NCBI GenBank assembly: GCA_009695195.1
Contig: SIBJ01000012.1
Location: forward strand, 1-64,000
Direction of reading: 5' to 3'
DNA from: Pedosphaera sp.
Lineage (GTDB): Bacteria; Verrucomicrobiota; Verrucomicrobiia; Limisphaerales; JADLHS01
Length of the DNA: 64,000 bases
This document shows, piece by piece, positions 1 to 64,000 of this stretch. Positions within the stretch are counted from its first letter, which is position 1; every line of letters begins with the position of its first letter. Position numbers and translations under genes: made by a program. Under the pieces are notes generated by a model, which ran no database searches, was not told the origin of the DNA, and worked only from the letters and a program-made list of their open reading frames with translations.

Positions 1-275
1 GCGTTGACTGCCAGACAGCAGATGTGAAAATCCAGCGAGGAATGGAGTCGTTTGTTTCATGCGCCACTTTGAAACAACTCGCTCCAAGGATCCAGTTATA
101 TTCGCGTACAATTGCTGACGCGTTTTTCCTTATCTAAGCGCCATTCGGGCCAGTCCCTTTATGACCCCTTTACGTGCAGTCCGCGATGGTGCCCTCCGCC
201 AGCGAAAACAACGATCGCAATTTCGTGCCATCGGCAGCCTTGAAAGTCCCGCCGTTTCGGCTATCCCTTTTGCGC

Positions 276-2423
276 ATGTTCCAAATGTATTGGTGGCGGA
301 TCCTGATTTGTTTTGGGCTGTGGCTGTTTTCGACCTTCGCGACAGCCCAAGTTCCGGCGCGGGTTGTCCCCGCTACGGATCCGTTCCGCGAGGATCGGAT
401 TCTGGTGAAGCGGAGGGAAGCTGTGCCGCCGAAGGCACTGCGAGCCATGCACGGGGCCAGTGGCACCCGTGTGCTGCATGCCGGCGGAAGTTCCAGGATT
501 GAGATTCTTGGTTTGCCCAAAGGCACGAACGTCAAGGACGCGATCCGCCGCTATCAGCAACACAACGAAGTGGAATACGCCGAGCCGGACTACCGGGTGC
601 AGGCGGCGCTTACCTCACCGAACGACTCACGTTACCGTGACGGCACGCAGTGGGGGTTGAATAACTTGGGGCAAGGCGGCGGCGTGCCGGATGCGGATAT
701 CAACGCTCCCGAGGCGTGGGACACGTTGAACGGCACCACCAACGTCATCGTGGCGATCCTCGACAGTGGAATGCGTTACACGCATCTCGACCTCAAAGCC
801 AACCTCTGGACGAATCCGCGCGACGGCGGACATGGCTTCAATGCCTTGACCGGGTCGAATGATCCACGGGACGACTATGGACACGGGACGATGCTGGCGG
901 GGATCATCGGTGGCCACGGGAACAACGGTTTTGGCGTCGCCGGCGTGGCGTGGCGCGTGCAAATGATGGCCTGCAAGTTTCTCGACGCGTCCGGCAATGG
1001 GAGCATCTCCGACGCGATTGTGTGCATTGATTACGCGAAGACGAACGGGGCGAAAATCATCAACGCAAGTTGGGGCACGCTCCAATTTTCCCAGGCTCTG
1101 CGCGATGCCTTGGCGGACGCGGCACAAGCCGGTATTGTGGTCGCGGCGGCGGCGGGAAACTTCGCCGGGGACAACGATCTCGTGCCCTTTTATCCGGCCA
1201 GCTACGAATTGGACAACGTCGTGTCGGTCGCGGCGTTGACGCGTTCCGATACGCTCTGGACGGCCTCCAACTTCGGCGCCCGGTCCGTGGATTTGGCCGC
1301 GCCCGGTGTGGGCATTTACTCAACGGCGTTCACGGGCGACGACGAATTCGGCTCGGCCAACGGCACGTCGCTCGCAACGGCCTACGTCTCGGGCGCGCTG
1401 GCGTTGCTGGCCGCGCGGTTTCCGGACAAGCCACCCGCGCAACAGGTCACCGCTTTGCTGGCCGCCGCCACCCCCGTCTCCGCGTTGGCGGGCCGCTGTG
1501 TTACAGGCGGACGACTGAATCTCGCCAACGCCCTGGGGCCGAGTGTGGTCGCGGACTTCACCTGCACGCCGCGGGAAGGGGCCGCGCCGCTGGAGGTTCA
1601 ATTCACGGATCGTTCGTTCGGCGTGATCATCAATCGCCTCTGGGATTTCGGCGATGGCAACCGCGCGACCAATGTGGCCAACCCGAGCCACCGGTTCGCG
1701 CAGGAGGGCGAATTCGCCGCCACGCTGACGGTTACCGGCGCCCAGGGGTTGACTTCCCGCGCGACCAATTTCATCCGGGCCATCGCCAACTATCAGTTGA
1801 TGCCGGTCGAATTCCACTGGGTCGGCGCGCACGACGCGCGCCTTCAACTCGGGGACAACGCCGTGAGTGGCGCCATTCCGTTGCCGTTCCCGTTTTGGTT
1901 CTATGGCCGGCGTTACGACGCGGTGCATGTCGGTGCCAACGGGATCATGGGTTTTGCGCCCGAGGGACTGGACCGCGCGAACGCAGCGTTGCCGTCGGAG
2001 CAGCCGCCGAATGCGATGCTGGCGCCGTTCTGGACCGATTTGAACCCGGCAGCCGGCGGGAAGATTTTCATCGGCACGAAAGGCAAATCGCCCCAGCGCG
2101 TCTTTTGCGTTACGTGGCAGGCGGTGCCAATTGCGGGCCATCGCACCGGGCCGAATCGGCCCAGTTTTCAAGTGGTGTTGTTCGAGGAGAACGAGTGCAT
2201 CCTGTTCCAATATCTGCACACCGGGCAACCATCGCGGCACGCGCCATCGCGGCACGCGCCAACGGGACCATCGGTCACCATTGGCATCGAGAACGAAACG
2301 GGCCGGGTTGGCGCCGGCGACTTGTTTCCGGGCGGCACGCCGGTCGGGAACAAGCAGGCAATCTTGTTCGTGCCGACTTCCCAGGTGGGCGTCACGCAAA
2401 AGGAGTTGGAAACGTCCGATTGA
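276..2423 (+). CDS. Secreted subtilisin-like serine protease (S8) with PKD domain
   Basis: Predicted secreted endopeptidase of about 715 residues. The S8 catalytic triad is readable: Asp near residue 163 (AILDSG), His near 203 (DYGHGTMLAG) and Ser near 365 (GTSLATAYVSG). A propeptide-like stretch precedes the catalytic domain (RILVKRREAVPP, then VEYAEPDYR). After it comes a PKD domain (about 430-510; LWDFGDG is its core motif) and a C-terminal beta-rich domain containing GANGIMGF, seen in secreted Verrucomicrobia and Planctomycetes proteins. I chose the ATG at 276 because the next 25 residues form a clear signal peptide (WWRILICFGLWLFSTFATA); an in-frame start at 174 would put a charged stretch in front of it, and 285 is also possible. 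Likely role: extracellular protein breakdown. The gene converges with another predicted secreted peptidase. Confidence 0.9.
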   Translation: MFQMYWWRILICFGLWLFSTFATAQVPARVVPATDPFREDRILVKRREAVPPKALRAMHGASGTRVLHAGGSSRIEILGLPKGTNVKDAIRRYQQHNEVEYAEPDYRVQAALTSPNDSRYRDGTQWGLNNLGQGGGVPDADINAPEAWDTLNGTTNVIVAILDSGMRYTHLDLKANLWTNPRDGGHGFNALTGSNDPRDDYGHGTMLAGIIGGHGNNGFGVAGVAWRVQMMACKFLDASGNGSISDAIVCIDYAKTNGAKIINASWGTLQFSQALRDALADAAQAGIVVAAAAGNFAGDNDLVPFYPASYELDNVVSVAALTRSDTLWTASNFGARSVDLAAPGVGIYSTAFTGDDEFGSANGTSLATAYVSGALALLAARFPDKPPAQQVTALLAAATPVSALAGRCVTGGRLNLANALGPSVVADFTCTPREGAAPLEVQFTDRSFGVIINRLWDFGDGNRATNVANPSHRFAQEGEFAATLTVTGAQGLTSRATNFIRAIANYQLMPVEFHWVGAHDARLQLGDNAVSGAIPLPFPFWFYGRRYDAVHVGANGIMGFAPEGLDRANAALPSEQPPNAMLAPFWTDLNPAAGGKIFIGTKGKSPQRVFCVTWQAVPIAGHRTGPNRPSFQVVLFEENECILFQYLHTGQPSRHAPSRHAPTGPSVTIGIENETGRVGAGDLFPGGTPVGNKQAILFVPTSQVGVTQKELETSD

Positions 2424-2456
2424 AAAACAGCAGTGTCTGGCTCAACGCCGAGCCAC

Positions 2457-2555
2457 GGGAGCGCGGGATTCATCCCGCTTCATCTTCCGAACCGCTTTGC
2501 GCGAGGCGAACGCTGGCGCCTCCGGGTGATGAAGTGGCACAAATGCCGCGCTCCA
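2457..2555. repeat. Palindromic intergenic element (GGAGCGCGG family)
   Basis: Imperfect inverted repeat of about 98 bp. The left end reads GGAGCGCGGGATTCATCC and the right end closes with ATGCCGCGCTCC. Related sequences recur at 46205-46290, 51736-51780 and 56448-56545, so this is a dispersed family and not a local terminator. Confidence 0.6.
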
Positions 2556-2611
2556 CGGTGCCATTACTCCATCACGGCGGCGAAGGGCCAGCCTGGGGCT
2601 AAATCAAACAA

Positions 2612-2642
2612 GCGGCGCGTGAAGGTTAGCTCCACGCGCCGC
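2612..2642. terminator. Bidirectional hairpin between convergent genes
   Basis: Perfect 10-bp stem (GCGGCGCGTG / CACGCGCCGC) with an 11-nt loop, lying between two convergent genes and just past the end of the palindromic element. There is no long T tract, so intrinsic termination is inferred from position and stem. Confidence 0.45.
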
Positions 2643-2662
2643 GTTTCTACTTCGCGATGAAC

Positions 2663-4462
2663 TCAGGGGACCGTGTCCTTCGAGGCATACCAAACACTGG
2701 CATCTTCCCAACTGGCCGAGGTGCCGCCCCAACCCATGTTGCACTTGAAGTAACGATCATACGAGATCGTGACGCCCAGCACATCATAATGCCGCGTTTT
2801 GTAGCCATAGGCGAGCGGGTAGTGCGCGGACGTGAGGCCGATGCCGATCATGGACGGGATGTTGTTGTAGCGAATGGAATCACGCGCATGTTCCCGGATC
2901 GAACTCGTGGGCACGAGCACAACGGAATACTTGTGGTTGCGAGTGTAGGAGACGCCCTTGTGGGAGGCCCAGGCATCGCCGCCGGGCATGTCCCAGGGAT
3001 TGGTCGCGCCGCTGCCGGCGAGGCAGTAAGTGCCGCAGGCGCTGTTGCAATACTCGATACAGTCAGTCACGTTGGCGTCGTTGTTGATCGGCGCGGCGCC
3101 GCCGGCGATCAGGCTCGAACTGGCGCCGGTGTAATCGAACCAACCGTAAAGCATCGCCCAATCCACCGGCCCGCAACCCACGTAGCAACTGCCAAAGACG
3201 TATTGGTAGTATTGCCGTTGATCGCTCCAGCTTCCCGCATAGTAATACGTCCAGCTCGACCAGCCGGTGGATTGCGCGGCCGCGCCCGTCCCCACCGTGA
3301 CCACGATGAGTTGCTCCGATTGCAGGTCGCTATCCACCAGCAGGCCGATGCCGCCGTTGGCGTTGCCGTGCAGCCGCAAGCCAGTGGCCAGAGCTTGAAC
3401 GCTCAGGATGTTCGTTCCGTTGGCGGGCGGGCCGTCTTCTCTGTCCGTCAAGTACGTCACGCTGGTCACGTGACGATCCAACAGGACGTCAAAGTTGGCC
3501 CCCACGGCGACATTGAACACCGGCGGATTGGGTGTCTTGGTGACCGCCCGGCGCGGCGCGGACGATTTCTTGAGGCGCGAGCGGACGATCTGATTTTGGG
3601 GTGCGCTCAAATGGTAGTTCTTGAACGCCGCGTAATTGGGCAGGACCGATCCGGTGAAGGGCGGCGGTGCGTTGGTGTTGGTGCCCGTCACGCTGAAAAC
3701 CTGATCCACGTATTGCGTGATGGTGTTGGGATATTGCACGGGATTGTAGCCGGTGAAGGTCAGACGATTGCCCGCCAGGTCCTCGGCCACCGTGTGGACG
3801 GCATCGTAACGTTGCAAGCGGAGCAAGGAGGTCCCGGCGGCACGCCCCAGGGTTTCGGAAGGCGCCAAACCGTCGAACGCATGACTGACGACCGGAAAAT
3901 CCCCGTCGCTGGCCGAGACGACGATGTAACCGCGATCCCGGTTGCGATGCAGCGGCACCTGATTGGTGGCGTTGGCCGGGGCCGGGGCTTTGGTCGTGAG
4001 TTTGAATTCAAAGTAAGCCGGCGCGGGTCCGAAGGCGGGGTTGTACAAGGGCGTGACCGTGGGCCCCAGAACCACGTCGAACAGGGAATCCTCGCGGGGC
4101 GCGTTGGTGGATGAATCCAGGAACTCCTGCGCGATGTTGCGCACGTTGAGCGGCACGTCGCCGAACCGGACCACGATGGGGTTGGTCCCGCCGGCGACCA
4201 ATGGGTTCTCGGTGCGCAACCGATAGTACGCCCCGCTGGCCGAGCTGTTGTCCACCAACCCATCGCCGTCGGCGCTGAGCGGCAGGCCGCTGGCGGGGAG
4301 TTTGGTGAACGGACCTTGTGGCTGGTTCGCCCGTTCGATGACCACGCGGAACGGCGTGGCGTTGCTGGGTTGCGCCAACGCTTCGCGCTGGAGCACTGAG
4401 GAGAGCGAAGTGATCGCGCTTGCGACCAAGACGCTGTAACGGAGCAGAGGGAGTTTTTTCAT
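2663..4462 (-). CDS. Secreted protein with C39/C10-like cysteine peptidase domain
   Basis: Predicted secreted protein of 599 residues. The N-terminus (MKKLPLLRYSVLVASAITSL) is a signal peptide, which is why I start at 4462 and not at the longer in-frame Met. Most of the protein is unrecognised beta-rich sequence. The last 180 residues look like a papain-fold peptidase of the C39/C10 type: Cys near 428 in GCGPVDWAMLYGW, His near 545 in SAHYPLAYGY, and a C-terminal CNMGWGG box near 574 of the kind that carries the Asn. The region around 430-480 is Cys-rich and may be disulphide-bonded. The peptidase call rests on these motifs only. It could also be a degenerate, non-catalytic member of the fold. 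The gene is convergent with the S8 protease, and both may be secreted. Confidence 0.6.
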   Translation of the reverse strand: MKKLPLLRYSVLVASAITSLSSVLQREALAQPSNATPFRVVIERANQPQGPFTKLPASGLPLSADGDGLVDNSSASGAYYRLRTENPLVAGGTNPIVVRFGDVPLNVRNIAQEFLDSSTNAPREDSLFDVVLGPTVTPLYNPAFGPAPAYFEFKLTTKAPAPANATNQVPLHRNRDRGYIVVSASDGDFPVVSHAFDGLAPSETLGRAAGTSLLRLQRYDAVHTVAEDLAGNRLTFTGYNPVQYPNTITQYVDQVFSVTGTNTNAPPPFTGSVLPNYAAFKNYHLSAPQNQIVRSRLKKSSAPRRAVTKTPNPPVFNVAVGANFDVLLDRHVTSVTYLTDREDGPPANGTNILSVQALATGLRLHGNANGGIGLLVDSDLQSEQLIVVTVGTGAAAQSTGWSSWTYYYAGSWSDQRQYYQYVFGSCYVGCGPVDWAMLYGWFDYTGASSSLIAGGAAPINNDANVTDCIEYCNSACGTYCLAGSGATNPWDMPGGDAWASHKGVSYTRNHKYSVVLVPTSSIREHARDSIRYNNIPSMIGIGLTSAHYPLAYGYKTRHYDVLGVTISYDRYFKCNMGWGGTSASWEDASVWYASKDTVP

Positions 4463-4652
4463 AGGTTGCGTGTGGTTACTGCTTATGGGAATGGCGCTGC
4501 GCATTCCAAGGAACATTGCTTTCGCGTCGGGTTTATGGTTGGCAGTTTACGCCTTCATCGGCGGGTGTCAATCTCTTCTTCCGGGATTTTCCGCCGGTTC
4601 AACGGCGCACCGGCGGATGCGTCGGCGAAACGGGGGTGGTCCCAGGTGGTCC

Positions 4653-4893
4653 TCAGTCGGAGAGGGCGTTTTCGTAGTCGAGCATGGGGTCCACGTCGTC
4701 GCACGGCTCGCCCCGTGAGATGGCTTGTTTCATCTCATGGGGTGAGCGAGTCCACGGCCCATCCGCACCGTTCGGAGGCGAGCGGATGGGGCCAGCGGCG
4801 GGGTGCCGTTCCACTGTCCCAAATGGCGGAGGATTTTCTTCACCACGGCGCGCTGGTCAATCACGGCAATCACGCGCAGGGGATGTTTTCTCC
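4653..4893 (-). pseudogene. IS91-type transposase C-terminal remnant
   Basis: On the minus strand the end of an IS91-family transposase can be read as HPLRVIAVIDQRAVVKKIL then RHLGQW, which matches the family's tail (residues before it normally form the Y2 catalytic core, absent here). The frame then hits a stop. A second frame carries on as EMKQAISRGEP and ends DPMLDYENALSD, so there is at least one frameshift. Only the last quarter of the gene survives. It stops exactly where the hpnJ fragment on the opposite strand begins. Confidence 0.6.
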
Positions 4894-5235
4894 ATGCAAG
4901 TCTCGCTGGCTGCGCCGTATCCCGGCACGGAACTTTACGAGCAGGCCCGACTCAACGGCTGGTTCGCGAAGAAAGACAAGGCCGCCCTGGTGGAAGGCGA
5001 CGGTTTCCAGCAAAGCGCGCTCGAATATCCCGGCCTGAGCAAGGACGAAATTTTCGAGAGCGTCGAACGGTTCTATCATCGTTACTACCTGCGCCCGAAA
5101 CCGATTCTCCGCATCATCAAGACCATGCTGGAGGACAAGGACGTCTGCGTCCGCCGCCTGCGCGAAGGCTACGAATTCTTCAAGAGCCTCAAGCAACGGC
5201 GCAGCGATCTGGCGGCGTCGCAAGCAGCGGCGTAA
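4894..5235 (+). pseudogene. hpnJ: 3' fragment of hopanoid radical-SAM gene hpnJ
   Basis: The reading frame from the ATG at 4894 starts MQVSLAAPYPGTELYEQA and continues with ALEYPGLSKDEIFESVERF and RRLREGYEFFKSL. This is the C-terminal third of HpnJ, the radical-SAM protein linked to hopanoid side-chain (cyclitol) formation. The N-terminal radical-SAM half with its CxxxCxxC cluster is missing; in its place is the tail of an IS91-type transposase in the opposite orientation. No other hopanoid gene is in the window. I read this as a truncated, non-functional remnant of a transposition or deletion event. The ATG is internal to the original gene. Confidence 0.75.
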
Positions 5236-5265
5236 AACCCCGTTCTTATTAAAGAATTCACCAGA

Positions 5266-5301
5266 TTCCAAACTTTGTCGCATATGCGACAAAATTTGGA
5301 A
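5266..5301. promoter_or_regulatory. 36-bp palindrome downstream of the PaaX-like gene (copy 1)
   Basis: Centred on GTCGCATATGCGAC with arms TTCCAAACTTT and AAATTTGGAA. The 36 bp are palindromic apart from one arm mismatch. It is the same sequence as the palindrome at 6128-6163 and starts 8 bp past the regulator's stop codon. Possible operator, or an inverted-repeat boundary of the module. Confidence 0.6.
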
Positions 5302-5309
5302 GTATTGGA

Positions 5310-6128
5310 TCAAGCGATAAACGTGTGCATTTGCTGTCCAGCGTCCCGCAACACTTCAACCCGTCGCCGCCACGCCTGCTGCCCCAAGTAATCGGGTGGT
5401 AGAATTCTGGCGGGAAGCAGTGGATCAATTGTCACAGCATCCAGCCACGCCTCGCGCTCCGCCGTAGCCCAGCGCAGCAACGCCTTTGCCGCCGCTTCAT
5501 TCCGCAATGCATCGCCCGGTCGTTCACCGAGGATTTTCAGATGTCGGGCATAGCGCTGGTTGATGCGCTCGAAGTCCCACGCCCCCGCGACAATTTCCGC
5601 AGCAGATTCTCCTGCACAAGGTCGCGCCTCCAACAGGAGAAGCGATTCCACATTTATCTTTCCACCTACGAGGATTCGTCGTTCATCTTCAAGCGAATCG
5701 GGCGTGATCCATACGCTATTTTGCAGGAAACCGAAGCCTTTATCGCGCAGGTAACGCCGTAGCCGGGCGCGGTGCGTGTTCTGCGTTGTGGGCACATCAA
5801 ACAACACGAGCCGCCAGCGACCGTCCCACTCCCGCGACCATCGGGCCTGCGGATCGCGTCCACCCAGCGCGTGCAGCCGCCCCTGCCAGGTCAGGCGATA
5901 CATTCGGTCGTCCGGCGCGGCTGGATTGCGCTCGATCAATTGCTTGCTCTCCAATACCGCTGTTTGTTTGAGCAGGCTATTGCGGTATGCCCAACTCTCG
6001 TACGAATCGGTCAGGTTGCGAAATGTGGGGCGCACCAATTTTTCAGCAGACCAAAGCAACAGGTTGATCAACTCTTCAGTTTTTGGTTTCACGTTTGAAG
6101 GATAAGAAATCAGCCCCAAAATTGCCAT
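5310..6128 (-). CDS. PaaX-like transcriptional regulator
   Basis: 272 residues. It fits the PaaX family: an N-terminal winged-helix-like region (SWAYRNSLLKQTAVLES, about 45-75), then the central hallmark WDGRWRLVLFDVP followed by RRYLRDKGFGFLQNSVWI (about 100-145), and the C-terminal DPLLPARILPPDYLGQQAW box. PaaX of enteric bacteria represses phenylacetate catabolism, but no catabolic genes are nearby. Here the gene lies 69 bp behind a DprA-like gene and a RecQ helicase on the same strand. A perfect 36-bp palindrome abuts its start and a near copy abuts its stop, which suggests autoregulation and perhaps control of the module. The ATG at 6128 has no good ribosome-binding site and the palindrome ends on its first base. 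A later start is possible. Confidence 0.75.
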   Translation of the reverse strand: MAILGLISYPSNVKPKTEELINLLLWSAEKLVRPTFRNLTDSYESWAYRNSLLKQTAVLESKQLIERNPAAPDDRMYRLTWQGRLHALGGRDPQARWSREWDGRWRLVLFDVPTTQNTHRARLRRYLRDKGFGFLQNSVWITPDSLEDERRILVGGKINVESLLLLEARPCAGESAAEIVAGAWDFERINQRYARHLKILGERPGDALRNEAAAKALLRWATAEREAWLDAVTIDPLLPARILPPDYLGQQAWRRRVEVLRDAGQQMHTFIA

Positions 6129-6163
6129 TCCAAACTTTGTCGCATATGCGACAAAGTTTGGAA
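6128..6163. promoter_or_regulatory. Perfect 36-bp palindrome at the PaaX-like start (copy 2)
   Basis: All 36 bases pair: arms TTCCAAACTTTGTCGCAT and ATGCGACAAAGTTTGGAA. It lies between the dprA-like stop and the PaaX-like gene, and its last base is the A of that gene's start codon. Very likely the operator of the PaaX-like protein. Copy 1 at 5266-5301 differs at one base. Confidence 0.7.
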
Positions 6164-6197
6164 GCGATAATTCAAGGGTGTAATCGTGCAGGTGTGA

Positions 6198-7220
6198 TTA
6201 CTTTCGGCGCGCAGATGGAGCTTGGGCGAATAAATCCATCTCGCTTGCCTTGGGGACGACTCGTTGACGCACCCATTCTGCAATGTCCGAAACGCCAGCC
6301 AAATCGTCAGCGCTCAAGGCGGTCGCGCCAAGTTTGAGCAGTTCCTTGTTCCCGCGTGGCACGTTGTCGCCGTCGCGCACCAGCACGGGGCACCACTTTC
6401 CTTTCAACGCTTCAACCGCGCCCGCCCACGTGCCGCCGGTTTGATGGTCGCTGCTGACCACGACGGCGGATTCGGCGAGTCCGTAAATCAACTTGTTCCG
6501 TCCCATCGCCCCGCCGACGGAAAACCCTGCGTCCGGCGCATACTGTGTGATCAACACCAGTTTTTCGTCGCTGATGAATTCGCGCACGTCCGCCTGACGG
6601 GCCGTGCGTTCAAGGCTGTCGGCCAAAGCGCCGAGCGCGATGCCGCCCGCTTCGAGCGCGGCCTGCATGGCGATGCGGTCGGTGCCGCGTGCGCCGCCGG
6701 AAACCACCGGAAGTTTTGCCGCGACGGCTTTCGCGCCGACCTCGCGGGCAAACGCGGCGCCCGCCTCGTCAATGTTGCGCGATCCGACCACCGCCACGCC
6801 GGCGCGTTGCAGCAAGCGGATGTCGCCCGCGCCAAACAGAACAGAGGGCGCTTGATGTTTCAGCGTGTCGCGCAAATGCGGCGGGTAAAGTTCGTCCGCG
6901 CGCGTCACGGTCCAGAGGCCGCGCTCGAAAAGGTTTTGGAGTTCGACCGAAAGTTGGCCGGCGAATTCCAGCAAGCGTGTGATGCGCTCGGCTTCGTCGT
7001 TCGGCAACGCGAGCGTTTTGGCAAGTTCATCCGCACTGCGACCTTGAAGCGCGGCGGGAATTTTCAGCGACGACGCGAGAACTTTCCGTTCGAGTTGATT
7101 CCACTCGCTGAGTTTCAGCGGGGACAAGTCCATCTCCGCCGCGGTCGGCGGCAGCGCGAGCGAGGAGCAGAGCAGCAGCATCGCCTGCCCGTCATCGCCG
7201 AGATATTCGTGCGCGTTCAT
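6198..7220 (-). CDS. DprA-like Rossmann-fold protein
   Basis: 340 residues from the ATG at 7220. It has the DprA/Smf Rossmann core: VAVVGSRNIDEAGAAFA, then LPVVSGGARGTDRIAMQAAL, then MGRNKLIYGLAESAVVVS and GGTWAGAVEAL. In classical DprA this fold binds single-stranded DNA and loads RecA in transformation. The C-terminal winged-helix seen in many DprA proteins is not evident. The start is set by translational coupling: ATG 7220 shares its A with the TGA of the upstream recQ-like gene. A DprA-like protein paired with a RecQ-PRTase protein recalls the two-gene PsyrTA toxin-antitoxin/defence system as I remember it, so a role as antitoxin or partner is at least as likely as competence. No com genes are nearby. 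Confidence 0.8.
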   Translation of the reverse strand: MNAHEYLGDDGQAMLLLCSSLALPPTAAEMDLSPLKLSEWNQLERKVLASSLKIPAALQGRSADELAKTLALPNDEAERITRLLEFAGQLSVELQNLFERGLWTVTRADELYPPHLRDTLKHQAPSVLFGAGDIRLLQRAGVAVVGSRNIDEAGAAFAREVGAKAVAAKLPVVSGGARGTDRIAMQAALEAGGIALGALADSLERTARQADVREFISDEKLVLITQYAPDAGFSVGGAMGRNKLIYGLAESAVVVSSDHQTGGTWAGAVEALKGKWCPVLVRDGDNVPRGNKELLKLGATALSADDLAGVSDIAEWVRQRVVPKASEMDLFAQAPSARRK

Positions 7221-9400
7221 CAACTTCCCCGCGGCGAGGCTTTGGCCAGCGCGAACGGATGCACCAGGCCGCTGCCCCGCTGTCGCAATAGTACCGCCAA
7301 CAACGTCAGCGTCCATCCTGAATCCACCACGTCATCCACCAGCAGCACCGGGCCTTTCGGGATTTCTCCGGCGTGACCCAGCAACCGCGCCGCGCTCCAC
7401 GCTGCCGACTGGACAATACCGGCGGGTTTTTCACCGGCCACGTCGAAGACGTCGAGCACGTTGCGTAATTGCTGAACGCCATTCCGCATTTCCTTTTGCG
7501 GTTGGTTCTCTCGTCGTTTGTGAATCACAGCAACAAAGGGCACGCCGAGGCGTTCGGCCAGTCGCTGCGCGAAATCAGCGACGAGTGTGGGATGAGTTCG
7601 GGATGGCGCAGCCGTGATCCATTCCGGCGGCGGTTGCGGCCTCCATTTGTCTCGAATCAGGCAGGCGGTTGCGTCCACCAGCGCATCGCTGAACGCGCCG
7701 GTCTCGTATTTGCATCTCGCGACTTCTTCACCCCAGCCGGCGTCGCCGTAAATGCACAACACCCGTCCCGGCTCGGGACGGATGCGCTCTGGAATCGTTG
7801 TCTTGGGTCGGTGGCTGTCTTCAAAACGCTCAAGCGCATCGGGCAAATGTTTTTCAAGTTCGTCCAGCAACGGCTTGGGCCAGCGCAAACGCGGTTCGAG
7901 CACGAGTGCGTCGCCGCGCAGAAAATTCACCGCCGCTTGCGTCAATTCGGAGGGCACGGTTCGCCGGTCGGCGTGCTTCGTGCAATTCATGCACTTGCCG
8001 CAGGGCGCGGCGTTCGGGTCGTCCAGCGCGCGGGCCAGGAATTCCATCAAGCAGCCCTTGTGCCCGACGTAGCGGCGCATCTGCTCGACTTCGTCACGGC
8101 GCAAGCGCGTGACTTGCTCGAAACGCGCGGCGTCGGGCTGCCACGGAATGTTGGTCGGCACGTAGCCGAGTTTGTCATGCGTCACCGCGCCATCAACTTC
8201 GAGGAGCTTGAGAGCTTTCTCGATGGCGCGGCGACCCTGATTTAATTCCGCGCCGATGTCGTCAATCGTCAGCGGCCCGCGTCTTTCCACCGCCGCCAGC
8301 ACGGCTTGCATCACGTCCACCGGCGGAAATGCGGTGCGGATGAAATAGTCGGAAATCTCGTCGTCCTCGCTGCCGTTCAGCAGAATTCCAAACGCGGAAT
8401 CCATCGCGCGCCCGGCGCGACCGACTTGTTGGTAGTAGGCCACGACCGAGCCGGGACGCTGAAAGTGAATCACGAAACCAAGATCAGGTTTATCGAAGCC
8501 CATGCCGAGCGCGACGGTGGCGACGAGAGCTTTGACTTCGTTGTGGAGCAATTGGCCTTCGGTTTCAATTCGCTCCGCACCTTCAAGGTCGGCGTGATAG
8601 GCGCGGGCGGAGATGTTGTTGGCCTGCAACCATGCGGCAACGCGGCGCGCGTCCTGAATCGTCAGGCAATAAACGATGCCGTTGCCCGGTAGTGGCGGCA
8701 GGAATTGCGCGAGCCACGCGAGCCGGTCGGATTGATGGGCGAGCCGGATGTTGTAGAGGCGAAGCGACGTGCGCACGAGCGGACCGCGCAGAACCTGGAG
8801 TTGCGGAATCTGCGTTTCGATGTCGCGCACCACTCGGTCATTGGCGGTCGCAGTGGTGCAGAGCACGGGCACGCCGGGCGGCAACAACTTCATCACTTGC
8901 AAGATGCGGCGGTAGTCCGGGCGGAAATCGTGTCCCCAATCCGAAATGCAATGCGCCTCGTCCACGACGAACAAGCCGACGCGGCCTTGCAGCAGCGGCA
9001 GCAGTTTTTTCATGAACTCTGGATTGGCCAGCCGCTCCGGCGAGACCATGAGCAAGTCGAGTTGATCGCCCGCGAGCGCCACTTCGACCTCGCCCCAGTC
9101 CTTCACGTTCTCGCTGTGAATCGTGGCCGCGCGCACGCCGAGTTTTTCTGTGGCGAGGATTTGATTGCGCATCAGCGACAGAAGCGGACTGATGAGCAAT
9201 GTCGGACCAGCACCCGCGTCGCGGAGAATTTTTGTGGCGAGAAAATAAACGATGCTTTTGCCCCAACCCGTCCGCTGGACGACGAGCAACCGGCGGCGCT
9301 GATTGGCAATTTGCTCAATTGCTTCCCACTGGCCCTCGCGGAACGCCGCGTTTGGTCCGAGCATCTGTTTCAAGAACGCATGGGCCGCAGTTTTATCCAT
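7220..9400 (-). CDS. RecQ-family DNA helicase with C-terminal phosphoribosyltransferase domain
   Basis: 726 residues. Helicase motifs in order: Walker A variant QRTGWGKSIVYF (near 40), DEAH in VVDEAHCISDWGHDFRPDY, motif III CTTATANDRV, motif VI QQVGRAGRAMDS, then a RecQ zinc-binding cluster (CLMEFLARA ... CGKCMNC, near 460). The last 200 residues are not RQC/HRDC but a ComF-like phosphoribosyltransferase: GDAGWGEEVARCKYETG and the PRPP-loop signature VLLVDDVVDSGWTLT. This helicase-PRTase fusion is known from genomes where it pairs with DprA-like genes; the remembered example is PsyrT. The stop overlaps the DprA-like start by one base (TGATG), so the two are co-translated. Substrate and activity are unknown. 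A defence or toxin role is an inference from the architecture. Confidence 0.85.
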   Translation of the reverse strand: MDKTAAHAFLKQMLGPNAAFREGQWEAIEQIANQRRRLLVVQRTGWGKSIVYFLATKILRDAGAGPTLLISPLLSLMRNQILATEKLGVRAATIHSENVKDWGEVEVALAGDQLDLLMVSPERLANPEFMKKLLPLLQGRVGLFVVDEAHCISDWGHDFRPDYRRILQVMKLLPPGVPVLCTTATANDRVVRDIETQIPQLQVLRGPLVRTSLRLYNIRLAHQSDRLAWLAQFLPPLPGNGIVYCLTIQDARRVAAWLQANNISARAYHADLEGAERIETEGQLLHNEVKALVATVALGMGFDKPDLGFVIHFQRPGSVVAYYQQVGRAGRAMDSAFGILLNGSEDDEISDYFIRTAFPPVDVMQAVLAAVERRGPLTIDDIGAELNQGRRAIEKALKLLEVDGAVTHDKLGYVPTNIPWQPDAARFEQVTRLRRDEVEQMRRYVGHKGCLMEFLARALDDPNAAPCGKCMNCTKHADRRTVPSELTQAAVNFLRGDALVLEPRLRWPKPLLDELEKHLPDALERFEDSHRPKTTIPERIRPEPGRVLCIYGDAGWGEEVARCKYETGAFSDALVDATACLIRDKWRPQPPPEWITAAPSRTHPTLVADFAQRLAERLGVPFVAVIHKRRENQPQKEMRNGVQQLRNVLDVFDVAGEKPAGIVQSAAWSAARLLGHAGEIPKGPVLLVDDVVDSGWTLTLLAVLLRQRGSGLVHPFALAKASPRGS

Positions 9401-9435
9401 GAGGGATGAAGAGGGTCGTTCCGCGTCGCTTTGCT

Positions 9436-9888
9436 TCAGCGGGCGTTGGCGGAACGCGCGGCTGAAATTTTCGCCGGTTCACGCCGCGGCATCCGCGGCG
9501 GCACGATCCAGAGGCTGAGGGCGACCGCCGTGAAGAAGCCGATGTAGATCAAGGTGAATGTGGTTTCACTCCAGTCGAAGAACATCACCTGATGCAACCA
9601 ATGTTGGATGAACGAGCCTTGATAAGTTTTCTCTCCGCCAGCCAGCAGGTGTAACTGGTTTTCCCAGGTGGTCAGCGGACAGCCGAAGCCGGCCAACGAC
9701 TCGGCGGCCACGACTCCGATCGCGGCGAGGTGGGCGACGCGAAACCAAAAGTTCCGCACAAAGCTCCAGCCGCGGAACCGGCCAATCCATATCAGCAAGA
9801 GGCCAATCAGCACAAACGCCACGAACGCGGCGTGGGCGATCAAAGTCAGATCGGCCAGCGCGAGATGGAATCGTTGAGCGGGCGTCAT
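9436..9888 (-). CDS. DUF2784 membrane protein
   Basis: 150 residues with four predicted membrane segments (LTLIAHAAFVAFVLIGLLLI, HLAAIGVVAAESLAGF, a segment around HWLHQVMFFDW, and FTLIYIGFFTAVALSLWIV). The CPLTTWENQL and HWLHQVMFFDW motifs are typical of DUF2784, a small membrane family without known function. The start at 9888 (MTPAQRFH) fits the family; the frame stays open upstream, but that stretch has no similar character. It lies 35 bp upstream of the recQ-like gene on the same strand and may be co-transcribed with it. Confidence 0.75.
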   Translation of the reverse strand: MTPAQRFHLALADLTLIAHAAFVAFVLIGLLLIWIGRFRGWSFVRNFWFRVAHLAAIGVVAAESLAGFGCPLTTWENQLHLLAGGEKTYQGSFIQHWLHQVMFFDWSETTFTLIYIGFFTAVALSLWIVPPRMPRREPAKISAARSANAR

Positions 9889-9941
9889 GTCCAACCTTGG
9901 CGCGGCGCGCAGCGACTTGGCAAGGACGATGTCCGGCGCGT

Positions 9942-10271
9942 TCAAACCACCGTCAGCGGTCCGTCGAAGGTGGTGAGGCTGATGACTTCCGTGCGCGCGA
10001 TGTGCGGGCCGTGACGCACACCTTTGGGCGCGTGAAACAATGTGCCGTTGGTGTAGGTCACATCGGATTCCTGCCATTCGCCGGAGAGGACGTACGCCCA
10101 TTCGTTGGCGTCCGGGTGCGTGTGCGCCGGAATGGTGCAACCCGCCTTGAACTTGCGCAGCACCACGACGCCTCCGGTGATTTCGTTTTTGTGCAGCACC
10201 ATCAGCTCGACACCTTCGTAAGGTCCGGGCTGCCACTTTTTGTCTTTGGTCAATGCGACGTAAGGGAACAT
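9942..10271 (-). CDS. Small cupin-domain protein (ChrR-like)
   Basis: 109 residues forming a single cupin barrel. Metal-binding residues are visible in the first motif (HTHPDANEWAYVLSGEW: two His and a Glu) and a His in the second (GVRHGPHIARTE). The ATG at 10271 is followed directly by MFPYVALTKDKKWQPGPYEGV, a normal family N-terminus. Small cupins of this kind act as sensors, anti-sigma domains or enzymes on small metabolites; nothing here tells which. It sits 53 bp upstream of the DUF2784 gene. Confidence 0.7.
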   Translation of the reverse strand: MFPYVALTKDKKWQPGPYEGVELMVLHKNEITGGVVVLRKFKAGCTIPAHTHPDANEWAYVLSGEWQESDVTYTNGTLFHAPKGVRHGPHIARTEVISLTTFDGPLTVV

Positions 10272-10359
10272 GACGGCATCGAACCGGATTGGGTCGGATT
10301 TGCAAAGCGCAATCGGAGCTTGTCAGCGTTGCTTGCCGGGTGGTTGGGCCGCCGCTGCG

Positions 10360-11009
10360 TCAATCGAACACGCTCAATTTCCGGTTGGCGATCCGCAACC
10401 GGCGGCAGAGGCACAGGCTCAGGGCTTCCAGCAATTTGATTTTGATTCCGGGATGCGTCACGCCGAGTCGTTCGAGGTCCTCCAATTTCAGCGCGTCGCA
10501 CACCACTTCCGAATCGGCGACGATCATCGCCGAGCGCGGGGCGCGGTCAATCACGGCCATTTCGCCGAAGACCATGCCGGCGGCACAAAAACGCTCACCC
10601 TGCCGCGCGCGAGGAAAAGCATCTCGCCGGCTTCGTCGCCGGCGTTGATCATGGGATTGCGCGGCCGGCCGGTGCCGGGTTCGAGGCTGATGGAATTAAA
10701 GGCGTCGCCCGTCGGCTCGGTCGAGACTTTGCTCAACACGTGCTTCCGTCCGTGGTCCTCGAGCGCGAGGCCATAGACGAACGGTTTGGAAATGGATTGG
10801 ATCGTGAACGGTTGCCGCGAATCGCCGGCCTCATAAACGTGGCCGGTGGCGGTGACGAGACAGAGGCCGAACGAGTTCGGATCGGCCTTGGCGAGTTCGG
10901 GGATGTAAGTGGCCACCTTGCCTTCGGTCACGGCGGCGAACTCCCGGTGGAGTTGTTCGAGGTAATCGCTGACGGGCGAGGAGCACGCCGGTTTTGATTC
11001 TGAATTCAT
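10360..11009 (-). pseudogene. Glutaminase / cyclic-nucleotide-binding fusion with internal deletions
   Basis: The frame opening at 11009 (MNSESKPACSSPVSDYLEQL) reads as a glutaminase: GKVATYIPELAKADP, TIQSISKPFVYGLALEDHG, EPTGDAFNSISLE and RPRNPMINAG. Directly after MINAG, where the family continues for about 200 more residues, the sequence jumps to GEMLFLARGRVSVFV, the middle of a cyclic-nucleotide-binding domain. That domain then shifts frame and continues as GMVFGEMAVIDRAPRSAM to the stop at 10360. So two lesions are present: an in-frame junction deleting most of the catalytic domain (the later catalytic Tyr and Lys are gone), and a small deletion with frameshift. Glutaminases carrying a C-terminal regulatory domain exist, so the ancestor was plausibly such a fusion. 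Non-functional. Confidence 0.75.
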
Positions 11010-11369
11010 GGCCCAAGGTGACGGTGGCTTCGCGGCGGACGGCGCTTCGGTGAGATCACGCCGCGCCGTCAGCGCCGGACTTGCGGTTGCCGGCTGATTC
11101 GGTTTTGCGGCGAACATTGCAATGAGCGTGCCAGAATTATTTGCCCGGTCAAAATCGCGCAAGGCTTTTGGCTTTCGTGGCGAATACGTTCGATGTGAAC
11201 GCCGTGGCGGCAGACCGTGTCTGGCCGTGCCAGTTCCATTTTGCGCACGGTGAACGAAACTGACCCCGGGCGCTCCGATTTCGCGGCAATGATTTGTTTA
11301 TTGCCAGCGTTCCTGATTTACTGAATTTTTCACGACGAGAACCAGTCGTTGCAAAGCTGACTGTTCGCC
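11010..11369. other. Intergenic region, no gene seen
   Basis: About 360 bp between the glutaminase remnant and the DUF1501 gene. It must hold the promoter of the DUF1501/DUF1553 pair. I could not assign a convincing promoter or hairpin. Confidence 0.4.
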
Positions 11370-12827
11370 ATGAGCGCTTGGAACCATCAACTGAAACCTG
11401 AGGATTGCTTTCTCACCCGACGCGATTTCCTCGGGCGTTGCGGCATGGGCTTCGGGATGGTGGGGCTGGCGAATCTGGTCGGCCCGGCCCTGTTCGGTGC
11501 CGCGGCGGCCGAGGGGATCAACATCAACTCGCCGCTCGCGCCCAAGGCGCCGCATTTTCCCGGCACGGCCAAACGCGTCATCCACATTTTCGCCAACGGC
11601 GGGCCGTCGCACCTGGACACGTTTGATCCCAAGCCGATGCTCACCAAACTCCACGGCCAGCCGCTGCCCATGGCGAATTTGCCGACGGAACGCAAAACCG
11701 GCGCGGCCTGGAAGTCGCCCTACGCCTTCAAAAAATACGGCCAGAGCGGCATCGAGGTGAGCGAGCTGTTCCCGCATGTCGCTGCGCACATTGACGACAT
11801 CGCGGTCATCCGTTCGATGCACGCGGACGTGCCGAATCACGAACCGTCGTTGCTGCTGATGAATTGCGGCGAGGCGCGCCTGCCCCGGCCCAGCATGGGT
11901 TCGTGGATCACGTATGGTCTCGGCACCGTGAACCAGAATCTCCCCGGCTTCATCAGCATGTGTCCCGGCTATCCGATCCAGGAATCGCAGAACTGGCAGA
12001 GCGCTTTCCTGCCGGGGATTTATCAGGGCACTTACATCAACACCAAACACGAGAAACTCGAGCAGCTCATCGAGCACATCAAAAACAACTCCGTCACGCA
12101 GGCCGAGCAGCGCCAGCAACTCGACTTGTTGCATCAACTCAACGAGCGCCATGCGAAACGGCGCGCGGCGGACGCGCAACTGGAGGCGCGCATCCAGTCC
12201 TTTGAACTGGCGTATCGGATGCAGATTGACGCGACGGATGCCTTCGACATTTCCAAAGAGCCGGAGCATATCCGCACGCTCTACGGCAAGGGCACGCAAG
12301 CGCGGCAGTTGCTCATCGCCCGCCGGCTGCTCGAGCGCGGGGTGCGGTTCGTTCAGGTCTGGCACGGCGACGGCCAGCCGTGGGACAACCACGACGACCT
12401 CGAAGTCAATCACCGCAAGCTCGCGGGTGAATGCGATCAACCCATCGGCGCGCTGCTCGCGGATTTGAAACAGCGCGGCATGTTGGAGGACACGCTGGTG
12501 ATCTGGGGCGGTGAATTTGGCCGCACGCCCACCGTTGAATTGCCGACGCCCGGCGCCAACGCCGGCAAAGTCAACGGCCGCGACCACAATCATCACGGCT
12601 TCACGATGTGGCTCGCCGGTGGCGGCGTGCGCGGCGGCTACGTTCACGGCGCGACGGACGAGTTCGGTTTCAAGGCGGTGGAAAAACCCGTCCACGTCCA
12701 CGACCTGCACGCGACGCTGCTGCAGTTGCTCGGCTTCGATCATACGAAACTGACATTTCGTCACGCGGGCCGCGATTTCCGGCTGACGGATGTGCATGGG
12801 AACGTGGTGAAGGAGTTGATTGTGTAA
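11370..12827 (+). CDS. DUF1501 protein, Tat-exported, sulfatase-like fold
   Basis: 485 residues. The N-terminus has a twin-arginine signal (TRRDFLGRCGMGFGM, about 18-32). The body is the DUF1501 family, an alkaline-phosphatase/sulfatase-like fold abundant in Planctomycetes and Verrucomicrobia: FANGGPSHLDTFDPKP, HADVPNHEPSLLLMNCG, PSMGSWITYGLG, QVWHGDGQPWDNHDD, IWGGEFGRTPT and GRDHNHHGFTMWLAGGG, the His/Asp-rich stretches being probable metal ligands. Substrate unknown; the usual partner is a DUF1549/DUF1553 protein, and that gene follows here with its ATG sharing one base with this stop (TAATG), so the two are translationally coupled. Confidence 0.9.
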   Translation: MSAWNHQLKPEDCFLTRRDFLGRCGMGFGMVGLANLVGPALFGAAAAEGININSPLAPKAPHFPGTAKRVIHIFANGGPSHLDTFDPKPMLTKLHGQPLPMANLPTERKTGAAWKSPYAFKKYGQSGIEVSELFPHVAAHIDDIAVIRSMHADVPNHEPSLLLMNCGEARLPRPSMGSWITYGLGTVNQNLPGFISMCPGYPIQESQNWQSAFLPGIYQGTYINTKHEKLEQLIEHIKNNSVTQAEQRQQLDLLHQLNERHAKRRAADAQLEARIQSFELAYRMQIDATDAFDISKEPEHIRTLYGKGTQARQLLIARRLLERGVRFVQVWHGDGQPWDNHDDLEVNHRKLAGECDQPIGALLADLKQRGMLEDTLVIWGGEFGRTPTVELPTPGANAGKVNGRDHNHHGFTMWLAGGGVRGGYVHGATDEFGFKAVEKPVHVHDLHATLLQLLGFDHTKLTFRHAGRDFRLTDVHGNVVKELIV

Positions 12828-15715
12828 TGCGTAGAAGCTCCAAGCTCCAAGCTCCAAGCTCCAGAGAAACTTCAAGCCCCAAGCTCCAATTCAGACGTTG
12901 GCCGGGTTTGAAGTTTGATGTTTGGTGCTTCTCTGGTGCTTGGTGCTTGGTGCTTGGTGCTTCGCTTTGCCGCGCCGTCGAGCCAACGCCCGAGCAAGCC
13001 GAATTCTTCGAATCAAAAATCCGCCCCGTGTTCGCCGAGCACTGCTATTCCTGCCACAGCGAGAAAGCGGAGAAGGTCAAAGGCGGCTTGCGGCTCGACA
13101 CGCGGGACGCCTTGCTCAAGGGCGGAACGACCGGCCCCGTCATCGTGCCCGGGGATCCCGAAGCCAGCCTGCTCATCAAGGCGGTGCGCTACACCGATCC
13201 CGATTTGCAGATGCCGCCCAAGGACAAAAAGCTTTCCGCTGAACAGATCGCCGCGCTCGAAGCGTGGGTGAAAATGGGCGCGCCGGACCCGCGCGTTCCC
13301 ACCGGGCCAAAGCCCTTGACCGACGTCACGGAAGCGAAGCGCCGGCACTGGGCATTCCAACCGGTGACCAAGCCATCGCCGCCGGCGGTCAGGAACCCGC
13401 GCTGGATCAAGACGTCGGTGGACAATTTCGTGCTCGCCAAACTGGAGCAAAAAAAATTGAAGCCGGCCCCCGCCGCCGACCGCCGCACCCTCATCCGGCG
13501 CGTGACGTATGATCTGATCGGTCTGCCGCCGACACCGGACGAAGTCGAAGCCTTCGTCAAGGACGCGCGGCCCGATGCGTATGCGCGATTGGTGGATCGC
13601 CTGCTTGCTTCGCCGCACTATGGCGAGCGCTGGGGGCGATACTGGTTGGACCTCGCGCGTTACGCGGACACCCGAGGCTATCTGGCGGGCGGCGAGGAGC
13701 GGCGTTACGCGTTCTCGTACACGTATCGCGACTACGTCGTGCGCGCGCTCAACGAAGACAAACCCTACGACAAATTCCTCCTCGAGCAGATCGCCGCGGA
13801 TCGCCTGGAACTCGGCGACGACAAGCGCCCGCTGGCCGCGCTCGGTTTCCTCACGTTGGGCCGGCGCTTTCTCAACAACCAGAACGACATCATTGACGAC
13901 CGCCTCGACGTGGTGACGCGCGGCACGCTCGGGCTGACGGTCACCTGCGCCCGCTGTCACGATCACAAGTTCGATCCCATCCCGTCCCGCGATTACTACG
14001 CGCTGCACGGCGTGTTCGCGAGCACCGAGGAGCCGGGCGAATTGCCGCTGCTCGGCCCGTTGCGCGAGTCGTCGGAATACCAGGATTACCTCAAGCAAAA
14101 GGAAAACATCCGGAAGGAGATCGCCGAGTTCGAGCAGAAGGAGATCGCCAAGTTCCGGAACGACCTGCGCGAAAACATCGGCGATTATCTGCTCGCCGCG
14201 CACGATGTGGTGAAGCTCGAGGATCAAGCCCGGTTCGACACGTTCGCCGGCGAGCACAAGGTCATCCCCACGGTGTTGCGCCGGTGGATGGCGGAATTGG
14301 ACAAGCGCCGGACGAATTCGGACGCGATCTTCGCGCCGTGGTTCGAACTGGCGGCACTGAGTGAAACGGAAATTGCCACCAACCTGCCGGTCCGCCTCGC
14401 CGGCTTCACCGCCGACCCGGCGCGCGCCAATCCCGCCGTGGCGAAAGCGCTGGCCGGGCAAGTCACGAACTCGCTGGCGCAGGTGGTGGCGGCTTACAGC
14501 AAATTGTTCCGCGACGTGGACTCCGAATGGAAAACGTCGCTGGAATCTGCGGCCAAGGAAAACAAACCCGCGCCCACCGCGCTGCCGGACGTCAGCCGCG
14601 AAGCCGTTCGCCAACTGCTCTACGCCGAAAACGCGCCGCCGAATCTCACCGAGGCGGAAGTCCGCACCATGCACGGACGGCGGCTGGGCGAAGGCGCCGC
14701 GCCGATGCGCAACCGGATTTCCGCGCTCGATTGGACGCACGCCGGCGCGCCGCCCCGCGCGATGGCCATGGCGGACCGCGCGACCCCGGGCGACTCCCAC
14801 GTCTTCCTGCGCGGCAATCCGGGCAACCCCGGCCCGGTAGCGCCCCGGCAATTTCTCGAAGTGCTCAGCGGCCCCCGGCCCGTGCCGCTCACGAACGGCA
14901 GCGGCCGATTGGATCTCGCCCGCGCCATCGCCAGTCCCGCCAATCCGCTCACCGCACGCGTGTTCGTGAACCGGGTCTGGCTGCATCACTTCGGCGCAGG
15001 ACTGGTTTCCACGCCCGGCGATTTCGGCGTGCGCACCGAAGCGCCGTTGCAACGGGAGTTGCTCGATTACCTCGCGGCCGAGTTTGTCGCGGGCCATTGG
15101 AGCTTGAAACAGTTGCACCGGCTCATGGTCCTTTCCGCCACCTACCAACAGAGCAGCGACGCGCCGGCGGCGAGTCTGAAAGCCGATCCCGACAACCGTT
15201 ACCTCGCGCGCTTCAACCGGCAGCGCCTCGACTTCGAAGCGCTGCGCGACACCTTGCTCGCGGTGGCGGGCAAACTGGACCTCACCGTCGGCGGCCTGCC
15301 GGTGGACCTTATCGGCGAACCGTTCGCCCGGCGGCGCGCGGTGTATGGCCTGATCGAGCGCCAGAATCTGCCCGGGCTGTTCCGCACGTTCGACTTTGCC
15401 AATCCGGACGTGAGCAGCCAGGCCCGCTTCACCACCACCGTGCCGCAACAGGCCTTGTTCATGTTGAACAGCCCGTTCGTCATCGAACAGGCGCGCAGTC
15501 TCGTTCAACGCGACGAGGTCAAACGCGCCGCCAGTCCAAAGGAAAAAATCCGGGCCCTCCACCGCCTCGCGTGCCAGCGTCCGCCGGAGAGCGGAGAACT
15601 CCGGCTCGCGGAACAATTCATCACGTCACAACCGCAAACCGGCGCGAGTCTGTCGCCTTTGGAAAAATACGCGCAAGTCCTGCTGCTCTCGAACGAGTTA
15701 ATGTTCGTGGACTGA
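12827..15715 (+). CDS. PSCyt1-DUF1549-DUF1553 cytochrome-like protein
   Basis: 962 residues. Domains in order: a planctomycete-type cytochrome C domain with heme motif CYSCH (after FAEHCYSCHSEKAEKVKGGLR, near residue 75), DUF1549 (about 180-400; YWLDLARYADTRGY, and a second CARCHDHKFDPI motif), and DUF1553 (about 700-940; ARVFVNRVWLHHFG, GDFGVRTEAPLQRELLDYLA). These proteins are thought to act in the periplasm with DUF1501 partners, probably on polysaccharides or sulfated substrates, but the reaction is unproven. The start at 12827 is set by overlap with the preceding stop. Oddity: the first 45 residues, including the hydrophobic signal segment (VWCFSGAWCLVLGAS), are encoded by two inverted arrays of 7-bp repeats. 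Confidence 0.9.
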   Translation: MRRSSKLQAPSSRETSSPKLQFRRWPGLKFDVWCFSGAWCLVLGASLCRAVEPTPEQAEFFESKIRPVFAEHCYSCHSEKAEKVKGGLRLDTRDALLKGGTTGPVIVPGDPEASLLIKAVRYTDPDLQMPPKDKKLSAEQIAALEAWVKMGAPDPRVPTGPKPLTDVTEAKRRHWAFQPVTKPSPPAVRNPRWIKTSVDNFVLAKLEQKKLKPAPAADRRTLIRRVTYDLIGLPPTPDEVEAFVKDARPDAYARLVDRLLASPHYGERWGRYWLDLARYADTRGYLAGGEERRYAFSYTYRDYVVRALNEDKPYDKFLLEQIAADRLELGDDKRPLAALGFLTLGRRFLNNQNDIIDDRLDVVTRGTLGLTVTCARCHDHKFDPIPSRDYYALHGVFASTEEPGELPLLGPLRESSEYQDYLKQKENIRKEIAEFEQKEIAKFRNDLRENIGDYLLAAHDVVKLEDQARFDTFAGEHKVIPTVLRRWMAELDKRRTNSDAIFAPWFELAALSETEIATNLPVRLAGFTADPARANPAVAKALAGQVTNSLAQVVAAYSKLFRDVDSEWKTSLESAAKENKPAPTALPDVSREAVRQLLYAENAPPNLTEAEVRTMHGRRLGEGAAPMRNRISALDWTHAGAPPRAMAMADRATPGDSHVFLRGNPGNPGPVAPRQFLEVLSGPRPVPLTNGSGRLDLARAIASPANPLTARVFVNRVWLHHFGAGLVSTPGDFGVRTEAPLQRELLDYLAAEFVAGHWSLKQLHRLMVLSATYQQSSDAPAASLKADPDNRYLARFNRQRLDFEALRDTLLAVAGKLDLTVGGLPVDLIGEPFARRRAVYGLIERQNLPGLFRTFDFANPDVSSQARFTTTVPQQALFMLNSPFVIEQARSLVQRDEVKRAASPKEKIRALHRLACQRPPESGELRLAEQFITSQPQTGASLSPLEKYAQVLLLSNELMFVD
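12835..12961. repeat. Inverted pair of heptamer arrays
   Basis: Four tandem AAGCTCC units (12835-12862), a further degenerate copy near 12885, then four tandem TGGTGCT units (12934-12961). The two arrays are nearly complementary (CCAAGC against GCTTGG), so the stretch can fold as one long imperfect hairpin. It lies inside the 5' end of the DUF1553 gene. Confidence 0.75.
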
Positions 15716-15731
15716 CGTTGGAAAAACTTGA

Positions 15732-15757
15732 CCGCGGATGGACACGGATGGGCACGG
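15732..15757. repeat. 10-bp CGGATGGACA-type repeat
   Basis: About two and a half units (CGGATGGACA, CGGATGGGCA, CGGATTT) just 3' of the DUF1553 stop. It is the complement of the repeat at 21330-21360, 21819-21839 and 23001-23033, and the same repeat as at 60489-60511. Confidence 0.6.
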
Positions 15758-15850
15758 ATTTGATCGCCACCAAAAGGCTCAAGGAACTCAAAAGCTGCCG
15801 AGTTCCAGGTTAGAACATTGTAGCCGATAGCCCACAGACGAGCGGGCATC

Positions 15851-15873
15851 ATTGGGCGCATGATTCGCCCAAT
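15851..15873. promoter_or_regulatory. Palindrome at the start of the XRE regulator
   Basis: 8-bp perfect arms ATTGGGCG and CGCCCAAT around a 7-nt centre that contains the first possible ATG of the regulator. If translation starts at the second in-frame ATG (15872), the palindrome overlaps its first two bases and otherwise lies in the leader. This is the usual place for an autoregulatory operator of a restriction-modification controller protein. Confidence 0.5.
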
Positions 15874-16099
15874 GCCGGTTCACGATAAAACCCTCACTGC
15901 CTTCGGTCGGAACGTCGCCCGTATCCGCGACAACCGCGGATTCTCCCAGGACAAACTCGCCGAGAAAGCCGATCTCGACCGCACTTACTTGAGCGGCATC
16001 GAGCGCGGAGTTCGCAATCCTGGAATCAAAGTTGTCATTCGTCTCGCTCGCGCGCTGGGCGTCACGGTGGACCAACTCTGCAAAGGAGTGGACGCGTGA
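15860..16099 (+). CDS. XRE-family regulator, controller-protein-like
   Basis: 79 residues (75 if the second Met at 15872 is used). A single Cro/CI-type helix-turn-helix fills the protein: GRNVARIRDNRGFSQDKLAEK, then LDRTYLSGIERGVRNPGIKVV and ARALGVTVDQLC. Length and sequence fit controller (C) proteins that delay restriction in restriction-modification loci, and the next gene is a DNA methyltransferase whose GTG start overlaps this stop (GTGA at 16096). A palindrome overlaps the start region, consistent with autoregulation. It heads the operon. Confidence 0.85.
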   Translation: MIRPMPVHDKTLTAFGRNVARIRDNRGFSQDKLAEKADLDRTYLSGIERGVRNPGIKVVIRLARALGVTVDQLCKGVDA

Positions 16100-17934
16100 A
16101 GCGACGGGGCAACCAATCCGCAGCGCTCCACGAACAGTCGCCGCCGTATCGTGTGGCTGGCGAGAATTCTCCCTCTCCTGGGGGAGAGGGCCGGGGTGAG
16201 GGCGGACGTTCCTCCAACCAACTAACCTGCCTTGATCTTTTCTGCGGCTGCGGTGGCTTCAGTTTGGGAATGCAGCGCGCCGGCTTCCGTGTGTTGGCGG
16301 CGATTGATTTCAACGACGAAGCCGTAACGACGTTCAAAGCGAATTTCTCCAAAGACACACTCGCACTCTGCAAAGACCTCACCAAGTTTCCGCCGGACAA
16401 GCTCGCTGCGAAACTTGGCGTCAACCATGTGGACGTCATCGTCGGCGGGCCGCCGTGTCAGGGTTACAGCACGGTGCGACAGGTGGACGCCGCCAACCAA
16501 GGCTCGCGTGTGAAACGCGACAAGCGCCGCTACCTCTTCCGCCCTTTCCTCGACTACGTCGCTGCGTTTCGCCCGCGCGTGTTCGTGATGGAAAACGTCA
16601 TCGGCATCCAGAGCGCCGCCAAGGGCAAGTTCTTCACGCTGGTCCAGGCTGATGCCCGCAAGCTCGGCTATCGCGTTCACACCCAGGTCGAAGAAGCTTG
16701 GAAACTCGGCGTGCCGCAGAAACGCCGCCGCCAGCTTGTGATTGGCGTGCGGAATGATTTGCCCGGCTATTTTTCCAGTGAACTTAAACCCGCACGTAGC
16801 AGCCGACGTGAGGAGGCTCAAAATTCTCCGGGCAAAAGTCAGAGCCTCGTTACCTCGTCTCCTACCGTGACCTTGTGGGACGCCATCGGCGACCTGCCGC
16901 CGCTCGCCGCCGGTGAAGGCGTCGAGGAACGCGATTATGATTTTGACCGGCGCAAACACTTTCTGGCCGCGCGAAACGAAACCGCGAAACACTATCTCAA
17001 GCAGGTTCTTGAAATTGACGACGCAACAAAACTGACCGCCCACCGCGCCCGACCGCACAATGATCGCGACCTGCGCGACTTCGCCCGGATTCACGAAGGC
17101 GAAACCGCCGACGACGCCATCGCGCGCGGCGAGAAGATGGAATTTCCCTACGACCGCAACGTGTTTCTTGACCGTTACACCCGCCAGCACCGCGAGCGCC
17201 TTTGCTCCACCATCGTTGCGCATCTCGCCAAGGACGGTTTGATGTTCATTCACCCGACGCAACTGCGCTCGCTCACACCCCGCGAAGCGGCGCGCGTGCA
17301 AACGTTTCCCGACTGGTTTCAATTCCCCGTGGCGCGGACGCATCAGTTTCGAATCATTGGCAACGCCGTGCCGCCGCTCGTGGCCGAGGCCGTTGGCTGT
17401 GAGATAAAGGAATTCTTGGGGAGCGCAGCCGCCCCGGCTGCATCGTCTCGCGCCCTCGCGGGACGAAACTCCGCGCTTCCGAGCGGGTTCGACGAGGCGT
17501 CGAACCCAGCGCCCGGGGGCGGGCGCGCTCCCCAGACACGCAAAGAAGCGGCCAGCGAATTGCAACGCCTTGCCGGACTCGACCGTCGCGCACTCCGCGC
17601 CCTGCCCACGCAACAATTCCTTCATGGCTGGCGCGCGTTGCTCTCCCTCTTTCCCGATCTGCATCCCGACAGCGCGCGCGACCACGGCAACCACATTGTG
17701 GAAATGAGCCCCGACCAACTCGCGCTGCCGGGCTTCGATGAACTCGTCTCCCGGCGCTACTCCCGCAGCGGCTGGCCCGTTGCGCTGGAGCTTATCGGCA
17801 ACGAAGCGTGCCGGCGATTTGATGCGGGCGAATTTACTCTATCAGATTTCCACTGTGTCGAAGCACAACGCGCGGGCCTTTGCTATGACACCGAAGGCCG
17901 AAGTCGTGCAGTTCTGATGGAGACGAAGACATGA
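16096..17934 (+). CDS. C5-cytosine DNA methyltransferase with extra C-terminal domain
   Basis: 612 residues, GTG start overlapping the XRE stop. Motifs of 5-methylcytosine methyltransferases in order: I LDLFCGCGGFSLGM, IV GGPPCQGYST (catalytic Cys), VI VFVMENVIGI, VIII VPQKRRRQLVIGV, IX LRSLTPREAARVQTFPD, X RIIGNAVPPLVAEAVG. All key residues are present. About 130 residues beyond motif X (LHGWRALLSLFPDLHPDSARDHGNHI ...) form an added region I do not recognise. Three palindromic elements lie inside the frame: one near residue 30 (SPSPGGEGRGEGG), one near 235-257 (target-recognition side) and one near 440-480 between motif X and the tail. None breaks the frame. It belongs to a defence operon with the GHKL ATPase, whose ATG overlaps this stop (ATGA). 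Confidence 0.88.
   Translation: MKRRGNQSAALHEQSPPYRVAGENSPSPGGEGRGEGGRSSNQLTCLDLFCGCGGFSLGMQRAGFRVLAAIDFNDEAVTTFKANFSKDTLALCKDLTKFPPDKLAAKLGVNHVDVIVGGPPCQGYSTVRQVDAANQGSRVKRDKRRYLFRPFLDYVAAFRPRVFVMENVIGIQSAAKGKFFTLVQADARKLGYRVHTQVEEAWKLGVPQKRRRQLVIGVRNDLPGYFSSELKPARSSRREEAQNSPGKSQSLVTSSPTVTLWDAIGDLPPLAAGEGVEERDYDFDRRKHFLAARNETAKHYLKQVLEIDDATKLTAHRARPHNDRDLRDFARIHEGETADDAIARGEKMEFPYDRNVFLDRYTRQHRERLCSTIVAHLAKDGLMFIHPTQLRSLTPREAARVQTFPDWFQFPVARTHQFRIIGNAVPPLVAEAVGCEIKEFLGSAAAPAASSRALAGRNSALPSGFDEASNPAPGGGRAPQTRKEAASELQRLAGLDRRALRALPTQQFLHGWRALLSLFPDLHPDSARDHGNHIVEMSPDQLALPGFDELVSRRYSRSGWPVALELIGNEACRRFDAGEFTLSDFHCVEAQRAGLCYDTEGRSRAVLMETKT
16171..16202. repeat. CCCTCTCC/GGAGAGGG hairpin inside the methyltransferase
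   Basis: CCCTCTCCTGGGGGAGAGGG followed by CCGGGGTGAGGG. It is one end of the inverted-repeat family seen complete at 60523-60707 and 62254-62438. In frame at the N-terminus of the methyltransferase. Confidence 0.6.
16796..16865. repeat. In-frame palindromic element (GTAGCAGCCGACG family), copy 1
   Basis: Arms of 23 bp (GTAGCAGCCGACGTGAGGAGG ... ending CTCGTCTCCTAC), 18 of 23 positions pairing, total 70 bp. Same family as 22581-22677 and 23647-23720. Encodes RSSRREEAQNSPGKSQ-like residues within the methyltransferase. Confidence 0.7.
17417..17534. repeat. In-frame palindromic element bounded by TGGGGAGCGC
   Basis: Terminal arms TGGGGAGCGC and GCGCTCCCCA are perfect, with an inner hairpin GGGTTCGACGAGGCGTCGAACCC-like stem. 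118 bp, Ala/Pro/Gly-rich when translated, between motif X and the C-terminal region of the methyltransferase. Confidence 0.6.
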
Positions 17935-19850
17935 ATCCTCAGTGGCACTTCAACCGTCGGCGGGCGTGCGACCGCATGAGGGACTCCGCCAACGATGCCT
18001 TCTTCACCGCTGAGAGCTTGGAGAATTTGAGTGAGGCACTCGTGCGCGAGGGCATCCAAAACTCGCTTGACGCAGCCCGGCGTGGCGCGGGCGGCGTGCG
18101 ACAGATCACGGTCAAGATTTGTTTTGTCCCGAACGCTCCGGCGGAAGCCCGACAGTTTCTCGCGGGCCATTTCGCTTCGGCACCGCAGAACTTCGAGCGT
18201 GGTCTGAACTGCGCCAGCTTGAACGCGCTGTTTGGTGACGACACCGGCTACCTAGTCTTCGAGGACTTCGGCACCAAAGGACTGACCGGCGACGTAAACG
18301 AGTGGCGGCTGGATCGTGCCGAGCAGAACGCGTTCTTCAGTTTCTTTCGCGCGGAAGGTCGCTCGTCCAAGAGCGGTGAAAACCTCGGACGCTGGGGCAT
18401 TGGTAAGCAGGTGTTTCCCACGGCCAGCCGGTTGCACGCCATGTTCGGCCTTACGGTGCGCGCGGACAATCCGGCCCGCGTGCTGATGGGTTCGGCTGTC
18501 GTGCGGACTCATTCCATCGGCGAACACGATTACCAGCCGGACGGTTGGTTCGGTTGCCGTGAACAAGACGACAATCCGGTGGAGCCAGTAATGGACCAGG
18601 AATTTATCAGTTCTTTTGAAAGGGTCTTTCGTCTCAAGCGTGGAAGCGAAACCGGCCTGTCCATCGTTGTGCCTTCTGTAGATGAGCGGGTGAATGCCGC
18701 TGACATCAAGCGCGGCATCGTTCGCAGTTTTTTCTGGCCTATTCTCCTCGGCGAACTGGTAGTTGATTTGGAAGCTCCTGGAGAGACTTTGCGGATTGAT
18801 GCCGAGACGTTGCCAACGCACCGCTCGCTTCTGCCAGCGCCGGAAGCCGCCGTAATTGAATTCGCAAGCTGGGCATCGACCGCGATACCAGCGGAAAGGA
18901 TAACGCTGCCCGAAACCGCCCGTCCGAGTTGGAAGGACTTCGGGGAGCAGTTACTTCCCGAATCCAAGCTGAACGAAATCCGCACGCGACTGGAAACGCA
19001 GCAGCGCGTAGAAATTCGAGTGCCGGTGCGTGTGCGCCCGAAGATTGAAGGCAGAGAAGATTGCATGTCTTTCTGCACCGTGTATGTCGCTTCATGCCGT
19101 GATGCGGGGCACAGGCCAATCTTTCTCCGAGACGGCATTGTCATCACCGATGTCCGTTGTCCTCAAATGTCGGGAAGCCGCTCAATCGTAGTCGTGGACA
19201 ACCCGCCGTTGGCAGGTTTGCTCGGCGACTCCGAGGGCGTCAACCACACGCAATGGCAGAAGGATTCTCCCAAGTTCCACAACAAATACGTTCGCGGGCC
19301 GGAAACCATCAAGTTCGTGACGCGGAGCGTTTACGAAATCCTTCAACGACTCCATGCGGCAGACACCAAGGGAGACCCAACACTGCTCCTTCACATCTTC
19401 TACTTGCCGACAGACGAGGGATCAATCGAGCCAAAGAAAAAACCGGAGAAGGAGAAAAAAGAGCCAGATATTCCACCGCCGCCACCGCCACCGCCACCAC
19501 CGCCGCAACCAAGGCGTTTTGAACTCCAATCAGTGAAGGGCGGATTCAGCCTGAGACCCGGCAACGCCCCCATAGAATCCTTTCCGCTAAAGGTTCGGAT
19601 TGAAGCGGGCTACGCTGTGCGTCGCGGGAACGCCATCAAGCGGTGGGCACAAGACGATTTTGCCTTCAATCGATTGCCGCTGCGACAGGACTACTCCAAC
19701 GGAGTTGTCGTTTTGCGCGCAGACGGCAATTCGTTAGAACTCGAAATCAGGAAGCCAGACTTCCAGTTTGCGATTTCCGGTTTCGATACGAAGCGTGACC
19801 TCGTGGTGCGGGCCAACGAACTCAAGGGAGAGAATGAAGCGGACGTTTAA
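17931..19850 (+). CDS. GHKL-type ATPase of the methyltransferase operon
   Basis: 639 residues. The N-terminal third carries the GHKL (Bergerat) ATP-binding motifs: N box VREGIQNSLDA (Glu40, Asn44, Asp47), G1-like VFEDFGTKGLTG near 110, and G2-like GRWGIGKQVFPTASRL near 150. The middle is unrecognised alpha/beta sequence. Near 505-530 lies a charged linker (KKKPEKEKKEP) and a run of 11 prolines, followed by a 110-residue C-terminal domain. GHKL ATPases related to MutL/MORC are known in bacterial restriction-modification islands (Iyer, Abhiman and Aravind, 2008, as I recall), where they are thought to be DNA-structure-dependent clamps. The start overlaps the methyltransferase stop (ATGA). The next gene starts 17 bp before this one ends. 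Confidence 0.75.
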   Translation: MNPQWHFNRRRACDRMRDSANDAFFTAESLENLSEALVREGIQNSLDAARRGAGGVRQITVKICFVPNAPAEARQFLAGHFASAPQNFERGLNCASLNALFGDDTGYLVFEDFGTKGLTGDVNEWRLDRAEQNAFFSFFRAEGRSSKSGENLGRWGIGKQVFPTASRLHAMFGLTVRADNPARVLMGSAVVRTHSIGEHDYQPDGWFGCREQDDNPVEPVMDQEFISSFERVFRLKRGSETGLSIVVPSVDERVNAADIKRGIVRSFFWPILLGELVVDLEAPGETLRIDAETLPTHRSLLPAPEAAVIEFASWASTAIPAERITLPETARPSWKDFGEQLLPESKLNEIRTRLETQQRVEIRVPVRVRPKIEGREDCMSFCTVYVASCRDAGHRPIFLRDGIVITDVRCPQMSGSRSIVVVDNPPLAGLLGDSEGVNHTQWQKDSPKFHNKYVRGPETIKFVTRSVYEILQRLHAADTKGDPTLLLHIFYLPTDEGSIEPKKKPEKEKKEPDIPPPPPPPPPPPQPRRFELQSVKGGFSLRPGNAPIESFPLKVRIEAGYAVRRGNAIKRWAQDDFAFNRLPLRQDYSNGVVVLRADGNSLELEIRKPDFQFAISGFDTKRDLVVRANELKGENEADV

Positions 19851-20607
19851 CTACACAGGCCGTCGCAAGATTGGGCGCAAGGATGTTTCCATCGCGCTGC
19901 GCCAAGAGACGGCGGTCTGGGTTTTCGATGCGGAGTTGCATTTGGCTGAACATAACTTCCCGCGCAACGCCGAGGTCTGGGTCGAAGCACACCGGCAGAA
20001 TCTTTGGATGCAGTGGTCGTGGGGCACAGTCTCCGCATTGCGCTCGCCTGCCGACCGCCGATTGCTGGAGTTCGACGTACCCGATGGGGTGCTCTTCCGC
20101 GTGCGCGTGGTGCAACCGGCCGGATTGGAGCATCACAAGCTGCTCGGCGAGGCGGACGGAATTTCGTTCGTGAAGGCGGGCGAGGCGGATGACCGGCGAC
20201 GGCATTTGCTGGTGCCGGTGCCCGACGCGCTTGACCAACAGCTTTGGAAACTGGATTTCGAGAGCGACCCGCCGCGCCTGCTGGTGAACAAGGACGCGAA
20301 GCCAAGCTGGAAGGAGATGGCGCGCTCGCCGCATTTCATCGCGCTGGTTTACCCCGAAGTCCTTCGTCGGATGCTGGCGCGAGCGCTGTTGGAGGAAGAG
20401 GGATGGACGGAGGATGACGAGGAAGGCGGCTGGTCGGCGGACTGGGTGCGCTTCGCCAAGAATCTCGGTGGGCTGGGGCCGGTGCCGGCGCTCGACCTGA
20501 AAACGGATCGTGAGAACTGGATTGAGGAAGCGGTGAGCGCGTTCTGCCGACGGCTTGAACTGCGCTCCACATGGGATCGAACGTGTGACGAGGAGGGCCG
20601 GCGGTGA
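19834..20607 (+). CDS. Unrecognised protein of the methyltransferase operon (A)
   Basis: 257 residues from the ATG at 19834, which has a good ribosome-binding site (AAGGGAG) inside the end of the GHKL gene. I do not recognise the family. The N-terminus (MKRTFNYTGRRKIGRKDVSI) is basic and followed by beta-rich sequence (VWVFDAELHLAEHNFP, VWVEAHRQNLWMQWSWG); an acidic, Trp-containing segment (EEEGWTEDDEEGGWSADW) lies near 190-205. No membrane segments and no obvious nuclease motif. Overlapping starts on both sides tie it to the GHKL ATPase and to the next gene, so the three products probably work together. Confidence 0.8.
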   Translation: MKRTFNYTGRRKIGRKDVSIALRQETAVWVFDAELHLAEHNFPRNAEVWVEAHRQNLWMQWSWGTVSALRSPADRRLLEFDVPDGVLFRVRVVQPAGLEHHKLLGEADGISFVKAGEADDRRRHLLVPVPDALDQQLWKLDFESDPPRLLVNKDAKPSWKEMARSPHFIALVYPEVLRRMLARALLEEEGWTEDDEEGGWSADWVRFAKNLGGLGPVPALDLKTDRENWIEEAVSAFCRRLELRSTWDRTCDEEGRR

Positions 20608-21329
20608 ATTTGCACCGCTTCAATCAGGACGGTGTGGTCGCATTCGCCTCGTATCGTGCCGGGCTGACGCTGAACCCAACGCTGCCGCCGCCCGTGGAGC
20701 TTCTGCAAGACCCCGCGCTCACCGAACTGATGCCCGGCGACGTGGACGTGCCGGCGCGCAGCTTCACCAATCGGCTGGAAACCGGGCGTTTTCTGAACGA
20801 GTTGCTTGACGCAGCGAAGGTTCGATTGCCGGAGCGGGACCAGGGCTTGTGGACGTGGCTAACACTTTTCTACTTCGATGAAGTATGCCCAGCGGACGGG
20901 AACGGACGGCGAAATCCCAAGGACGAAGCACGGCTAATCGCCCAAGTGGATAACTTCCAAAGATTCTATCGGCATCTGCTGCTGGGTCCTTATCTCATCG
21001 TGCGCGCGCATCACGAGCGCCCGGAACGCGCCATCGCATTTCTCTGCAAGCAACTCTGGGAGCCGGGCGAAATCGTGGAGCAACTGGCTTCGCGCAAAGA
21101 ACTCGTGACCAATCACGCGGTGGCAGAAGTGGCGACGAAACTTTATTACGATCCATCCACCGGTTCGTTCAAACGAGGAGCGGGTTCAAGCGTGAAAGGT
21201 GCGCCACGGCGATTGGCTGCGCTGCTGAATCAACTCGACGTGACCTATTATCTCTACGGCATGACCGCCGACGAATTGCTCGCGCTGCTGCCGAAAGAGT
21301 TTGATCGGTTTCGTACGAAGGTGGTTTGA
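20604..21329 (+). CDS. Unrecognised protein of the methyltransferase operon (B)
   Basis: 241 residues, GTG start overlapping the previous stop (GTGA). Helical, soluble, with WTWLTLFYFDEVCP, RFYRHLLLGPYLIVRAHH and YDPSTGSFKRGAG as its most distinctive stretches. It resembles proteins I have seen grouped as DUF6339, but I am not certain. The C-terminus (LLNQLDVTYYLYGMTADELLALLPKEF) is helical. It is the last gene of the overlapping set XRE-methyltransferase-GHKL-A-B. A 10-bp repeat begins immediately after the stop. Confidence 0.75.
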   Translation: MNLHRFNQDGVVAFASYRAGLTLNPTLPPPVELLQDPALTELMPGDVDVPARSFTNRLETGRFLNELLDAAKVRLPERDQGLWTWLTLFYFDEVCPADGNGRRNPKDEARLIAQVDNFQRFYRHLLLGPYLIVRAHHERPERAIAFLCKQLWEPGEIVEQLASRKELVTNHAVAEVATKLYYDPSTGSFKRGAGSSVKGAPRRLAALLNQLDVTYYLYGMTADELLALLPKEFDRFRTKVV

Positions 21330-21360
21330 ATCCGCGTCCATCCGTGTCCATCCGTGGTTA
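21330..21360. repeat. ATCCGTGTCC 10-bp repeat
   Basis: Three tandem units of the type (A)TCCGTGTCCA ending CCGTGGTTAA, starting right after the stop of the preceding gene. Confidence 0.65.
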
Positions 21361-21845
21361 AGAAAAAAGGCTGATGCTTTTCCAAAGCGAAGCGGCGAAC
21401 TCCCGACATGATTATTCTCCTGGCAAGCCGGGACTTTGGGCGTAGCCTGGACTGCATGAAAACGATCAGCCACGTTCCGAACTCCTTGCGAAGCGCTGGC
21501 CGGGAGTTGCGGCTCTCGCTCGCGCATCCGCCTTCGTCGGACTTCGGCGCGACAAGCCCCGGCCCTCTCCCATCGTCCATTCAGAGTTGAGAGTTGAGAG
21601 TTGAAGGTTGAAAGTTTAAGCGCAGCCGAGGCGGAGAGGGAGAAGCGCAATGGAGCGGGCTTTACGACCGGATGCACACGCATGAGCCGGATGAAATTGA
21701 ACGACGCCTGGCTCTTGCCGCCGATTACGGCGAGGGATTTGCGGAGTAAATCTTTTGCGCCCTTTGTGCTTTTTCCCCCGCCTTAATCCGATTCCGGCGC
21801 GGCAAAGTGGCAACTGAATCCGTGTTCATCCGTGGTTGAATTGAA
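21361..21845. other. Repeat-rich region with gene remnants, no intact gene
   Basis: About 480 bp. It holds a possible degenerate vsr start (21373-21415: GATGCTTTTCCAAAGCGAAG), part of the CCCCGGCCCTCTCCC repeat near 21557, a heptamer array (21583-21617) and the tail of an unknown reading frame ending LYDRMHTHEPDEIERRLAL then AADYGEGFAE and a stop near 21750. Another 10-bp repeat closes it at 21819-21839. Confidence 0.5.
21583..21617. repeat. AGAGTTG heptamer array
   Basis: Five tandem 7-bp units: AGAGTTG three times, then AAGGTTG and AAAGTTT. Confidence 0.8.
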
Positions 21846-21885
21846 ATGGCAGACGTCTTCACCAAAGCAAAGCGGTCGGAAGCGG
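21846..21885 (+). pseudogene. Broken 5' end of a vsr gene
   Basis: The first 12 codons (MADVFTKAKRSE) match the start of the intact vsr gene at 22435 (MPDVFTKAKRSE), with several base differences. The frame then runs into heptamer-like GCGGAGCGCGGAACTCGG sequence and no Vsr residues follow. It is preceded by the same 10-bp repeat that follows the intact gene. Confidence 0.65.
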
Positions 21886-21932
21886 TTCAAGTGCGGAGCG
21901 CGGAACTCGGAACGCGGAGTTGCTGGTGCGGT

Positions 21933-22163
21933 TCAGAATTTCCCGAAGTAGAATTGGTCGCGGGTGATGCCGAGGTCTTCGACGATGTCGGCAATGATGC
22001 CGCGTGGCACATCGCCGGGATGCCACGAAAAGGTGATGAGGCGGTCCGGGCGGAAGGGATTCGAGTAGTGCCGGTGGCTGCCGGTGGAGCGTTCATGCAC
22101 ACAACCGATCTCACGCAGGCGACGGTCAAGCTGTCGGCAGTTCCAAGAGGGGAATTTGCCCAC
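21933..22163 (-). CDS. HicA-type toxin
   Basis: 76 residues, GTG start 3 bp after the stop of the HicB-like gene. HicA proteins are small double-stranded-RNA-binding-fold mRNA endonucleases. Matching features: an N-terminal WNCRQLDRRLREIGC helix, the GSHRHYSNP motif that carries the catalytic His, a beta strand ending WHPGD, and the C-terminal GIIADIVEDLGITRDQFYF. The length is normal for the family. The antitoxin-first gene order is common in HicBA loci. It lies inside the methyltransferase/Vsr block, on the opposite strand, between a broken and an intact vsr start. Confidence 0.8.
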   Translation of the reverse strand: MGKFPSWNCRQLDRRLREIGCVHERSTGSHRHYSNPFRPDRLITFSWHPGDVPRGIIADIVEDLGITRDQFYFGKF

Positions 22164-22166
22164 AGG

Positions 22167-22385
22167 TCAGGCGGCGAGAACGAACTTGTCGCGGAAGGCG
22201 GCGGGGATGGCGCGTCCGGTTTCGAGCAGCGCTTCCAGATGGGACTTGGCGGCCTGTTGAAAGCGGAGCGTGGCTTCGCCCCGGTCGCGCCCGTGCGCGT
22301 GGCAACCGGGCAGCAGCGCCGATCTGGCGATCCACACGCCGTCTTCATCCTGACGAAGTTGAACTTTCGAGAGTGGAACGATCAT
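22167..22385 (-). CDS. HicB-type antitoxin
   Basis: 72 residues. The pattern is that of the short HicB fold: VQLRQDEDGVWIARSALLPGC, then HGRDRGEATLRFQQAAKSHLEAL and ETGRAIPAAF. It lacks a separate DNA-binding domain, as many short HicB proteins do. The ATG at 22385 is followed by MIVPLSKVQ; longer in-frame extensions have no family resemblance. It would neutralise the HicA-like product encoded 3 bp downstream. Confidence 0.75.
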   Translation of the reverse strand: MIVPLSKVQLRQDEDGVWIARSALLPGCHAHGRDRGEATLRFQQAAKSHLEALLETGRAIPAAFRDKFVLAA

Positions 22386-22434
22386 AGTGGGCGTATTGTA
22401 ACCCGGCGTGCTTCCGGCGTAAAGAGGGCGTTTG

Positions 22435-23034
22435 ATGCCTGACGTTTTCACCAAGGCGAAGCGGTCGGAAGTGATGTCGCGGATCCGCGGGAGGGGAAAC
22501 AAAGCGACGGAACTGGCGCTGGCGCGGGTGTTGCGCGTGAATGGAATCACGGGATGGAGGAGGCAGGTCAAACTGATCATTTGTAGGAGACGACGTGAGG
22601 GGGCTCATTCTAAAAATCCGCGGCCCTTGCTCCACGATCAAAAATCAGTCAAAGCCTCCTCACGTCGTCTCCTACAAGTGCAGGTGGATTTTGTTTTTCA
22701 AAAACTCAAACTCGCACTCTTCGTGGACGGTTGTTTCTGGCACGGCTGTCCGCAGCACGCGACGAAGCCGAAGAACAATCGCGCGTTCTGGCGGCGCAAA
22801 CTTTTGTCGAACAAGAAGCGGGATGCGCTCGTGACGCGGACGTTGCGGCGCGCGGGTTGGCGCGTGTTGCGCATCTGGGAGCACGAACTGGTGCGGACAA
22901 GGAGGAAACATCCAACATCCAACGCGGACAGACTGGTGCGGCGGATCCAGCGGGCGTTGGGTTGTGACCAAGCTCTCCGTTCGCGTGGTTCGCGGTTTTG
23001 GAATCCGTGTTCATCCGTGTCCATCCGTGGTTAA
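22435..23034 (+). CDS. vsr: Very-short-patch repair endonuclease (Vsr) with in-frame palindromic insert
   Basis: 199 residues, longer than the usual 140-150. Vsr nicks T:G mismatches that arise where 5-methylcytosine deaminates, so it fits a cytosine-methyltransferase locus. Recognisable parts: DVFTKAKRSEVMSRIRGRGNK, ATELALARVL, then after an insert VDFVFQKLKLALFVDGCFWHGCP and LRRAGWRVLRIWEHEL. The Asp in VDFVF is the expected catalytic residue. About 32 residues encoded by a 97-bp inverted repeat (22581-22677) sit just before it, replacing the usual short loop. The last ten residues and the stop come from the 10-bp repeat. Function may be retained or lost. The intended Met may be 22435 (22432 also possible). 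Confidence 0.8.
   Translation: MPDVFTKAKRSEVMSRIRGRGNKATELALARVLRVNGITGWRRQVKLIICRRRREGAHSKNPRPLLHDQKSVKASSRRLLQVQVDFVFQKLKLALFVDGCFWHGCPQHATKPKNNRAFWRRKLLSNKKRDALVTRTLRRAGWRVLRIWEHELVRTRRKHPTSNADRLVRRIQRALGCDQALRSRGSRFWNPCSSVSIRG
22581..22677. repeat. In-frame palindromic element (GTAGGAGACGACG family), copy 2
   Basis: 26-bp arms beginning TTGTAGGAGACGACGTGAGG, nearly perfectly inverted at 22652-22677. 97 bp. Interrupts the vsr reading frame without a stop. Confidence 0.85.
23001..23033. repeat. ATCCGTGTCC 10-bp repeat forming the vsr 3' end
   Basis: Three units ATCCGTGTTC, ATCCGTGTCC, ATCCGTGGTT. The final TTAA gives vsr its TAA stop. Confidence 0.75.
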
Positions 23035-23038
23035 AAAA

Positions 23039-24742
23039 TCAGTTCTTCAACTGCGCGCCATTTTGCACCGCGTAGAGATGCGTCATGGTCGCGACGTAGA
23101 GCACGCCGTTGGCCGCCGTCGTCGTGGCGCTGATGGGGGTGACGAGTTCCATTTCGGAGAGGACTTTCTTTTCCTTGCCCGCGGCGAACACGTAAAAATT
23201 TCCGCTCCGCGTGCCGAGATAAACTTTTCCGTCGGCCACGAGTGGCGAGGCCCAGACTTCGCCTTGAATCGCGTGCGTCCAGTGCGGCTTGCCGGTCCGC
23301 GCGTCCACGCAGTGAAACGTGCGGCCGCAATCCGCGATGAACACCAGTCCGTTGTGGACCGCCGGCGTGGACATGACGTGCTTCTCCAGCGGATACGACC
23401 ACACGAGGCTGTTCGTGGTGATGTCGCCGGTCTTCGTGGCGTCAAGGCACTTGAGCCACGCTTCATTCTTGCCCCACCAGATATCGCCGCCGCCCGCGAC
23501 GTAAAGGCGGTCGGCGACGAACGCGGGCATTCCGTAAAGGTTGCTGGGGCCTTCGCGGCGGTTGCTGTTGAATTTGTGAACATCCGTCTTCGGCGCGGTC
23601 GGATCGAAGTCGAATTGAAAAACTTTTTTCAACGTCGCGACAGCGTTCGTAGCCGCCGACGTGAGGAGGCGGTCTTTGAACGTGGTCGGTCGGTCCGCCT
23701 CGTCACCTCGGCGGCTACGAAACGGTTCGAAAGCGTAAACCACTCCGTTCCCGCCGCAGAAAAAAATCAACTCCCGGCCGTTCACCTTCCCCAGCGAGGG
23801 CGACGCCCAGGTGTTGTGAAAAACATTCAGCGCGATGTGTTCGTCGTCGCGCGCGAGAAGTTTGCCAGTGGTCTTGTCGAGCACGACGAGGCTCGGTGCG
23901 TCGGGCGCGCGCACGCGTTTGTGGGTGTTGTCCACGCCCGAGGCGGTGTTCAAATAAAGTTGGTCGCCGTGAATGAGAATCGAACTGTGCGCGGCATCGT
24001 GCGGCCAGATGCCCGCATCGGAAACCAGATCGAACTTCCAGAGAATGTCCGCGTCCAGCGGGCCGGGTGCGAGAAGCTTTCCGTCGGCGGGCGGCCGCAA
24101 TGGTTCCGGTCGCGTCTCCGCGCCAACCTCGCGGCGCGGCGGCGAACCGGCGGGCGCGGGCGAAGTCATGTACGCGGCCTCATCGCGGAACGGTCCGTCG
24201 TTGCCGTCAGCCAGACCTTTCACGTCGAGGCAGAGTACGGCGCCGCGATTGTCCACGAGATAAACGCGGCCCGCCCCGATGCCCTTGTCGGGGTCGCCTT
24301 CAACGGTGGCGGTCGAGGACATGCCCATGTTCGGCCAGTCCATGTAGGCGTCCTCGTCGCGTTTGGGCACGACGAGTTGCCAGAGGAGGCGGCCAGTTTT
24401 TTCGTCGAAGCACATGAACACACCGCGATCGCCCTGATGCTTGGGGTCGCGCGGCTCGTTGTTGTTCGTGCCGATGAAGACGCGTCCGCCCGCGACGATG
24501 GGCGTGGAATGATTCTGTGAGCCGAGCTTCGCAACCCACTTGATGTTCTTCCCCGTCGCCGGATCAAATGAGTCGGGCAACCCGCGCTCCGCCGAAACCA
24601 TGTTGCGCGACCATGCCTGTCCCCACTGCGGTTGGTCGGCGGCGAGCACGCAAGGATGCCAGGCTCCCGCAGCCAGACCGGCGCACAAGAGCGAACCCAG
24701 AAAAGTTTTTCCGAACGGTGACAACACCAAAGGGAATCCCAA
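23039..24742 (-). CDS. Secreted PQQ-type beta-propeller protein
   Basis: 567 residues, start TTG 24742 or the in-frame GTG at 24727. The N-terminus is a signal peptide (FLGSLLCAGLAAGAWHPCVLA). The body consists of PQQ-like propeller blades: STPIVAGGRVFIGTNN, GRVYLVDNRGAVLCLDVKG, TPAVHNGLVFIADCGRTFHCVD, ASPLVADGKVYLGTRSGNFYVFAAG. Such proteins in this phylum are often annotated as outer-membrane assembly BamB-like or pyrrolo-quinoline repeat proteins, usually without enzyme activity. A 74-bp palindromic element (23647-23720) lies in frame between two blades and encodes RSRRGDEADRP and RLLTSAATN. The gene converges with vsr and its stop is 4 bp from the vsr stop. Confidence 0.85.
   Translation of the reverse strand: MGFPLVLSPFGKTFLGSLLCAGLAAGAWHPCVLAADQPQWGQAWSRNMVSAERGLPDSFDPATGKNIKWVAKLGSQNHSTPIVAGGRVFIGTNNNEPRDPKHQGDRGVFMCFDEKTGRLLWQLVVPKRDEDAYMDWPNMGMSSTATVEGDPDKGIGAGRVYLVDNRGAVLCLDVKGLADGNDGPFRDEAAYMTSPAPAGSPPRREVGAETRPEPLRPPADGKLLAPGPLDADILWKFDLVSDAGIWPHDAAHSSILIHGDQLYLNTASGVDNTHKRVRAPDAPSLVVLDKTTGKLLARDDEHIALNVFHNTWASPSLGKVNGRELIFFCGGNGVVYAFEPFRSRRGDEADRPTTFKDRLLTSAATNAVATLKKVFQFDFDPTAPKTDVHKFNSNRREGPSNLYGMPAFVADRLYVAGGGDIWWGKNEAWLKCLDATKTGDITTNSLVWSYPLEKHVMSTPAVHNGLVFIADCGRTFHCVDARTGKPHWTHAIQGEVWASPLVADGKVYLGTRSGNFYVFAAGKEKKVLSEMELVTPISATTTAANGVLYVATMTHLYAVQNGAQLKN
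23647..23720. repeat. In-frame palindromic element (GTAGCCGCCGACG family), copy 3
   Basis: Arms TCGTAGCCGCCGACGTGAGG ... and CTCGTCACCTCGGCGGCTAC on the other side. 74 bp. Same family as copies 1 and 2. Confidence 0.8.
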
Positions 24743-24844
24743 CGCGATCGAATCAACAAGAATTCTTTGAAGGGCTTGGAACCTCCGCGACGTTGATTCG
24801 CGCCATGCTTTACACCCCGAAACTCCCGGTCTATTCTCGCCCGC

Positions 24845-25044
24845 ATGAAGCCCGCGAAGTTTTTTCCCGTCGTGACGCTTGCGGCCGCATTCCTCGGATT
24901 GATTTCCTGCGCCACGTCAACGCACGCCATCAGTCCAAACGCCCAGTGCCGACTTGGTCACGCCCGGACATGGATTTTTTCCTGCACGGCTCGATGAGCA
25001 CGGAGATGGCGCCGGAGCGTGTGCTGCGGGCGTTGGCAACTTGA
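24845..25044 (+). pseudogene. Short lipoprotein-like reading frame, probably broken
   Basis: ATG 24845 opens a lipoprotein signal (MKPAKFFPVVTLAAAFLGLI, lipobox LISC at Cys22), but the frame stops at 24997 after 50 residues. The +1-related frame continues as RPDMDFFLHGSMSTEMAPERV to a stop at 25044 and looks more protein-like, which suggests a frameshift in a longer ancestral gene. No family recognised. The rest of the 357-bp gap before the next gene holds nothing else I can name. Confidence 0.35.
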
Positions 25045-25099
25045 CGGCGTGCGGCAATTTCCCATTGGCACACAAATCGCGTGGGCCTATTCTTCCACC

Positions 25100-25846
25100 G
25101 TGGGCAAAGCTTGGTTTGGCCCGTTCGCGCTGGCCGGGAGTTTTCTCCTGGTGTTGGGCTGCGACAATTCCGCCGGGCGCCGCGTGGTGGAAACGGACTT
25201 CGCGACTGCCCGCGCACATATGGTCGCGCAACAACTGACCGCACCGGATCGGGGCATCACCAACCCCCGGGTCCTGGCTGCCATGGACAAAGTGCCGCGG
25301 CATGAATTTGTGCCGGAGGGTTTCCGCGATCGCGCTTACGGCGATTATCCCCTTCCCATCGGCCACGGCCAGACGATCTCACAACCGTTCATCGTCGCGT
25401 TCATGACGGAGAAACTGGAGCCGATGCCTGGCGACAAGGTGCTCGAGATCGGCACCGGCTCGGGCTATCAGGCCGCCGTGCTGGCGGAACTGGTTCGCGA
25501 AGTTTACACGATTGAAATCATCGAGCCGCTGGCGCGCCGGGCGGAAGCGGATTTGCAACGGCTCGGTTACACGAACGTCATGGTCCGGGCCGGCGACGGC
25601 TACCAGGGCTGGCCCGAAGCCGCGCCGTTCGACGCCATCATCGTCACGTGCGCTCCCGAGCAAGTGCCGCAACCGTTGGTGGATCAGCTCCGGGAAGGCG
25701 GACGGATGATCATTCCGGTCGGCCCCGAAGGCGACCAGGTGTTGCACGTTTTGCGAAAGAAGGGGAACCAGGTCGAGCAACGCGCGGTGTTGCCCGTGCG
25801 GTTCGTGCCGATGACCGGCGGGAAGGACGCGAACGTGAAACGATGA
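25100..25846 (+). CDS. pcm: Protein-L-isoaspartate O-methyltransferase-like, lipoprotein form
   Basis: 248 residues from the GTG at 25100 (the frame is open from 25019). The catalytic body is a clear PCMT: MVAQQLTAPDRGITNPRVL, VPRHEFVPEGFRDRAYGDYP, IGHGQTISQPFIVAFM, then the SAM-binding LEIGTGSGYQAAVLAEL and GDGYQGWPEAAPFDAIIVT. These enzymes methylate isoaspartyl residues of aged proteins. The unusual point is the N-terminus: LAGSFLLVLGCDNS reads as a lipoprotein signal, implying export to the periplasm, where S-adenosylmethionine is normally absent. If the true start is the Met before VAQQL, it would be cytosolic. I favour the export reading because similar lipobox-bearing PCMTs occur in Gram-negatives, but I am not sure. 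Confidence 0.82.
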   Translation: MGKAWFGPFALAGSFLLVLGCDNSAGRRVVETDFATARAHMVAQQLTAPDRGITNPRVLAAMDKVPRHEFVPEGFRDRAYGDYPLPIGHGQTISQPFIVAFMTEKLEPMPGDKVLEIGTGSGYQAAVLAELVREVYTIEIIEPLARRAEADLQRLGYTNVMVRAGDGYQGWPEAAPFDAIIVTCAPEQVPQPLVDQLREGGRMIIPVGPEGDQVLHVLRKKGNQVEQRAVLPVRFVPMTGGKDANVKR

Positions 25847-25890
25847 ACTCTCCTTCCACGAACGGCGAGGAATCCTTTTGGAATAAGAAA

Positions 25891-25918
25891 TTGACAGGTC
25901 GCGCCAAAAAACTATGCT
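25891..25918 (+). promoter_or_regulatory. Sigma-70-type promoter
   Basis: TTGACA (25891-25896), a 16-bp spacer and TATGCT (25913-25918), 18 bp upstream of the next start codon. The -35 box is a perfect consensus. Confidence 0.6.
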
Positions 25919-25935
25919 GACGGCGAGAAAAAGTT

Positions 25936-26358
25936 ATGGCCGAAAACATGCCCAACACCCCGACTGGTGCCGTTCCTCCCAAGAAGGAAACCGGCAAGGT
26001 CCAGCCCAAGAAAGAAACCGTCCGCATCAATCTGCCGCCCAAGCCCACGGCGGCGCCGACGATCAAATTGCCGACGCTGCCACCCGGCGGTCCGACCGGC
26101 GCCGGTGCGGCACCCATGGCGCCCGCTGCCGCGTCACATGCGGCCCCTGCCATGGCCCCGCGCGCCGCGGCTGCACCCCTGGCACAACGACCCGCCGCCG
26201 CGCCTGCCACCTCAACGCCCCGGCCGGCGGCTGCGGCAGCTCCAGCGGCGCGCACGGTCAGCGGGTTGGACACGGCCCTCGCGGTCATCGCGATGGTGCT
26301 CGCGCTCGCGGCCGTTGGGACGACGCTTTTCCTGCTTTACGGAATCACGACGAACTGA
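25936..26358 (+). CDS. Pro/Ala-rich protein with one C-terminal membrane anchor
   Basis: 140 residues. The first 105 are low-complexity, rich in Pro, Ala and Lys (PPKKETGKVQPKKETVRINLP), predicted disordered. A single membrane helix closes the protein (LDTALAVIAMVLALAAVGTTL), followed by only seven residues, so it is a tail-anchored type. No family recognised; similar proteins are common in Verrucomicrobia. A good promoter lies just upstream, and trxA follows 35 bp downstream, probably in the same transcript. Confidence 0.75.
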   Translation: MAENMPNTPTGAVPPKKETGKVQPKKETVRINLPPKPTAAPTIKLPTLPPGGPTGAGAAPMAPAAASHAAPAMAPRAAAAPLAQRPAAAPATSTPRPAAAAAPAARTVSGLDTALAVIAMVLALAAVGTTLFLLYGITTN

Positions 26359-26393
26359 GTTCGGGAAGGAATTTCAGATTTTTCAACGCGCCT

Positions 26394-26729
26394 ATGGCTT
26401 CACCGCTGATCGTCACGCTCACTCAGGATAATTTCGCCCAGGAAATCACCCAGTCTCCGGTTCCCGTGCTCGTGGATTTTTGGGCGGAATGGTGCGGCCC
26501 GTGCAAAATGATCGCGCCCGCGCTGGATGAACTGGCGGATGAATTCGCCGGCAAGGTCAAGATCGCCAAGCTCAACGTGGACACCGAGCAGTCGCTCGCC
26601 GTGGAATATCGCGTGAGCGGCATCCCGATGTTTTTACTTTTCAAAGGCGGCCAGATTTCCGCGCAACAGGTCGGCATTTCCGGCGGCAAGGCGAAGCTCA
26701 AGTCGCTGCTCGAAGGGGCGCTCGCGTAA
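26394..26729 (+). CDS. trxA: Thioredoxin
   Basis: 111 residues. Cytosolic disulphide reductase, with active site WCGPC in LVDFWAEWCGPCKMIAP and the cis-Pro loop SGIPMFLLFKGG, both canonical. The start at 26394 (MASPLIVTLTQDNF) gives the standard length. The frame is open upstream through the neighbouring gene, but that is antisense-like noise of the high-GC sequence. Confidence 0.95.
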   Translation: MASPLIVTLTQDNFAQEITQSPVPVLVDFWAEWCGPCKMIAPALDELADEFAGKVKIAKLNVDTEQSLAVEYRVSGIPMFLLFKGGQISAQQVGISGGKAKLKSLLEGALA

Positions 26730-26736
26730 CATTTCG

Positions 26737-26756
26737 CGCGACGGCGCCGTCGCGCC
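26737..26756. terminator. GC-rich hairpin after trxA
   Basis: Perfect 20-bp palindrome GCGCGACGGCGCCGTCGCGC, 7 bp past the trxA stop, without a T run. Possible terminator or transcript-end stabiliser. Confidence 0.3.
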
Positions 26757-26787
26757 GGCCCGGTCGCGCGGACAGTAAACCACATTT

Positions 26788-27801
26788 GTGGTGATGATTT
26801 TCACGCCACGCCAATTCACTCAGCGCGCCGAGCTGTATCACCAACTCGCGCAGCTCACCTCCGCCGGCATCGGTCTTCTCCGCGCGCTCGAACAAATTCA
26901 GCGCCACCCGCCCACCGCGTCCTTTCGTGGGCCATTGCGGCAGGTGATCCTGGAACTAGGCGGCGGCTACACGTTCACCGAATCGTTGCAGCGCGCGGGC
27001 AACTGGCTGCCGGAGTTTGACGTCGCGCTGCTGCACGCGGGCGAACACAGCGGGCGGCTCGATGTCTGTTTCCGAGTTCTCGCCGATCACTACGAAGACC
27101 GCGCGCGCATCACGCGGCAAATGATCGCTGATCTCGCCTATCCGGTCGCGCTGGCGCACTTCGCGGTTTTCATTTTTCCGTTAGTAGATTTTTTCCAGAC
27201 CGGAAACGTCGTGGTTTACGCGGCGAGAACCCTCGGTATCCTGCTGCCGATTTATGCGGCCGTCGCGCTGGTAATTTTTGCGTGTCAGGGCCGGCACGGC
27301 GAACGGTGGCGCGCGGTGATCGAGAGCTTGTTGCGCGGGGTGCCGGTCCTCGGCACCGCACGGCGCTACCTGGCGCTGGCGCGGCTGGCCGGCGCGCTCG
27401 AAGCGCTCATCAGTGCTGGCGTTACAATCATTGAAGCGTGGGAAATCGCGGTGCGCGCGTGCGGCTCGCCCGCCATCCGCCGCCAGGCGACGACGTGGAA
27501 ACCCGAACTGGTCAGCGGCGCGACCCCGGCGGAAATGGTCGTGGCCAGCGGGATGTTTCCGGAAATGTTCGAGCATCTTTACATGACCGGCGAGCAGACG
27601 GGAAAGCTCGATGAATCGTTGGGCCAGCTTCAGCGCTACTATCAGGAGGAAGGCACGCGCAAAATGCACGCGGCGGCGCAATGGTTTCCGCGATTGATTT
27701 ATTTGCTGGTGGCGCTCGCGATCGGCTACAAGGTCATCCAGTTTTGGATGGGCATCTATGGTCCGAACAGCGACCTGGGCCGGATCCTGAACGGAAATTG
27801 A
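26788..27801 (+). CDS. Type II secretion/type IV pilus inner-membrane protein (GspF/PilC-like)
   Basis: 337 residues. Two copies of the T2SSF domain are visible: the first near 10-125 (FTQRAELYHQLAQLTSAGIGLL, LLHAGEHSGRLDVCF), the second near 190-300 (LARLAGALEALISAGVTIIEAW, HLYMTGEQTGKLDESL). Three hydrophobic segments lie around 120-140, 150-170 and 305-325. GspF/PilC proteins form the platform of the assembly machine in the inner membrane. It stands alone here, without an ATPase or pseudopilin gene next to it; the pilMNO/secretin cluster at 36.6-41.3 kb may be its partner. Shorter than the usual 400 residues of PilC. Confidence 0.85.
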   Translation: MVMIFTPRQFTQRAELYHQLAQLTSAGIGLLRALEQIQRHPPTASFRGPLRQVILELGGGYTFTESLQRAGNWLPEFDVALLHAGEHSGRLDVCFRVLADHYEDRARITRQMIADLAYPVALAHFAVFIFPLVDFFQTGNVVVYAARTLGILLPIYAAVALVIFACQGRHGERWRAVIESLLRGVPVLGTARRYLALARLAGALEALISAGVTIIEAWEIAVRACGSPAIRRQATTWKPELVSGATPAEMVVASGMFPEMFEHLYMTGEQTGKLDESLGQLQRYYQEEGTRKMHAAAQWFPRLIYLLVALAIGYKVIQFWMGIYGPNSDLGRILNGN

Positions 27802-27843
27802 TTCCGCTTTGCCGCGGTACCGTTCACGGTTAGTTTTTTTCGT

Positions 27844-29004
27844 GTGACCATCGAACAAATCCTTGCCGACGAACCGTTGCGCCAGCGCGAGTTCCCCGTC
27901 ACGCGCGAAAAAATCTTTCTCGGGCACGCCGGCGATTGCCCGCTGCCCGCGCGCGTGGCGGCGGCGGTCGCGGATTACGCGCGGCAAGCCACCACGAACG
28001 ATCAGGAGACGCTCGTCTTTCCGGCGCTGCTCGAAGACGGCCGCAAACTCGGCGCGCAATTGTTGAACTGCCAGCCGGAGGAGGTTTCGTTCGTCGGGCC
28101 GACTTCCCTCGGGCTGAGTCTCGTCGCCAGCGGCCTCAAGTTCCGGCGCGGCGAGAACGTGCTCATCTATCACGACGATTATCCCTCGAATGTTTATCCG
28201 TGGCTGGCGCTGGCGGAGCAGGGCGTGGAGGTGCGGTTGCTCAACACCCGCGGCCTCGGCGTCATCCGCCCGCGCGATGTGATGGGGCAGGTGGACGAGA
28301 ACACGCGACTCGTCGCGCTGGCGTCGTGTCATTTCATCAGCGGCTACCGGTTGGAACACGCGGCCATCGGAAAAAATCTACGGGAACGGCAAATTCTTTT
28401 CTGCCTCGACGCGATCCAGACGCTCGGCGCGTTTCCGACGACCGTGGAGCACGTGGATTTTCTCGCGGCGGACGCGCACAAATGGCTGCTCGGCCCGTGC
28501 GGCGCGGGGTTGCTTTACGTCCGGAAGGAAATCCAGGAGCGGCTCAATCCGCCGGTCTATGGCTGGCACAACGTGCGGTGTCCGAATTATGTGGCGCAGG
28601 AACAGATCGTCTGGCGCAGCGGGGCGAAAAAATTCGAGGCCGGCACGCAGAACTGGCTTGGGGTCGTCGGACTGGTCGCGGCGCTGCGGCTGGCGTTGGA
28701 GCTGGGCGGGGAGAACATCGCGGCGGAGTTGTTACGCAAGCGGGCGTGGCTCGTGCCCGCGTTGGTGGCGAAGGGCTGCACGGTGTTGAACGCGGATGTG
28801 CCGGTGGAAAACGCCAGCGCCATCGTTTCGTTCTCCAAGCCGGGCGAGGACCTAGCCGCGTTGCACGCGAAGCTTCTCGCGGTGAACATCGTGACTTCAC
28901 TGCGGACCGATCGCGCGGGACAGAAATATCTGCGGCTCTCACCGCATTATTACAACACGGACGCGGAGTTGCGGCGGGTGGTCGAACTGCTCCCGCCGTC
29001 TTAA
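27844..29004 (+). CDS. Class V aminotransferase (cysteine-desulfurase-like)
   Basis: 386 residues, GTG start. PLP-dependent fold type I: the cofactor lysine is in AADAHKWLLGPCGAGLLYV (Lys near 217), with SCHFISGYRLE and DAIQTLGAFPTTVEHVDF before it, as in class V enzymes such as NifS/SufS, kynureninase and isopenicillin-N epimerase families. No catalytic Cys loop of a cysteine desulfurase is obvious, so the reaction is open. It is monocistronic. The stop codon lies within an inverted GATTAAGATT-type repeat. Confidence 0.8.
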   Translation: MTIEQILADEPLRQREFPVTREKIFLGHAGDCPLPARVAAAVADYARQATTNDQETLVFPALLEDGRKLGAQLLNCQPEEVSFVGPTSLGLSLVASGLKFRRGENVLIYHDDYPSNVYPWLALAEQGVEVRLLNTRGLGVIRPRDVMGQVDENTRLVALASCHFISGYRLEHAAIGKNLRERQILFCLDAIQTLGAFPTTVEHVDFLAADAHKWLLGPCGAGLLYVRKEIQERLNPPVYGWHNVRCPNYVAQEQIVWRSGAKKFEAGTQNWLGVVGLVAALRLALELGGENIAAELLRKRAWLVPALVAKGCTVLNADVPVENASAIVSFSKPGEDLAALHAKLLAVNIVTSLRTDRAGQKYLRLSPHYYNTDAELRRVVELLPPS

Positions 29005-29060
29005 TCGTAATCTTTTTCGCTCGGGGGATTAAGATTACGATGAAGATTAAGATTAAGAAC
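29001..29060. repeat. TTAATCGTAATC / GATTACGAT inverted repeat at convergent gene ends
   Basis: TTAATCGTAATCTTTTT faces AAGATTACGATGAAGATTAAG. It contains the aminotransferase stop and could work as a bidirectional terminator (the left arm ends in five Ts) towards uspA on the other strand. The right part repeats GATTAA units. Confidence 0.55.
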
Positions 29061-29067
29061 TTGGCCG

Positions 29068-29496
29068 CTACTTCTTTTCCGCGCGCACCAGCAGAACGGG
29101 GATCGTGCTCTTGTGCCGGACTTCGTTGATCGTGCTGCCGTAAATGATGTCGCCGATCAAACGATGGCCGTGGCTCGTCATGGCGATGAGATCGCAGTTT
29201 TGTGATTCGGCGGTGCGCAGAATTTCCTGCGGCGGATCGCCGAGCGCGAGCTGGCAGGAAACTTCCAGCCCCTGGGCGCGCAATTTCGCCGCGGCCTCGT
29301 CCAGATATTTCCGGTCGGCTTTCATCTCCTCGGACTCGGCGAGTTTGAGCTGGTCGAAATTGCGCGCCGCCCAGCCGTCGGCCACGTGGATGAGCAGCAG
29401 GTGCGATTTGAAATGGCGCGCCAGTTCGGCCACGTGCGGCAGCAGGCTGTGATCGGCGGCGGTGGCGTCGAGGGCGACGAGGATTTTGCGATACAT
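29068..29496 (-). CDS. Universal stress protein (UspA family)
   Basis: 142 residues, single Usp domain. MYRKILVALDATAADHSLLP opens the fold and the ATP-binding motif GHRLIGDIIYGSTINEV lies near the C-terminus, so it is probably of the nucleotide-binding type. Role in stress survival inferred from the family. It faces the aminotransferase gene and lies 61 bp from a small membrane protein gene on the same strand. Confidence 0.9.
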   Translation of the reverse strand: MYRKILVALDATAADHSLLPHVAELARHFKSHLLLIHVADGWAARNFDQLKLAESEEMKADRKYLDEAAAKLRAQGLEVSCQLALGDPPQEILRTAESQNCDLIAMTSHGHRLIGDIIYGSTINEVRHKSTIPVLLVRAEKK

Positions 29497-29557
29497 GAGC
29501 GTGATGCGTGGCTCGGGTTGCGTATGGCGTGTTGCGTCAAGGGGCCATGGTACGTGA

Positions 29558-29818
29558 TTAGTCGCGACCGGCGGCTAGATCGTTCCAGCCGCCCCAGGCG
29601 CGCGTCCAGACTTTTGTTTTCCGGCGGTAAAGAAAATGCACCAGAGTTCCCGCCACCGCCAGACTGGCGAGCGTCCACCAAAACCACGCGCGGTCGTGAA
29701 ATAACGCGACGCCGGCGAGAATGGTCGTCCATTTGAGGATGCGGAACCAAACCGGTTGCGCGTGGCGCGAGAAGGCGACGCGGGCTTCGCGGCGGAGGGC
29801 GTGGGCAAGTGTGTTCAT
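29558..29818 (-). CDS. Small two-helix membrane protein
   Basis: 86 residues with two hydrophobic segments (WFRILKWTTILAGVALF and AWFWWTLASLAVAGTLVHFLY) and a basic C-terminus. No family recognised. It follows mntH by 13 bp on the same strand, so it may belong to the manganese-uptake transcript. Confidence 0.65.
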   Translation of the reverse strand: MNTLAHALRREARVAFSRHAQPVWFRILKWTTILAGVALFHDRAWFWWTLASLAVAGTLVHFLYRRKTKVWTRAWGGWNDLAAGRD

Positions 29819-29831
29819 TCAGTTCCCGTTT

Positions 29832-31202
29832 CTACTTTCCACCGGTCAGCCAGGCGGTGAGGCCGAAGGTGTCGGCCAGCAGTTTCACGTTGAGCACGAT
29901 GATGATGGCGGCGGTGAGCCACGCGAGCAATTTCACCCACGTCGGGCTGGCAAACTCGCCCATCTTGCGCCGGTCGCTGGTGAAGAGCACGAGCGGAACG
30001 ACGGCGAAGGGCAGTTGCAGGCTCAGGATCACCTGGCTTAAGACCAGCATGTCGGTCGTCTTGCTCTCGCCATAGACGGCGGTGACGATGACGGCGGGAA
30101 TGATGGCGATGAGCCGGGTGATGAGCCGGCGCAGCCACGGGCGCAGGCGGATGTTCAGAAAACCTTCCATCACGATCTGCCCGGCGAGCGTGCCGGTGAG
30201 CGTGGAGTTCTGGCCCGACGCGAGCAGCGCCACGGCGAAGAGGGTGCTCGCGATGGTCACGCCCAGCACGGGCGAGAGGAGTTTGTGCGCGTCCTGGATT
30301 TCCGCGACGTTGTGCGCGGTGCCGTGAAAGGTCGCGGCGGAAACGATGAGGATGGCGGCGTTGATGAAGAGCGCGAACATGAGCGCGACGGTCGAGTCAA
30401 TGGTGGCGAACTTGATCGCCTCGCGCCGGCCCTCGGACGTCGGCTCGTATTTGCGCGTCTGCACGATGGACGAGTGGAGGTAGAGATTATGCGGCATCAC
30501 CGTCGCGCCGAGAATGCCCATGGCGATGAAGAGCATCTTCGGATTGGAGACGACCTCGAACTTGGGCAGAAAGCCGCCGAACACCGCGACCATGCTGGGT
30601 TGGGCAAAAATGATTTCCGCCAGGAAACAGCCGCCGATGGTGACGATGAGCGTGATGACGAGCGCCTCGATGTAACGAAATCCCTTGTTCTGAAGAAACA
30701 TCACCACCAGCACGTCGAGCGCGGTGATGCACACGCCCCAGATCAGCGGGATGCCGAAGAGCAGATTCAACGCGATGGCCGAGCCGACGACTTCCGCGAG
30801 ATCACAAGCGCAGATCGCCGCCTCGCAGAGCAACCACAGCACAATGGACACGGGCTTGGAATAATGGTCGCGGCACGCCTGCGCGAGGTCGCGGCCGGTG
30901 ACGATGCCGAGCTTGGCGCAGAGCGATTGCAGGAGGATCGCCATGAGGTTCGAGATGAGGATGACGGACAACAGCGTGTAGCCGAATTGCGAACCGCCCG
31001 CGAGGTCGGTGGCCCAGTTGCCCGGGTCCATGTAGCCGACGGCGACGAGATAACCGGGGCCGGAGAACGCCAGCAGCTTGCGCCAGAAGCCGAAGGACTT
31101 CGGGACCGGGATGGTGCGATTGACTTCCGAAAGGCTCGGCGTGCCGGCGGGCAAACGCCAACCGGCGTCAGCGCTCTTGGGTTCGGGTGGAGTTTGATTC
31201 AT
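29832..31202 (-). CDS. mntH: Nramp-family Mn(II)/Fe(II) transporter
   Basis: 456 residues, about 11 membrane segments. The Nramp metal-binding motifs are intact: DPGN in [15 protein letters not shown] (first helix) and [15 protein letters not shown] (sixth helix), with the Met that selects transition metals present. It imports Mn(II) or Fe(II) with protons at the inner membrane. Its ATG overlaps the stop of the upstream outer-membrane-type gene (ATGA), which makes a translationally coupled pair behind a DtxR/MntR-like palindrome at 32127-32148, so metal-dependent repression is likely. Confidence 0.92.
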
Positions 31203-32086
31203 GGCTTTTGCTGGCTCCGTCGGAATGAATGTTCGATGGAAAGGTAAAGGAAGACGCCGTAGTCAGGCGCGTCGCCCGTCAAGCCGACCGGGACGGCCAC
31301 GCCGACGACCACCTGCGCGCCACCGTCAAAATTGAAGGCCTTGCGCAGGCCCGGCGAAATCACGGCGGAGAATTCGTGGCGCAAATTCCCGCCCGGTTGC
31401 GGCGTCTGATTCCAGCCGCCGACCCACTCCACCAGAAAGTGAAGATCGCGCGTCGCGGCGTAAATGGCGCTGGCCCCGAGATTGAAATGCCACAGATCGC
31501 GCCCGACGGCGGAAGCGGCGTCGGGCAGAAGGGTGGCGCCGGCGTTCAGATGCGCGAAGGCTTTGTCGCCGAGGGCCGTGCTGAATGGGAGATTGATCTG
31601 GTAGCCGAGCGTGTCCTCGCCGAAGCCGAGGCGTTTGTCGCCGGTGGGCAGGATGAGGCTGAAGCGTGGCGCGAACGCGCGCAGAGTGCGTTCGTCGAAC
31701 CAGGCTTGATAGCGATAGTTGAGCAGCACATCGCCCACGCCATCGTCCGACTGGCCGCCACCGCGCACGAAGTTGTAAGGCACGGTGTAGCTGAGTTGAT
31801 GGGTCTGGCTGAACAACGGCCACTCCTGCGTGAAGGCAAACGCCAGGCTCACACTGTCCGCTCCCGCCTCGCGGTCCACTCCATAAAGCGCGGTGAAGAT
31901 GTGCTGCACGACGCCGGCCTCCTGATTGTAGGCTTCCTCGACGAGAAAAGAGTTGTCGAGAATTCCGTCCACATTGCGGCCTTCCGCAATGGCGCTGGCG
32001 GCTCCGAAGCCGAGCACCCCGGCTACGAGCAGGGCAGCTCCGGCATGGCCACGGCCTTTCCCCGCGCTTCGTTCAAGGTTCTTCAT
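31199..32086 (-). CDS. Outer-membrane beta-barrel-like protein coupled to mntH
   Basis: 295 residues from the ATG at 32086. Signal peptide [20 protein letters not shown], then alternating beta-strand sequence ([56 protein letters not shown]) ending [12 protein letters not shown], typical of the MetA-pathway/transporter-like barrel group (similar to Pfam 13557 as I remember it). No function is proven. Translational coupling with mntH suggests an outer-membrane route for manganese or iron. The in-frame extension to 32128 is not needed. Confidence 0.7.
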
Positions 32087-32126
32087 GGGAGCGAGCCTAG
32101 CGGGGATTAAGTTTAATGCAAGCAAC

Positions 32127-32148
32127 AAAGTTAGTCGTGGCTAACTTT
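32127..32148 (-). promoter_or_regulatory. DtxR/MntR-type operator upstream of the mntH operon
   Basis: 22-bp inverted repeat AAAGTTAG-6-CTAACTTT, 41 bp before the start of the barrel gene. The TTAG...CTAA core is typical of DtxR/MntR/SirR boxes. It fits a metal-uptake operon. Confidence 0.6.
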
Positions 32149-32208
32149 ATTGGAATTCCCGGGCGGGGACGGGTTGGCTTTCCCGCCGGCTACGGCTAGG
32201 CTGGTGTC

Positions 32209-32511
32209 ATGCGACCTCTGGATTTGCAACAGATTGGCGGTGAACTGGCCGTGAAGTGGGACGACGGGAGCGAGAGTTTCATCGCGCTGGAGAAATTGCG
32301 GCGCGCGTGCCCGTGCGCGGGCTGCCAGGGCGAGGTGGACGTGCTCGGGCAACTGCACAAAGGGCCCGAGCGGGCGCTCACGCCGGCGGCGTTCGAGTTG
32401 AAGAACCTCACACGCGTGGGCGGTTACGCGATCCAGCCGGCGTGGGGTGACGGGCACACGAGCGGACTCTTTTCCTTCGACTACCTTAAGCGGGTCGCGG
32501 AGGCGACGTGA
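32209..32511 (+). CDS. DUF971 protein
   Basis: 100 residues, the complete DUF971 (GBBH-like N-terminal) fold: LAVKWDDGSESFIALEKLRRACPCAGCQG and VGGYAIQPAWGDGHTSGLFSFDYL are diagnostic. The CPCAGC cysteines may bind zinc or iron. Family members occur alone or fused to gamma-butyrobetaine hydroxylases and Mrp-type iron-sulfur ATPases. It is divergent from the mntH operon. Confidence 0.9.
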   Translation: MRPLDLQQIGGELAVKWDDGSESFIALEKLRRACPCAGCQGEVDVLGQLHKGPERALTPAAFELKNLTRVGGYAIQPAWGDGHTSGLFSFDYLKRVAEAT

Positions 32512-32528
32512 AATTTTCCGAAGAATAA

Positions 32529-32558
32529 AAAAGCGCGGACGTTGCCGTCCGCGCTTTT
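32529..32558. terminator. Bidirectional intrinsic terminator
   Basis: 13-bp perfect stem AAAAGCGCGGACG / CGTCCGCGCTTTT with a TTGC loop, flanked by A and T runs. Serves DUF971 on the plus strand and the 1,324-residue gene on the minus strand. Confidence 0.85.
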
Positions 32559-32575
32559 TGTTTTGAAGCCGTGAA

Positions 32576-35500
32576 TTATTGGACGCGCACGCGATAGAAG
32601 CGCGGGCCGGCGCCGGCGCTGGTGTCGTGATATTCCATGTCCCAACCGGTGCCGGCGTTGGTCGAGATCGAAGTCCAGGCCGGCGCGTAGATGCTGGCGG
32701 CGCGCTCGATGACGTATTGCTTGCCGGAAACCGACGGCCATTGGACGACACATTCCGCCGGCAGACCTTTTTTCGATTTCGCTTTCAAGACGGATGTGGC
32801 GTCGTTCGGGTTCGTGCCGGCCTTGGACTCGTGCAGGTTGTTCGCGCCGTCGCCGTCTGCGTCGGCACTGGCGAGCGAGAGGACGTTGTTGATCGTGCCG
32901 AAGTAGCGCAAGCGCCACGAATCGGAGATGCCGTCGCCAAGTGTCGAGCCGGAACGGTCGCGCAGGGTGACGAGGCCGGAGCGGGAGTGTGCCGGGAACG
33001 GGGCGATGCCGTTGGGCGAACCGGAAGCGTGATCGAAGACGATGGCGTAAGCGGAATTGGTCGGACAGCCCGAGGGCAGGGTGATTTGCAGCGTGCCGAC
33101 TTGCGCGTCACCCGAGAGGCCGGCGATGGCGCTGTTCAACCAGGCAGCGGTGAAGTTCGCCGGGCCGCGTGACTGTGAAATGGCCGGAGCGCCCAGACCG
33201 GCGGCGGGTGTGAATTGCACCTGGGCAGTAATGGCCGGTGTGCCGTCCAACGGTTGGACCGTCAACCCAAGCGCGAGAACACGCAGCGGATTGCTGCCGT
33301 GGATCGAAGCTGAGATTGGAATGAACACGGTCTGGCCCGAGGCAACGATGCCATCGCCGGCGTAGAAACGTACTTCCGACGAAGCAGCGGCCGGGTTCGG
33401 CGGCGGCGGCAGGGGAACGGTAAACGGAGCGGGATAGGCTGTCGCGACGCGAATGCCGTTGGTCCAGAAGCGCCGGAACCAATGCAGCGACGGGTCGAGT
33501 GAGCGGCGAAAGGTGACATAAATATCAGAGACGTCGAGAGTGCCGTCGCCGAAGGCGATGTTATTGATGGTAGTGTCATTGCCATCGAAAAGGGGAAGCG
33601 GGCCCGTCGTCCCGGACGGAACGAGGTAATCGGTTCCGGGCGCGGCGACATACGTTCCGCAGCAGGAGTCCATGGAATCTTCAAAATCGCTGCCAGGAGG
33701 CGGTTGGTTGAGTCCGTAAATGGCGGATTGGAACACCTGCATCACGTCGTCGTTCAGCAGATTTGAATTTCCGAAGTCACCGGCATTGAACCAGCGGAAC
33801 GACGCGGCATCGCCAACGATGTATTTTCTTTGTCCAATGGAAACATTCTTTATGGCATTGATGGTGCCGCCTGCCAACGACCCGTTGGTAGGCGTCGCAA
33901 TGTAAACGTCGGAACCGGGAGCTCCAACGCCATCCGAAGTTGCCGAGGGACGATCAAGTTTGATCTGGTACAGATTGCCGATGACTGCGTTGGTCGGAAC
34001 CAGGAAAGCGTAACCGCCGGGGACGACCCGTCCGGTATCCTCGTCGAACACGGTATCGTGCGGTTGCGAATACTTGATCAGGTCCTGCTGTTGGGTGTTG
34101 TAGAGGTTGGTGCCAAAAACCCATTTACGTTCAAGCCAGCCAACGCCAATCAAGTTTGCGTAGCTCGTGTCCACGAAGCGGAGGTCTTGGAACCAGCTCC
34201 CATTGTATTGAAAAACCACCGAACCCGGCGGGGGCACCGGCGGCGGGTTGGTTGCGCTCACGTTCAGAAACATTGCCGTCGGAATGCCTTCATTGAAAAG
34301 CGGATTGGCCACGCTGGGTTTGACCAACATGGATTGGAATGTCACCGCCCCTGGGGTTACGGCGTTAAGCGAGTTGATGTTGGTTACCGTGACGTTGAAC
34401 TGCAAACTGTACATCTTGGTTTGGGGAAGGATACTGAGTGTCACCGGCGCATAGAAAATCTGGCCGGGCGAGGCGACGAAATCGCTGGAGGCTTCACCGG
34501 AGGCAAAACCAAAGGTGATTTTGTTGGCGTTGAAATTTGTGGCCGAGAACACGGTGCTCACCACGGCGCTGGGCTGGTAGTTAGCGCGAAAGGCCCGGAC
34601 TTTGAACGTGGTATTGGTCGAGATGGCGAACGAGACGGTCCAGACATTGGTCGGCGTGGGAACCGTGCCCAGGTCACCGTTGGGCGCAAAGTTGGTGGTG
34701 GACGGGTCGGTACCATCAAGCGTGTAGTAAAGGTGAGCGCCGGCGGTGATGTCGCTGATGGTGAACTGAGCGGCGTTGTCGCCGTTGATGTTGGGATTGC
34801 CGGTTTTGAACTGAAACGCAGCACTAACTACCGCGCTGTTGGGACTGCCATCGCTTTTTGCGCCGATCGCCTTGATGGTCAGGAAGGGGGCCGTCTGGGG
34901 AACCGTGTAAGGCGGCACCTGACCGGAGAATAGTCCATCTTGATACTCCGACGGGATGGAGCCGGAGGAGGAAGTCGGATTGGGAACGCTGGCCGCATTG
35001 GTCGTATAACCGTAGGTATAATACGTGTCGCTGCCAGGGGTTCCGTTGATCACGATGGTTGCATCGTTGAAAAAGTCGTAGGACGAGACGGGATGAAACA
35101 CGGACGTGTAATTGAAGGCGGGAAAATCCACATAGCCGATTTGCGGGTCGGGCACCGGGGGCAGGGGCGGGGTGGCGATGACTTCATTCGAGGGCGGGCC
35201 TTCGCCACCGCCATTGGACGCGGACACGATATAATAATAGGTCGAACCGTTGATGACGTTGGTGTCGGTGAAACTGGTGGCGGTTGTGCTGACCAGGGTC
35301 GCGTAAGGTCCGCCGCTGGAAGGAGAACGTTTGACGTAGTAATTGGTCGCGCCGGTAACGGTGGACCAGGTCAAAGTGACCTGCCCGAAGTTGGTCGCAA
35401 CGGTCAGGATGACTGGCGCCACCGGCACCGGCGGCGGGGGCAGCGGCAGTCCGGTGCCTGTGATGTGGCGGATAAGATGATAGTAGGTTTCGGTGGTATA

Positions 35501-36550
35501 AACGCTGCCGTCCGGCGCGAAGGCAATGCCGACCGGTGAGCGGGCCTCCACGCAACCAAGGGCGTCAATCTGACAAACGGTTCCGTCCCACCAACCCGGG
35601 AAGATGCCTTGGGAAGCGGAGCCCTGGACCCAGAAATTGGATTTGACCGCGTAGAGGTTCGTGACGGCACCGGTGGCCAGCACCACTTTGACCCGGTGGT
35701 TGCCGTTGTCGGTGACCACCAACGTGCCGTCGCCGGCTTCGACCACGCCATAGGGCTGATTGAATTTGGCGGTCGAACTCGAGGCGGTGTTGAGCTGGTT
35801 CGTGAAGTCGCCCGCGCCATGGAAACCGGCGTTGGTGGTGATCACGCCGGTGTTCGGGTTGATCAGATAGATGCCATGGCGACCGGAATCGCAGGCGGCG
35901 ATCAAACCATTATGTTTCACGACGAGGCCTTGCAACGAGGTGCCCGCGGGGAAGGCGGAGGTGATGGTGGATTGGACCCCGGCGGGAGTGATCTTGATCA
36001 AAGTGTTGCCTTGGACGGTCACGTACATGTTGCCGGTGCCGTCCAGCGCGATGCCGGCGGCGTTGATCAAACCGGTCGCATAAGTCGTGATCAGATCGCC
36101 AAAGTAACCGTCGAATTTCAACACGGTTCCGTTGTTGCCGTTGCCGCGGTTCAGCACATAAACAAAATAGTCGCTGTCCACCGCCACGCCGACCGGCTTG
36201 CTGATCGCTTCGGCCGTGAAGGTAAAAGTCTGGCCCGAGACAAGATCAAGCTGGCGGATCGCGTTATTGTCCCGGTCAGCCACAAACAGGTTGTCCCCCG
36301 TGCTGTCCAACGCGACGCCGTAGGGGGTGTTGAACTTCGCGTCAGCGGCGGTGCCGCCATCCACGTAGCCGTTGGCGGTCTGGGGATAGAAATGTGACGG
36401 ACCACCGGTCACGGTCTGAACCAACGGCAATGCCGTCAGGTTGCTGGCGGCCAGCAGCCACGCCGCAATTCCGGCGGCAGCCCGCAATCCCCGACTGGCA
36501 GGCGCTAGACCAAAGCCAATCCAACCGCATTTGGAAATTTTGTTTTTCAT
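32576..36550 (-). CDS. Giant secreted protein with NHL propeller, Fn3 and chitobiase-like domains
   Basis: 1,324 residues. Signal peptide (AAAGIAAWLLAASNLTA), then six or so NHL/SMP-30-type blades (FNTPYGVALDSTGDNLFVADRDNN, INAAGIALDGTGNMYV, FNQPYGVVEAGDGTLVVTDNGNHRV, about 60-380). A fibronectin type III domain follows (about 390-470; VTLTWSTVTGATNYYVKRS). A CHB_HEX_C-like repeat (LYYTLDGTDPSTTNF, about 605-680) and a long beta-rich region with DVSDIYVTFRRSLDP and a calcium-like DADGDGANNLHE motif lie near the C-terminus. This is an extracellular or cell-surface protein, perhaps adhesive or polymer-binding. No catalytic domain seen. Convergent with DUF971, with the pil secretin gene upstream on the same strand. 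Confidence 0.8.
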   Translation of the reverse strand: MKNKISKCGWIGFGLAPASRGLRAAAGIAAWLLAASNLTALPLVQTVTGGPSHFYPQTANGYVDGGTAADAKFNTPYGVALDSTGDNLFVADRDNNAIRQLDLVSGQTFTFTAEAISKPVGVAVDSDYFVYVLNRGNGNNGTVLKFDGYFGDLITTYATGLINAAGIALDGTGNMYVTVQGNTLIKITPAGVQSTITSAFPAGTSLQGLVVKHNGLIAACDSGRHGIYLINPNTGVITTNAGFHGAGDFTNQLNTASSSTAKFNQPYGVVEAGDGTLVVTDNGNHRVKVVLATGAVTNLYAVKSNFWVQGSASQGIFPGWWDGTVCQIDALGCVEARSPVGIAFAPDGSVYTTETYYHLIRHITGTGLPLPPPPVPVAPVILTVATNFGQVTLTWSTVTGATNYYVKRSPSSGGPYATLVSTTATSFTDTNVINGSTYYYIVSASNGGGEGPPSNEVIATPPLPPVPDPQIGYVDFPAFNYTSVFHPVSSYDFFNDATIVINGTPGSDTYYTYGYTTNAASVPNPTSSSGSIPSEYQDGLFSGQVPPYTVPQTAPFLTIKAIGAKSDGSPNSAVVSAAFQFKTGNPNINGDNAAQFTISDITAGAHLYYTLDGTDPSTTNFAPNGDLGTVPTPTNVWTVSFAISTNTTFKVRAFRANYQPSAVVSTVFSATNFNANKITFGFASGEASSDFVASPGQIFYAPVTLSILPQTKMYSLQFNVTVTNINSLNAVTPGAVTFQSMLVKPSVANPLFNEGIPTAMFLNVSATNPPPVPPPGSVVFQYNGSWFQDLRFVDTSYANLIGVGWLERKWVFGTNLYNTQQQDLIKYSQPHDTVFDEDTGRVVPGGYAFLVPTNAVIGNLYQIKLDRPSATSDGVGAPGSDVYIATPTNGSLAGGTINAIKNVSIGQRKYIVGDAASFRWFNAGDFGNSNLLNDDVMQVFQSAIYGLNQPPPGSDFEDSMDSCCGTYVAAPGTDYLVPSGTTGPLPLFDGNDTTINNIAFGDGTLDVSDIYVTFRRSLDPSLHWFRRFWTNGIRVATAYPAPFTVPLPPPPNPAAASSEVRFYAGDGIVASGQTVFIPISASIHGSNPLRVLALGLTVQPLDGTPAITAQVQFTPAAGLGAPAISQSRGPANFTAAWLNSAIAGLSGDAQVGTLQITLPSGCPTNSAYAIVFDHASGSPNGIAPFPAHSRSGLVTLRDRSGSTLGDGISDSWRLRYFGTINNVLSLASADADGDGANNLHESKAGTNPNDATSVLKAKSKKGLPAECVVQWPSVSGKQYVIERAASIYAPAWTSISTNAGTGWDMEYHDTSAGAGPRFYRVRVQ

Positions 36551-36595
36551 AGAAATCGTTTGGCTGACATAAAGGTGTCAGAGACGTTCCTGGCG

Positions 36596-38272
36596 TTACG
36601 GTTTGACCGATTTGTTCTTCGGGCGGACGGCGTTCTCGTCGAAAGTCGCCTCGTCGTACGGTGTCGCGTCGGGATTGCTCCAATCGCGCGGCTTGGCGCT
36701 GTCCCACGAGGAACTGGTGTCAATGCCGCTGTTGATCTCGGTCTGGGGCGATTTCAGGAAATGGCTGGCGGCGGCGGGCTGAAAGTCGGTGTCCTTGACG
36801 ATGGTGGGGGTGATGAAGATCAGGAGATTGCGTTTGTCGCGGGATTTGTTTTCGTGACGGAAGGCAAATCCCAGGCCGGGGATGTCGCCAAGAACCGGGA
36901 CCTTGGAATAAATGTTTTTGGTGGAGTCGGCGAGCAGGCCGCCCATGACGAGCGTGTTGCCGCTGGGGATGATGACCTGGGTTTCGATTTTGCGGATGTC
37001 GTATTCGTCCGCTTGACTGATGGAGCCACCGACCGTCTTGGTCACCGTGCGGAAGATGCTGGAGACTTCCGGAATGACGCGCAACCAGACCTGGTCGTTG
37101 GCGGAAATGCGCGGGGTCACGTGGAGGATGGTGCCGAGGTTGGTGTATTGGACTTCCGAACCGCCCGGCGACCCTTGCGTGCCGGCGGTGTTCTTGAAGA
37201 TCGGTACGGCGCGCGCGACGGAAATGGTCGCGGCTTCATTGTCGAGCGTGACGAGGCGCGGGGTGGAAATGACCTGCGTATCGGCATCGGCGTTCAGGAA
37301 AGAGAGCACGGCGCTCACGCCGTCGGCGCTCAGGAATCCAATCGCCGGAGTCAAACCGGTGAGCGTGTTGACCGAGAGTCCGCCCAGGCTGGAACCGAGG
37401 CTGGAACCGGACTCAGTGGAGATCGTGGTGGCTTCGGACGAACCGGGAGTCGTCGTGACCGTACGGCCGCCGGGCAACGTGGTGGTGGTGGGCGTGCCGG
37501 GAATCGAGGTGACGGTGCTGGCGCTCCCCAGTCCATTTCCAAACGTGAATTTTTGCGCTTGGAGCGTCTGCGACCAGTCAATGCCCTTCACCGTGCTCGG
37601 GTTGCGGGAAATTTCCATGAGGCGCGCTTCGATGAGCACCTGGCGCGTGGGTTTGTCGAGCGTGATGATCAATTCTTCCGCGGCGGTCTGTTCCTTTTCC
37701 GTGGCGACGATCACCATCTGGCTCGTGCGCACGTCGGCGATGACTTTGCTCCGTTTGTCAATGAAGGTGGTCTGGACCGCGGTGACGAGGTTGGAGGCGC
37801 CGGCGTATTTCAATTGCACAATGCGGGTGACGAGCGGTTCGGCCGCCGCGGGGTCTTTGACGGTGATGCGCGAGACGCGGGTCTTCGGATCATCCACGAG
37901 TTGCAAACTATAAACGGTGAGCAGGGCGGAGAGCGCCTGTTCGGCGGTGAGGTTTTCCCAGCGGATGGTGATGTTCGGCTGCGGGGTGATGCCTTTGCCG
38001 TCGGCGCTCGGCTGGCCGTAGGGGACTTTGGGATCGAGGATGTAATTGAGTCCCGCCATGCGCGCGAGGTTCTCGATGGCGCTGGTGAGGGTGACATCCT
38101 GGAAAGAGATGAGCGGCACCAGCGCACCCGGCGCGGGCGCGGGCGTGGTGGTGGCGGCCGCGGGAGTTTCCGCGGGCGGCGGCGGCGTTGTTGGCGGCGC
38201 GTCTTGTGCGCGGCTGACGAGGCAGCAGGCGAGAAGGCAAACGATGGTGGCGGAGACCAGTTTTGCTTTCAT
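36596..38272 (-). CDS. pilQ: Secretin, PilQ/GspD-like
   Basis: 558 residues. Signal peptide (LVSATIVCLLACCLVSRA), a Pro/Ala-rich linker, an STN/N0-like domain near 55-80 (ISFQDVTLTSAIENLARMAGLNY), N1-like domains (VQLKYAGASNLVTAVQTTF, SQMVIVATEKEQTAAEELI), then the secretin domain with VEARLMEIS-type strands and the C-terminal VPVLGDIPGLGFAFRHEN box. Oligomerises in the outer membrane as the exit pore of the pilus or type II system. Downstream of pilP-like, pilO, pilN and pilM on the same strand. A Ser/Thr/Gly-rich loop (about 235-300) replaces part of the usual gate region. Confidence 0.88.
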   Translation of the reverse strand: MKAKLVSATIVCLLACCLVSRAQDAPPTTPPPPAETPAAATTTPAPAPGALVPLISFQDVTLTSAIENLARMAGLNYILDPKVPYGQPSADGKGITPQPNITIRWENLTAEQALSALLTVYSLQLVDDPKTRVSRITVKDPAAAEPLVTRIVQLKYAGASNLVTAVQTTFIDKRSKVIADVRTSQMVIVATEKEQTAAEELIITLDKPTRQVLIEARLMEISRNPSTVKGIDWSQTLQAQKFTFGNGLGSASTVTSIPGTPTTTTLPGGRTVTTTPGSSEATTISTESGSSLGSSLGGLSVNTLTGLTPAIGFLSADGVSAVLSFLNADADTQVISTPRLVTLDNEAATISVARAVPIFKNTAGTQGSPGGSEVQYTNLGTILHVTPRISANDQVWLRVIPEVSSIFRTVTKTVGGSISQADEYDIRKIETQVIIPSGNTLVMGGLLADSTKNIYSKVPVLGDIPGLGFAFRHENKSRDKRNLLIFITPTIVKDTDFQPAAASHFLKSPQTEINSGIDTSSSWDSAKPRDWSNPDATPYDEATFDENAVRPKNKSVKP

Positions 38273-38491
38273 TTTTTTATTGGTTCTGAAGTTAGGGCGA
38301 TAGTGTCAAAAGTTTTTTTCAAATGCCAGCGGTAATTTGCAGCAACGGTGCCAACCGCGCCGCGCGAACCTGTTTTGGCTGAAAGTTTTCGGTTTGCCCA
38401 AGAGCGCATGATTTTTGTACCGCATCGGGACAAGTTTTCCGTGATTGCGCGGACGGCGCTTCCAACTTTCGGACGCTGGGTGTCTCGTCCC

Positions 38492-38989
38492 TCATTTCGC
38501 GCGCAGTTTAAGTTCTTTCCGTTCGCCATTCGCTTCCACGACGACGATTTCATCTTTGAGTCGTATCTCGATGCAAAGGACCCGCACGCGGCCCGACGGT
38601 ACGGGAACGGTGTTTTCATCGCCTTTGCCGAAAGTGACGCCGTTGATGATGGCCAGCGGATGTTCGACCGTGCCGGAAAGGCCGCCGAGTTTCAGATCGG
38701 CAATCGCCGAAACGGGTTTGTCCGCGGCCGGCTTCGTCGTGACAAATGTGGTGATCGTGGACTTGGGAAAAAACGGATTGCGGCCTTCGCTCGGCTTGGT
38801 CGGGAGGACGAAGACCGAGCGTGGCAGGGGAATTTCAGCCGGCGCGGCGTTGGTGCTGGCGGCGGGCGCGTTGGTTTTTCCGGGTGACGTGACGTTGGTG
38901 GTCGCGCCTTGCGCGACGCTGACCAGGGCGAGGGCCAAGCCCAGCGCCGGCAGCGCGAACCGGTTGGAGATGGAAGCGCGGAGCGTCAT
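38492..38989 (-). CDS. PilP/GspC-like periplasmic protein
   Basis: 165 residues. Signal-anchor near the N-terminus (LALVSVAQGATT), Ala/Thr/Asn-rich linker, then a small beta domain (LKLGGLSGTVEHPLAIINGVTF, RVRVLCIEIRLKDEIVVVEANG). The domain layout and the position between PilO and the secretin are those of PilP or GspC, which link the inner-membrane complex to the secretin. The sequence similarity is weak, so the call relies on position and the HR-like beta domain. It is separated from the secretin gene by 219 bp without another gene. Confidence 0.65.
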   Translation of the reverse strand: MTLRASISNRFALPALGLALALVSVAQGATTNVTSPGKTNAPAASTNAAPAEIPLPRSVFVLPTKPSEGRNPFFPKSTITTFVTTKPAADKPVSAIADLKLGGLSGTVEHPLAIINGVTFGKGDENTVPVPSGRVRVLCIEIRLKDEIVVVEANGERKELKLRAK

Positions 38990-38992
38990 AGA

Positions 38993-39577
38993 TCAACTGG
39001 GGTTCGGGCGCACGAGGGTCACGATTTCCATTTTGAATTCGAGCTTTTCCTTTTCGCTGCTGACCAGCGACGGCACGGGATCAATGGTGAGATTGACCAC
39101 GCGGATGTGCGGGAACTGGTTCTCGAAGTCGGCGATGAATTTGCCGATGTCATGATAGTAGCCGGCGCTGGCGATGGAGATCGTGACTTGTTTGTACGGG
39201 AATTTGGGGAGCAGCGTGGTGTCTTTCACCTCGGCGGTGCTGAACTGCGGCGGATCAATCTTGTAGCTGAGCTTGAAGCGGCGAACCGTTTCATAAACCC
39301 AGGAATACAGGTCGCCCGACGCCATGCCGTCCTCCACGCTGCTGAGGGTGCCGGTGACTTCCGCCAGTTCGGCCTCGGTTTTTTCCTTGTTGTTGATGGC
39401 GCCCATCATTTTCGAGAGCTTCCGGTCGGCGTCGCGTGTGTCTTCGGCGATCTGGTTGAGATGATCGTATTGGAAACGGATCAGGCCGAAGCCCACCGCG
39501 CCGAGCGCCATGGCGGTGATCAACCCAACCAAAACCACATGGTTGCGCTTTTCTTTGGGCAATTGTTTCCAGTTCAT
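38993..39577 (-). CDS. pilO: PilO-like inner-membrane protein
   Basis: 194 residues. One N-terminal membrane helix (HVVLVGLITAMALGAVGFGLI), a coiled-coil (about 35-80), then a ferredoxin-like domain (FPYKQVTISIASAGYYHDIGKFIADFENQFPHI), which is the PilO pattern. Its ATG overlaps the pilN stop (ATGA) and its stop is 3 bp from the pilP-like start. PilN and PilO form the periplasmic alignment complex of type IV pili. Confidence 0.75.
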   Translation of the reverse strand: MNWKQLPKEKRNHVVLVGLITAMALGAVGFGLIRFQYDHLNQIAEDTRDADRKLSKMMGAINNKEKTEAELAEVTGTLSSVEDGMASGDLYSWVYETVRRFKLSYKIDPPQFSTAEVKDTTLLPKFPYKQVTISIASAGYYHDIGKFIADFENQFPHIRVVNLTIDPVPSLVSSEKEKLEFKMEIVTLVRPNPS

Positions 39578-40251
39578 CGAATCCTCTCCGGATAGCGCGC
39601 TTCCATGGGAAAGCTCTTGAATGGCCGGACATCATTCGGCCCGGGTTGCGTCAGCGGCGAGACGTTGATCAGCTTCACGCCGTTGGTTTTGCCCAGCATG
39701 GTTTGGAAATAGGTGTTGGTGGCGAAGGCATCTTTGAACGGCGCGACCTGGCCGCCGGGGTCGGCGCTGGCGTCTTTGGCTTCCAGCAAGACGGTGATGT
39801 TTTCCTTGACCGTGGCGGGCTTGCCGGGGATGACCTTGTCGTCATTGGTCTTGGATTTGACCTCGTCGGTGAAGAGGTACTCCTGCCGCACGGCGAGATG
39901 GGTCAACTGCACATCGTCCACCGTGATTTGCTGGAGGGCGTTGAGGAGGTTGCCCTGAAGAAAGCGGCTGCTGGCGAGCTTGTGGAGTTGGGCCAGTTTC
40001 TTCCGCGTGGCGTCCACCTTGTTCTGGCTCTCCATGACCAGGCGGTATTCGTTGGTGGAATGACCGATCTGGTTTTCGATGGAGCCGAGCTTGCGGTTCG
40101 CCGCCATGGTTTTCACCCAGACGCAACTGGACCACACCAACATGCCGACCACGGCCAGGCAGCCCAGCCAGATGGCGCGCTTGACCGGATCCCGCCGGCG
40201 CATCTCTTCGAGCGCCTGGACTTCCGCGAGCAAATTTAAGCGAATCGGCAT
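39574..40251 (-). CDS. pilN: PilN-like inner-membrane protein
   Basis: 225 residues. The N-terminal MPIRLNLLAE is the PilN motif that binds PilM in the cytosol. A single membrane segment (AIWLGCLAVVGMLVWSSCVWV), coiled-coil and a periplasmic domain follow. Starts 7 bp after pilM and overlaps pilO. Consistent with a PilMNOPQ-type cluster. Confidence 0.8.
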   Translation of the reverse strand: MPIRLNLLAEVQALEEMRRRDPVKRAIWLGCLAVVGMLVWSSCVWVKTMAANRKLGSIENQIGHSTNEYRLVMESQNKVDATRKKLAQLHKLASSRFLQGNLLNALQQITVDDVQLTHLAVRQEYLFTDEVKSKTNDDKVIPGKPATVKENITVLLEAKDASADPGGQVAPFKDAFATNTYFQTMLGKTNGVKLINVSPLTQPGPNDVRPFKSFPMEARYPERIR

Positions 40252-40257
40252 AGTCAG

Positions 40258-41334
40258 TTAAAAGGCCGCCATGGCAGCGCCCACCGCCACCGTGAGTTGC
40301 GGCGCCACTTGTTCGATTTCCGCCGTCTGCTGCGGCGGCAACTGCATCTGCAAAAACGTCGTCGGCACCCACGTCTTGCACTCCACCATCATTTCGTTCT
40401 GGAGCGACTGCACGACGAACTCCGACCGCGCCGAGCCGCCGCTGATGAACACCTGCGACACGGGCCGGTCCTGTTGGTGCTCAAAAAAATCGATCGAGGC
40501 GCGCAGTTCGCGCCCGAGCGGCGTGAGCAACGATTCGAGCACGGGCTGGACTTCGTTCGCCATGCCGACCTTGATGCCTTCCGCCTCGGCGTAACTGATG
40601 CTCATGGATTCCGCCAGCCCCGTCGTCAAACGATCGCCGCCGATGCTCACCACGCGGCTCAACACCAGTTCGCCCTCGGCAAGGATCGAGATGGAGGAAT
40701 TCTTGAAGCCGATGTCCACCAGCGCCACCACTTCGCGCGAAAAAACTTCCGGCATCGCCATCTCGAAGGCGTTCACCGGCCCGAGCAAGCCGGGCACGAT
40801 GTGATCGGCCACGAAACCGGCGCTCTTGATCGCGCTGAGGAAATCATTCACCAATTGATTCTTCGCGCCGGCGACCAGCGCTTTTTGTTTTTGCGGCCCC
40901 GCCGCGGGCTTGGCCGCTTCCACCGGGGCCGCGGCCCCCTGCCGCGGCGGGAGGATGTAGCAATCAAACGCGTGATTCGGCAGGTCCTGCTGGAGATAAT
41001 TCTTGGCGTTGTTCTTCAACACCAGCCGCATGTCGTCCACCGGCATCCGCGGCATCTCGACGTGGCGCATCAGCGCTTCGTTCACCCCGACGGCGATGGA
41101 GACGAGCCGGCCTTTCGCGTCGAGCGCCTGCGCGATGGCTTTGAGGTGTTCGCTCAACAGATCCACCGAGAGCGTCTTTTCGTAGATCGGCGCGTCGAGC
41201 AGGGCGTAGCGCGTGAGGGCAAAACCCTCGTTGCGCCGCTGGATGTACACCGCCTTGGTGGTGCGGCCACCGAGATCAATGGCCACCATCTGGTCGCGCT
41301 TCTTTGCGCCGCGGTTAAGAAAAGGCAGACCCAT
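40258..41334 (-). CDS. pilM: PilM-like actin-fold assembly ATPase
   Basis: 358 residues of the PilM/FtsA fold: phosphate-1 motif MVAIDLGGRTTKAVYI, phosphate-2 region ALVDIGFKNSSISILAEGEL, and adenosine-binding VFISGGSARSEFV. Cytosolic partner of PilN at the type IV pilus base. First core gene of the cluster. A short reading frame (41343-41600) lies between it and the lysR-type gene on the same strand. Confidence 0.85.
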   Translation of the reverse strand: MGLPFLNRGAKKRDQMVAIDLGGRTTKAVYIQRRNEGFALTRYALLDAPIYEKTLSVDLLSEHLKAIAQALDAKGRLVSIAVGVNEALMRHVEMPRMPVDDMRLVLKNNAKNYLQQDLPNHAFDCYILPPRQGAAAPVEAAKPAAGPQKQKALVAGAKNQLVNDFLSAIKSAGFVADHIVPGLLGPVNAFEMAMPEVFSREVVALVDIGFKNSSISILAEGELVLSRVVSIGGDRLTTGLAESMSISYAEAEGIKVGMANEVQPVLESLLTPLGRELRASIDFFEHQQDRPVSQVFISGGSARSEFVVQSLQNEMMVECKTWVPTTFLQMQLPPQQTAEIEQVAPQLTVAVGAAMAAF

Positions 41335-41342
41335 GTGCGTTG

Positions 41343-41600
41343 TTATTCAGTTCCAAAATTGTTTCCCGGCAACAGCTCACCGCGCGGATTCGCGCCGGCG
41401 AATCCAACGGAGATCAGTTCCGTTTCCGGTTTTAGCAGCACCCGCGCCACCCGGTTCGCCGCAGGCGCGGAAATAGTTTTTTCCGCCACTCCCCGCGCAA
41501 ATCCCTTCCCCGCCGCGCGCCTGGCCGCCGTTTGTCCCGCAACTTCTCGACGCCCGTGTCCCGACTCAAGGCGGCTCTGTCCCGGAACGTCCCCAGTCAT
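41343..41600 (-). CDS. Possible 85-residue protein between lysR and pilM
   Basis: The ATG at 41600 overlaps the LysR stop (ATGA), and the stop is 8 bp before the pilM start, so spacing on both sides fits translational coupling. The product is basic, with an N-terminal Arg/Ala/Gly-rich half and a C-terminal RVLLKPETELISVGFAGAN stretch. No family recognised. It could also be chance in high-GC sequence. Confidence 0.4.
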   Translation of the reverse strand: MTGDVPGQSRLESGHGRREVAGQTAARRAAGKGFARGVAEKTISAPAANRVARVLLKPETELISVGFAGANPRGELLPGNNFGTE

Positions 41601-42472
41601 GACAGCAACCGCTTCGCGCGCATTTCCGCCTCGGCCAAAAATGCCGAGAGCAACGGCGTCGTCTTCCCGCGCCACAACACCCCGATCACCGCCGGCGGAA
41701 ATCCCGGCAACGGCAGCGCGCGCACGTTCGCCGCCGGCGGCTTCTTCGGCACCGCCACCGCCACGCCGATCCCCAGCCCGCGCGCGACATACGTCTCCAC
41801 CAGATCAACCGAGCTCGCCTCGATGCCCGGAAACCATTCCACGTCCAGTTCGTGCAGCCGCGTCAAAAAATTCTTCGTGATCCCCGCGCCCGCCGGCAGA
41901 CAGATCAACGTGTCCTCGATCTTGTCCCGCTGCCACAACTGTTCGGGCGACGTGATCTTGCTGCTCTTCTCCACCAGCAACACCAGCGGCAGTTCGATCA
42001 GCACCAGCGAATTGATCCCCGGCGTCGGCTTCTTTTCGATCAACGTCACCACCACGTCCACTTCATCCTTCAGCAACAGACTTTCGAGTTGCGCCGGATA
42101 ACCCTCGCGCATCGAGGCCTTCAGTCCCGGATATTTATCCTTCATCGCCAGCATCAATTCCGGCAGATGATCGCGCAGGATCAGCGTCGAAGCCCCGATC
42201 CGCATCTGCTTCGCCTCGCCGCCCTGCAATTCCTCCGTCATCTTTTCGAGCCCCGAGAAAAACGGAAAAATGAACTGGTAAAGTTTTTCCCCCGGCGGCG
42301 AGAGCACGAACGGCCGCCGCTGGAACAACGTCACGCCGAGAAATTCCTCGAGCTGCGCCACCTGCGCGCTGACCGCCGGCTGCTGGATGCCGTACGGCAT
42401 GTGGCGCACCGCTTCCATGATGCCGCCATGCCGCGCGACGTAATAAAACAGTTCGAGATGATGGACATTCAT
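41597..42472 (-). CDS. LysR-type transcriptional regulator
   Basis: 291 residues from the ATG at 42472. N-terminal winged HTH (HHLELFYYVARHGGIMEAVRH, QPAVSAQVAQLEEFLGVTLFQ) and a LysR substrate-binding domain (MRIGASTLILRDHLPELML and onwards). The target is unknown. Coupling to the small frame before pilM suggests a regulatory link with the pilus cluster, although most LysR proteins control a divergent gene and none is divergent here. The ORF is open 27 bp further upstream, but MNVHHLELF is the normal family start. Confidence 0.85.
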   Translation of the reverse strand: MNVHHLELFYYVARHGGIMEAVRHMPYGIQQPAVSAQVAQLEEFLGVTLFQRRPFVLSPPGEKLYQFIFPFFSGLEKMTEELQGGEAKQMRIGASTLILRDHLPELMLAMKDKYPGLKASMREGYPAQLESLLLKDEVDVVVTLIEKKPTPGINSLVLIELPLVLLVEKSSKITSPEQLWQRDKIEDTLICLPAGAGITKNFLTRLHELDVEWFPGIEASSVDLVETYVARGLGIGVAVAVPKKPPAANVRALPLPGFPPAVIGVLWRGKTTPLLSAFLAEAEMRAKRLLS

Positions 42473-42651
42473 TGCGGTTCTCCCTTCCGCAATCCGCACT
42501 CCACACTCGGCGTTCGTTGGTTCAATGCGCGGGCTGTTCCGCAGCCCATGGAAGTTTTACCAGATTCCGCAAGTCCGGCAAGACCCGATGTTGATGCAAC
42601 TCTTCATGCGTCTCTAACAGCGTTTCAACGGCGGCAAGATTGATGATCGGT

Positions 42652-43050
42652 TCAGGAAACTTCGCGGTTCTCAGTGATCAACGTCAGGCCCGGAATGTTC
42701 TCAAAGTGTTTTCGATTGTGCGTCACCATTGGCAACTTGTGTCGCAACGCTGTCGCGGCAATCCATGAATCGTGAATGGCAATCGGGCGGTTACGGGAAG
42801 TCTTGCCGACAAGCTCTGCCCATGTCCAAGCCAGCGCATCGTCGTAAGGCAGCACCGTGTAGTTTTTCAGATACTGCATCAGGTCCTGCTTCTTCGTTTC
42901 ACCCCAGTTTCTCTCATAAGGCCACCGATAAAGTTCCGCAACCGTGATAAAGGAAATGAACAGAGTTTGTCCGGTCAAATGGGGCTCGTAAGCTTTTGCA
43001 CGAGTGTCCTTTTTGTAGAAAAACGAAACGATGTCCGTATCAACGAGCAT
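42652..43050 (-). CDS. PIN-domain ribonuclease (VapC-like toxin)
   Basis: 132 residues. Acidic residues of the PIN active site are present: LVDTDIVSFF (Asp5, in MLVDTD), ITVAELYRW (Glu), HDSWIAATAL (Asp) and a final VTHNRKHFENIPGL. This is the VapC pattern. The ATG at 43050 is the family start; upstream in-frame Met would add a basic tail. The gene starts 7 bp after the stop of a 322-residue protein that is not a normal VapB (about 80 residues). Either that larger protein is a new type of antitoxin, or the PIN protein works differently. Confidence 0.85.
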   Translation of the reverse strand: MLVDTDIVSFFYKKDTRAKAYEPHLTGQTLFISFITVAELYRWPYERNWGETKKQDLMQYLKNYTVLPYDDALAWTWAELVGKTSRNRPIAIHDSWIAATALRHKLPMVTHNRKHFENIPGLTLITENREVS

Positions 43051-43057
43051 GGCTTTT

Positions 43058-44026
43058 TCAGGTCTCCTCTTTCTCGCCGCGCCAGCTTTCAACCGCCTCG
43101 TCAAAGCCCTGCCAATCTTCTGGCTCGCCCGCGCCGTAGAGCGAAGCGATGTTCGTCACAGGCTGAACGCCCTGCCGACGCGCATATTCTGCTGCGGGCA
43201 AGTTTTCCCAGAAACTGTAACTCCACCCTGTTTCGTGCGCTGACACTGCGCCCGCCGGCTCTTCAATCGGCTCGATATCTGCAATCTCCAACCACCGTGG
43301 CTCTCCCGTCGAGTGATATTCCATCTTCCCGGTTACGCGAACGAATTGCCGGATGCACTCCTCAACCTCGGCGCTGAGATCTTCTGAGAATTTGCAGGTG
43401 ATGGGTGATCCGACCGGAGGATGAATTCGCAACTGGCGGCCCGTCTCTTTGAAATCCGCCATCAACAACCGGCCTTGCAACGTTTGCTGTTGCGCTTCCG
43501 GCTTCGCGATTCGTTGACGCACCTTTTCCTGTTTCGGCGGGTCATACACCGCTTTCACAACGCGGGGGCGGTGGTTCAAAGTGAACTCAACGCGTGACAC
43601 GCCCCGGTTGAACACACGACCAAAATCCCGCAGCTTCATCAAGACACCAAGATCGAAACCCAACGGCGCGGCTGCTGTGTCTTGTGCAACAGCTTCAATT
43701 CCGTTGAGCAACGCCCGGTAGGTCTGTTCGCCGAAGTCGGCGTTTTCGAGAGCCATTTGACCGTCGCTGCGTTCCAAATGCGCCACTGCGGCGGGACTGC
43801 CTTCTGTGAATGCAATGAGGTCGAGCGACAGTGCAACATGGAGATCGGTTGGTCGTCGCCCCGGTGAGGCACTGGGTGTGTGTTGCAATGCGAGGGCAAC
43901 GCGTTGCGCGCAGACGGAGAATTCCCGCGCAGCTTGGATGAAATCATCCAGCCGCATCCGGCCCGGCTTTACGCCTGGACCTTCAAACCGGATTGTAAGG
44001 TAAGCATTTCGTGTGTCCTCACTCAT
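43058..44026 (-). CDS. Unrecognised 322-residue partner of the PIN protein
   Basis: 322 residues, soluble, no membrane segment. N-terminus MSEDTRNAYLTIRFEGPG, then MRLDDFIQAAREFSVCAQRVAL, HVALSLDLIAFTEGSPAAVAHLE and a C-terminal segment MEYHSTGEPRWLEIADIEPIEEP. I do not recognise a domain. A beta-rich half (about 200-270, KETGRQLRIHPPVGSPITCKF) follows the helical N-terminal half. Ribosome-binding site AAAGGCAAAGTC before the start. Tight spacing to the PIN gene (7 bp) suggests a toxin-antitoxin-like pair or a larger RNA-processing unit. Confidence 0.75.
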   Translation of the reverse strand: MSEDTRNAYLTIRFEGPGVKPGRMRLDDFIQAAREFSVCAQRVALALQHTPSASPGRRPTDLHVALSLDLIAFTEGSPAAVAHLERSDGQMALENADFGEQTYRALLNGIEAVAQDTAAAPLGFDLGVLMKLRDFGRVFNRGVSRVEFTLNHRPRVVKAVYDPPKQEKVRQRIAKPEAQQQTLQGRLLMADFKETGRQLRIHPPVGSPITCKFSEDLSAEVEECIRQFVRVTGKMEYHSTGEPRWLEIADIEPIEEPAGAVSAHETGWSYSFWENLPAAEYARRQGVQPVTNIASLYGAGEPEDWQGFDEAVESWRGEKEET

Positions 44027-44046
44027 GACTTTGCCTTTCTAAAGGT

Positions 44047-44169
44047 TCACTTCATTGGTGCTGCTTGTGTCACATTCCGCACGAACTCGGTCTTGATCTG
44101 CGAAAGCGGATGATGATTGGCGGGGCCGTAGCGGATCGGCTGGAGATTTTTGTTTGTGTTTTCTATCAT
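44047..44169 (-). CDS. Possible 40-residue protein heading the PIN operon
   Basis: ATG 44169 opens a frame of 40 residues starting MIENTNKNLQPIRYG and ending VTQAAPMK before a TGA at 44047. It lies 20 bp upstream of the 322-residue gene on the same strand. The amino-acid composition looks protein-like (Asn, Ile, Lys, unusual for random GC-rich frames here). No ribosome-binding site is obvious. No family recognised. Confidence 0.4.
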   Translation of the reverse strand: MIENTNKNLQPIRYGPANHHPLSQIKTEFVRNVTQAAPMK

Positions 44170-44298
44170 CGCGGTTGGCGGCGAGAGTAACGAAGGGAGT
44201 GGCGGTTGCAAACACGGAGTTTATTACCGCGGCAAAGAAACCATTGACCGGCGCGCGCTGGCTTTCTTAAAGTCCCGCCGCCCAAGCGGGCGCAGCGA

Positions 44299-46203
44299 AT
44301 GTCGTTTCTCCCCGCAGTCAAATGGTGGCTCTGGTTGTCCGTCCTCGCGAGTCTCGCGGGCTGGCTGCTCTCGCTCGTCGGGGTCCTGAACCTTTACGGC
44401 TACCTCGGAGTCGCCGTGGTGGCCGGGTTCGTGTTGTTGGAAGCCTGCAACCGGCGCGCCGTGAAGTTGTCCCTCGGCCCGTGGCGCTGGAGAAAGGTTC
44501 GCCGCCGCTTCGCCCGTCCGTTCCCGCTGATGTTCGCCGCGCTGGCCGTGCTCGTGTTCCTCGGCGGCGCGCTGTATCCGCCGACGAATCACACCGGCCT
44601 GAGCTATCGCATCCCGCGCGTGCTCCATTGGCTGCAAGCCGAGGAGTGGCACTGGATCTTCACCCCCAACAACCGCCTCAACACCCGCGCCTGCGGCATC
44701 GAATGGCTTTCCGCTCCGATCCTGTTGCTCACGAAATCGGATCGCGGATTGTTCCTGCTGAACTTCATTCCGTTTCTGCTGCTGCCCGGCGTGCTGTTCA
44801 GCATGTTGACGCGGCTCGGTGTGCGCGGGCGCGTCGCGTGGCAATGGATGTGGCTCATGCCGACCGGCTACGTTTTTTTGCTGCAAGCCGGCAGCGCGGG
44901 CAACGACGCCTATCCCGTCGTGTACGCGCTCGCGGCGATGGACTTCGCGGCGCGCGCGTGGACCTCGCGGCGCGCGAGCGATGTCTGGCATTCGTTGCTC
45001 GCCATCGCATTGCTCGGCGGCGCGAAGGCGAGCAATCTCCCGCTCACCTTGCCGTGGCTCGTGCTCGTGCTTCCGCTGTGGAGGCTGCTGAAAGAAAAAC
45101 CGGTCGGCACGGCGCGCGTGGTTTTCTTCGCCGCGCTGGTTTCCATTTTGCCAACGATTTATTTGAACCTCACGCACTGCGGCAATTGGTCCGGGTTGAA
45201 TCTCGAACGCCCGGGGATGGACATGAAGAATCCCGTCGTCGGCGTCTGGGGCAACGCGCTGTTGCTGCTCGTGAACAATCTTTGCCCGCCGTTCTTTCCG
45301 TTCGCCGGCTGGTGGAATCAGCACGCACTCCAAGTTTTGCCCGGCGCGCTCGCGCGACCGCTCGTCACCAATTTCGAGGACGGCTTCCATTTCCTCTGGG
45401 AACTGGCGACGGAAGATTGGGCCGGCCTCGGTCCCGGCGTGACCGTGTTGATGATCATCGCCGCGCTGTGGGCGTTCACAAAAGTCCAAAGTCCAAAGTC
45501 AGAAGTCCGCGCGTATGGCGACTTTAGACTTTGGACTTTGGACTTTAGACTGGCGCGGATCGCGCCCTGGGTCGCGCTGCTGGCGTTCTGCGCCAAGTCG
45601 GGCATGGTCACGGCGGCGCGCTTGATCGCGCCGTACTATCCCCTGCTGTTGCCGCTGCTGCTCGTGGGCGCGGAGCAATCCGCGCTCGTGCGCCGGCGCT
45701 GGTGGCGCGCGCTGGCGTGTGCGGTGTTCATCGTGGCGTTCGCCGTTTTGATCGTGACGCCCGCGCGCCCGCTCTGGCCCGCGAAAACCATCCTCGCAAA
45801 ACTGGTGGAGATGAAGCCGGACAATCGCCTGCTCACGCGCGCGCTCACGACGTATCGCGTTTACTCGATCCGTTCCGATGCGCTGGCGGAACTCCGCGCG
45901 GCGCTCCCGGCGGATTTGAAAATCGTCGGCTTTATCGGCGCGCCCGATGACCTGGACATTTCCTTCTGGCGGCCGTACGGCCTGCGCCGCGTCGAACAAA
46001 TTTCGCGCACCGCGCCGCCGGAAGAATTTCGCGCGCGCAAAATCCGATACGCCGTCGTCAGCGGCCTGCTCTTCGATCTGGAAAAGGAATCCTTCAACGA
46101 ATGGCTGGCGCGCCTGAAAGCCGAAGTGGTCACGAGCGCGACGGTCACGGTGGCCGTTTCCGCCGGCCCGCAGAAATGGTACGTGGTGCGGTTCAAGGAC
46201 TGA
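44299..46203 (+). CDS. Membrane glycosyltransferase-like protein
   Basis: 634 residues with about 11 membrane segments and a soluble C-terminal domain (about 530-634). The layout is that of GT-C-type enzymes: short first loop, and a loop after the second to third helix (YPPTNHTGLSYRIPRVLHWLQAEEWHWI) with aromatic residues. No DxD-type motif is certain. Such proteins transfer lipid-linked sugars at the membrane. Between 390 and 425, an insert encoded by inverted heptamer arrays (VQSPKSEVRAYGDFRLWTLDF) lies in a loop. Gene on its own, 272 bp from the PIN operon, divergent. Confidence 0.65.
   Translation: MSFLPAVKWWLWLSVLASLAGWLLSLVGVLNLYGYLGVAVVAGFVLLEACNRRAVKLSLGPWRWRKVRRRFARPFPLMFAALAVLVFLGGALYPPTNHTGLSYRIPRVLHWLQAEEWHWIFTPNNRLNTRACGIEWLSAPILLLTKSDRGLFLLNFIPFLLLPGVLFSMLTRLGVRGRVAWQWMWLMPTGYVFLLQAGSAGNDAYPVVYALAAMDFAARAWTSRRASDVWHSLLAIALLGGAKASNLPLTLPWLVLVLPLWRLLKEKPVGTARVVFFAALVSILPTIYLNLTHCGNWSGLNLERPGMDMKNPVVGVWGNALLLLVNNLCPPFFPFAGWWNQHALQVLPGALARPLVTNFEDGFHFLWELATEDWAGLGPGVTVLMIIAALWAFTKVQSPKSEVRAYGDFRLWTLDFRLARIAPWVALLAFCAKSGMVTAARLIAPYYPLLLPLLLVGAEQSALVRRRWWRALACAVFIVAFAVLIVTPARPLWPAKTILAKLVEMKPDNRLLTRALTTYRVYSIRSDALAELRAALPADLKIVGFIGAPDDLDISFWRPYGLRRVEQISRTAPPEEFRARKIRYAVVSGLLFDLEKESFNEWLARLKAEVVTSATVTVAVSAGPQKWYVVRFKD
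45481..45548. repeat. Inverted pair of AAAGTCC heptamer arrays
   Basis: Four tandem units on each side: AAAGTCC twice, AAAGTCA, GAAGTCC, then after 12 bp ACTTTAG, ACTTTGG twice and ACTTTAG. Inside the coding sequence of the glycosyltransferase-like gene. They can form a hairpin. Confidence 0.85.
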
Positions 46204-46204
46204 A

Positions 46205-46290
46205 CCGGCGCGCGGCGTTCACGCCGCTTCCGGGTCCGAACTGGATCGGCGCCTCCACGCCCACGTCGCGGCGGGACGTGGCGTGGAGGA
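46205..46290. repeat. Palindromic repeats between genes
   Basis: GCGGCGTTCACGCCGC (same motif as at 51681 and 56449) followed by CCTCCACGCCCACGTC and its near-perfect inverted copy ending GCGTGGAGG. Confidence 0.6.
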
Positions 46291-46545
46291 AATCTACAAA
46301 CTGGAAGCCGGCGACTCGATTCTGCGCCCGCGCATCGAGCGCTGGGCGAACGACCACCCGCGGGCCGCGCGCCCGGATCGTGCGCGGCTTAAATATCGCG
46401 ACACGAGGCTGCCGGATTTTTTCGGGTTCTCGCGCATTGATTCGTCCGTGAAGCTCGCCGGCGTGTGCGTCGGCGCGGACAAGCTCGGCCATTTCTTTCT
46501 GCAAAGCTGGGAATGTTACGTCATCGCCGAGCGCGAAGTTGCGGG
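46283..46545 (+). pseudogene. Truncated gene fragment
   Basis: The frame from GTG 46283 reads VEEIYKLEAGDSILRPRIERW, DTRLPDFFGFSRID and GADKLGHFFLQSWECYVIAER, which looks like real protein and resembles families with a DKLGHFF motif in membrane-associated proteins. After about 85 residues the likeness stops and the frame runs on without coding character. The start overlaps a palindromic repeat, so both ends may be lost. Confidence 0.45.
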
Positions 46546-46640
46546 AAATTCCGGCTCGCGTTCGGACGGAGAATCGTTCACAACCCGGGCGTCAAGTCGC
46601 CGCCGCGGTTCGGTGAATTCCGTGCGACCTGAAAATCCTG

Positions 46641-47537
46641 ATGCAAGCCATAAAATCCATCGCCGCCGCTGCGGTCGCGTTTTCCGTCCTCTTCACATTC
46701 AGCGGCCCCGCACCGGCGCAGTCTGCGTCGGGCTCTCCCCAACTCGTCGGCATCGCCAAATTTCCGCAACACTCGTACGCCTTGCTTGAGGTCCCGATAC
46801 CTCAAACGGGAAATGCCTCGGCCGAGACGATGATTTTGAGCGAGGGTGAACGACAGAAGTATGTGGAGGTGGTTTCCATCAACATCACGCAACGAAGCGT
46901 GGGACTGGTTTACCACGGCAGCAACGTGGTGGTAAGCCTAGGCTCGGCGGTGCCTCCGAGTAATTCCGCCACCGCAAACGAGATTGATCTGACGAATGCG
47001 TCGTTTCGGGCGACACTCCAATTGTTCGCGAAAGTCTCCAACCGGACTCTGCTGCTACGCCCTGGATTACCCGAGCCAAATTTCGCCATCCGTGCTTCGG
47101 TCGTTGATTCTGAATCAACGATCCAAGTGTTCGTCACGGCTTTGGCCGATCAGGGAATCGCAGCCATCAACGACGGAGAGAAATTCGTGATGATCGTTCC
47201 GAAGTCAGCGGCGGCGACCGCCCAGCCGCGCTCGGATCAAATCTTGATTCCACCGGGCGATGCAGGCGCGTCCACCAATCTGATTCCCGCCGGGATGATG
47301 GTTATGAATGGGACCGATTGCTGGCAGATGGCGCCGACCTATGCCGCCTTGATGGACCGCAAATTGGATCTGGCCAGCCGGACGTTGCCCATGCAGCCGT
47401 TCTTTTTCCGCAATCAAACGGCGCTGACCCGGCCTGAATTCATCTACGCCTTTGAAGTAATGTTCGCCTGGCGCGGCTACAAGCTCGTGCCGGTGGATGA
47501 CAAACTGGCGAAGCTGACGCGTATCGAAACGAAATAA
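46641..47537 (+). CDS. Secreted protein with STN/secretin-like domain
   Basis: 298 residues. Signal peptide (AIKSIAAAAVAFSVLFTFSG) and an STN/N0-like middle domain (about 115-185: IDLTNASFRATLQLFAKVSNRTLLL and VFVTALADQGIAAINDGEKFVM). The C-terminal part (RPEFIYAFEVMFAWRGYKLVP) repeats this type of fold. N0/STN domains are found in secretins and TonB-dependent receptors; here there is no pore domain, so it may be a periplasmic binding partner. Neighbours are small membrane proteins of unknown role. Confidence 0.65.
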   Translation: MQAIKSIAAAAVAFSVLFTFSGPAPAQSASGSPQLVGIAKFPQHSYALLEVPIPQTGNASAETMILSEGERQKYVEVVSINITQRSVGLVYHGSNVVVSLGSAVPPSNSATANEIDLTNASFRATLQLFAKVSNRTLLLRPGLPEPNFAIRASVVDSESTIQVFVTALADQGIAAINDGEKFVMIVPKSAAATAQPRSDQILIPPGDAGASTNLIPAGMMVMNGTDCWQMAPTYAALMDRKLDLASRTLPMQPFFFRNQTALTRPEFIYAFEVMFAWRGYKLVPVDDKLAKLTRIETK

Positions 47538-47561
47538 AATTTTAACCATCGCCGTGGAACT

Positions 47562-47810
47562 GTGAACGCAAAACCCACCGTCTGCCCGAACTGCGGAGCC
47601 GTGGTCTTGTTCGTCCCCGCCGGCTCGTGGTCGCGCTGCCCGGAATGTGGCGGGGCTTATGGCGGCGATAGCGCGCCATCCGGTGATTCGAACCCGATGA
47701 TGAGCGTGATCAAAGTCATCTGCTGGGTGATGATCGTGATGATGGCCATCGTTGGCGTCGGCGTGGCGGTGATGTTTGTCGGTTGCCTGGCGGCGATCAG
47801 CAAATTCTGA
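47562..47810 (+). CDS. Small zinc-ribbon membrane protein
   Basis: 82 residues, GTG start. A zinc ribbon (CPNCGAV, CPECGGA, about 8-32) precedes one or two membrane segments (VIKVICWVMIVMMAIVGVGVAVMFVGCL). Function unknown. It lies 24 bp after the STN gene and 34 bp before the next membrane protein. Confidence 0.7.
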   Translation: MNAKPTVCPNCGAVVLFVPAGSWSRCPECGGAYGGDSAPSGDSNPMMSVIKVICWVMIVMMAIVGVGVAVMFVGCLAAISKF

Positions 47811-47844
47811 TGACCGCGAACTCGATACCAAACAAAAACAAACC

Positions 47845-48246
47845 ATGAAACTCTCCCTCCTCCGCGGCCTGCTGATCCTCGACGCGGCCGTTTTGTTTCT
47901 GCTCGGCGCGCTGCTGATCTTCGCGCCCGCGCAGGTCGAGCGCGCCTTCCACTTTCAGGACCTTCCAGCCGCCGTCGGCTACATGATCGGCCTGTGGGGT
48001 TGCGTGTTCGCCACGCTCGGCCTCGGTTACGTCGTCGCGGCGACCAATCCGATCCGCCATCTCGCGTGGGTCCAAGTCGGCATCGCGCGCGGCGCGTTGG
48101 AGTGCTTGCTCGGCGTCTTCTATCTCGCGCGCGGCGTGGTCACGTTTCAGCAAGCCGGCTTCGGCATCATCGTCGCGGGCGCGATGGCACTCGCGTATCT
48201 GGCGTTGTATCCGCGAACACCATCAGCCGCGCCGGTTGTGAAGTGA
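47845..48246 (+). CDS. Four-helix membrane protein
   Basis: 133 residues, four predicted helices (LLRGLLILDAAVLFLLGALLI, GYMIGLWGCVFATLGLGYVV, ARGALECLLGVFYLA, AGFGIIVAGAMALAYLAL). No family identified. The ATG at 47845 opens directly on the first helix. Followed by another zinc-ribbon membrane gene after 19 bp. Confidence 0.75.
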   Translation: MKLSLLRGLLILDAAVLFLLGALLIFAPAQVERAFHFQDLPAAVGYMIGLWGCVFATLGLGYVVAATNPIRHLAWVQVGIARGALECLLGVFYLARGVVTFQQAGFGIIVAGAMALAYLALYPRTPSAAPVVK

Positions 48247-48265
48247 AACAATCCAATCCGGCCAA

Positions 48266-48655
48266 ATGAACCACTGCCCTGCTTGCAAAAAAGAAATCAC
48301 GCCCGGCGCGGGTGATGAATCACAATCTTGTCCGCATTGCGGTTTCGCGCTGGTGGCGCGGGATCAGCAGCGACCGCTGAACGGCTGGATCTTTTTTCCG
48401 TTGCTGCTGGCGCCACCGGTCATCGGACTGCTTGGCGCGCTGGCGAGAATCGAGGCCCTTGCCATCGGCGGGCCGGTCTTTGGCGGCGGCTTGGCGGGAA
48501 TCGTTTGCGGCATCATGCTCGCGCGCCGGGTGGGACGCATGCCTGGGATGCAAGTCGCGCTCGCGTTTCTGTTCGTGCCGTTGCTGGGGTTCGTCAGCTT
48601 CATCCTCGGCTTCTTCGGCTGCATGTTGGGCGGGTTTCAGATCAACATGCGCTGA
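48266..48655 (+). CDS. Zinc-ribbon membrane protein
   Basis: 129 residues. An N-terminal zinc ribbon (CPACKKE ... CPHCGFA) and three or four membrane helices (GWIFFPLLLAPPVIGLLGAL, GGPVFGGGLAGIVCGIML, VALAFLFVPLLGFVSFILGFF). Similar in plan to the gene at 47562. Followed closely by the radical-SAM gene (17 bp). Confidence 0.75.
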   Translation: MNHCPACKKEITPGAGDESQSCPHCGFALVARDQQRPLNGWIFFPLLLAPPVIGLLGALARIEALAIGGPVFGGGLAGIVCGIMLARRVGRMPGMQVALAFLFVPLLGFVSFILGFFGCMLGGFQINMR

Positions 48656-48672
48656 GCAATCACAAGAGAACT

Positions 48673-50244
48673 GTGCAACCGATCGCTGCGCCATTCACGC
48701 TCGAAGACGAACTGCTCAAGTGCACCACGTCGCGCTGCCCGGTTTGCCACGCGCCGTGTCCGGCGGAGGTCTGGCGCACGGGCGGGATTCCATCGAAAGT
48801 TTTTCTCAAGCGCACCTGCCCCGAACACGGCGAAGCCAGCGTGTGCATCGCATCCGACGCGCGATTTTACTGGCTGGCGAAAGGCAAGGCGGAGAATGCG
48901 TGTTGCGGCTCGCGCCGCAGCGCGCCCGTCCCGGGCGCAGCAATGTCGGAAGGCAAACGGGCTCTCGGATTTCCCGAGGCGCCGCCGCAATCGGACGTTG
49001 CTGCGCCCGGGGAAGGGGGCACTCCGCCGTCATTGGTTTGCGGCTCCGCCGACGGCTCGAACACCGGCACGCTCGGCCGCAATGCCGAGCCGGGCGACGC
49101 CATCGGCGTCATGGAAAAACTTTCCACCTGCCTCGCGCTCATCGAGATCGTCAACTCGTGCAATCTCGCGTGCCCGACGTGTTACGCGGATTCGCCCGTG
49201 GGCGCCGGCAGCAAAGTGGACGCCGTGCCGCTCGTGGATTTGCAGCGCCGCATCCAGGGCGTGATTGATCGCAAGGGCGGCATCGAGATTCTCCAACTCT
49301 CCGGCGGCGAACCAACGTTGCACCCGCAATTCTTCGAGCTGCTCAGCTGGCTGCACGCGAATCCGGGAATTGATTACGTGCTGCTGAACACGAACGGCGT
49401 CCGCGTCGCGCAGGACGACGCTTTCGCGCGCGAACTCGGCACGACGTTTCGTTACGGAAAGTTTCAGCTCTACATCCAGTTCGACGGCCCGCAGGATGCC
49501 GGGCAACATTTCCTGCGCGGCGCGGACTTGCGCGCCACGCGCGAGCGTTGCCTCGAACGGTGTCGCGAAATGAAAATCCCCGTCACGCTCGCAATGACCG
49601 TGACGCCGGAGAATCTGCCGTTCCTCTGGGACGCGATTGAATTCGGCCTGCGCTGGTCGAATGTGCGCGGGATTGCGTTTCAACCGATGTTTGGGAGCGG
49701 GCGGATTCCGGTAGGGACGCGTTCCACCGCGTCCCAAACTTCTTTCGGAAAAGATGGGGACGCGGTGGAACGCGTCCCTACCCATGAGCGATTGAACACC
49801 GCCGACATCATCGTCGCTGCCGTTGAACAATCGTCGGGCAAACTGCGCTTCGAGGATTTCACGCCGCTGCCGTGCGGCGATCCGAATTGCGCGACCATCG
49901 GCTACCTGCTCAAAGTTGGCGGGCAGGTGCGTTCGGTGAGCGACTTCATTGACTTCACGCGCGTGCAGGATTTTCTTGGCACGAAGGTGCGCTACAAACT
50001 GGAAGACCTGATGAAATGCGGCTGCGACTCCGAACCACTCGGCGATCTGCTCAGGCAATTCGAGCTGGACGAATCGCACACATTCCGGCTATTCATCAAG
50101 CCGTTCATGGATGCTGCGACGTGGGACGAAGACCGCATTGACCGCTGCTGCACGCACGTCATCAGGCCCGATGGAAAACTGGATTCGTTTTGCCGGTACT
50201 ACTCGGGCTTTGCGGACTGCAATACTAAAGGATCAATTATTTAG
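48673..50244 (+). CDS. Radical-SAM protein resembling the tetraether-lipid-synthase (Tes/MJ0619) family
   Basis: 523 residues from GTG 48673 (ribosome-binding site AAGAGAA). The N-terminus has a rubredoxin-like cysteine set (SRCPVCHAPCPAEVW ... TCPEHGE, about 17-55), then the radical-SAM cluster CNLACPTC (Cys163, 167, 170), with SGGEPTLHPQFFELL after it. The C-terminus has further cysteines (CGCDSEPLG; CCTHVIRPDGKLDSFCRYY). N-terminal CPxC/CPEHG plus a C-terminal FC-Y motif is what I remember of the archaeal and bacterial Tes family, which couples lipid tails. Substrate not provable here. Two palindromic elements are in frame: 48923-49020 (before the cluster) and 49710-49782. Confidence 0.75.
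   Translation: MQPIAAPFTLEDELLKCTTSRCPVCHAPCPAEVWRTGGIPSKVFLKRTCPEHGEASVCIASDARFYWLAKGKAENACCGSRRSAPVPGAAMSEGKRALGFPEAPPQSDVAAPGEGGTPPSLVCGSADGSNTGTLGRNAEPGDAIGVMEKLSTCLALIEIVNSCNLACPTCYADSPVGAGSKVDAVPLVDLQRRIQGVIDRKGGIEILQLSGGEPTLHPQFFELLSWLHANPGIDYVLLNTNGVRVAQDDAFARELGTTFRYGKFQLYIQFDGPQDAGQHFLRGADLRATRERCLERCREMKIPVTLAMTVTPENLPFLWDAIEFGLRWSNVRGIAFQPMFGSGRIPVGTRSTASQTSFGKDGDAVERVPTHERLNTADIIVAAVEQSSGKLRFEDFTPLPCGDPNCATIGYLLKVGGQVRSVSDFIDFTRVQDFLGTKVRYKLEDLMKCGCDSEPLGDLLRQFELDESHTFRLFIKPFMDAATWDEDRIDRCCTHVIRPDGKLDSFCRYYSGFADCNTKGSII
48923..49020. repeat. In-frame palindromic element in the radical-SAM gene, copy A
   Basis: GCCCGTCCCGGGCGCAGCAATG and, 40 bp on, GACGTTGCTGCGCCCGGGG: imperfect inverted repeat encoding Ala/Pro/Gly-rich residues just before the radical-SAM domain. 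Confidence 0.65.
49710..49782. repeat. In-frame palindromic element in the radical-SAM gene, copy B
   Basis: A perfect 26-bp inverted repeat (GGTAGGGACGCGTTCCACCG ... its exact complement at 49757-49782) with a 21-bp centre. It adds VGTRSTASQTSFGKDGDAVE to the protein. Confidence 0.9.
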
Positions 50245-50245
50245 C

Positions 50246-50533
50246 ATGGATGTTGAACCAGACAAACCAAGTACCAGCACCAAGTCTGCTGCCTTTGCGC
50301 TAGTTTTGGCATTTCTCCCCTCCGTGATCATGTTGATCTCGATTGGCAATCATATTCTTGAGTCCAGCAGCCTAGCCTTTCGTGCTTTCATCTTGAGTGT
50401 TGTATGCACATTTGCTTCCTCTTTCGTGTTGTTTCGGCACAAGACGGGTTTGGCCATCTCGGTTGGCGTCTTGTTTCTGCTGCTAAATATCGTCATCTCA
50501 TTCTGCTTTGGCTGTTGTGCAACCGCAAAATAG
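50246..50533 (+). CDS. Three-helix membrane protein
   Basis: 95 residues (MDVEPDKPSTSTK, then helices FALVLAFLPSVIMLISIG, AFRAFILSVVCTFASSFVL and LAISVGVLFLLLNIVISFCFG). Function unknown. Its start is directly after the radical-SAM stop (one base between). Confidence 0.65.
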   Translation: MDVEPDKPSTSTKSAAFALVLAFLPSVIMLISIGNHILESSSLAFRAFILSVVCTFASSFVLFRHKTGLAISVGVLFLLLNIVISFCFGCCATAK

Positions 50534-50539
50534 CTCCTT

Positions 50540-50640
50540 TTGCAATTGATACTTGCGCCACACTCCACCGCCTACGGCTGGCTGATGCTTGTGGGCATTT
50601 TCGTGAGCATCACGCTCTGGTCGCGCGTTGTAGCGGCGGG
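50540..50640 (+). pseudogene. Broken copy of the lgt-like 5' end
   Basis: LAPHSTAYGWLMLVGIFVSITLWSRV matches codon for codon the start of the intact gene at 50803 (TPNSTAYGWLMLAGIFVSIALWSRV), with synonymous and some other changes. After about 35 codons the sequence runs into a palindromic element (50628-50775). Confidence 0.8.
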
Positions 50641-50775
50641 CATCCTTGCCTGCCGTATAGCCGTGGCTTCCAGCCCGGCGGAAAAAACATCCGTCAACAT
50701 GATGCGCCAGGAAGTTTGTGTGCCCGTTGCCATGTCGGGCGCAAATCCGGGCGGCAAGGATGCGCGCCCTCTACA
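50628..50775. repeat. Palindromic element between the two lgt-like starts
   Basis: GTAGCGGCGGGCATCCTTGC at one end and GCAAGGATGCGCGCCCTCTAC at the other, imperfectly inverted; the following CATCAGGCAAGATGCCTGAC is a further small hairpin. Confidence 0.65.
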
Positions 50776-50784
50776 TCAGGCAAG

Positions 50785-51732
50785 ATGCCTGACGCTACGT
50801 TCATGCTGACACCCAATTCCACCGCCTACGGCTGGCTGATGCTTGCCGGAATCTTCGTGAGTATCGCGCTCTGGTCGCGTGTCGCGAAACGCGATTCGCG
50901 GCTGGTACTGATTTACATCGCTGCGCTATCAGGCGCGTTCCTCGGCGCAAAGATTGTTTATCTCGCGGCGGAAGGCTGGCTGCATTGGCACGATGAAAAC
51001 CGCTGGCTGATCCTCGCCACGGGCAAATCCATCACCGGCGCATTGCTCGGCGGCTACGTGGCGGTGGAAATCGCCAAGCGGATGCTCGGCTACACGAGCG
51101 CGACGGGTGATTGGTTCGCGATCATCGCGCCCGTCGGCATCATGCTCGGGCGGGCGGGCTGCGTGTTGCACGGTTGCTGTCTCGGGCGCGCGTGCGAGGC
51201 GAACTGGTTCACGGTGAATGATTCGAGCGGGATCGCGCGCTGGCCGGCGGCGCAGATGGAATTACTTTTCAACGCGCTCGCGCTCGGCGGGGTTTTGCTG
51301 CTGCGCTCGCGAACTTACGCGACGGACACTCCCTCTCCTCCCTCGGAGGAGAGGGCCGGGGAGAGGAGGCCGCCGACATCGCCAAACGACATCGAACCGC
51401 CGGTTGAAACCCCTCTCCCCGGCCCTCTCCCCGCGCTTCGCTGCGGGGAGAGGGAGAAAACTTCGCGGCTTGTACGCGCACCGGATTACGTTCTCGCTGG
51501 CCAACATTTTCATCTCTACCTCATCGCCTACGGATTGTTTCGCTTCGTCCACGAGTTCTGGCGGGAGACGCCGCCGATTCTCGGGCCGTTTTCCGGGTAT
51601 CAGATCGCGGCGCTGGCGCTGGTGGCCTTGGGCGCGGTGGGTTTCATCCGACGACGGAATGCGCGCTTGTTTGCGGAGCGCGGCGTTCACGCCGCTTCGC
51701 CGCCCGTTGCTGAACCGATGGCGAAATTCTGA
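50785..51732 (+). CDS. Prolipoprotein diacylglyceryl transferase-like membrane protein
   Basis: 315 residues (309 if ATG 50803 is used). Several membrane helices; the motif GRAGCVLHGCCLGRACE (near 130) corresponds to the Lgt signature around the catalytic region, and a second RFVHEFWRE motif lies near the end. Lgt adds the diacylglyceryl group to prelipoproteins. The cysteines in the signature are unusual for classical Lgt, so this may be a divergent subfamily, perhaps with a link to the radical-SAM lipid-enzyme gene upstream. Two hairpin repeats (51329-51453) are in frame in a loop and encode TPSPPSEERAGERRPP and LPGPLPALRCGERE. The C-terminal residues ERGVHAASPPV come from another repeat. 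Confidence 0.72.
   Translation: MPDATFMLTPNSTAYGWLMLAGIFVSIALWSRVAKRDSRLVLIYIAALSGAFLGAKIVYLAAEGWLHWHDENRWLILATGKSITGALLGGYVAVEIAKRMLGYTSATGDWFAIIAPVGIMLGRAGCVLHGCCLGRACEANWFTVNDSSGIARWPAAQMELLFNALALGGVLLLRSRTYATDTPSPPSEERAGERRPPTSPNDIEPPVETPLPGPLPALRCGEREKTSRLVRAPDYVLAGQHFHLYLIAYGLFRFVHEFWRETPPILGPFSGYQIAALALVALGAVGFIRRRNARLFAERGVHAASPPVAEPMAKF
51329..51453. repeat. CTCTCCC hairpin pair inside the lgt-like gene
   Basis: CTCCCTCTCCTCCCTCGGAG...GAGAGGG then CCCCTCTCCCCGGCCCTCTC...GGGGAGAGGG. Same family as the 185-bp elements near lnt. Confidence 0.65.
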
Positions 51733-51735
51733 GCC

Positions 51736-51780
51736 GCTCATTTCGCGGGCGTTGAAGCGGGCTGAAGCCCGCGCTCCGGT
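51736..51780. repeat. GCGGGCTGAAGCCCGC palindrome
   Basis: GAAGCGGGCTGAAGCCCGCGCTCC: the GGAGCGCGGGC family, between the lgt-like and TatT genes. Confidence 0.6.
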
Positions 51781-51860
51781 CGTGGCATCTGAAAAATCAA
51801 TCCGCCCCCGGATTTATCAATTAGCCATTCGCGCGGCGGTCTGCTTAGAATCCGCGCCGG

Positions 51861-52805
51861 ATGAAAACCAGCGAACGATTCAATTCCAGCCGGATCGCAA
51901 CGGCGACGTTGCTGCTGGCGCTACTCGTGGCGCCGGGTTGTTCCATCAAGCGCATGGCCGTGAACAAACTCGGCGACGCGCTGGCCGGCGGCGGCACGAC
52001 GTTCGCGTCCGACGACGATCCCGAACTGGTGAAGGCCGCGGTGCCGTTCAGTTTGAAGTTGATGGAGAGCCTGCTGAACGAAAGCCCATCGCACAAAGGA
52101 TTGCTGTTCGCCACGACGAGCGGGTTCACCCAATACGGCTTCGCGTTCGCGCAACAGGACGCGGACGAGTTGGAGTCGAAAGATTTCGCGGCGGCGGAAA
52201 TCTTACGCGCGCGGGCGAAGCGGCTTTATCTCCGGGCGCGAAACTACGGCCTGCGCGGACTCGAAGTCGCGCATCGCGGGTTCACGAATCAACTCGCGCT
52301 GAAACCGCGCGAGGCCGTCGCCAAGCTCACGAAGCGCGATGTGCCACAGATTTATTGGACGGCGGCGGCGTGGGGTTCGGCGATTTCACTCTCGAAGGAC
52401 GATCCCGCGCGCGTCGGCGAGATTCCGCAGATGGAGGCGTTGATTGATCGCGCGCTGGAACTCGACGAGAGTTGGGGCGACGGCGCGATCCACGGCTTCC
52501 TCATCAATTACGAGATGAGCCGTCAGGGCGCAACGGGCGACGCCGCGGCGCGCGCGCAAAAACATTTCGACCGCGCGGTGGAACTCACGAAGGGCGCGCA
52601 GGCCGGGCCGTTCGTGACGCTGGCCGAGGCGGTGTGCGTGGAGAAGCAGGACGCAAAGCAGTTCGAGGAATTGCTCAACCGCGCGCTCGCGGTCAATGCC
52701 GACGCGCAGCCGGACACGCGCTTGGTGAATCTCGTCATGCAGCGCCGCGCGAAGTGGCTGCTCTCGCGCAAGGACGATTTGTTTTTGACGGTGGAAAAGA
52801 AATAA
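51861..52805 (+). CDS. TatT-like TRAP-transporter lipoprotein
   Basis: 314 residues. Lipoprotein signal (TATLLLALLVAPGCSIKRM, Cys near 27). The rest is helical with TPR-like repeats: ELVKAAVPFSLKLMESLLNESP, YGLRGLEVAHRGF, LIDRALELDESWGDGAIHGF and KHFDRAVELTKGAQAGPF. This is the pattern of TatT, the periplasmic tetratricopeptide partner of TRAP systems (TP0956 of Treponema), which binds the DctP protein. The DctP gene follows 33 bp later. It lies upstream of the whole TRAP set. Confidence 0.85.
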   Translation: MKTSERFNSSRIATATLLLALLVAPGCSIKRMAVNKLGDALAGGGTTFASDDDPELVKAAVPFSLKLMESLLNESPSHKGLLFATTSGFTQYGFAFAQQDADELESKDFAAAEILRARAKRLYLRARNYGLRGLEVAHRGFTNQLALKPREAVAKLTKRDVPQIYWTAAAWGSAISLSKDDPARVGEIPQMEALIDRALELDESWGDGAIHGFLINYEMSRQGATGDAAARAQKHFDRAVELTKGAQAGPFVTLAEAVCVEKQDAKQFEELLNRALAVNADAQPDTRLVNLVMQRRAKWLLSRKDDLFLTVEKK

Positions 52806-52838
52806 ACGAATTGCACGTCTGCTCCGTCTAACATTGAT

Positions 52839-53840
52839 ATGAAGAAAATTTTTCTGCTGGCCGCCGCCCTGCTCGTTGCGGGCGACGGAATCGCCGCGGC
52901 CATGCGGGTGAAGCTTGGCACGCTCGCGCCGGTCGGCACGTCGTATCACAAATCGCTCATGACGATGGGCGAACTGTGGCGCAAGGATTCCGCCGGCACG
53001 GTGGAGTTGACCGTTTTCGCCGGCGGCAAGCTCGGCGGCGAGGCAGAGATGGTCGGGTTGATGAAGGCGAATTCGCTTCAGGCCGCGATGCTCACGGCGG
53101 TGGGCTTGATGGAAATTGAACCCGCCGTCGCCGGGCTGCAAAATATTCCGATGGGCTTTCGCACGCTGGACGAAGTGGATTACGTCGGTGAAAAACTTCG
53201 CCCGCTGCTGGAGAAACGGCTCGCGGACAAGGGATTTCTCGTGCTGTTCTGGTCGGACGCGGGCTGGGTGCGGTTCTTTTCCAACAAGCCGGTGTTGCAT
53301 CCGGGCGATTTGAAAAAGTTGAAATTGTTTTCGTGGTCGGGCTATCCCGAGCAGGTGGAGGTTTACAAATCAGCGGGCTTCAACGCCGTGTCGCTCGAGA
53401 CGGCGGACATCGTGCCGAGCTTGCAGACGAAGCTGATTGACGCCGTGCCCACGCCACCATTCTTCGCGATGGCCGGGCAGATTGACACGCGCGCGCCGCA
53501 CATGCTCGAACTCAACTGGGCGCCACTCGTCGGTGCGCTCGTGGTCCGCAAGGAGTCGTGGGGAAAAATCCCCGCCGACGTGCGCGCGAAACTCGCCGTC
53601 ACGGCGGCCACCGCCGGAAAAGACATCAAAGCTTCCGGGCGCAAGGAAAGTGACGAGTCCGTGGGCGCGATGGAAAAGCGCGGTTTGAAGGTCACGAAAG
53701 TGACGCCGGAAATCGAAGCCGAATGGCGCGCGACGGCCGAGGCGGTTTATCCCAAAATCCGCGGCAAACTCGTGCCGGCGGACATCTTCGATCAGACGAT
53801 GAAATTTCTCGCGGAGTACCGCGCCACCCACAAGCAGTAA
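52839..53840 (+). CDS. TRAP transporter solute-binding protein (DctP family)
   Basis: 333 residues. Signal peptide (KKIFLLAAALLVAGDGIAAA), then the DctP fold: MRVKLGTLAPVGTSYHKSLM, VELTVFAGGKLGGEAEMVGLMK, SNKPVLHPGDLKKLKLFSWSG and NWAPLVGALVVRKESWGKIP. Binds an unknown ligand, probably an organic acid, in the periplasm. Gene order TatT-DctP-DctQM is that of a TatT-type TRAP system. Confidence 0.9.
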   Translation: MKKIFLLAAALLVAGDGIAAAMRVKLGTLAPVGTSYHKSLMTMGELWRKDSAGTVELTVFAGGKLGGEAEMVGLMKANSLQAAMLTAVGLMEIEPAVAGLQNIPMGFRTLDEVDYVGEKLRPLLEKRLADKGFLVLFWSDAGWVRFFSNKPVLHPGDLKKLKLFSWSGYPEQVEVYKSAGFNAVSLETADIVPSLQTKLIDAVPTPPFFAMAGQIDTRAPHMLELNWAPLVGALVVRKESWGKIPADVRAKLAVTAATAGKDIKASGRKESDESVGAMEKRGLKVTKVTPEIEAEWRATAEAVYPKIRGKLVPADIFDQTMKFLAEYRATHKQ

Positions 53841-53849
53841 CGCCATCGC

Positions 53850-55730
53850 GTGAGCACGGCACACGATTTGATTCCAGAAATTCCCACGCCCGAGCCGGCC
53901 AATCTGCCCGGCTGGCTGAAGCACATCCGCCACGGTGAAAATCTGCTCGTCGTATTCGCGCTGGCGGCGATGGCGATCCTGCCGGCGCTGGAGGTGGGCC
54001 TGCGCACTTTTTTTCACGGCGGCATTCCGGCGGGCGCGACGATCGTGCAACATCTCGTGCTCGCCGTCGGGATGTTGGGCGGCGCGATCGCGGCGCGAGA
54101 GAACCGGTTGCTTTCGCTCGCGGTGGCGACGCATTGGTTCAAGGGTGGCTGGCTTACCTTCGCGCGCGTGTTCAGCCACGGATTCGCGGCGGCCATCACG
54201 GCGCTGCTCACGGCGGCGAGCTGGAAATTCGTCCAGGAACAGCGCTCGCTCGGAAAAGTTTTCGCGTACGGAATTTCGACGTGGGTCGTGCAACTGATCA
54301 TCGTCGTCGGGTTCGCGCTCGTGACGTTGCGGCTGGTGTGGCACGCGTCGGGCAAGTGGCGTTGGCGCGCGGTGACGCTGTTGTTTGCGGCGGCGATCGT
54401 CGCGGTCGCGGCGTGGTCGCCGATTGAGCCGGAGAAATTGCGCTGGCCGGGAATGATCCTGTTGTTGATCGCGGTCGCGCTGGGCGCGCCGGTGTTCACG
54501 GCGCTGGGCGGGACGGCGTTGATCATGTTGTGGAGCGCGGGCGAACCGGTTTCGCCGGTGCCGCTGAAACATTATCAACTCACCGTGAACGCCGTGTTGC
54601 CGAGCCTGCCGCTGTTCACGCTCGCCGGATATTTTCTCGCCGAAGGCGGCGCGGCGAAACGGCTCGTGCGTTTGTTTCAAGCGTGGTTCGGCAGCCTGCG
54701 CGGCGGGCCGGCCATCATCACGACGCTCGTCTGCGCGTTCTTCACGTCCTTCACCGGCGCGTCCGGCGCGACGATCCTGGCGCTGGGCGGCGTGTTGTTG
54801 CCGGTGCTGGCCGCCGCGAAGTATTCCGAGCGGGCGTCGCTCGGGCTGCTGACGGGCGCCGGTTCGCTCGGGATGTTGTTTCCGCCGTGCCTGCCGCCGA
54901 TTCTTTACGCGATCATCGCGAGCAGCGGCGGACAAGTGAGCATCAGCATCAAGGAAATTTTCCTCGGCGGATTTTTGCCGGGCCTCGTGCTCGTGGGCTT
55001 GACCGCGCTGTGGGGGATTCACATCGGCGGACGCGCGGGTGGCGCCGGGCGCACGCCGTTCGTGGCGCGCGAGGCGTGGACGGCGGTGTGGGAGGCGAAA
55101 TGGGAATTGCTCGTCCCCGCCGTGGCGCTGGTGTCGTTGTTCAGCGGCTTCGCGACGCCGGTCGAGGCGGCGGCGCTCACGGCGCTGTACACGTTTCTCG
55201 TCAACGTCGTAATCAAGCGCGATCTCCACATTTTCCGCGACGTGCCGCGCGTGATGTCCGAGTGCGGACTGCTCATTGGTGGCGTGCTGCTGATCCTCGG
55301 CGTGGCGCTGGGCTTCACGCATTACCTCGTGGACGCGGAGATTCCCGATCACGCCGTGGCCTGGGCGACGGGCACGATCAAATCAAAATTCCTTTTCCTC
55401 CTCGTGCTGAATCTCGTGTTGCTCATCATCGGCGGGTTGGTGGAAATCTACGCGGCGATCGTGGTCGTTGTGCCGTTGCTCGTGCCGTTGGGCGCGGCGT
55501 TCGGAATTGATCCGGTCCACCTCGGCATTATTTTTCTGGCGAACATGGAACTCGGATTCATCGCGCCGCCGGTGGGAATCAATCTGCTGCTCGCGTCGTA
55601 TCGGTTCAACAAACCGGTGGGCGAAGTCACGCGCGCTTCCCTGCCGATGCTGGGCGTGATGGTGATCGGCGTGTTGCTCATCACCTACGTGCCGTGGCTG
55701 ACGACGTGGCTGCCGCAACATTTCAAGTGA
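53850..55730 (+). CDS. TRAP transporter fused small and large permease (DctQ-DctM)
   Basis: 626 residues, GTG start. The first 190 residues contain four helices of the DctQ type (LLVVFALAAMAILPALEVGLRTF, LVLAVGMLGGAIAARENRLL). The rest is DctM: LPLFTLAGYFLAEGGAAKRLV, FFTSFTGASGATILALGG, GSLGMLFPPCLPPILYAI and MELGFIAPPVGINLLLASYRF. It forms the inner-membrane permease that takes the substrate from DctP using a Na+ or H+ gradient. The fusion is known in TatT-type TRAP systems. Nine base pairs separate it from the DctP stop. Confidence 0.9.
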   Translation: MSTAHDLIPEIPTPEPANLPGWLKHIRHGENLLVVFALAAMAILPALEVGLRTFFHGGIPAGATIVQHLVLAVGMLGGAIAARENRLLSLAVATHWFKGGWLTFARVFSHGFAAAITALLTAASWKFVQEQRSLGKVFAYGISTWVVQLIIVVGFALVTLRLVWHASGKWRWRAVTLLFAAAIVAVAAWSPIEPEKLRWPGMILLLIAVALGAPVFTALGGTALIMLWSAGEPVSPVPLKHYQLTVNAVLPSLPLFTLAGYFLAEGGAAKRLVRLFQAWFGSLRGGPAIITTLVCAFFTSFTGASGATILALGGVLLPVLAAAKYSERASLGLLTGAGSLGMLFPPCLPPILYAIIASSGGQVSISIKEIFLGGFLPGLVLVGLTALWGIHIGGRAGGAGRTPFVAREAWTAVWEAKWELLVPAVALVSLFSGFATPVEAAALTALYTFLVNVVIKRDLHIFRDVPRVMSECGLLIGGVLLILGVALGFTHYLVDAEIPDHAVAWATGTIKSKFLFLLVLNLVLLIIGGLVEIYAAIVVVVPLLVPLGAAFGIDPVHLGIIFLANMELGFIAPPVGINLLLASYRFNKPVGEVTRASLPMLGVMVIGVLLITYVPWLTTWLPQHFK

Positions 55731-55781
55731 ACCTCGCGCGCGGCGGATTTTTTCCGCGCGCACAAAAACGAAAGATCCAAA

Positions 55782-56447
55782 ATGAAACGCTGGGCATTGG
55801 TGGTCGTGGTGATGTATGGCTTGATCCTCGCGGTGCTGGCGTTGTCGGTGACGTGGCTCGCGTTCGCGGGCGCGGGAAAGAGTTCCGTCGAATTGAAAGA
55901 CGCCGCGAACATTTTCGCCGAGTGGTTGTTTTGGGCGTGGATCGGAGTGATGCTGCTTGGCCAGATCGCGTTGCTGAAAGTGCCGGTGAGCCTCGCGAAT
56001 CGCCGACCGGTCACGCGCCGTTCGCTGTGGTTGCCGGTGATCGCCGCGGGCTTGATGATGGGCGGACTGGCCATCGGCGCGGCGTTCGCAGTGGCGGAGT
56101 TTTTCGGCGGTGAACATGTTCCCGATTGGGCGGGTTGGGGCGCCCTCGCGCTCGGGGCGGTGGTCTGGATTGTTTGGGCCGTGGTGTTTTACGGTTTCAG
56201 CCGCGATCGCGAACCGCGCGATGTCGTCTCGCGCCAATGCAACCTGATGCTGAAGGGCAGCATCCTCGAACTCCTCATCGCCGTGCCGACGCACATCGTG
56301 GCGCGCAGCCGGGATTATTGTTGCGCGGGATTCATGACATTCATGGGCATCGCGCTCGGGATTTCGGTGATGCTCTTCTCGTTCGGCCCGGCGGTGTTTT
56401 TCCTCTACGTCGAACGCTGGCGGCGATTGCATCCGGCGGCGAAATAG
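55782..56447 (+). CDS. Five-helix membrane protein, unknown
   Basis: 221 residues. Helices near 5-25 (LVVVVMYGLILAVLALSVTWLAF), 40-62, 75-95, 105-125 and the C-terminal LSVMLFSFGPAVFFLYVE-type segment. It contains CNLMLKGSILELLIAVPTHIVARSRD and a Cys pair (DYCCAG). No family identified. It follows the TRAP permease by 51 bp and may be part of the same transcript. Confidence 0.7.
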   Translation: MKRWALVVVVMYGLILAVLALSVTWLAFAGAGKSSVELKDAANIFAEWLFWAWIGVMLLGQIALLKVPVSLANRRPVTRRSLWLPVIAAGLMMGGLAIGAAFAVAEFFGGEHVPDWAGWGALALGAVVWIVWAVVFYGFSRDREPRDVVSRQCNLMLKGSILELLIAVPTHIVARSRDYCCAGFMTFMGIALGISVMLFSFGPAVFFLYVERWRRLHPAAK

Positions 56448-56545
56448 CGGAGCGCGGCGTTCACGCCGCTTCCAGGTCAATGCACGAAAGCGAAAGTTGA
56501 GCCGGTTGGTTCGACAGTTGAAGCGGCGTGAACGCCGTTCCCCTT
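56448..56545. repeat. Palindromic element (GCGGCGTTCACGCCGC family)
   Basis: GGAGCGCGGCGTTCACGCCGC and its inverted counterpart TGAAGCGGCGTGAACGCCG 60 bp later. A hairpin of about 98 bp. Confidence 0.7.
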
Positions 56546-56606
56546 CGATGTCCGCGAAAGTTTTTCAATTCACACTTTCACGCGGCATTGAGTAGCCTTG
56601 CCGCCG

Positions 56607-57839
56607 ATGAACGCCGCCGGCCGCCGACAACTTTCTCCGCGCGGCCTGCTGTTCATCCTCACCGGACTGAACCTGTTCAATTTCCTCGACCGTTACGTGC
56701 TCTCCGCCGTGCTGCCGCCGCTGCAACGCGACCTCAGCCTCAGCGACGGCCAGGCGGGCCGGCTCGCGACGGTGTTCATGCTCGGCTACTTCGTCACGTC
56801 GCCGGTGTTCGGCTGGATGGGCGACCGCTTCACGCGCAAGTGGCTCATCGCCGTCGGTATTTTCGTCTGGAGTCTCGGCACGGTGCTGACGGGTTTTGCC
56901 ACGACGTTCGCGATGATGGTCGGATTCCGATTGCTCGTCGGCGTCGGTGAAGCGAGCTACGCGACGATCAGTCCGAGTTTGATTTCCGATAGTTATCCAG
57001 CGGAAAAACGGAACAACGCGCTCACGATTTTTTACGTCGCGATTCCCGTCGGCGCGGCGCTGGGCAACATCATCGGCGGGTACGTGGCGGCGCATTGGGG
57101 CTGGCGGCACGCGTTCATCTGGGCCGGCGCGCCGGGACTTTTGCTCGCGCTCACCATGCTGCCGTTTGCGGAAGTTCGACGCGGCCAATCCGACCATGCT
57201 TCCGCCGCCAAGCCGCGGGTGCGCGACATCCTAAAATTATTTCTTCTGCCGGACTACATGCTCGTAGTGCTCGGTTACACGGCGTACACGTTCGCGCTGG
57301 GCGCGTTTGGAATCTGGGGGCCGACGTTTTTGCATCGCGTCCACGGCGTCGCCGTGGAGAACGCGGGAACGTTTTTCGGCGCAGTGCTGGTGGTGGCCGG
57401 GCTCGTCGGCACGCTGATCGGCGGGTTCGCGGCGACGGCGTGGCACAAGCGCAATCCCGCCGGCTACGCGTGGACGCTCGGGCTTTCGGTGCTCGTCGCG
57501 GTGCCGTTGGGCTTCGCGGCGTTTCTCGTCCACGAAACTTTCTGGTCCATGACGTTTCTCGCGGCGGCGATGTTTTTCCTGTTCCTCTCCACCGGCCCGG
57601 TGAACACGCTCATCCTCGAATCCGTGCCGGCCAATCTCCGCGCGAGCGCGATGGCGGTTTCCATTTTCATGATCCACCTGTTCGGCGACATGTGGTCGCC
57701 GGAGATCGTGGGCCGCATCGCGGACGCGACAGGGAGTTTGCGGAAGGCGGTTTTGATTTTGCCGGTGGCGTTACTGGTGGCCGCCGGGCTGTGGCTTGGG
57801 CTGGCGCTGAAAACAAAGCGCGCGGCTGTGCAGCGATGA
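56607..57839 (+). CDS. Major facilitator transporter (spinster-like)
   Basis: 410 residues, twelve membrane segments. Family marks: LFNFLDRYVLSAVLPPLQRD, GRLATVFMLGYFVTSPVFGWMGDRFTRKW (motif A after helix 2), GFRLLVGVGEASYATISPSLISD, and the cytosolic loop before helix 7. The type is that of spinster-like/glycerophosphodiester or lysolipid-type exporters, but the substrate cannot be told. The ATG at 56607 is preferred to the TTG at 56598. Confidence 0.85.
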   Translation: MNAAGRRQLSPRGLLFILTGLNLFNFLDRYVLSAVLPPLQRDLSLSDGQAGRLATVFMLGYFVTSPVFGWMGDRFTRKWLIAVGIFVWSLGTVLTGFATTFAMMVGFRLLVGVGEASYATISPSLISDSYPAEKRNNALTIFYVAIPVGAALGNIIGGYVAAHWGWRHAFIWAGAPGLLLALTMLPFAEVRRGQSDHASAAKPRVRDILKLFLLPDYMLVVLGYTAYTFALGAFGIWGPTFLHRVHGVAVENAGTFFGAVLVVAGLVGTLIGGFAATAWHKRNPAGYAWTLGLSVLVAVPLGFAAFLVHETFWSMTFLAAAMFFLFLSTGPVNTLILESVPANLRASAMAVSIFMIHLFGDMWSPEIVGRIADATGSLRKAVLILPVALLVAAGLWLGLALKTKRAAVQR

Positions 57840-58110
57840 AAAATAACGCCGAGACGCTGAGAACGCAGAGGCACGCGGAGAAAATGAATGAATTCTCTGC
57901 GAAACTCTGCGCTCTCCGCAGTGCCATCCCCCCGGCTTCGTCGCGTTCTGCAAAGATTTTTGGACAAGCCATTCAACCGCAGAGTCGCGATAGGCGCAGA
58001 GAAAGGCCGACGAACAAATACCTCCGCGCCTATCGCGTCTCTGCGGTTCCTTCGGGCCCTCTGTTTGGTTGCGGCTTCGCCGCGCCATGTCTCTCCGTTA
58101 AGGAACCCGC
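57840..58110. repeat. Repeat-filled gap: GCAGAG-type repeats and an inverted repeat
   Basis: 271 bp. 57841-57925 holds the repeated GAGACGCTGAGAACGCAGAGG / CTCTGCGAAACTCTGCG motif. 57975-58048 holds a 27-bp inverted repeat, AACCGCAGAGTCGCGATAGG facing CCTATCGCGTCTCTGCGGTT. No gene seen. The next gene has a ribosome-binding site AAGGAA. Confidence 0.7.
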
Positions 58111-60501
58111 ATGACCACTGAAGTGTCCGCTCAACAAACCAAAGGCCGCTTCGCCCGCGCGCTCCTGCGCGGTCTGCTGCGTTTCGTCACGCGGCTGATC
58201 TATCGCGTGCGACCGCTCGGCCACGACCGCGTTCCCGCCAGCGGCGGCGCGCTGTTCGTTTGCAATCACGTCTCGTGGGTGGACGCGTTGCTCGTGCTGG
58301 CGGCCACGCGGCGGCATGTCCGGTTCATGATGTTTCACGGCACCTACGACCTTTGGTATGTGAAACCCTTCGCGCGCGTGCTCGGCGTCATCCCGATTTC
58401 GTCCGAACAAAAACCGCGCGAGATGATCAAGTCGTTGTCGGAGGCGAGCGACGCGATCAAGGCGGGCGACATCGTTTGCATTTTTGCCGAGGGCCAGATC
58501 ACGCGCATCGGCAACCTCCTTCCCTTCCATCGCGGCTTCGAGCGCATCATGAAAGATTTGGACGCGCCCATCGTGCCGATCGCGCTGGATGGCGTGTGGG
58601 GCAGTTTGTTCAGCTTCGAGCAAGGGCGCTTCCTCTGGAAAATGCCGCGGCGCTTTCCATATTCGGTGACGGTGAGTTTCGGAAAATCGCTGCCCGCGAA
58701 CGCCACGCCGTTTGCCGTGCGCCACGCGGTGCAGGAACTCATCGCCGAGGCGTGGCCGCTGCGACGCGAACGGATGCGGACGCTGTCGCGCGCGTTCATC
58801 CGCACCGCGCGGCGGCATCCGCGACGGTTCGCGATGGCGGATCCGCAAACTCCGGCGGTGAACTTCGGCGGCGCGCTGGTGCGAACGGTCTTGCTCGCGC
58901 GGCGATTGAAAAAAATCTGGGCCGCGCACCCGTCTTCGCCGCGCACTGACGCGGCGGGGGAAATGGTCGGGCTGTTGTTGCCGCCGAGCGTGGGCGGCGC
59001 GCTGGCGAATTACGCCGCGCTGCTCTGCGGCAAAGTGCCGGTGAATTTGAACTACACCGTCTCGGAGCAAACGCTCGCGTCCTGCGTGCAACAGTGCGGC
59101 ATCACGACCGTGCTCACCTCGCGCGCGTTTTTGGAAAAAGTAAAACTGACCGTGCCGGGCACGGTTGTTTATCTCGAAGATGTGATTGGTAAAGGAGCGC
59201 CGAGCACCGTCTCGGCTCGAAGCGATGCGAACTTGAAACAGGCCGAGGCGGTGCTCGGGGCTCCGTCCGCGTGGGAGAAACTCACCGCATTCCTGATGGC
59301 GAAATTTCTCCCCGCCGCCGCGTTGGAACGCGCGCTGTCGGACAATCGTCAATCGCCAATCGCCAATCGCCAATCTCTCGACTTGCTCGCCACCGTGATC
59401 TTTTCCAGCGGCAGCACGGGCGAACCGAAGGGCGTGATGCTCTCGCACTACAACCTCGTCTCGAACCTCGAACAGATGGACCAGGTGTTTGGTTTCACCA
59501 AGCGCGACCGCGTGCTCGGCATTTTACCGTTCTTCCATTCGTTCGGCTTCACCGGCGCGCTGGCGATGCCGGCGATGTTCGGCGTGGGCGTGGTTTATCA
59601 CGCGAACCCGCTCGACGCGCGCACCATCGGCCCGCTCGTGCGCGATTATGCGCTGACTTTTTTGCTCACCACGCCGACGTTTCTGCAACTTTACCTCCGC
59701 GCCTGTTCGCCCGAACATTTCGGCAGCCTGCGCGTGGTGATGACCGGCGCGGAAAAACTTCCCGACCGCCTCGCGCTCGCGTTCGAGGAACAATTCGGCG
59801 TCCGCCCGCTCGAAGGCTACGGCTGCACCGAATGTTCACCCGCCGTGGCCGTGAACACGCCGGACTTTCGCGCGCCGGGTTTCCGTCAGGTCGGCGGCAA
59901 GCGCGGGAAGATCGGCCATCCGCTGCCCGGCGTTTGCGTGCGCATCGTGGACGTGACCAGCGGCGAACCCCTGCCGCCGGGCCAAAGCGGACTGCTGCTC
60001 GTGCGCGGCCCGAACGTGATGCGCGGTTACCTCGGCAAACCGGAAAAAACCGCGGAGGTTTTACGCGACGGCTGGTACACGACCGGCGACGTCGCGGCGC
60101 TGGACGAGGATGGCTTTCTGCAAATCACGGATCGCCTGAGCCGCTTCAGCAAGATCGGCGGCGAGATGGTGCCGCACATCAAGGTCGAGGAAAAGTTGCA
60201 CGAGGTCGCGAGCGTGACGGAGCAAACGTTCGTGGTCACGGGCGTGCCCGACGAAAAGAAAGGCGAGCGGCTCGTGGTGTTGCACAAGCTCGCGGACGCG
60301 CCGCTGAAGGAGTGCCTGGAAAAATTCGGCGCGTGCGACCTGCCGAATCTGTGGAAGCCGAAGGCGGATGCGTTCGTGCGCGTGGAAAGTTTTCCACTGC
60401 TCGGCACGGGCAAACTTGATTTGCGGAAGGTGCGGGAGATCGCGGTGCAGAAAAGTTTGACCACGAACTCCGATGAATCGCGAGCAGGTGGACACGGATG
60501 A
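58111..60501 (+). CDS. aas: Acyltransferase / acyl-ACP synthetase fusion (Aas-like)
   Basis: 796 residues. N-terminal acyltransferase (PlsC-type) about 20-215: NHVSWVDALLVL (NHxxxxD), FAEGQITRIGNLLPFHRGFER and DLDAPIVPIALDGVWGSLF. The C-terminal 530 residues form an AMP-forming synthetase: VIFSSGSTGEPKGVMLSH, GYGCTECSPAVAVNTPD, YTTGDVAALDEDGFLQITDRLSR and LGTGKLDLRKV. Aas acylates lysophospholipids with fatty acid activated on acyl carrier protein, at the inner membrane. In between lie a palindromic element (59194-59264) and a heptamer array (59344-59378), both in frame, in the loop region. The gene precedes lnt and a second acyltransferase, forming a lipid-acyl cluster. Confidence 0.9.
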   Translation: MTTEVSAQQTKGRFARALLRGLLRFVTRLIYRVRPLGHDRVPASGGALFVCNHVSWVDALLVLAATRRHVRFMMFHGTYDLWYVKPFARVLGVIPISSEQKPREMIKSLSEASDAIKAGDIVCIFAEGQITRIGNLLPFHRGFERIMKDLDAPIVPIALDGVWGSLFSFEQGRFLWKMPRRFPYSVTVSFGKSLPANATPFAVRHAVQELIAEAWPLRRERMRTLSRAFIRTARRHPRRFAMADPQTPAVNFGGALVRTVLLARRLKKIWAAHPSSPRTDAAGEMVGLLLPPSVGGALANYAALLCGKVPVNLNYTVSEQTLASCVQQCGITTVLTSRAFLEKVKLTVPGTVVYLEDVIGKGAPSTVSARSDANLKQAEAVLGAPSAWEKLTAFLMAKFLPAAALERALSDNRQSPIANRQSLDLLATVIFSSGSTGEPKGVMLSHYNLVSNLEQMDQVFGFTKRDRVLGILPFFHSFGFTGALAMPAMFGVGVVYHANPLDARTIGPLVRDYALTFLLTTPTFLQLYLRACSPEHFGSLRVVMTGAEKLPDRLALAFEEQFGVRPLEGYGCTECSPAVAVNTPDFRAPGFRQVGGKRGKIGHPLPGVCVRIVDVTSGEPLPPGQSGLLLVRGPNVMRGYLGKPEKTAEVLRDGWYTTGDVAALDEDGFLQITDRLSRFSKIGGEMVPHIKVEEKLHEVASVTEQTFVVTGVPDEKKGERLVVLHKLADAPLKECLEKFGACDLPNLWKPKADAFVRVESFPLLGTGKLDLRKVREIAVQKSLTTNSDESRAGGHG
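59194..59264. repeat. In-frame palindromic element in the acyl-ACP synthetase
   Basis: GGAGCGCCGAGCACCGTCTC and, inverted at the other end, GGCGGTGCTCGGGGCTCC. 21 of 23 bp pair. 71 bp. Confidence 0.8.
59344..59378. repeat. AATCGCC heptamer array
   Basis: AATCGTC, then AATCGCC three times, then AATCTCT. Five units of 7 bp in frame in the acyl-ACP synthetase (NRQSPIANRQS). Confidence 0.85.
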
Positions 60502-60511
60502 ATACGGATTC
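60489..60511. repeat. ACACGGATG 10-bp repeat at the aas 3' end
   Basis: GGTGGACACGGATGAATACGG: the aas stop codon (TGA) lies within it. Same repeat family as at 15732 and the complement of those at 21330, 21819 and 23001. Confidence 0.6.
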
Positions 60512-60522
60512 CAAAATCAGTT

Positions 60523-60707
60523 TGCGTGACGCTCGCCCTCACCCCGGCCCTCTCCCCCGGGGAGAGGGAGGATCGTTCGCCGTCGCGACGGAAAACCTGC
60601 GGCTGCGATTGCCCGACGCGCGTTGGAAAAACCAGCGGGCGCGAACGGCCGTTCCCTCTCCCGGGGGAGAGGGTCAGGGTGAGGGCGGTCGTAAAACCAT
60701 TTTCTTC
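60523..60707. mobile_element. 185-bp MITE-like element, copy 1
   Basis: Terminal inverted repeats of about 25 bp (CCCTCACCCCGGCCCTCTCC... and ...GAGAGGGTCAGGGTGAGGG) with a unique centre of about 90 bp. 180 of 185 positions match copy 2 at 62254-62438 with no indels. It lies between aas and lnt. Confidence 0.8.
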
Positions 60708-60787
60708 GGGCCCACCCGCGGCGGGAAATGTTTGGCGCGGTTGCGGTTTGAACAACCAAGCAACGAAGAAACAAAGTTGTGAGTGAA

Positions 60788-62260
60788 ATGGCTGAAACCA
60801 ATCCGACGACGAACCCACCCGCCGGCTACCAACCGTTGAGTTGGTGGCGCGCGGTTTTGTTGGCGCTCATGGCGGTGGTGTGTTTTCACGCGGCCTACAC
60901 GCCGGCGCTACCGGGGCCGTGGGCGCTGGCGATCATCGGTTACGTGGCGGGGCTGATTCAACTCGCGCGGTTGCGAACGACGCGGCAATCGTTTTACGCG
61001 GGACTCGCCGTCGGCTTCGCGTGCGGCGCGCCGCAGTTGATTTTCTTCTGGAAGCTCTTCGGCGCGGGAGCGATCGCGCTGTGGCTCGTGCTCGCGTTTT
61101 GGACCAGCGTGTTCGTGGCGCTGGCGCATTGCGCGTTGGTCAGGTTCGGCCCGATGCGAGGGGCGCTGCTCATTCCGTTTCTCTGGACGGGACTCGAATA
61201 CTTTCGGAGCGAGCTTTACTACTTGAAATTTTCGTGGCTGAACGTTGGCTACACGCTCGCCGAATGGCCCTTCATGCCGATTGGAATTCTCGGGATGTAT
61301 GGGGTTGGATTCGCGGTGGTGTTCTTTGCCGTCGCAATACCCGCGATCTGTAGATTCCTTCGCCAAATAGAAGTCAGCCTGATCAAGCTGGTATTTCTGG
61401 TGTTCCTCATCGCGCTATTTGCGGCAATCCTGCTGCCTGGCGGCTCTTCCCGTATCCGGCCGGCGAACTTTGTCTTGGCTGGAGTTCAGTTGGAATTCCC
61501 CACTCCGGACGAAATCAAAATGTCACTTGATAAAATCATTTCCGCTCAGGCGAATGTCCCGCTGAAATTTTATCGGGCCTCGACTAACACTGATCTTATT
61601 GTCCTACCCGAATACACGCTCGACGGCGAACCAACACAGGAGTTGAAGGATTGGTGCCGCGAGAACAGAAAATTTCTCATCGTCGGTGGCCGGGATTCCT
61701 CGCCGGGCACAAATTATTTTAACACCGCGTTCGTCATCAGCACGAATGGCGAAGTTGTTTTCAAACAGGTCAAATGCACACCGATCCAATTCTTCACGGA
61801 CGGTCTGCCGGCGACGGAACAAAAAGTCTGGGAGTCGCCGTGGGGCAAGATCGGCATCTGCATCTGCTACGATTTTAGCTACACGCGCGTGACGGATGAA
61901 CTGGTGCGGCAGGGCGCGCAGATGCTGATTGTGCCGACGATGGATGTGGCGGATTGGGGAAGACACCAACACGAGTTGCACGCGCGCGTGGCGCCAGTGC
62001 GCGCGGCGGAATACGGCATCCCGATTTTTCGTGTGGCCAGTTCCGGTATTTCGCAAGGCGTGAGTCGTAATGGCCAGGTTCAGGCCAGCGCGCCGTTTCC
62101 GGGCGAAGGGGAAATCCTTTTCTTCGGCGCGCAGTTGCCACCCGGGCGCAAAGGCTCGCTGCCGTTAGACCGTTACCTCGCGCCGGCTTGCGTGGTGGTG
62201 ACAGGCATATTCATTGTGTGGCTGGTAGTTGAACGATTGAGGCGGAAAAAATATGCGTGA
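60788..62260 (+). CDS. lnt: Apolipoprotein N-acyltransferase
   Basis: 490 residues (493 with GTG 60779). Six to seven N-terminal membrane segments, then a nitrilase-type domain: catalytic Glu in VLPEYTLDG (about 279), Lys in VFKQVKCTPIQFF (about 337), Cys in IGICICYDFSY (about 370), then DVADWGRHQHELHARVAPVRAAEYGIPIFR. It transfers the third acyl chain to lipoproteins at the inner membrane. It lies between two 185-bp elements. Its last two codons and stop (ATGCGTGA) lie at or in copy 2. Confidence 0.92.
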   Translation: MAETNPTTNPPAGYQPLSWWRAVLLALMAVVCFHAAYTPALPGPWALAIIGYVAGLIQLARLRTTRQSFYAGLAVGFACGAPQLIFFWKLFGAGAIALWLVLAFWTSVFVALAHCALVRFGPMRGALLIPFLWTGLEYFRSELYYLKFSWLNVGYTLAEWPFMPIGILGMYGVGFAVVFFAVAIPAICRFLRQIEVSLIKLVFLVFLIALFAAILLPGGSSRIRPANFVLAGVQLEFPTPDEIKMSLDKIISAQANVPLKFYRASTNTDLIVLPEYTLDGEPTQELKDWCRENRKFLIVGGRDSSPGTNYFNTAFVISTNGEVVFKQVKCTPIQFFTDGLPATEQKVWESPWGKIGICICYDFSYTRVTDELVRQGAQMLIVPTMDVADWGRHQHELHARVAPVRAAEYGIPIFRVASSGISQGVSRNGQVQASAPFPGEGEILFFGAQLPPGRKGSLPLDRYLAPACVVVTGIFIVWLVVERLRRKKYA

Positions 62261-62438
62261 CGCCCGCCCTCACCCCGGCCCTCTCCCCCGGGGAGAGGGA
62301 GGATCGTTCGCCGTCGCGACGGAAAACCTGCGGCTGCGATTACCCGACGCGCGTTGGAAAAACCAGCGGGCGCGAACGGCTGTTCCCTCTCCCGGGGGAG
62401 AGGGTCAGGGTGAGGGCGATCGTAAAACTATTTTCTTC
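62254..62438. mobile_element. 185-bp MITE-like element, copy 2
   Basis: Same element as at 60523-60707 (five differences). It overlaps the lnt stop codon and ends 14 bp before the next gene's start, so it forms that gene's leader and possibly promoter. Confidence 0.8.
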
Positions 62439-62452
62439 TCGCCCCACAAAAC

Positions 62453-63799
62453 ATGAACGCCCTCGCAGTCATCGGCAATGCGGCGCGCTGTGGCGTGCGG
62501 AAAATTCTGCGGCTTTACTACCCGCGCATCGAGGTCGAAGGCCGCGAGCGCGTACCGAGGACGGGCGCGGTGTTGTTCGTCGCCAACCATCCGAATTCGC
62601 TAGTGGACCCGGCGGTCATCGGCTACGCCGCGCAACGGCCGGTGCATTTCTTTGCGAAGGCGCCGCTGTTCGATGTGCCGGTGTTCGGCGCGTTGATGAG
62701 CGCGCTCGGGATGGTGCCGGCGTATCGCGGCCAGGACGACAAGGCGTCGGTGCGGAAAAATCTGGAGACGCTCGACGCGGGCGCGGCTTATCTCAAGCGC
62801 GGCGAGGCGGTCGGAATTTTTCCCGAAGGCAAATCGCACGACCGTGAAGGCGTGGAGCAGGTGCGCACTGGCGCGGCGCGCATCGCGGCATCGGCGGCGC
62901 ACGGCGGCGCGGACTTTGTCATCGTGCCGCTCGGTTTGAATTACGAGCGCAAGGAGCGGTTCCGCAGTTCAGTCTGGGTGCGCGTGGGCGAACCGCTGGA
63001 CGCGGGGAAAATTTTTCGCGAACACGCCGGCGAAGAACGCAAGGCGATGCGCCAGCTCACGGAGGAGATGGATTTGCGCCTCAAACAATTGGTCGTGCAT
63101 CTCGCGGAAGATCGCTGGCAGCCGATGCTGGATGAACTCGAATCGCTGTTGCCGGCGGGCGAGGAGGAGGCGCGCGATCCCATCGCCGCCCTGCGCCAAC
63201 GCAAACGGCTTGCGGACGCGATCAATTATTTTCTGACGACGGATCGTCCGCGCGCCGAGGAAATGACCGCCGCCATCGAGCGGCATCGCGGCGAACTCGC
63301 GGCGGTCGGGTTGACGATGGATTCGCCGTCCGTGCGATTGAACGGCGCGCGGCTGGCGTGGAAGTTGACGAAGGAAACGCTCTGGCTGTTACCCGGCTTG
63401 CTGCCGGCGATGGCGGGCACGCTGCATCATCTCGTGCCGTTTCTCGTCACACGCGGCCTCGTGCGGCTCGTGAAATATCCGGGGCGCACCACGATCGCGC
63501 AGAACCGGTTGATGATCGGGCTGCCGATCTATGGAATTTGGTACGCGGCGGTGTGGTGGTGGATCGCGACGCATCACGCGGTGTGGATTGCGTGGCTGTG
63601 GACGGCGCTGATGCCGCTGGCGGGAATCGAGGCGCTGCATTACGCGTGGCGGATGCGGCGAGCGGGTCGCGCGTGGTGGAGTGAAATCAAGATGTTCGTG
63701 AACCGCGCGGAACTTCTCCGGTTGCGCGGGCAACAGGCGGGGCTGCGCAGGCAGTTGGAAAAATTGCGCGCGGAATATCTGGCGTCGCGCCCGGTTTGA
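62453..63799 (+). CDS. PlsC-like acyltransferase
   Basis: 448 residues. Acyltransferase motifs in order: NHPNSLVDPAVIG (NHxxxxD), VPAYRGQDD, FPEGKSHDREGV and FVIVPLGLNYE. After about 230 residues there is an extra region with coiled-coil character and two or three membrane helices (WLLPGLLPAMAGTLHHLVPFLV, LPIYGIWYAAVWWWIATHHAVWIAWLWTAL), ending in a charged helix. Transfers an acyl group to glycerol-3-phosphate derivatives or a related lipid; the C-terminal extension is not typical of PlsC. Third gene in the lipid-acyl group with aas and lnt. Confidence 0.85.
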   Translation: MNALAVIGNAARCGVRKILRLYYPRIEVEGRERVPRTGAVLFVANHPNSLVDPAVIGYAAQRPVHFFAKAPLFDVPVFGALMSALGMVPAYRGQDDKASVRKNLETLDAGAAYLKRGEAVGIFPEGKSHDREGVEQVRTGAARIAASAAHGGADFVIVPLGLNYERKERFRSSVWVRVGEPLDAGKIFREHAGEERKAMRQLTEEMDLRLKQLVVHLAEDRWQPMLDELESLLPAGEEEARDPIAALRQRKRLADAINYFLTTDRPRAEEMTAAIERHRGELAAVGLTMDSPSVRLNGARLAWKLTKETLWLLPGLLPAMAGTLHHLVPFLVTRGLVRLVKYPGRTTIAQNRLMIGLPIYGIWYAAVWWWIATHHAVWIAWLWTALMPLAGIEALHYAWRMRRAGRAWWSEIKMFVNRAELLRLRGQQAGLRRQLEKLRAEYLASRPV

Positions 63800-63820
63800 C
63801 CGAGGTTGCGGAGTTTTTTG

Positions 63821-63911
63821 ACTGCGGTGGCAGAGCGCAGCGGCGACACCGCTTTCCCGAAGTTGGCACCCAATGAAAGCGGCGTGGCGCTTCGCTTCCC
63901 GCCGCAGTCCA
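63821..63911. repeat. Palindromic element (GACTGCGG ... CCGCAGTC)
   Basis: GACTGCGGTGGCAGAGCGCAG and, at the other end, CGCTTCGCTTCCCGCCGCAGTC, with inner arms ACCGCTTTC and GAAAGCGGC. About 91 bp. Confidence 0.7.
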
Positions 63912-63924
63912 AAATCACGCAAAC

Positions 63925-64000
63925 TTACGGTTGTGTCGGAGCGTCCACCTTCCTCCCCTCAAAAACATAATACTCGATGTCCTCGAAGACTTCCGTTTCC
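63925..64000 (-). CDS. C-terminal end of an unknown protein (cut by the window edge)
   Basis: The minus strand reads ETEVFEDIEYYVFEGRKVD and ends APTQP before a TAA at 63925-63927. The composition is protein-like and the frame is open to the edge. Twenty-four residues visible. No family identified. Confidence 0.55.
   Translation of the reverse strand, partial: ETEVFEDIEYYVFEGRKVDAPTQP

Follow-up and report, generated by a model that had tools for sequence, protein, structure and literature searches.

Palindromes read in frame in three genes of a Pedosphaera genome are very probably head-to-head GTAG REP dimers, likely mobilised by a RAYT

Three genes in the window, the whole 64,000-nucleotide stretch of Pedosphaera sp. 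contig SIBJ01000012.1 that was analysed, each contain a palindrome, and this raises the question of what these palindromes are and how they came to be read as protein. All three are head-to-head (HH) dimers delimited by GTAG...CTAC. The first is a 70-bp dimer (16796..16865, forward strand) in a C5-cytosine DNA methyltransferase gene (16096..17934, forward strand, 612 aa; PF00145, 7e-62; TIGR00675), with stem class AGCC/GGCT in its left arm, AGAC/GGCT and the loop variant GA-G-GTAA-C-GA in its right arm, and the encoded peptide RSSRREEA...SLVTSSPT. The second, of 93 bp (22583..22675, forward strand), encodes CRRRREGA...SSRRLLQ in the loop immediately ahead of the conserved DFVF motif of the vsr mismatch endonuclease (22435..23034, forward strand, 200 aa; PF03852, 7e-15; TIGR00632 under its cut-off). 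The third, of 70 bp and class CGCC/GGCG (23649..23718, reverse strand), adds RSRRGDEA...LLTSAAT to a linker of a PQQ_2/BamB-like beta-propeller protein (23039..24742, reverse strand, 567 aa). The original prediction of a single palindromic family lying in frame within three genes holds, as all three ORFs read through their palindrome, and the peptides it quoted (RSSRREEA, CRRRREGA, RSRRGDEA and LLTSAAT) were correct. Of the lengths it gave, 70 bp stands while 97 and 74 bp are shortened to 93 and 70 bp, the extra bases being TT/AA and TC/GA respectively. The likeness among the three peptides arises because all three genes use the same frame through the element (NGT-AGN).

Open reading frames and otherwise intact proteins would also be found if the palindromes were native parts of the proteins. 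Orthologues lack the residues in question: the methyltransferase orthologue L166, 86% identical, has 90 bp in place of the 144 bp of the window, the vsr orthologues (L144-L146 and others) span 48 bp instead of 147 bp, and in the PQQ orthologues L106, L109 and L115 the stretch is 81 bp long instead of 135 bp. Insert-free orthologues with identical residues, which would have refuted the original prediction, were looked for and not encountered. The genome moreover holds over 100 copies of the same DNA. A native origin is thus improbable in the extreme and, judged from these comparisons of sequence, the palindromes in the three window genes are insertions.

Copies were collected from the genome of origin (G000; 4.46 Mb in 162 contigs, roughly 91% complete) and from relatives, most of which are represented by fragmentary assemblies. 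At least 117 exact GTAGN{0,4}CGACGTNAGGAG units were found in the genome of origin and none with the reversed pattern. A structural scan of 686 kb fetched around copies, which is part of that genome, returned 145 units and 60 HH dimers, again with none in the reversed sequence. An exact narrower pattern was present in 34 of 57 relatives, the highest count being 168 copies, in G048. In a scan of named genomes the matches listed were almost exclusively Verrucomicrobia records, including Limisphaerales and Pedosphaera, with one bin each of Opitutaceae and Phragmitibacter besides. Of the matches listed, a few were labelled Akkermansia, Klebsiella or Proteobacteria and are probably mislabelled environmental bins.

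Each unit follows the arm design GTAG-N-stem4-GA-C-GTNA-G-GA-stem4', that is, GTAG followed by a hairpin with a variable, covarying stem of 4-5 bp, a tandem GA/GA mismatch, one C-G pair, frequently exchanged for G-C, and a GTNA loop. The two bases before GTAG are pyrimidines in most cases. The stem classes found were GCAC/GTGC, AGAC/GTCT, CGAC/GTCG, AGCC/GGCT, CGCC/GGCG and ACAC/GTGT. The set used to evaluate covariation comprised 60 distinct units, of which 56 came from the genome of origin and four, fully paired, from the REPtrons of relatives; 94.3% of stem cells were paired compared to 64.1% after shuffling, a figure to be read with pairing having been part of the selection of the own-genome units. 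The covariation score for these 60 units was 0.662 as opposed to 0.153 for shuffled pairs, was reached in 0 of 500 shuffles and was at most 0.113 when the arms were slid; covariation was present at all five stem pairs (0/500 shuffles). When units were picked solely by their loop and GTAG, with the stem unused, 88% of stem cells were paired, compared to no more than 71% in any shuffle, and units retrieved by the loop alone had GTAG listed within 10 bases.

The lengths of the 60 dimers fall mainly into two groups, 55-56 bp for the CGAC/GCAC type and 64-75 bp for the other types. Their spacers are divergent, mostly unrelated and different in nearly every copy. By-eye comparison revealed no resemblance between spacers and the empty methyltransferase and PQQ sites, and spacers as captured target DNA were accordingly dismissed. 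No target-site duplication was observed, 58 of the 60 dimers being without matching flanks, the same as for shuffled pairs, and a MITE moved by a DDE transposase was rejected on this account.

The partner transposase has no Pfam match and was located only with the profile of a related RAYT. This profile, made from one RAYT-like gene, led to two further genes in the genome of origin that lie beside the same GTAG REP as in the window. One of these (L076, G000:C61, ORF 5182-5763) encodes 193 aa with MPDHLHLVW (HUH) and YILENP (Tyr) motifs and is flanked on both sides by dimers of exactly this REP, at 5090-5173 and 5766-5848. It scored 1.8e-13 and 50.6 bits against NCBIfam NF047646 (REP_Tyr_transpos), under the curated cut-off of 80, and because Pfam gave no match either, the functional assignment leans on motifs and context. 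The other (L065, G000:C43) lies within a REP array, and its own ORF reads in frame through two REP dimers. RAYT-like genes from an initial Y1_Tnp (PF01797) search were discarded as partners, not being flanked by this GTAG REP; relatives' RAYTs of the groups found with PF01797 carry other GTAG REPs.

Homologues of the partner RAYT in roughly 15 relatives (L246-L257, L276-L280) were closely flanked by REPs of the same design, with a control count of 0. A related fully paired hairpin lies near a further copy in the genome of origin (L275), and fully paired relatives of the unit accompany the RAYT fragments L259/L260. Near homologue L258 no REP unit of this design was found, and L281 had one unit only, at the match threshold. 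RAYT clades match REP classes: AGCC, AGAC and CGCC all have the GA/GA mismatch, and the hairpins of two other groups are fully paired. Hairpin type (GA or WC) clusters on the RAYT tree, and the clustering of the GA label was equalled in 0 of 500 shuffles.

Several features of GTAG REPs and REPINs are found here: a 5' GTAG, a hairpin palindrome, high-copy inverted pairs with diverse spacers, and a REP-flanked RAYT with HUH and Tyr motifs. Because of this anatomy, the copy number, the REPtron and the co-evolution of hairpin and transposase, we are highly confident that the palindromes are head-to-head GTAG REP dimers, belong to the non-autonomous mobile DNA of REPIN/BIME type, are moved by a cognate RAYT and survive in tolerant linkers. 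By analogy with E. coli TnpA-REP, the dimers would be moved by the cognate RAYT (Y1/HUH transposase) that is still present and REP-flanked in the genome, and the L076-type RAYT is the likely mobiliser.

The reading frame around such dimers was evaluated with a home-made hexamer coding score on the regions fetched around copies. Of the 60 dimers examined, 16 lie in frame within ORFs that continue past the element, as scored on both sides, and no clear frame-shifting dimer was found among the 60. The vsr case was counted as in frame based on its reading frame and orthologues, the coding score being too weak there. Going by the coding score alone, the other 44 dimers seem to lie between genes or at their ends. 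At a chance of 1/3 each, conservation of frame in 16 out of 16 cases has a probability of 2e-8, or 8e-7 if one exception is granted, and frames are thus kept more often than expected by chance. One candidate frame-shifting insertion (L051) was discounted as its upstream ORF stops just past the element, which marks the gene end, and three dimers considered as intragenic (L068, L080 and L082) were set aside as they provide the TAG stop of the upstream ORF. The in-frame sites are mostly linkers between domains, and the hosts include uvrA (two dimers), ftsK, hrpB, a redoxin protein, an Fe-S/CCG protein, an antiporter-type NADH dehydrogenase subunit, a phosphodiesterase and an MMPL/acyltransferase protein.

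Element length is not a multiple of 3 in 14 of the 16 in-frame cases, and the frame is therefore kept by the net change at the site together with survival and not by the length of the element. Sixteen bp of native sequence were replaced in the methyltransferase and PQQ genes and extra bases were present in hrpB. A fixed length of target replacement was rejected on these values (-16 bp in methyltransferase and PQQ, +14 in hrpB), and because insert sizes differ among orthologous sites neither a single fixed target change nor a clean insertion is supported. The G of GTAG occupied codon position 1 or 2 in the 16 dimers and never position 3, where TAG would be read as a stop. The statistics are consistent with selection whereby insertions in genes would persist only in tolerant linkers, and there only if the net change keeps the frame and GTAG does not act as a stop.

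The same linkers were found to be occupied in relatives, with changing contents. In hrpB a 70-bp REP dimer is present at one codon in the genome of origin, G001, G008 and G011, with three stem types among them. The same site holds another GTAG REP dimer in G002, heptamer iterons in G005, G007 and G010 and a CCCTCACCCC-type palindrome in G003, and is empty in several genomes from outside the family. In vsr, G000, G005 and G008 have REP dimers, and repeats of the heptamer type or of different kinds stand there in other genera. Stem class likewise differs between orthologues at the PQQ and uvrA sites; no intact GTAG...CTAC element was found in uvrA of G008. Orthologous linkers that hold different palindromes in related genera look like a new observation, and exchangeable in-frame linker "slots" are suggested by these sequences.

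Comparison of hrpB between G011 and G008 (L426/L427) revealed 44 of 46 arm positions to be identical, as opposed to 16 of 24 spacer positions after alignment and 57% of fourfold sites; the binomial probability for the arms against fourfold sites is 4e-9 for this one chosen pair. Such conservation would be expected if the encoded peptides were under selection, for example as a charged linker or as a tag for localisation or regulation. It also fits re-copying or conversion, however, and the stem class varies between orthologues. Furthermore, the two stop-free frames are used equally (NGT-AGN and GTA-GNN, 8:8, n=16), no preference for one reading frame or peptide being seen over the 16 in-frame dimers. 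The resulting peptides are unrelated (RSSRREEA as opposed to VAADVRR types) and spacers vary from copy to copy. We therefore regard selection on the peptides as improbable. Since both open frames are used equally and spacers are variable, the added peptides would be by-products of REP insertion rather than selected sequences.

Two histories of the shared linkers are compatible with dimers moved by a RAYT. The linkers may have been hit by independent recent insertions in each lineage, in the absence of inheritance or exchange, as the same site holds differing stem classes in different genomes (hrpB, vsr, PQQ and uvrA) and repeats of other families occupy the same linkers. The occurrence of the 70-bp hrpB element at an identical codon in four genomes argues against this, as does the part of the spacer (GATYAAAA(A)TCAGTCA) that the G000 and G008 vsr inserts have in common, and we give independent insertion somewhat less than an even chance. 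Alternatively, and less probably than not, the HrpB, Vsr, PQQ and UvrA linkers could be long-lived in-frame slots in this bacterial order, in which an ancestral REP insertion at the same codon has had its contents swapped. The swaps might, equally tentatively, have occurred by RAYT-mediated replacement, gene conversion or re-insertion with the frame always kept. The new contents, on the same tentative footing, might be a REP of a different stem class, a different GTAG REP, heptamer iterons or a palindrome of the CCCTCACCCC type. If the slots are real, arms at old sites would be kept fresh by continued copying and not by selection on the protein.

Models of REPINs take insertion into genes as gene-destroying (PMC8049555). 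A REP system with an identified RAYT appears here to have entered genes such as uvrA, ftsK and hrpB repeatedly and to be tolerated. As the linkers can be compared across genera, they offer a natural series on RAYT recognition of bulged versus fully paired hairpins, which also bears on in-place re-copying of REPs and on the origin of new protein segments from mobile DNA.

The palindromes were originally said to behave like the palindromic elements of Rickettsia. This is accurate with respect to outcome, as in both cases palindromes are read in frame in many unrelated ORFs, but does not extend to the family, which is set apart by its GTAG tag, covarying hairpin, HH dimers and flanking RAYT. That the elements are Rickettsia-type, a separate family specialised for in-frame insertion, is very unlikely indeed: the GTAG tag, the covarying stems of 4-5 bp and the flanking RAYT are REP features, and only 16 of 60 copies lie in frame in a gene. 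Rickettsia RPE-4 and RPE-6 are, in contrast, described in PMC3733652 as CGTC-tagged repeats without a dedicated transposase.

The elements resemble the REPIN/RAYT systems of Pseudomonas and E. coli (Bertels and Rainey; Ton-Hoang; PMC8049555, PMC8266576) in their inverted REP pair with a diverse spacer, in the HUH and Tyr motifs of the RAYT and in an irregular stem as seen in E. coli REPs. They differ in that a sizeable fraction lies in frame inside genes, that one RAYT subfamily is associated with bulged as well as fully paired REPs and that several RAYT copies are present per genome, whereas elsewhere RAYTs are described as single-copy and vertically inherited.

A close likeness in description is also to the GTAG REPs inside genes that Di Nocera et al. 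(2013; PMC3733652) reported from Opitutus terrae, a member of the Verrucomicrobia, and others. Intragenic GTAG REPs were most numerous in O. terrae, and each of its two uvrA genes carries a double insertion. The same paper describes REPtrons and also HH dimers whose spacers vary. The GTAG tag, hairpin, HH dimers, in-frame genic sites, phylum and RAYT association are all shared, and uvrA carries more than one insertion here as well (two dimers). In-frame intragenic GTAG REPs being already published for O. terrae, the phenomenon is known and the present family is a further one, although it was compared with the O. terrae REPs by description and not by consensus and may equal one of them. What is added to the O. 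terrae work is the cognate RAYT, the covariation of the stem and insert-free orthologues, for one family across many genera.

The protein linkers of Vsr and HrpB that hold REP dimers in some genomes were also observed to hold unrelated in-frame repeats, at the vsr loci L138-L142, L148, L151 and L155 and the hrpB loci L428-L430, L441 and L442. These repeats were 7-base iterons (GAGTTGA, GTGACGG, ACTCCGC, AAATCCG and CATTCGC), a different GTAG REP or the palindrome CCCTCACCCC...GGGTGAGGG, and those tested were dispersed in the genomes carrying them. The GAGTTGA heptamer array at window positions 21583-21604 is likewise an iteron dispersed in its own genome, where a handful of exact copies occur. 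Short iterons of the same kind (ACTCCGC and similar) also make up the spacers of some REP dimers (L088:2303-2395 and L045:5754-5856).

The methyltransferase ORF also holds, in its N-terminal part, the palindrome CCCTCTCC...GGGAGAGGGCCGGGGTGAGGG at 16168-16208 (ENSPSPGGEGRGEGG), and peptides resembling the one it encodes recur elsewhere in the genome. Between the methyltransferase and vsr, three ORFs (17931-21329) gave no match in a Pfam search. The first matched the PADLOC candidate PDC-M33A (9e-15); together they are possibly a defence cassette.

Multiple REP/RAYT systems exist side by side in the order, as the GTAG REPs flanking other RAYT clades differ and are fully paired, as in GTAGCGCAGACTTCCAGTCTGC (loci L226, L227, L231, L234, L237, L243 and L244). 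The coding sequence of one RAYT gene of the genome studied, L065, itself holds two in-frame REP dimers (1345-1409 and 1417-1471). In the RAYT clade cognate to the window's REP, REPtrons tend to sit directly 3' of a gene, such as tyrS, a dehydrogenase gene or one resembling ubiD, and are edged by an 80-180 bp copy of the gene's 3' end that is 85-97% identical, as at the own-genome RAYT locus L076 (4960-5084, 5852-5976 and 6496-6627); for tyrS, four copies follow one another. The same tendency was seen at L251, L249, L276, L278, L280, L281 and L247. In the literature, RAYTs have been characterised as single-copy and immobile.
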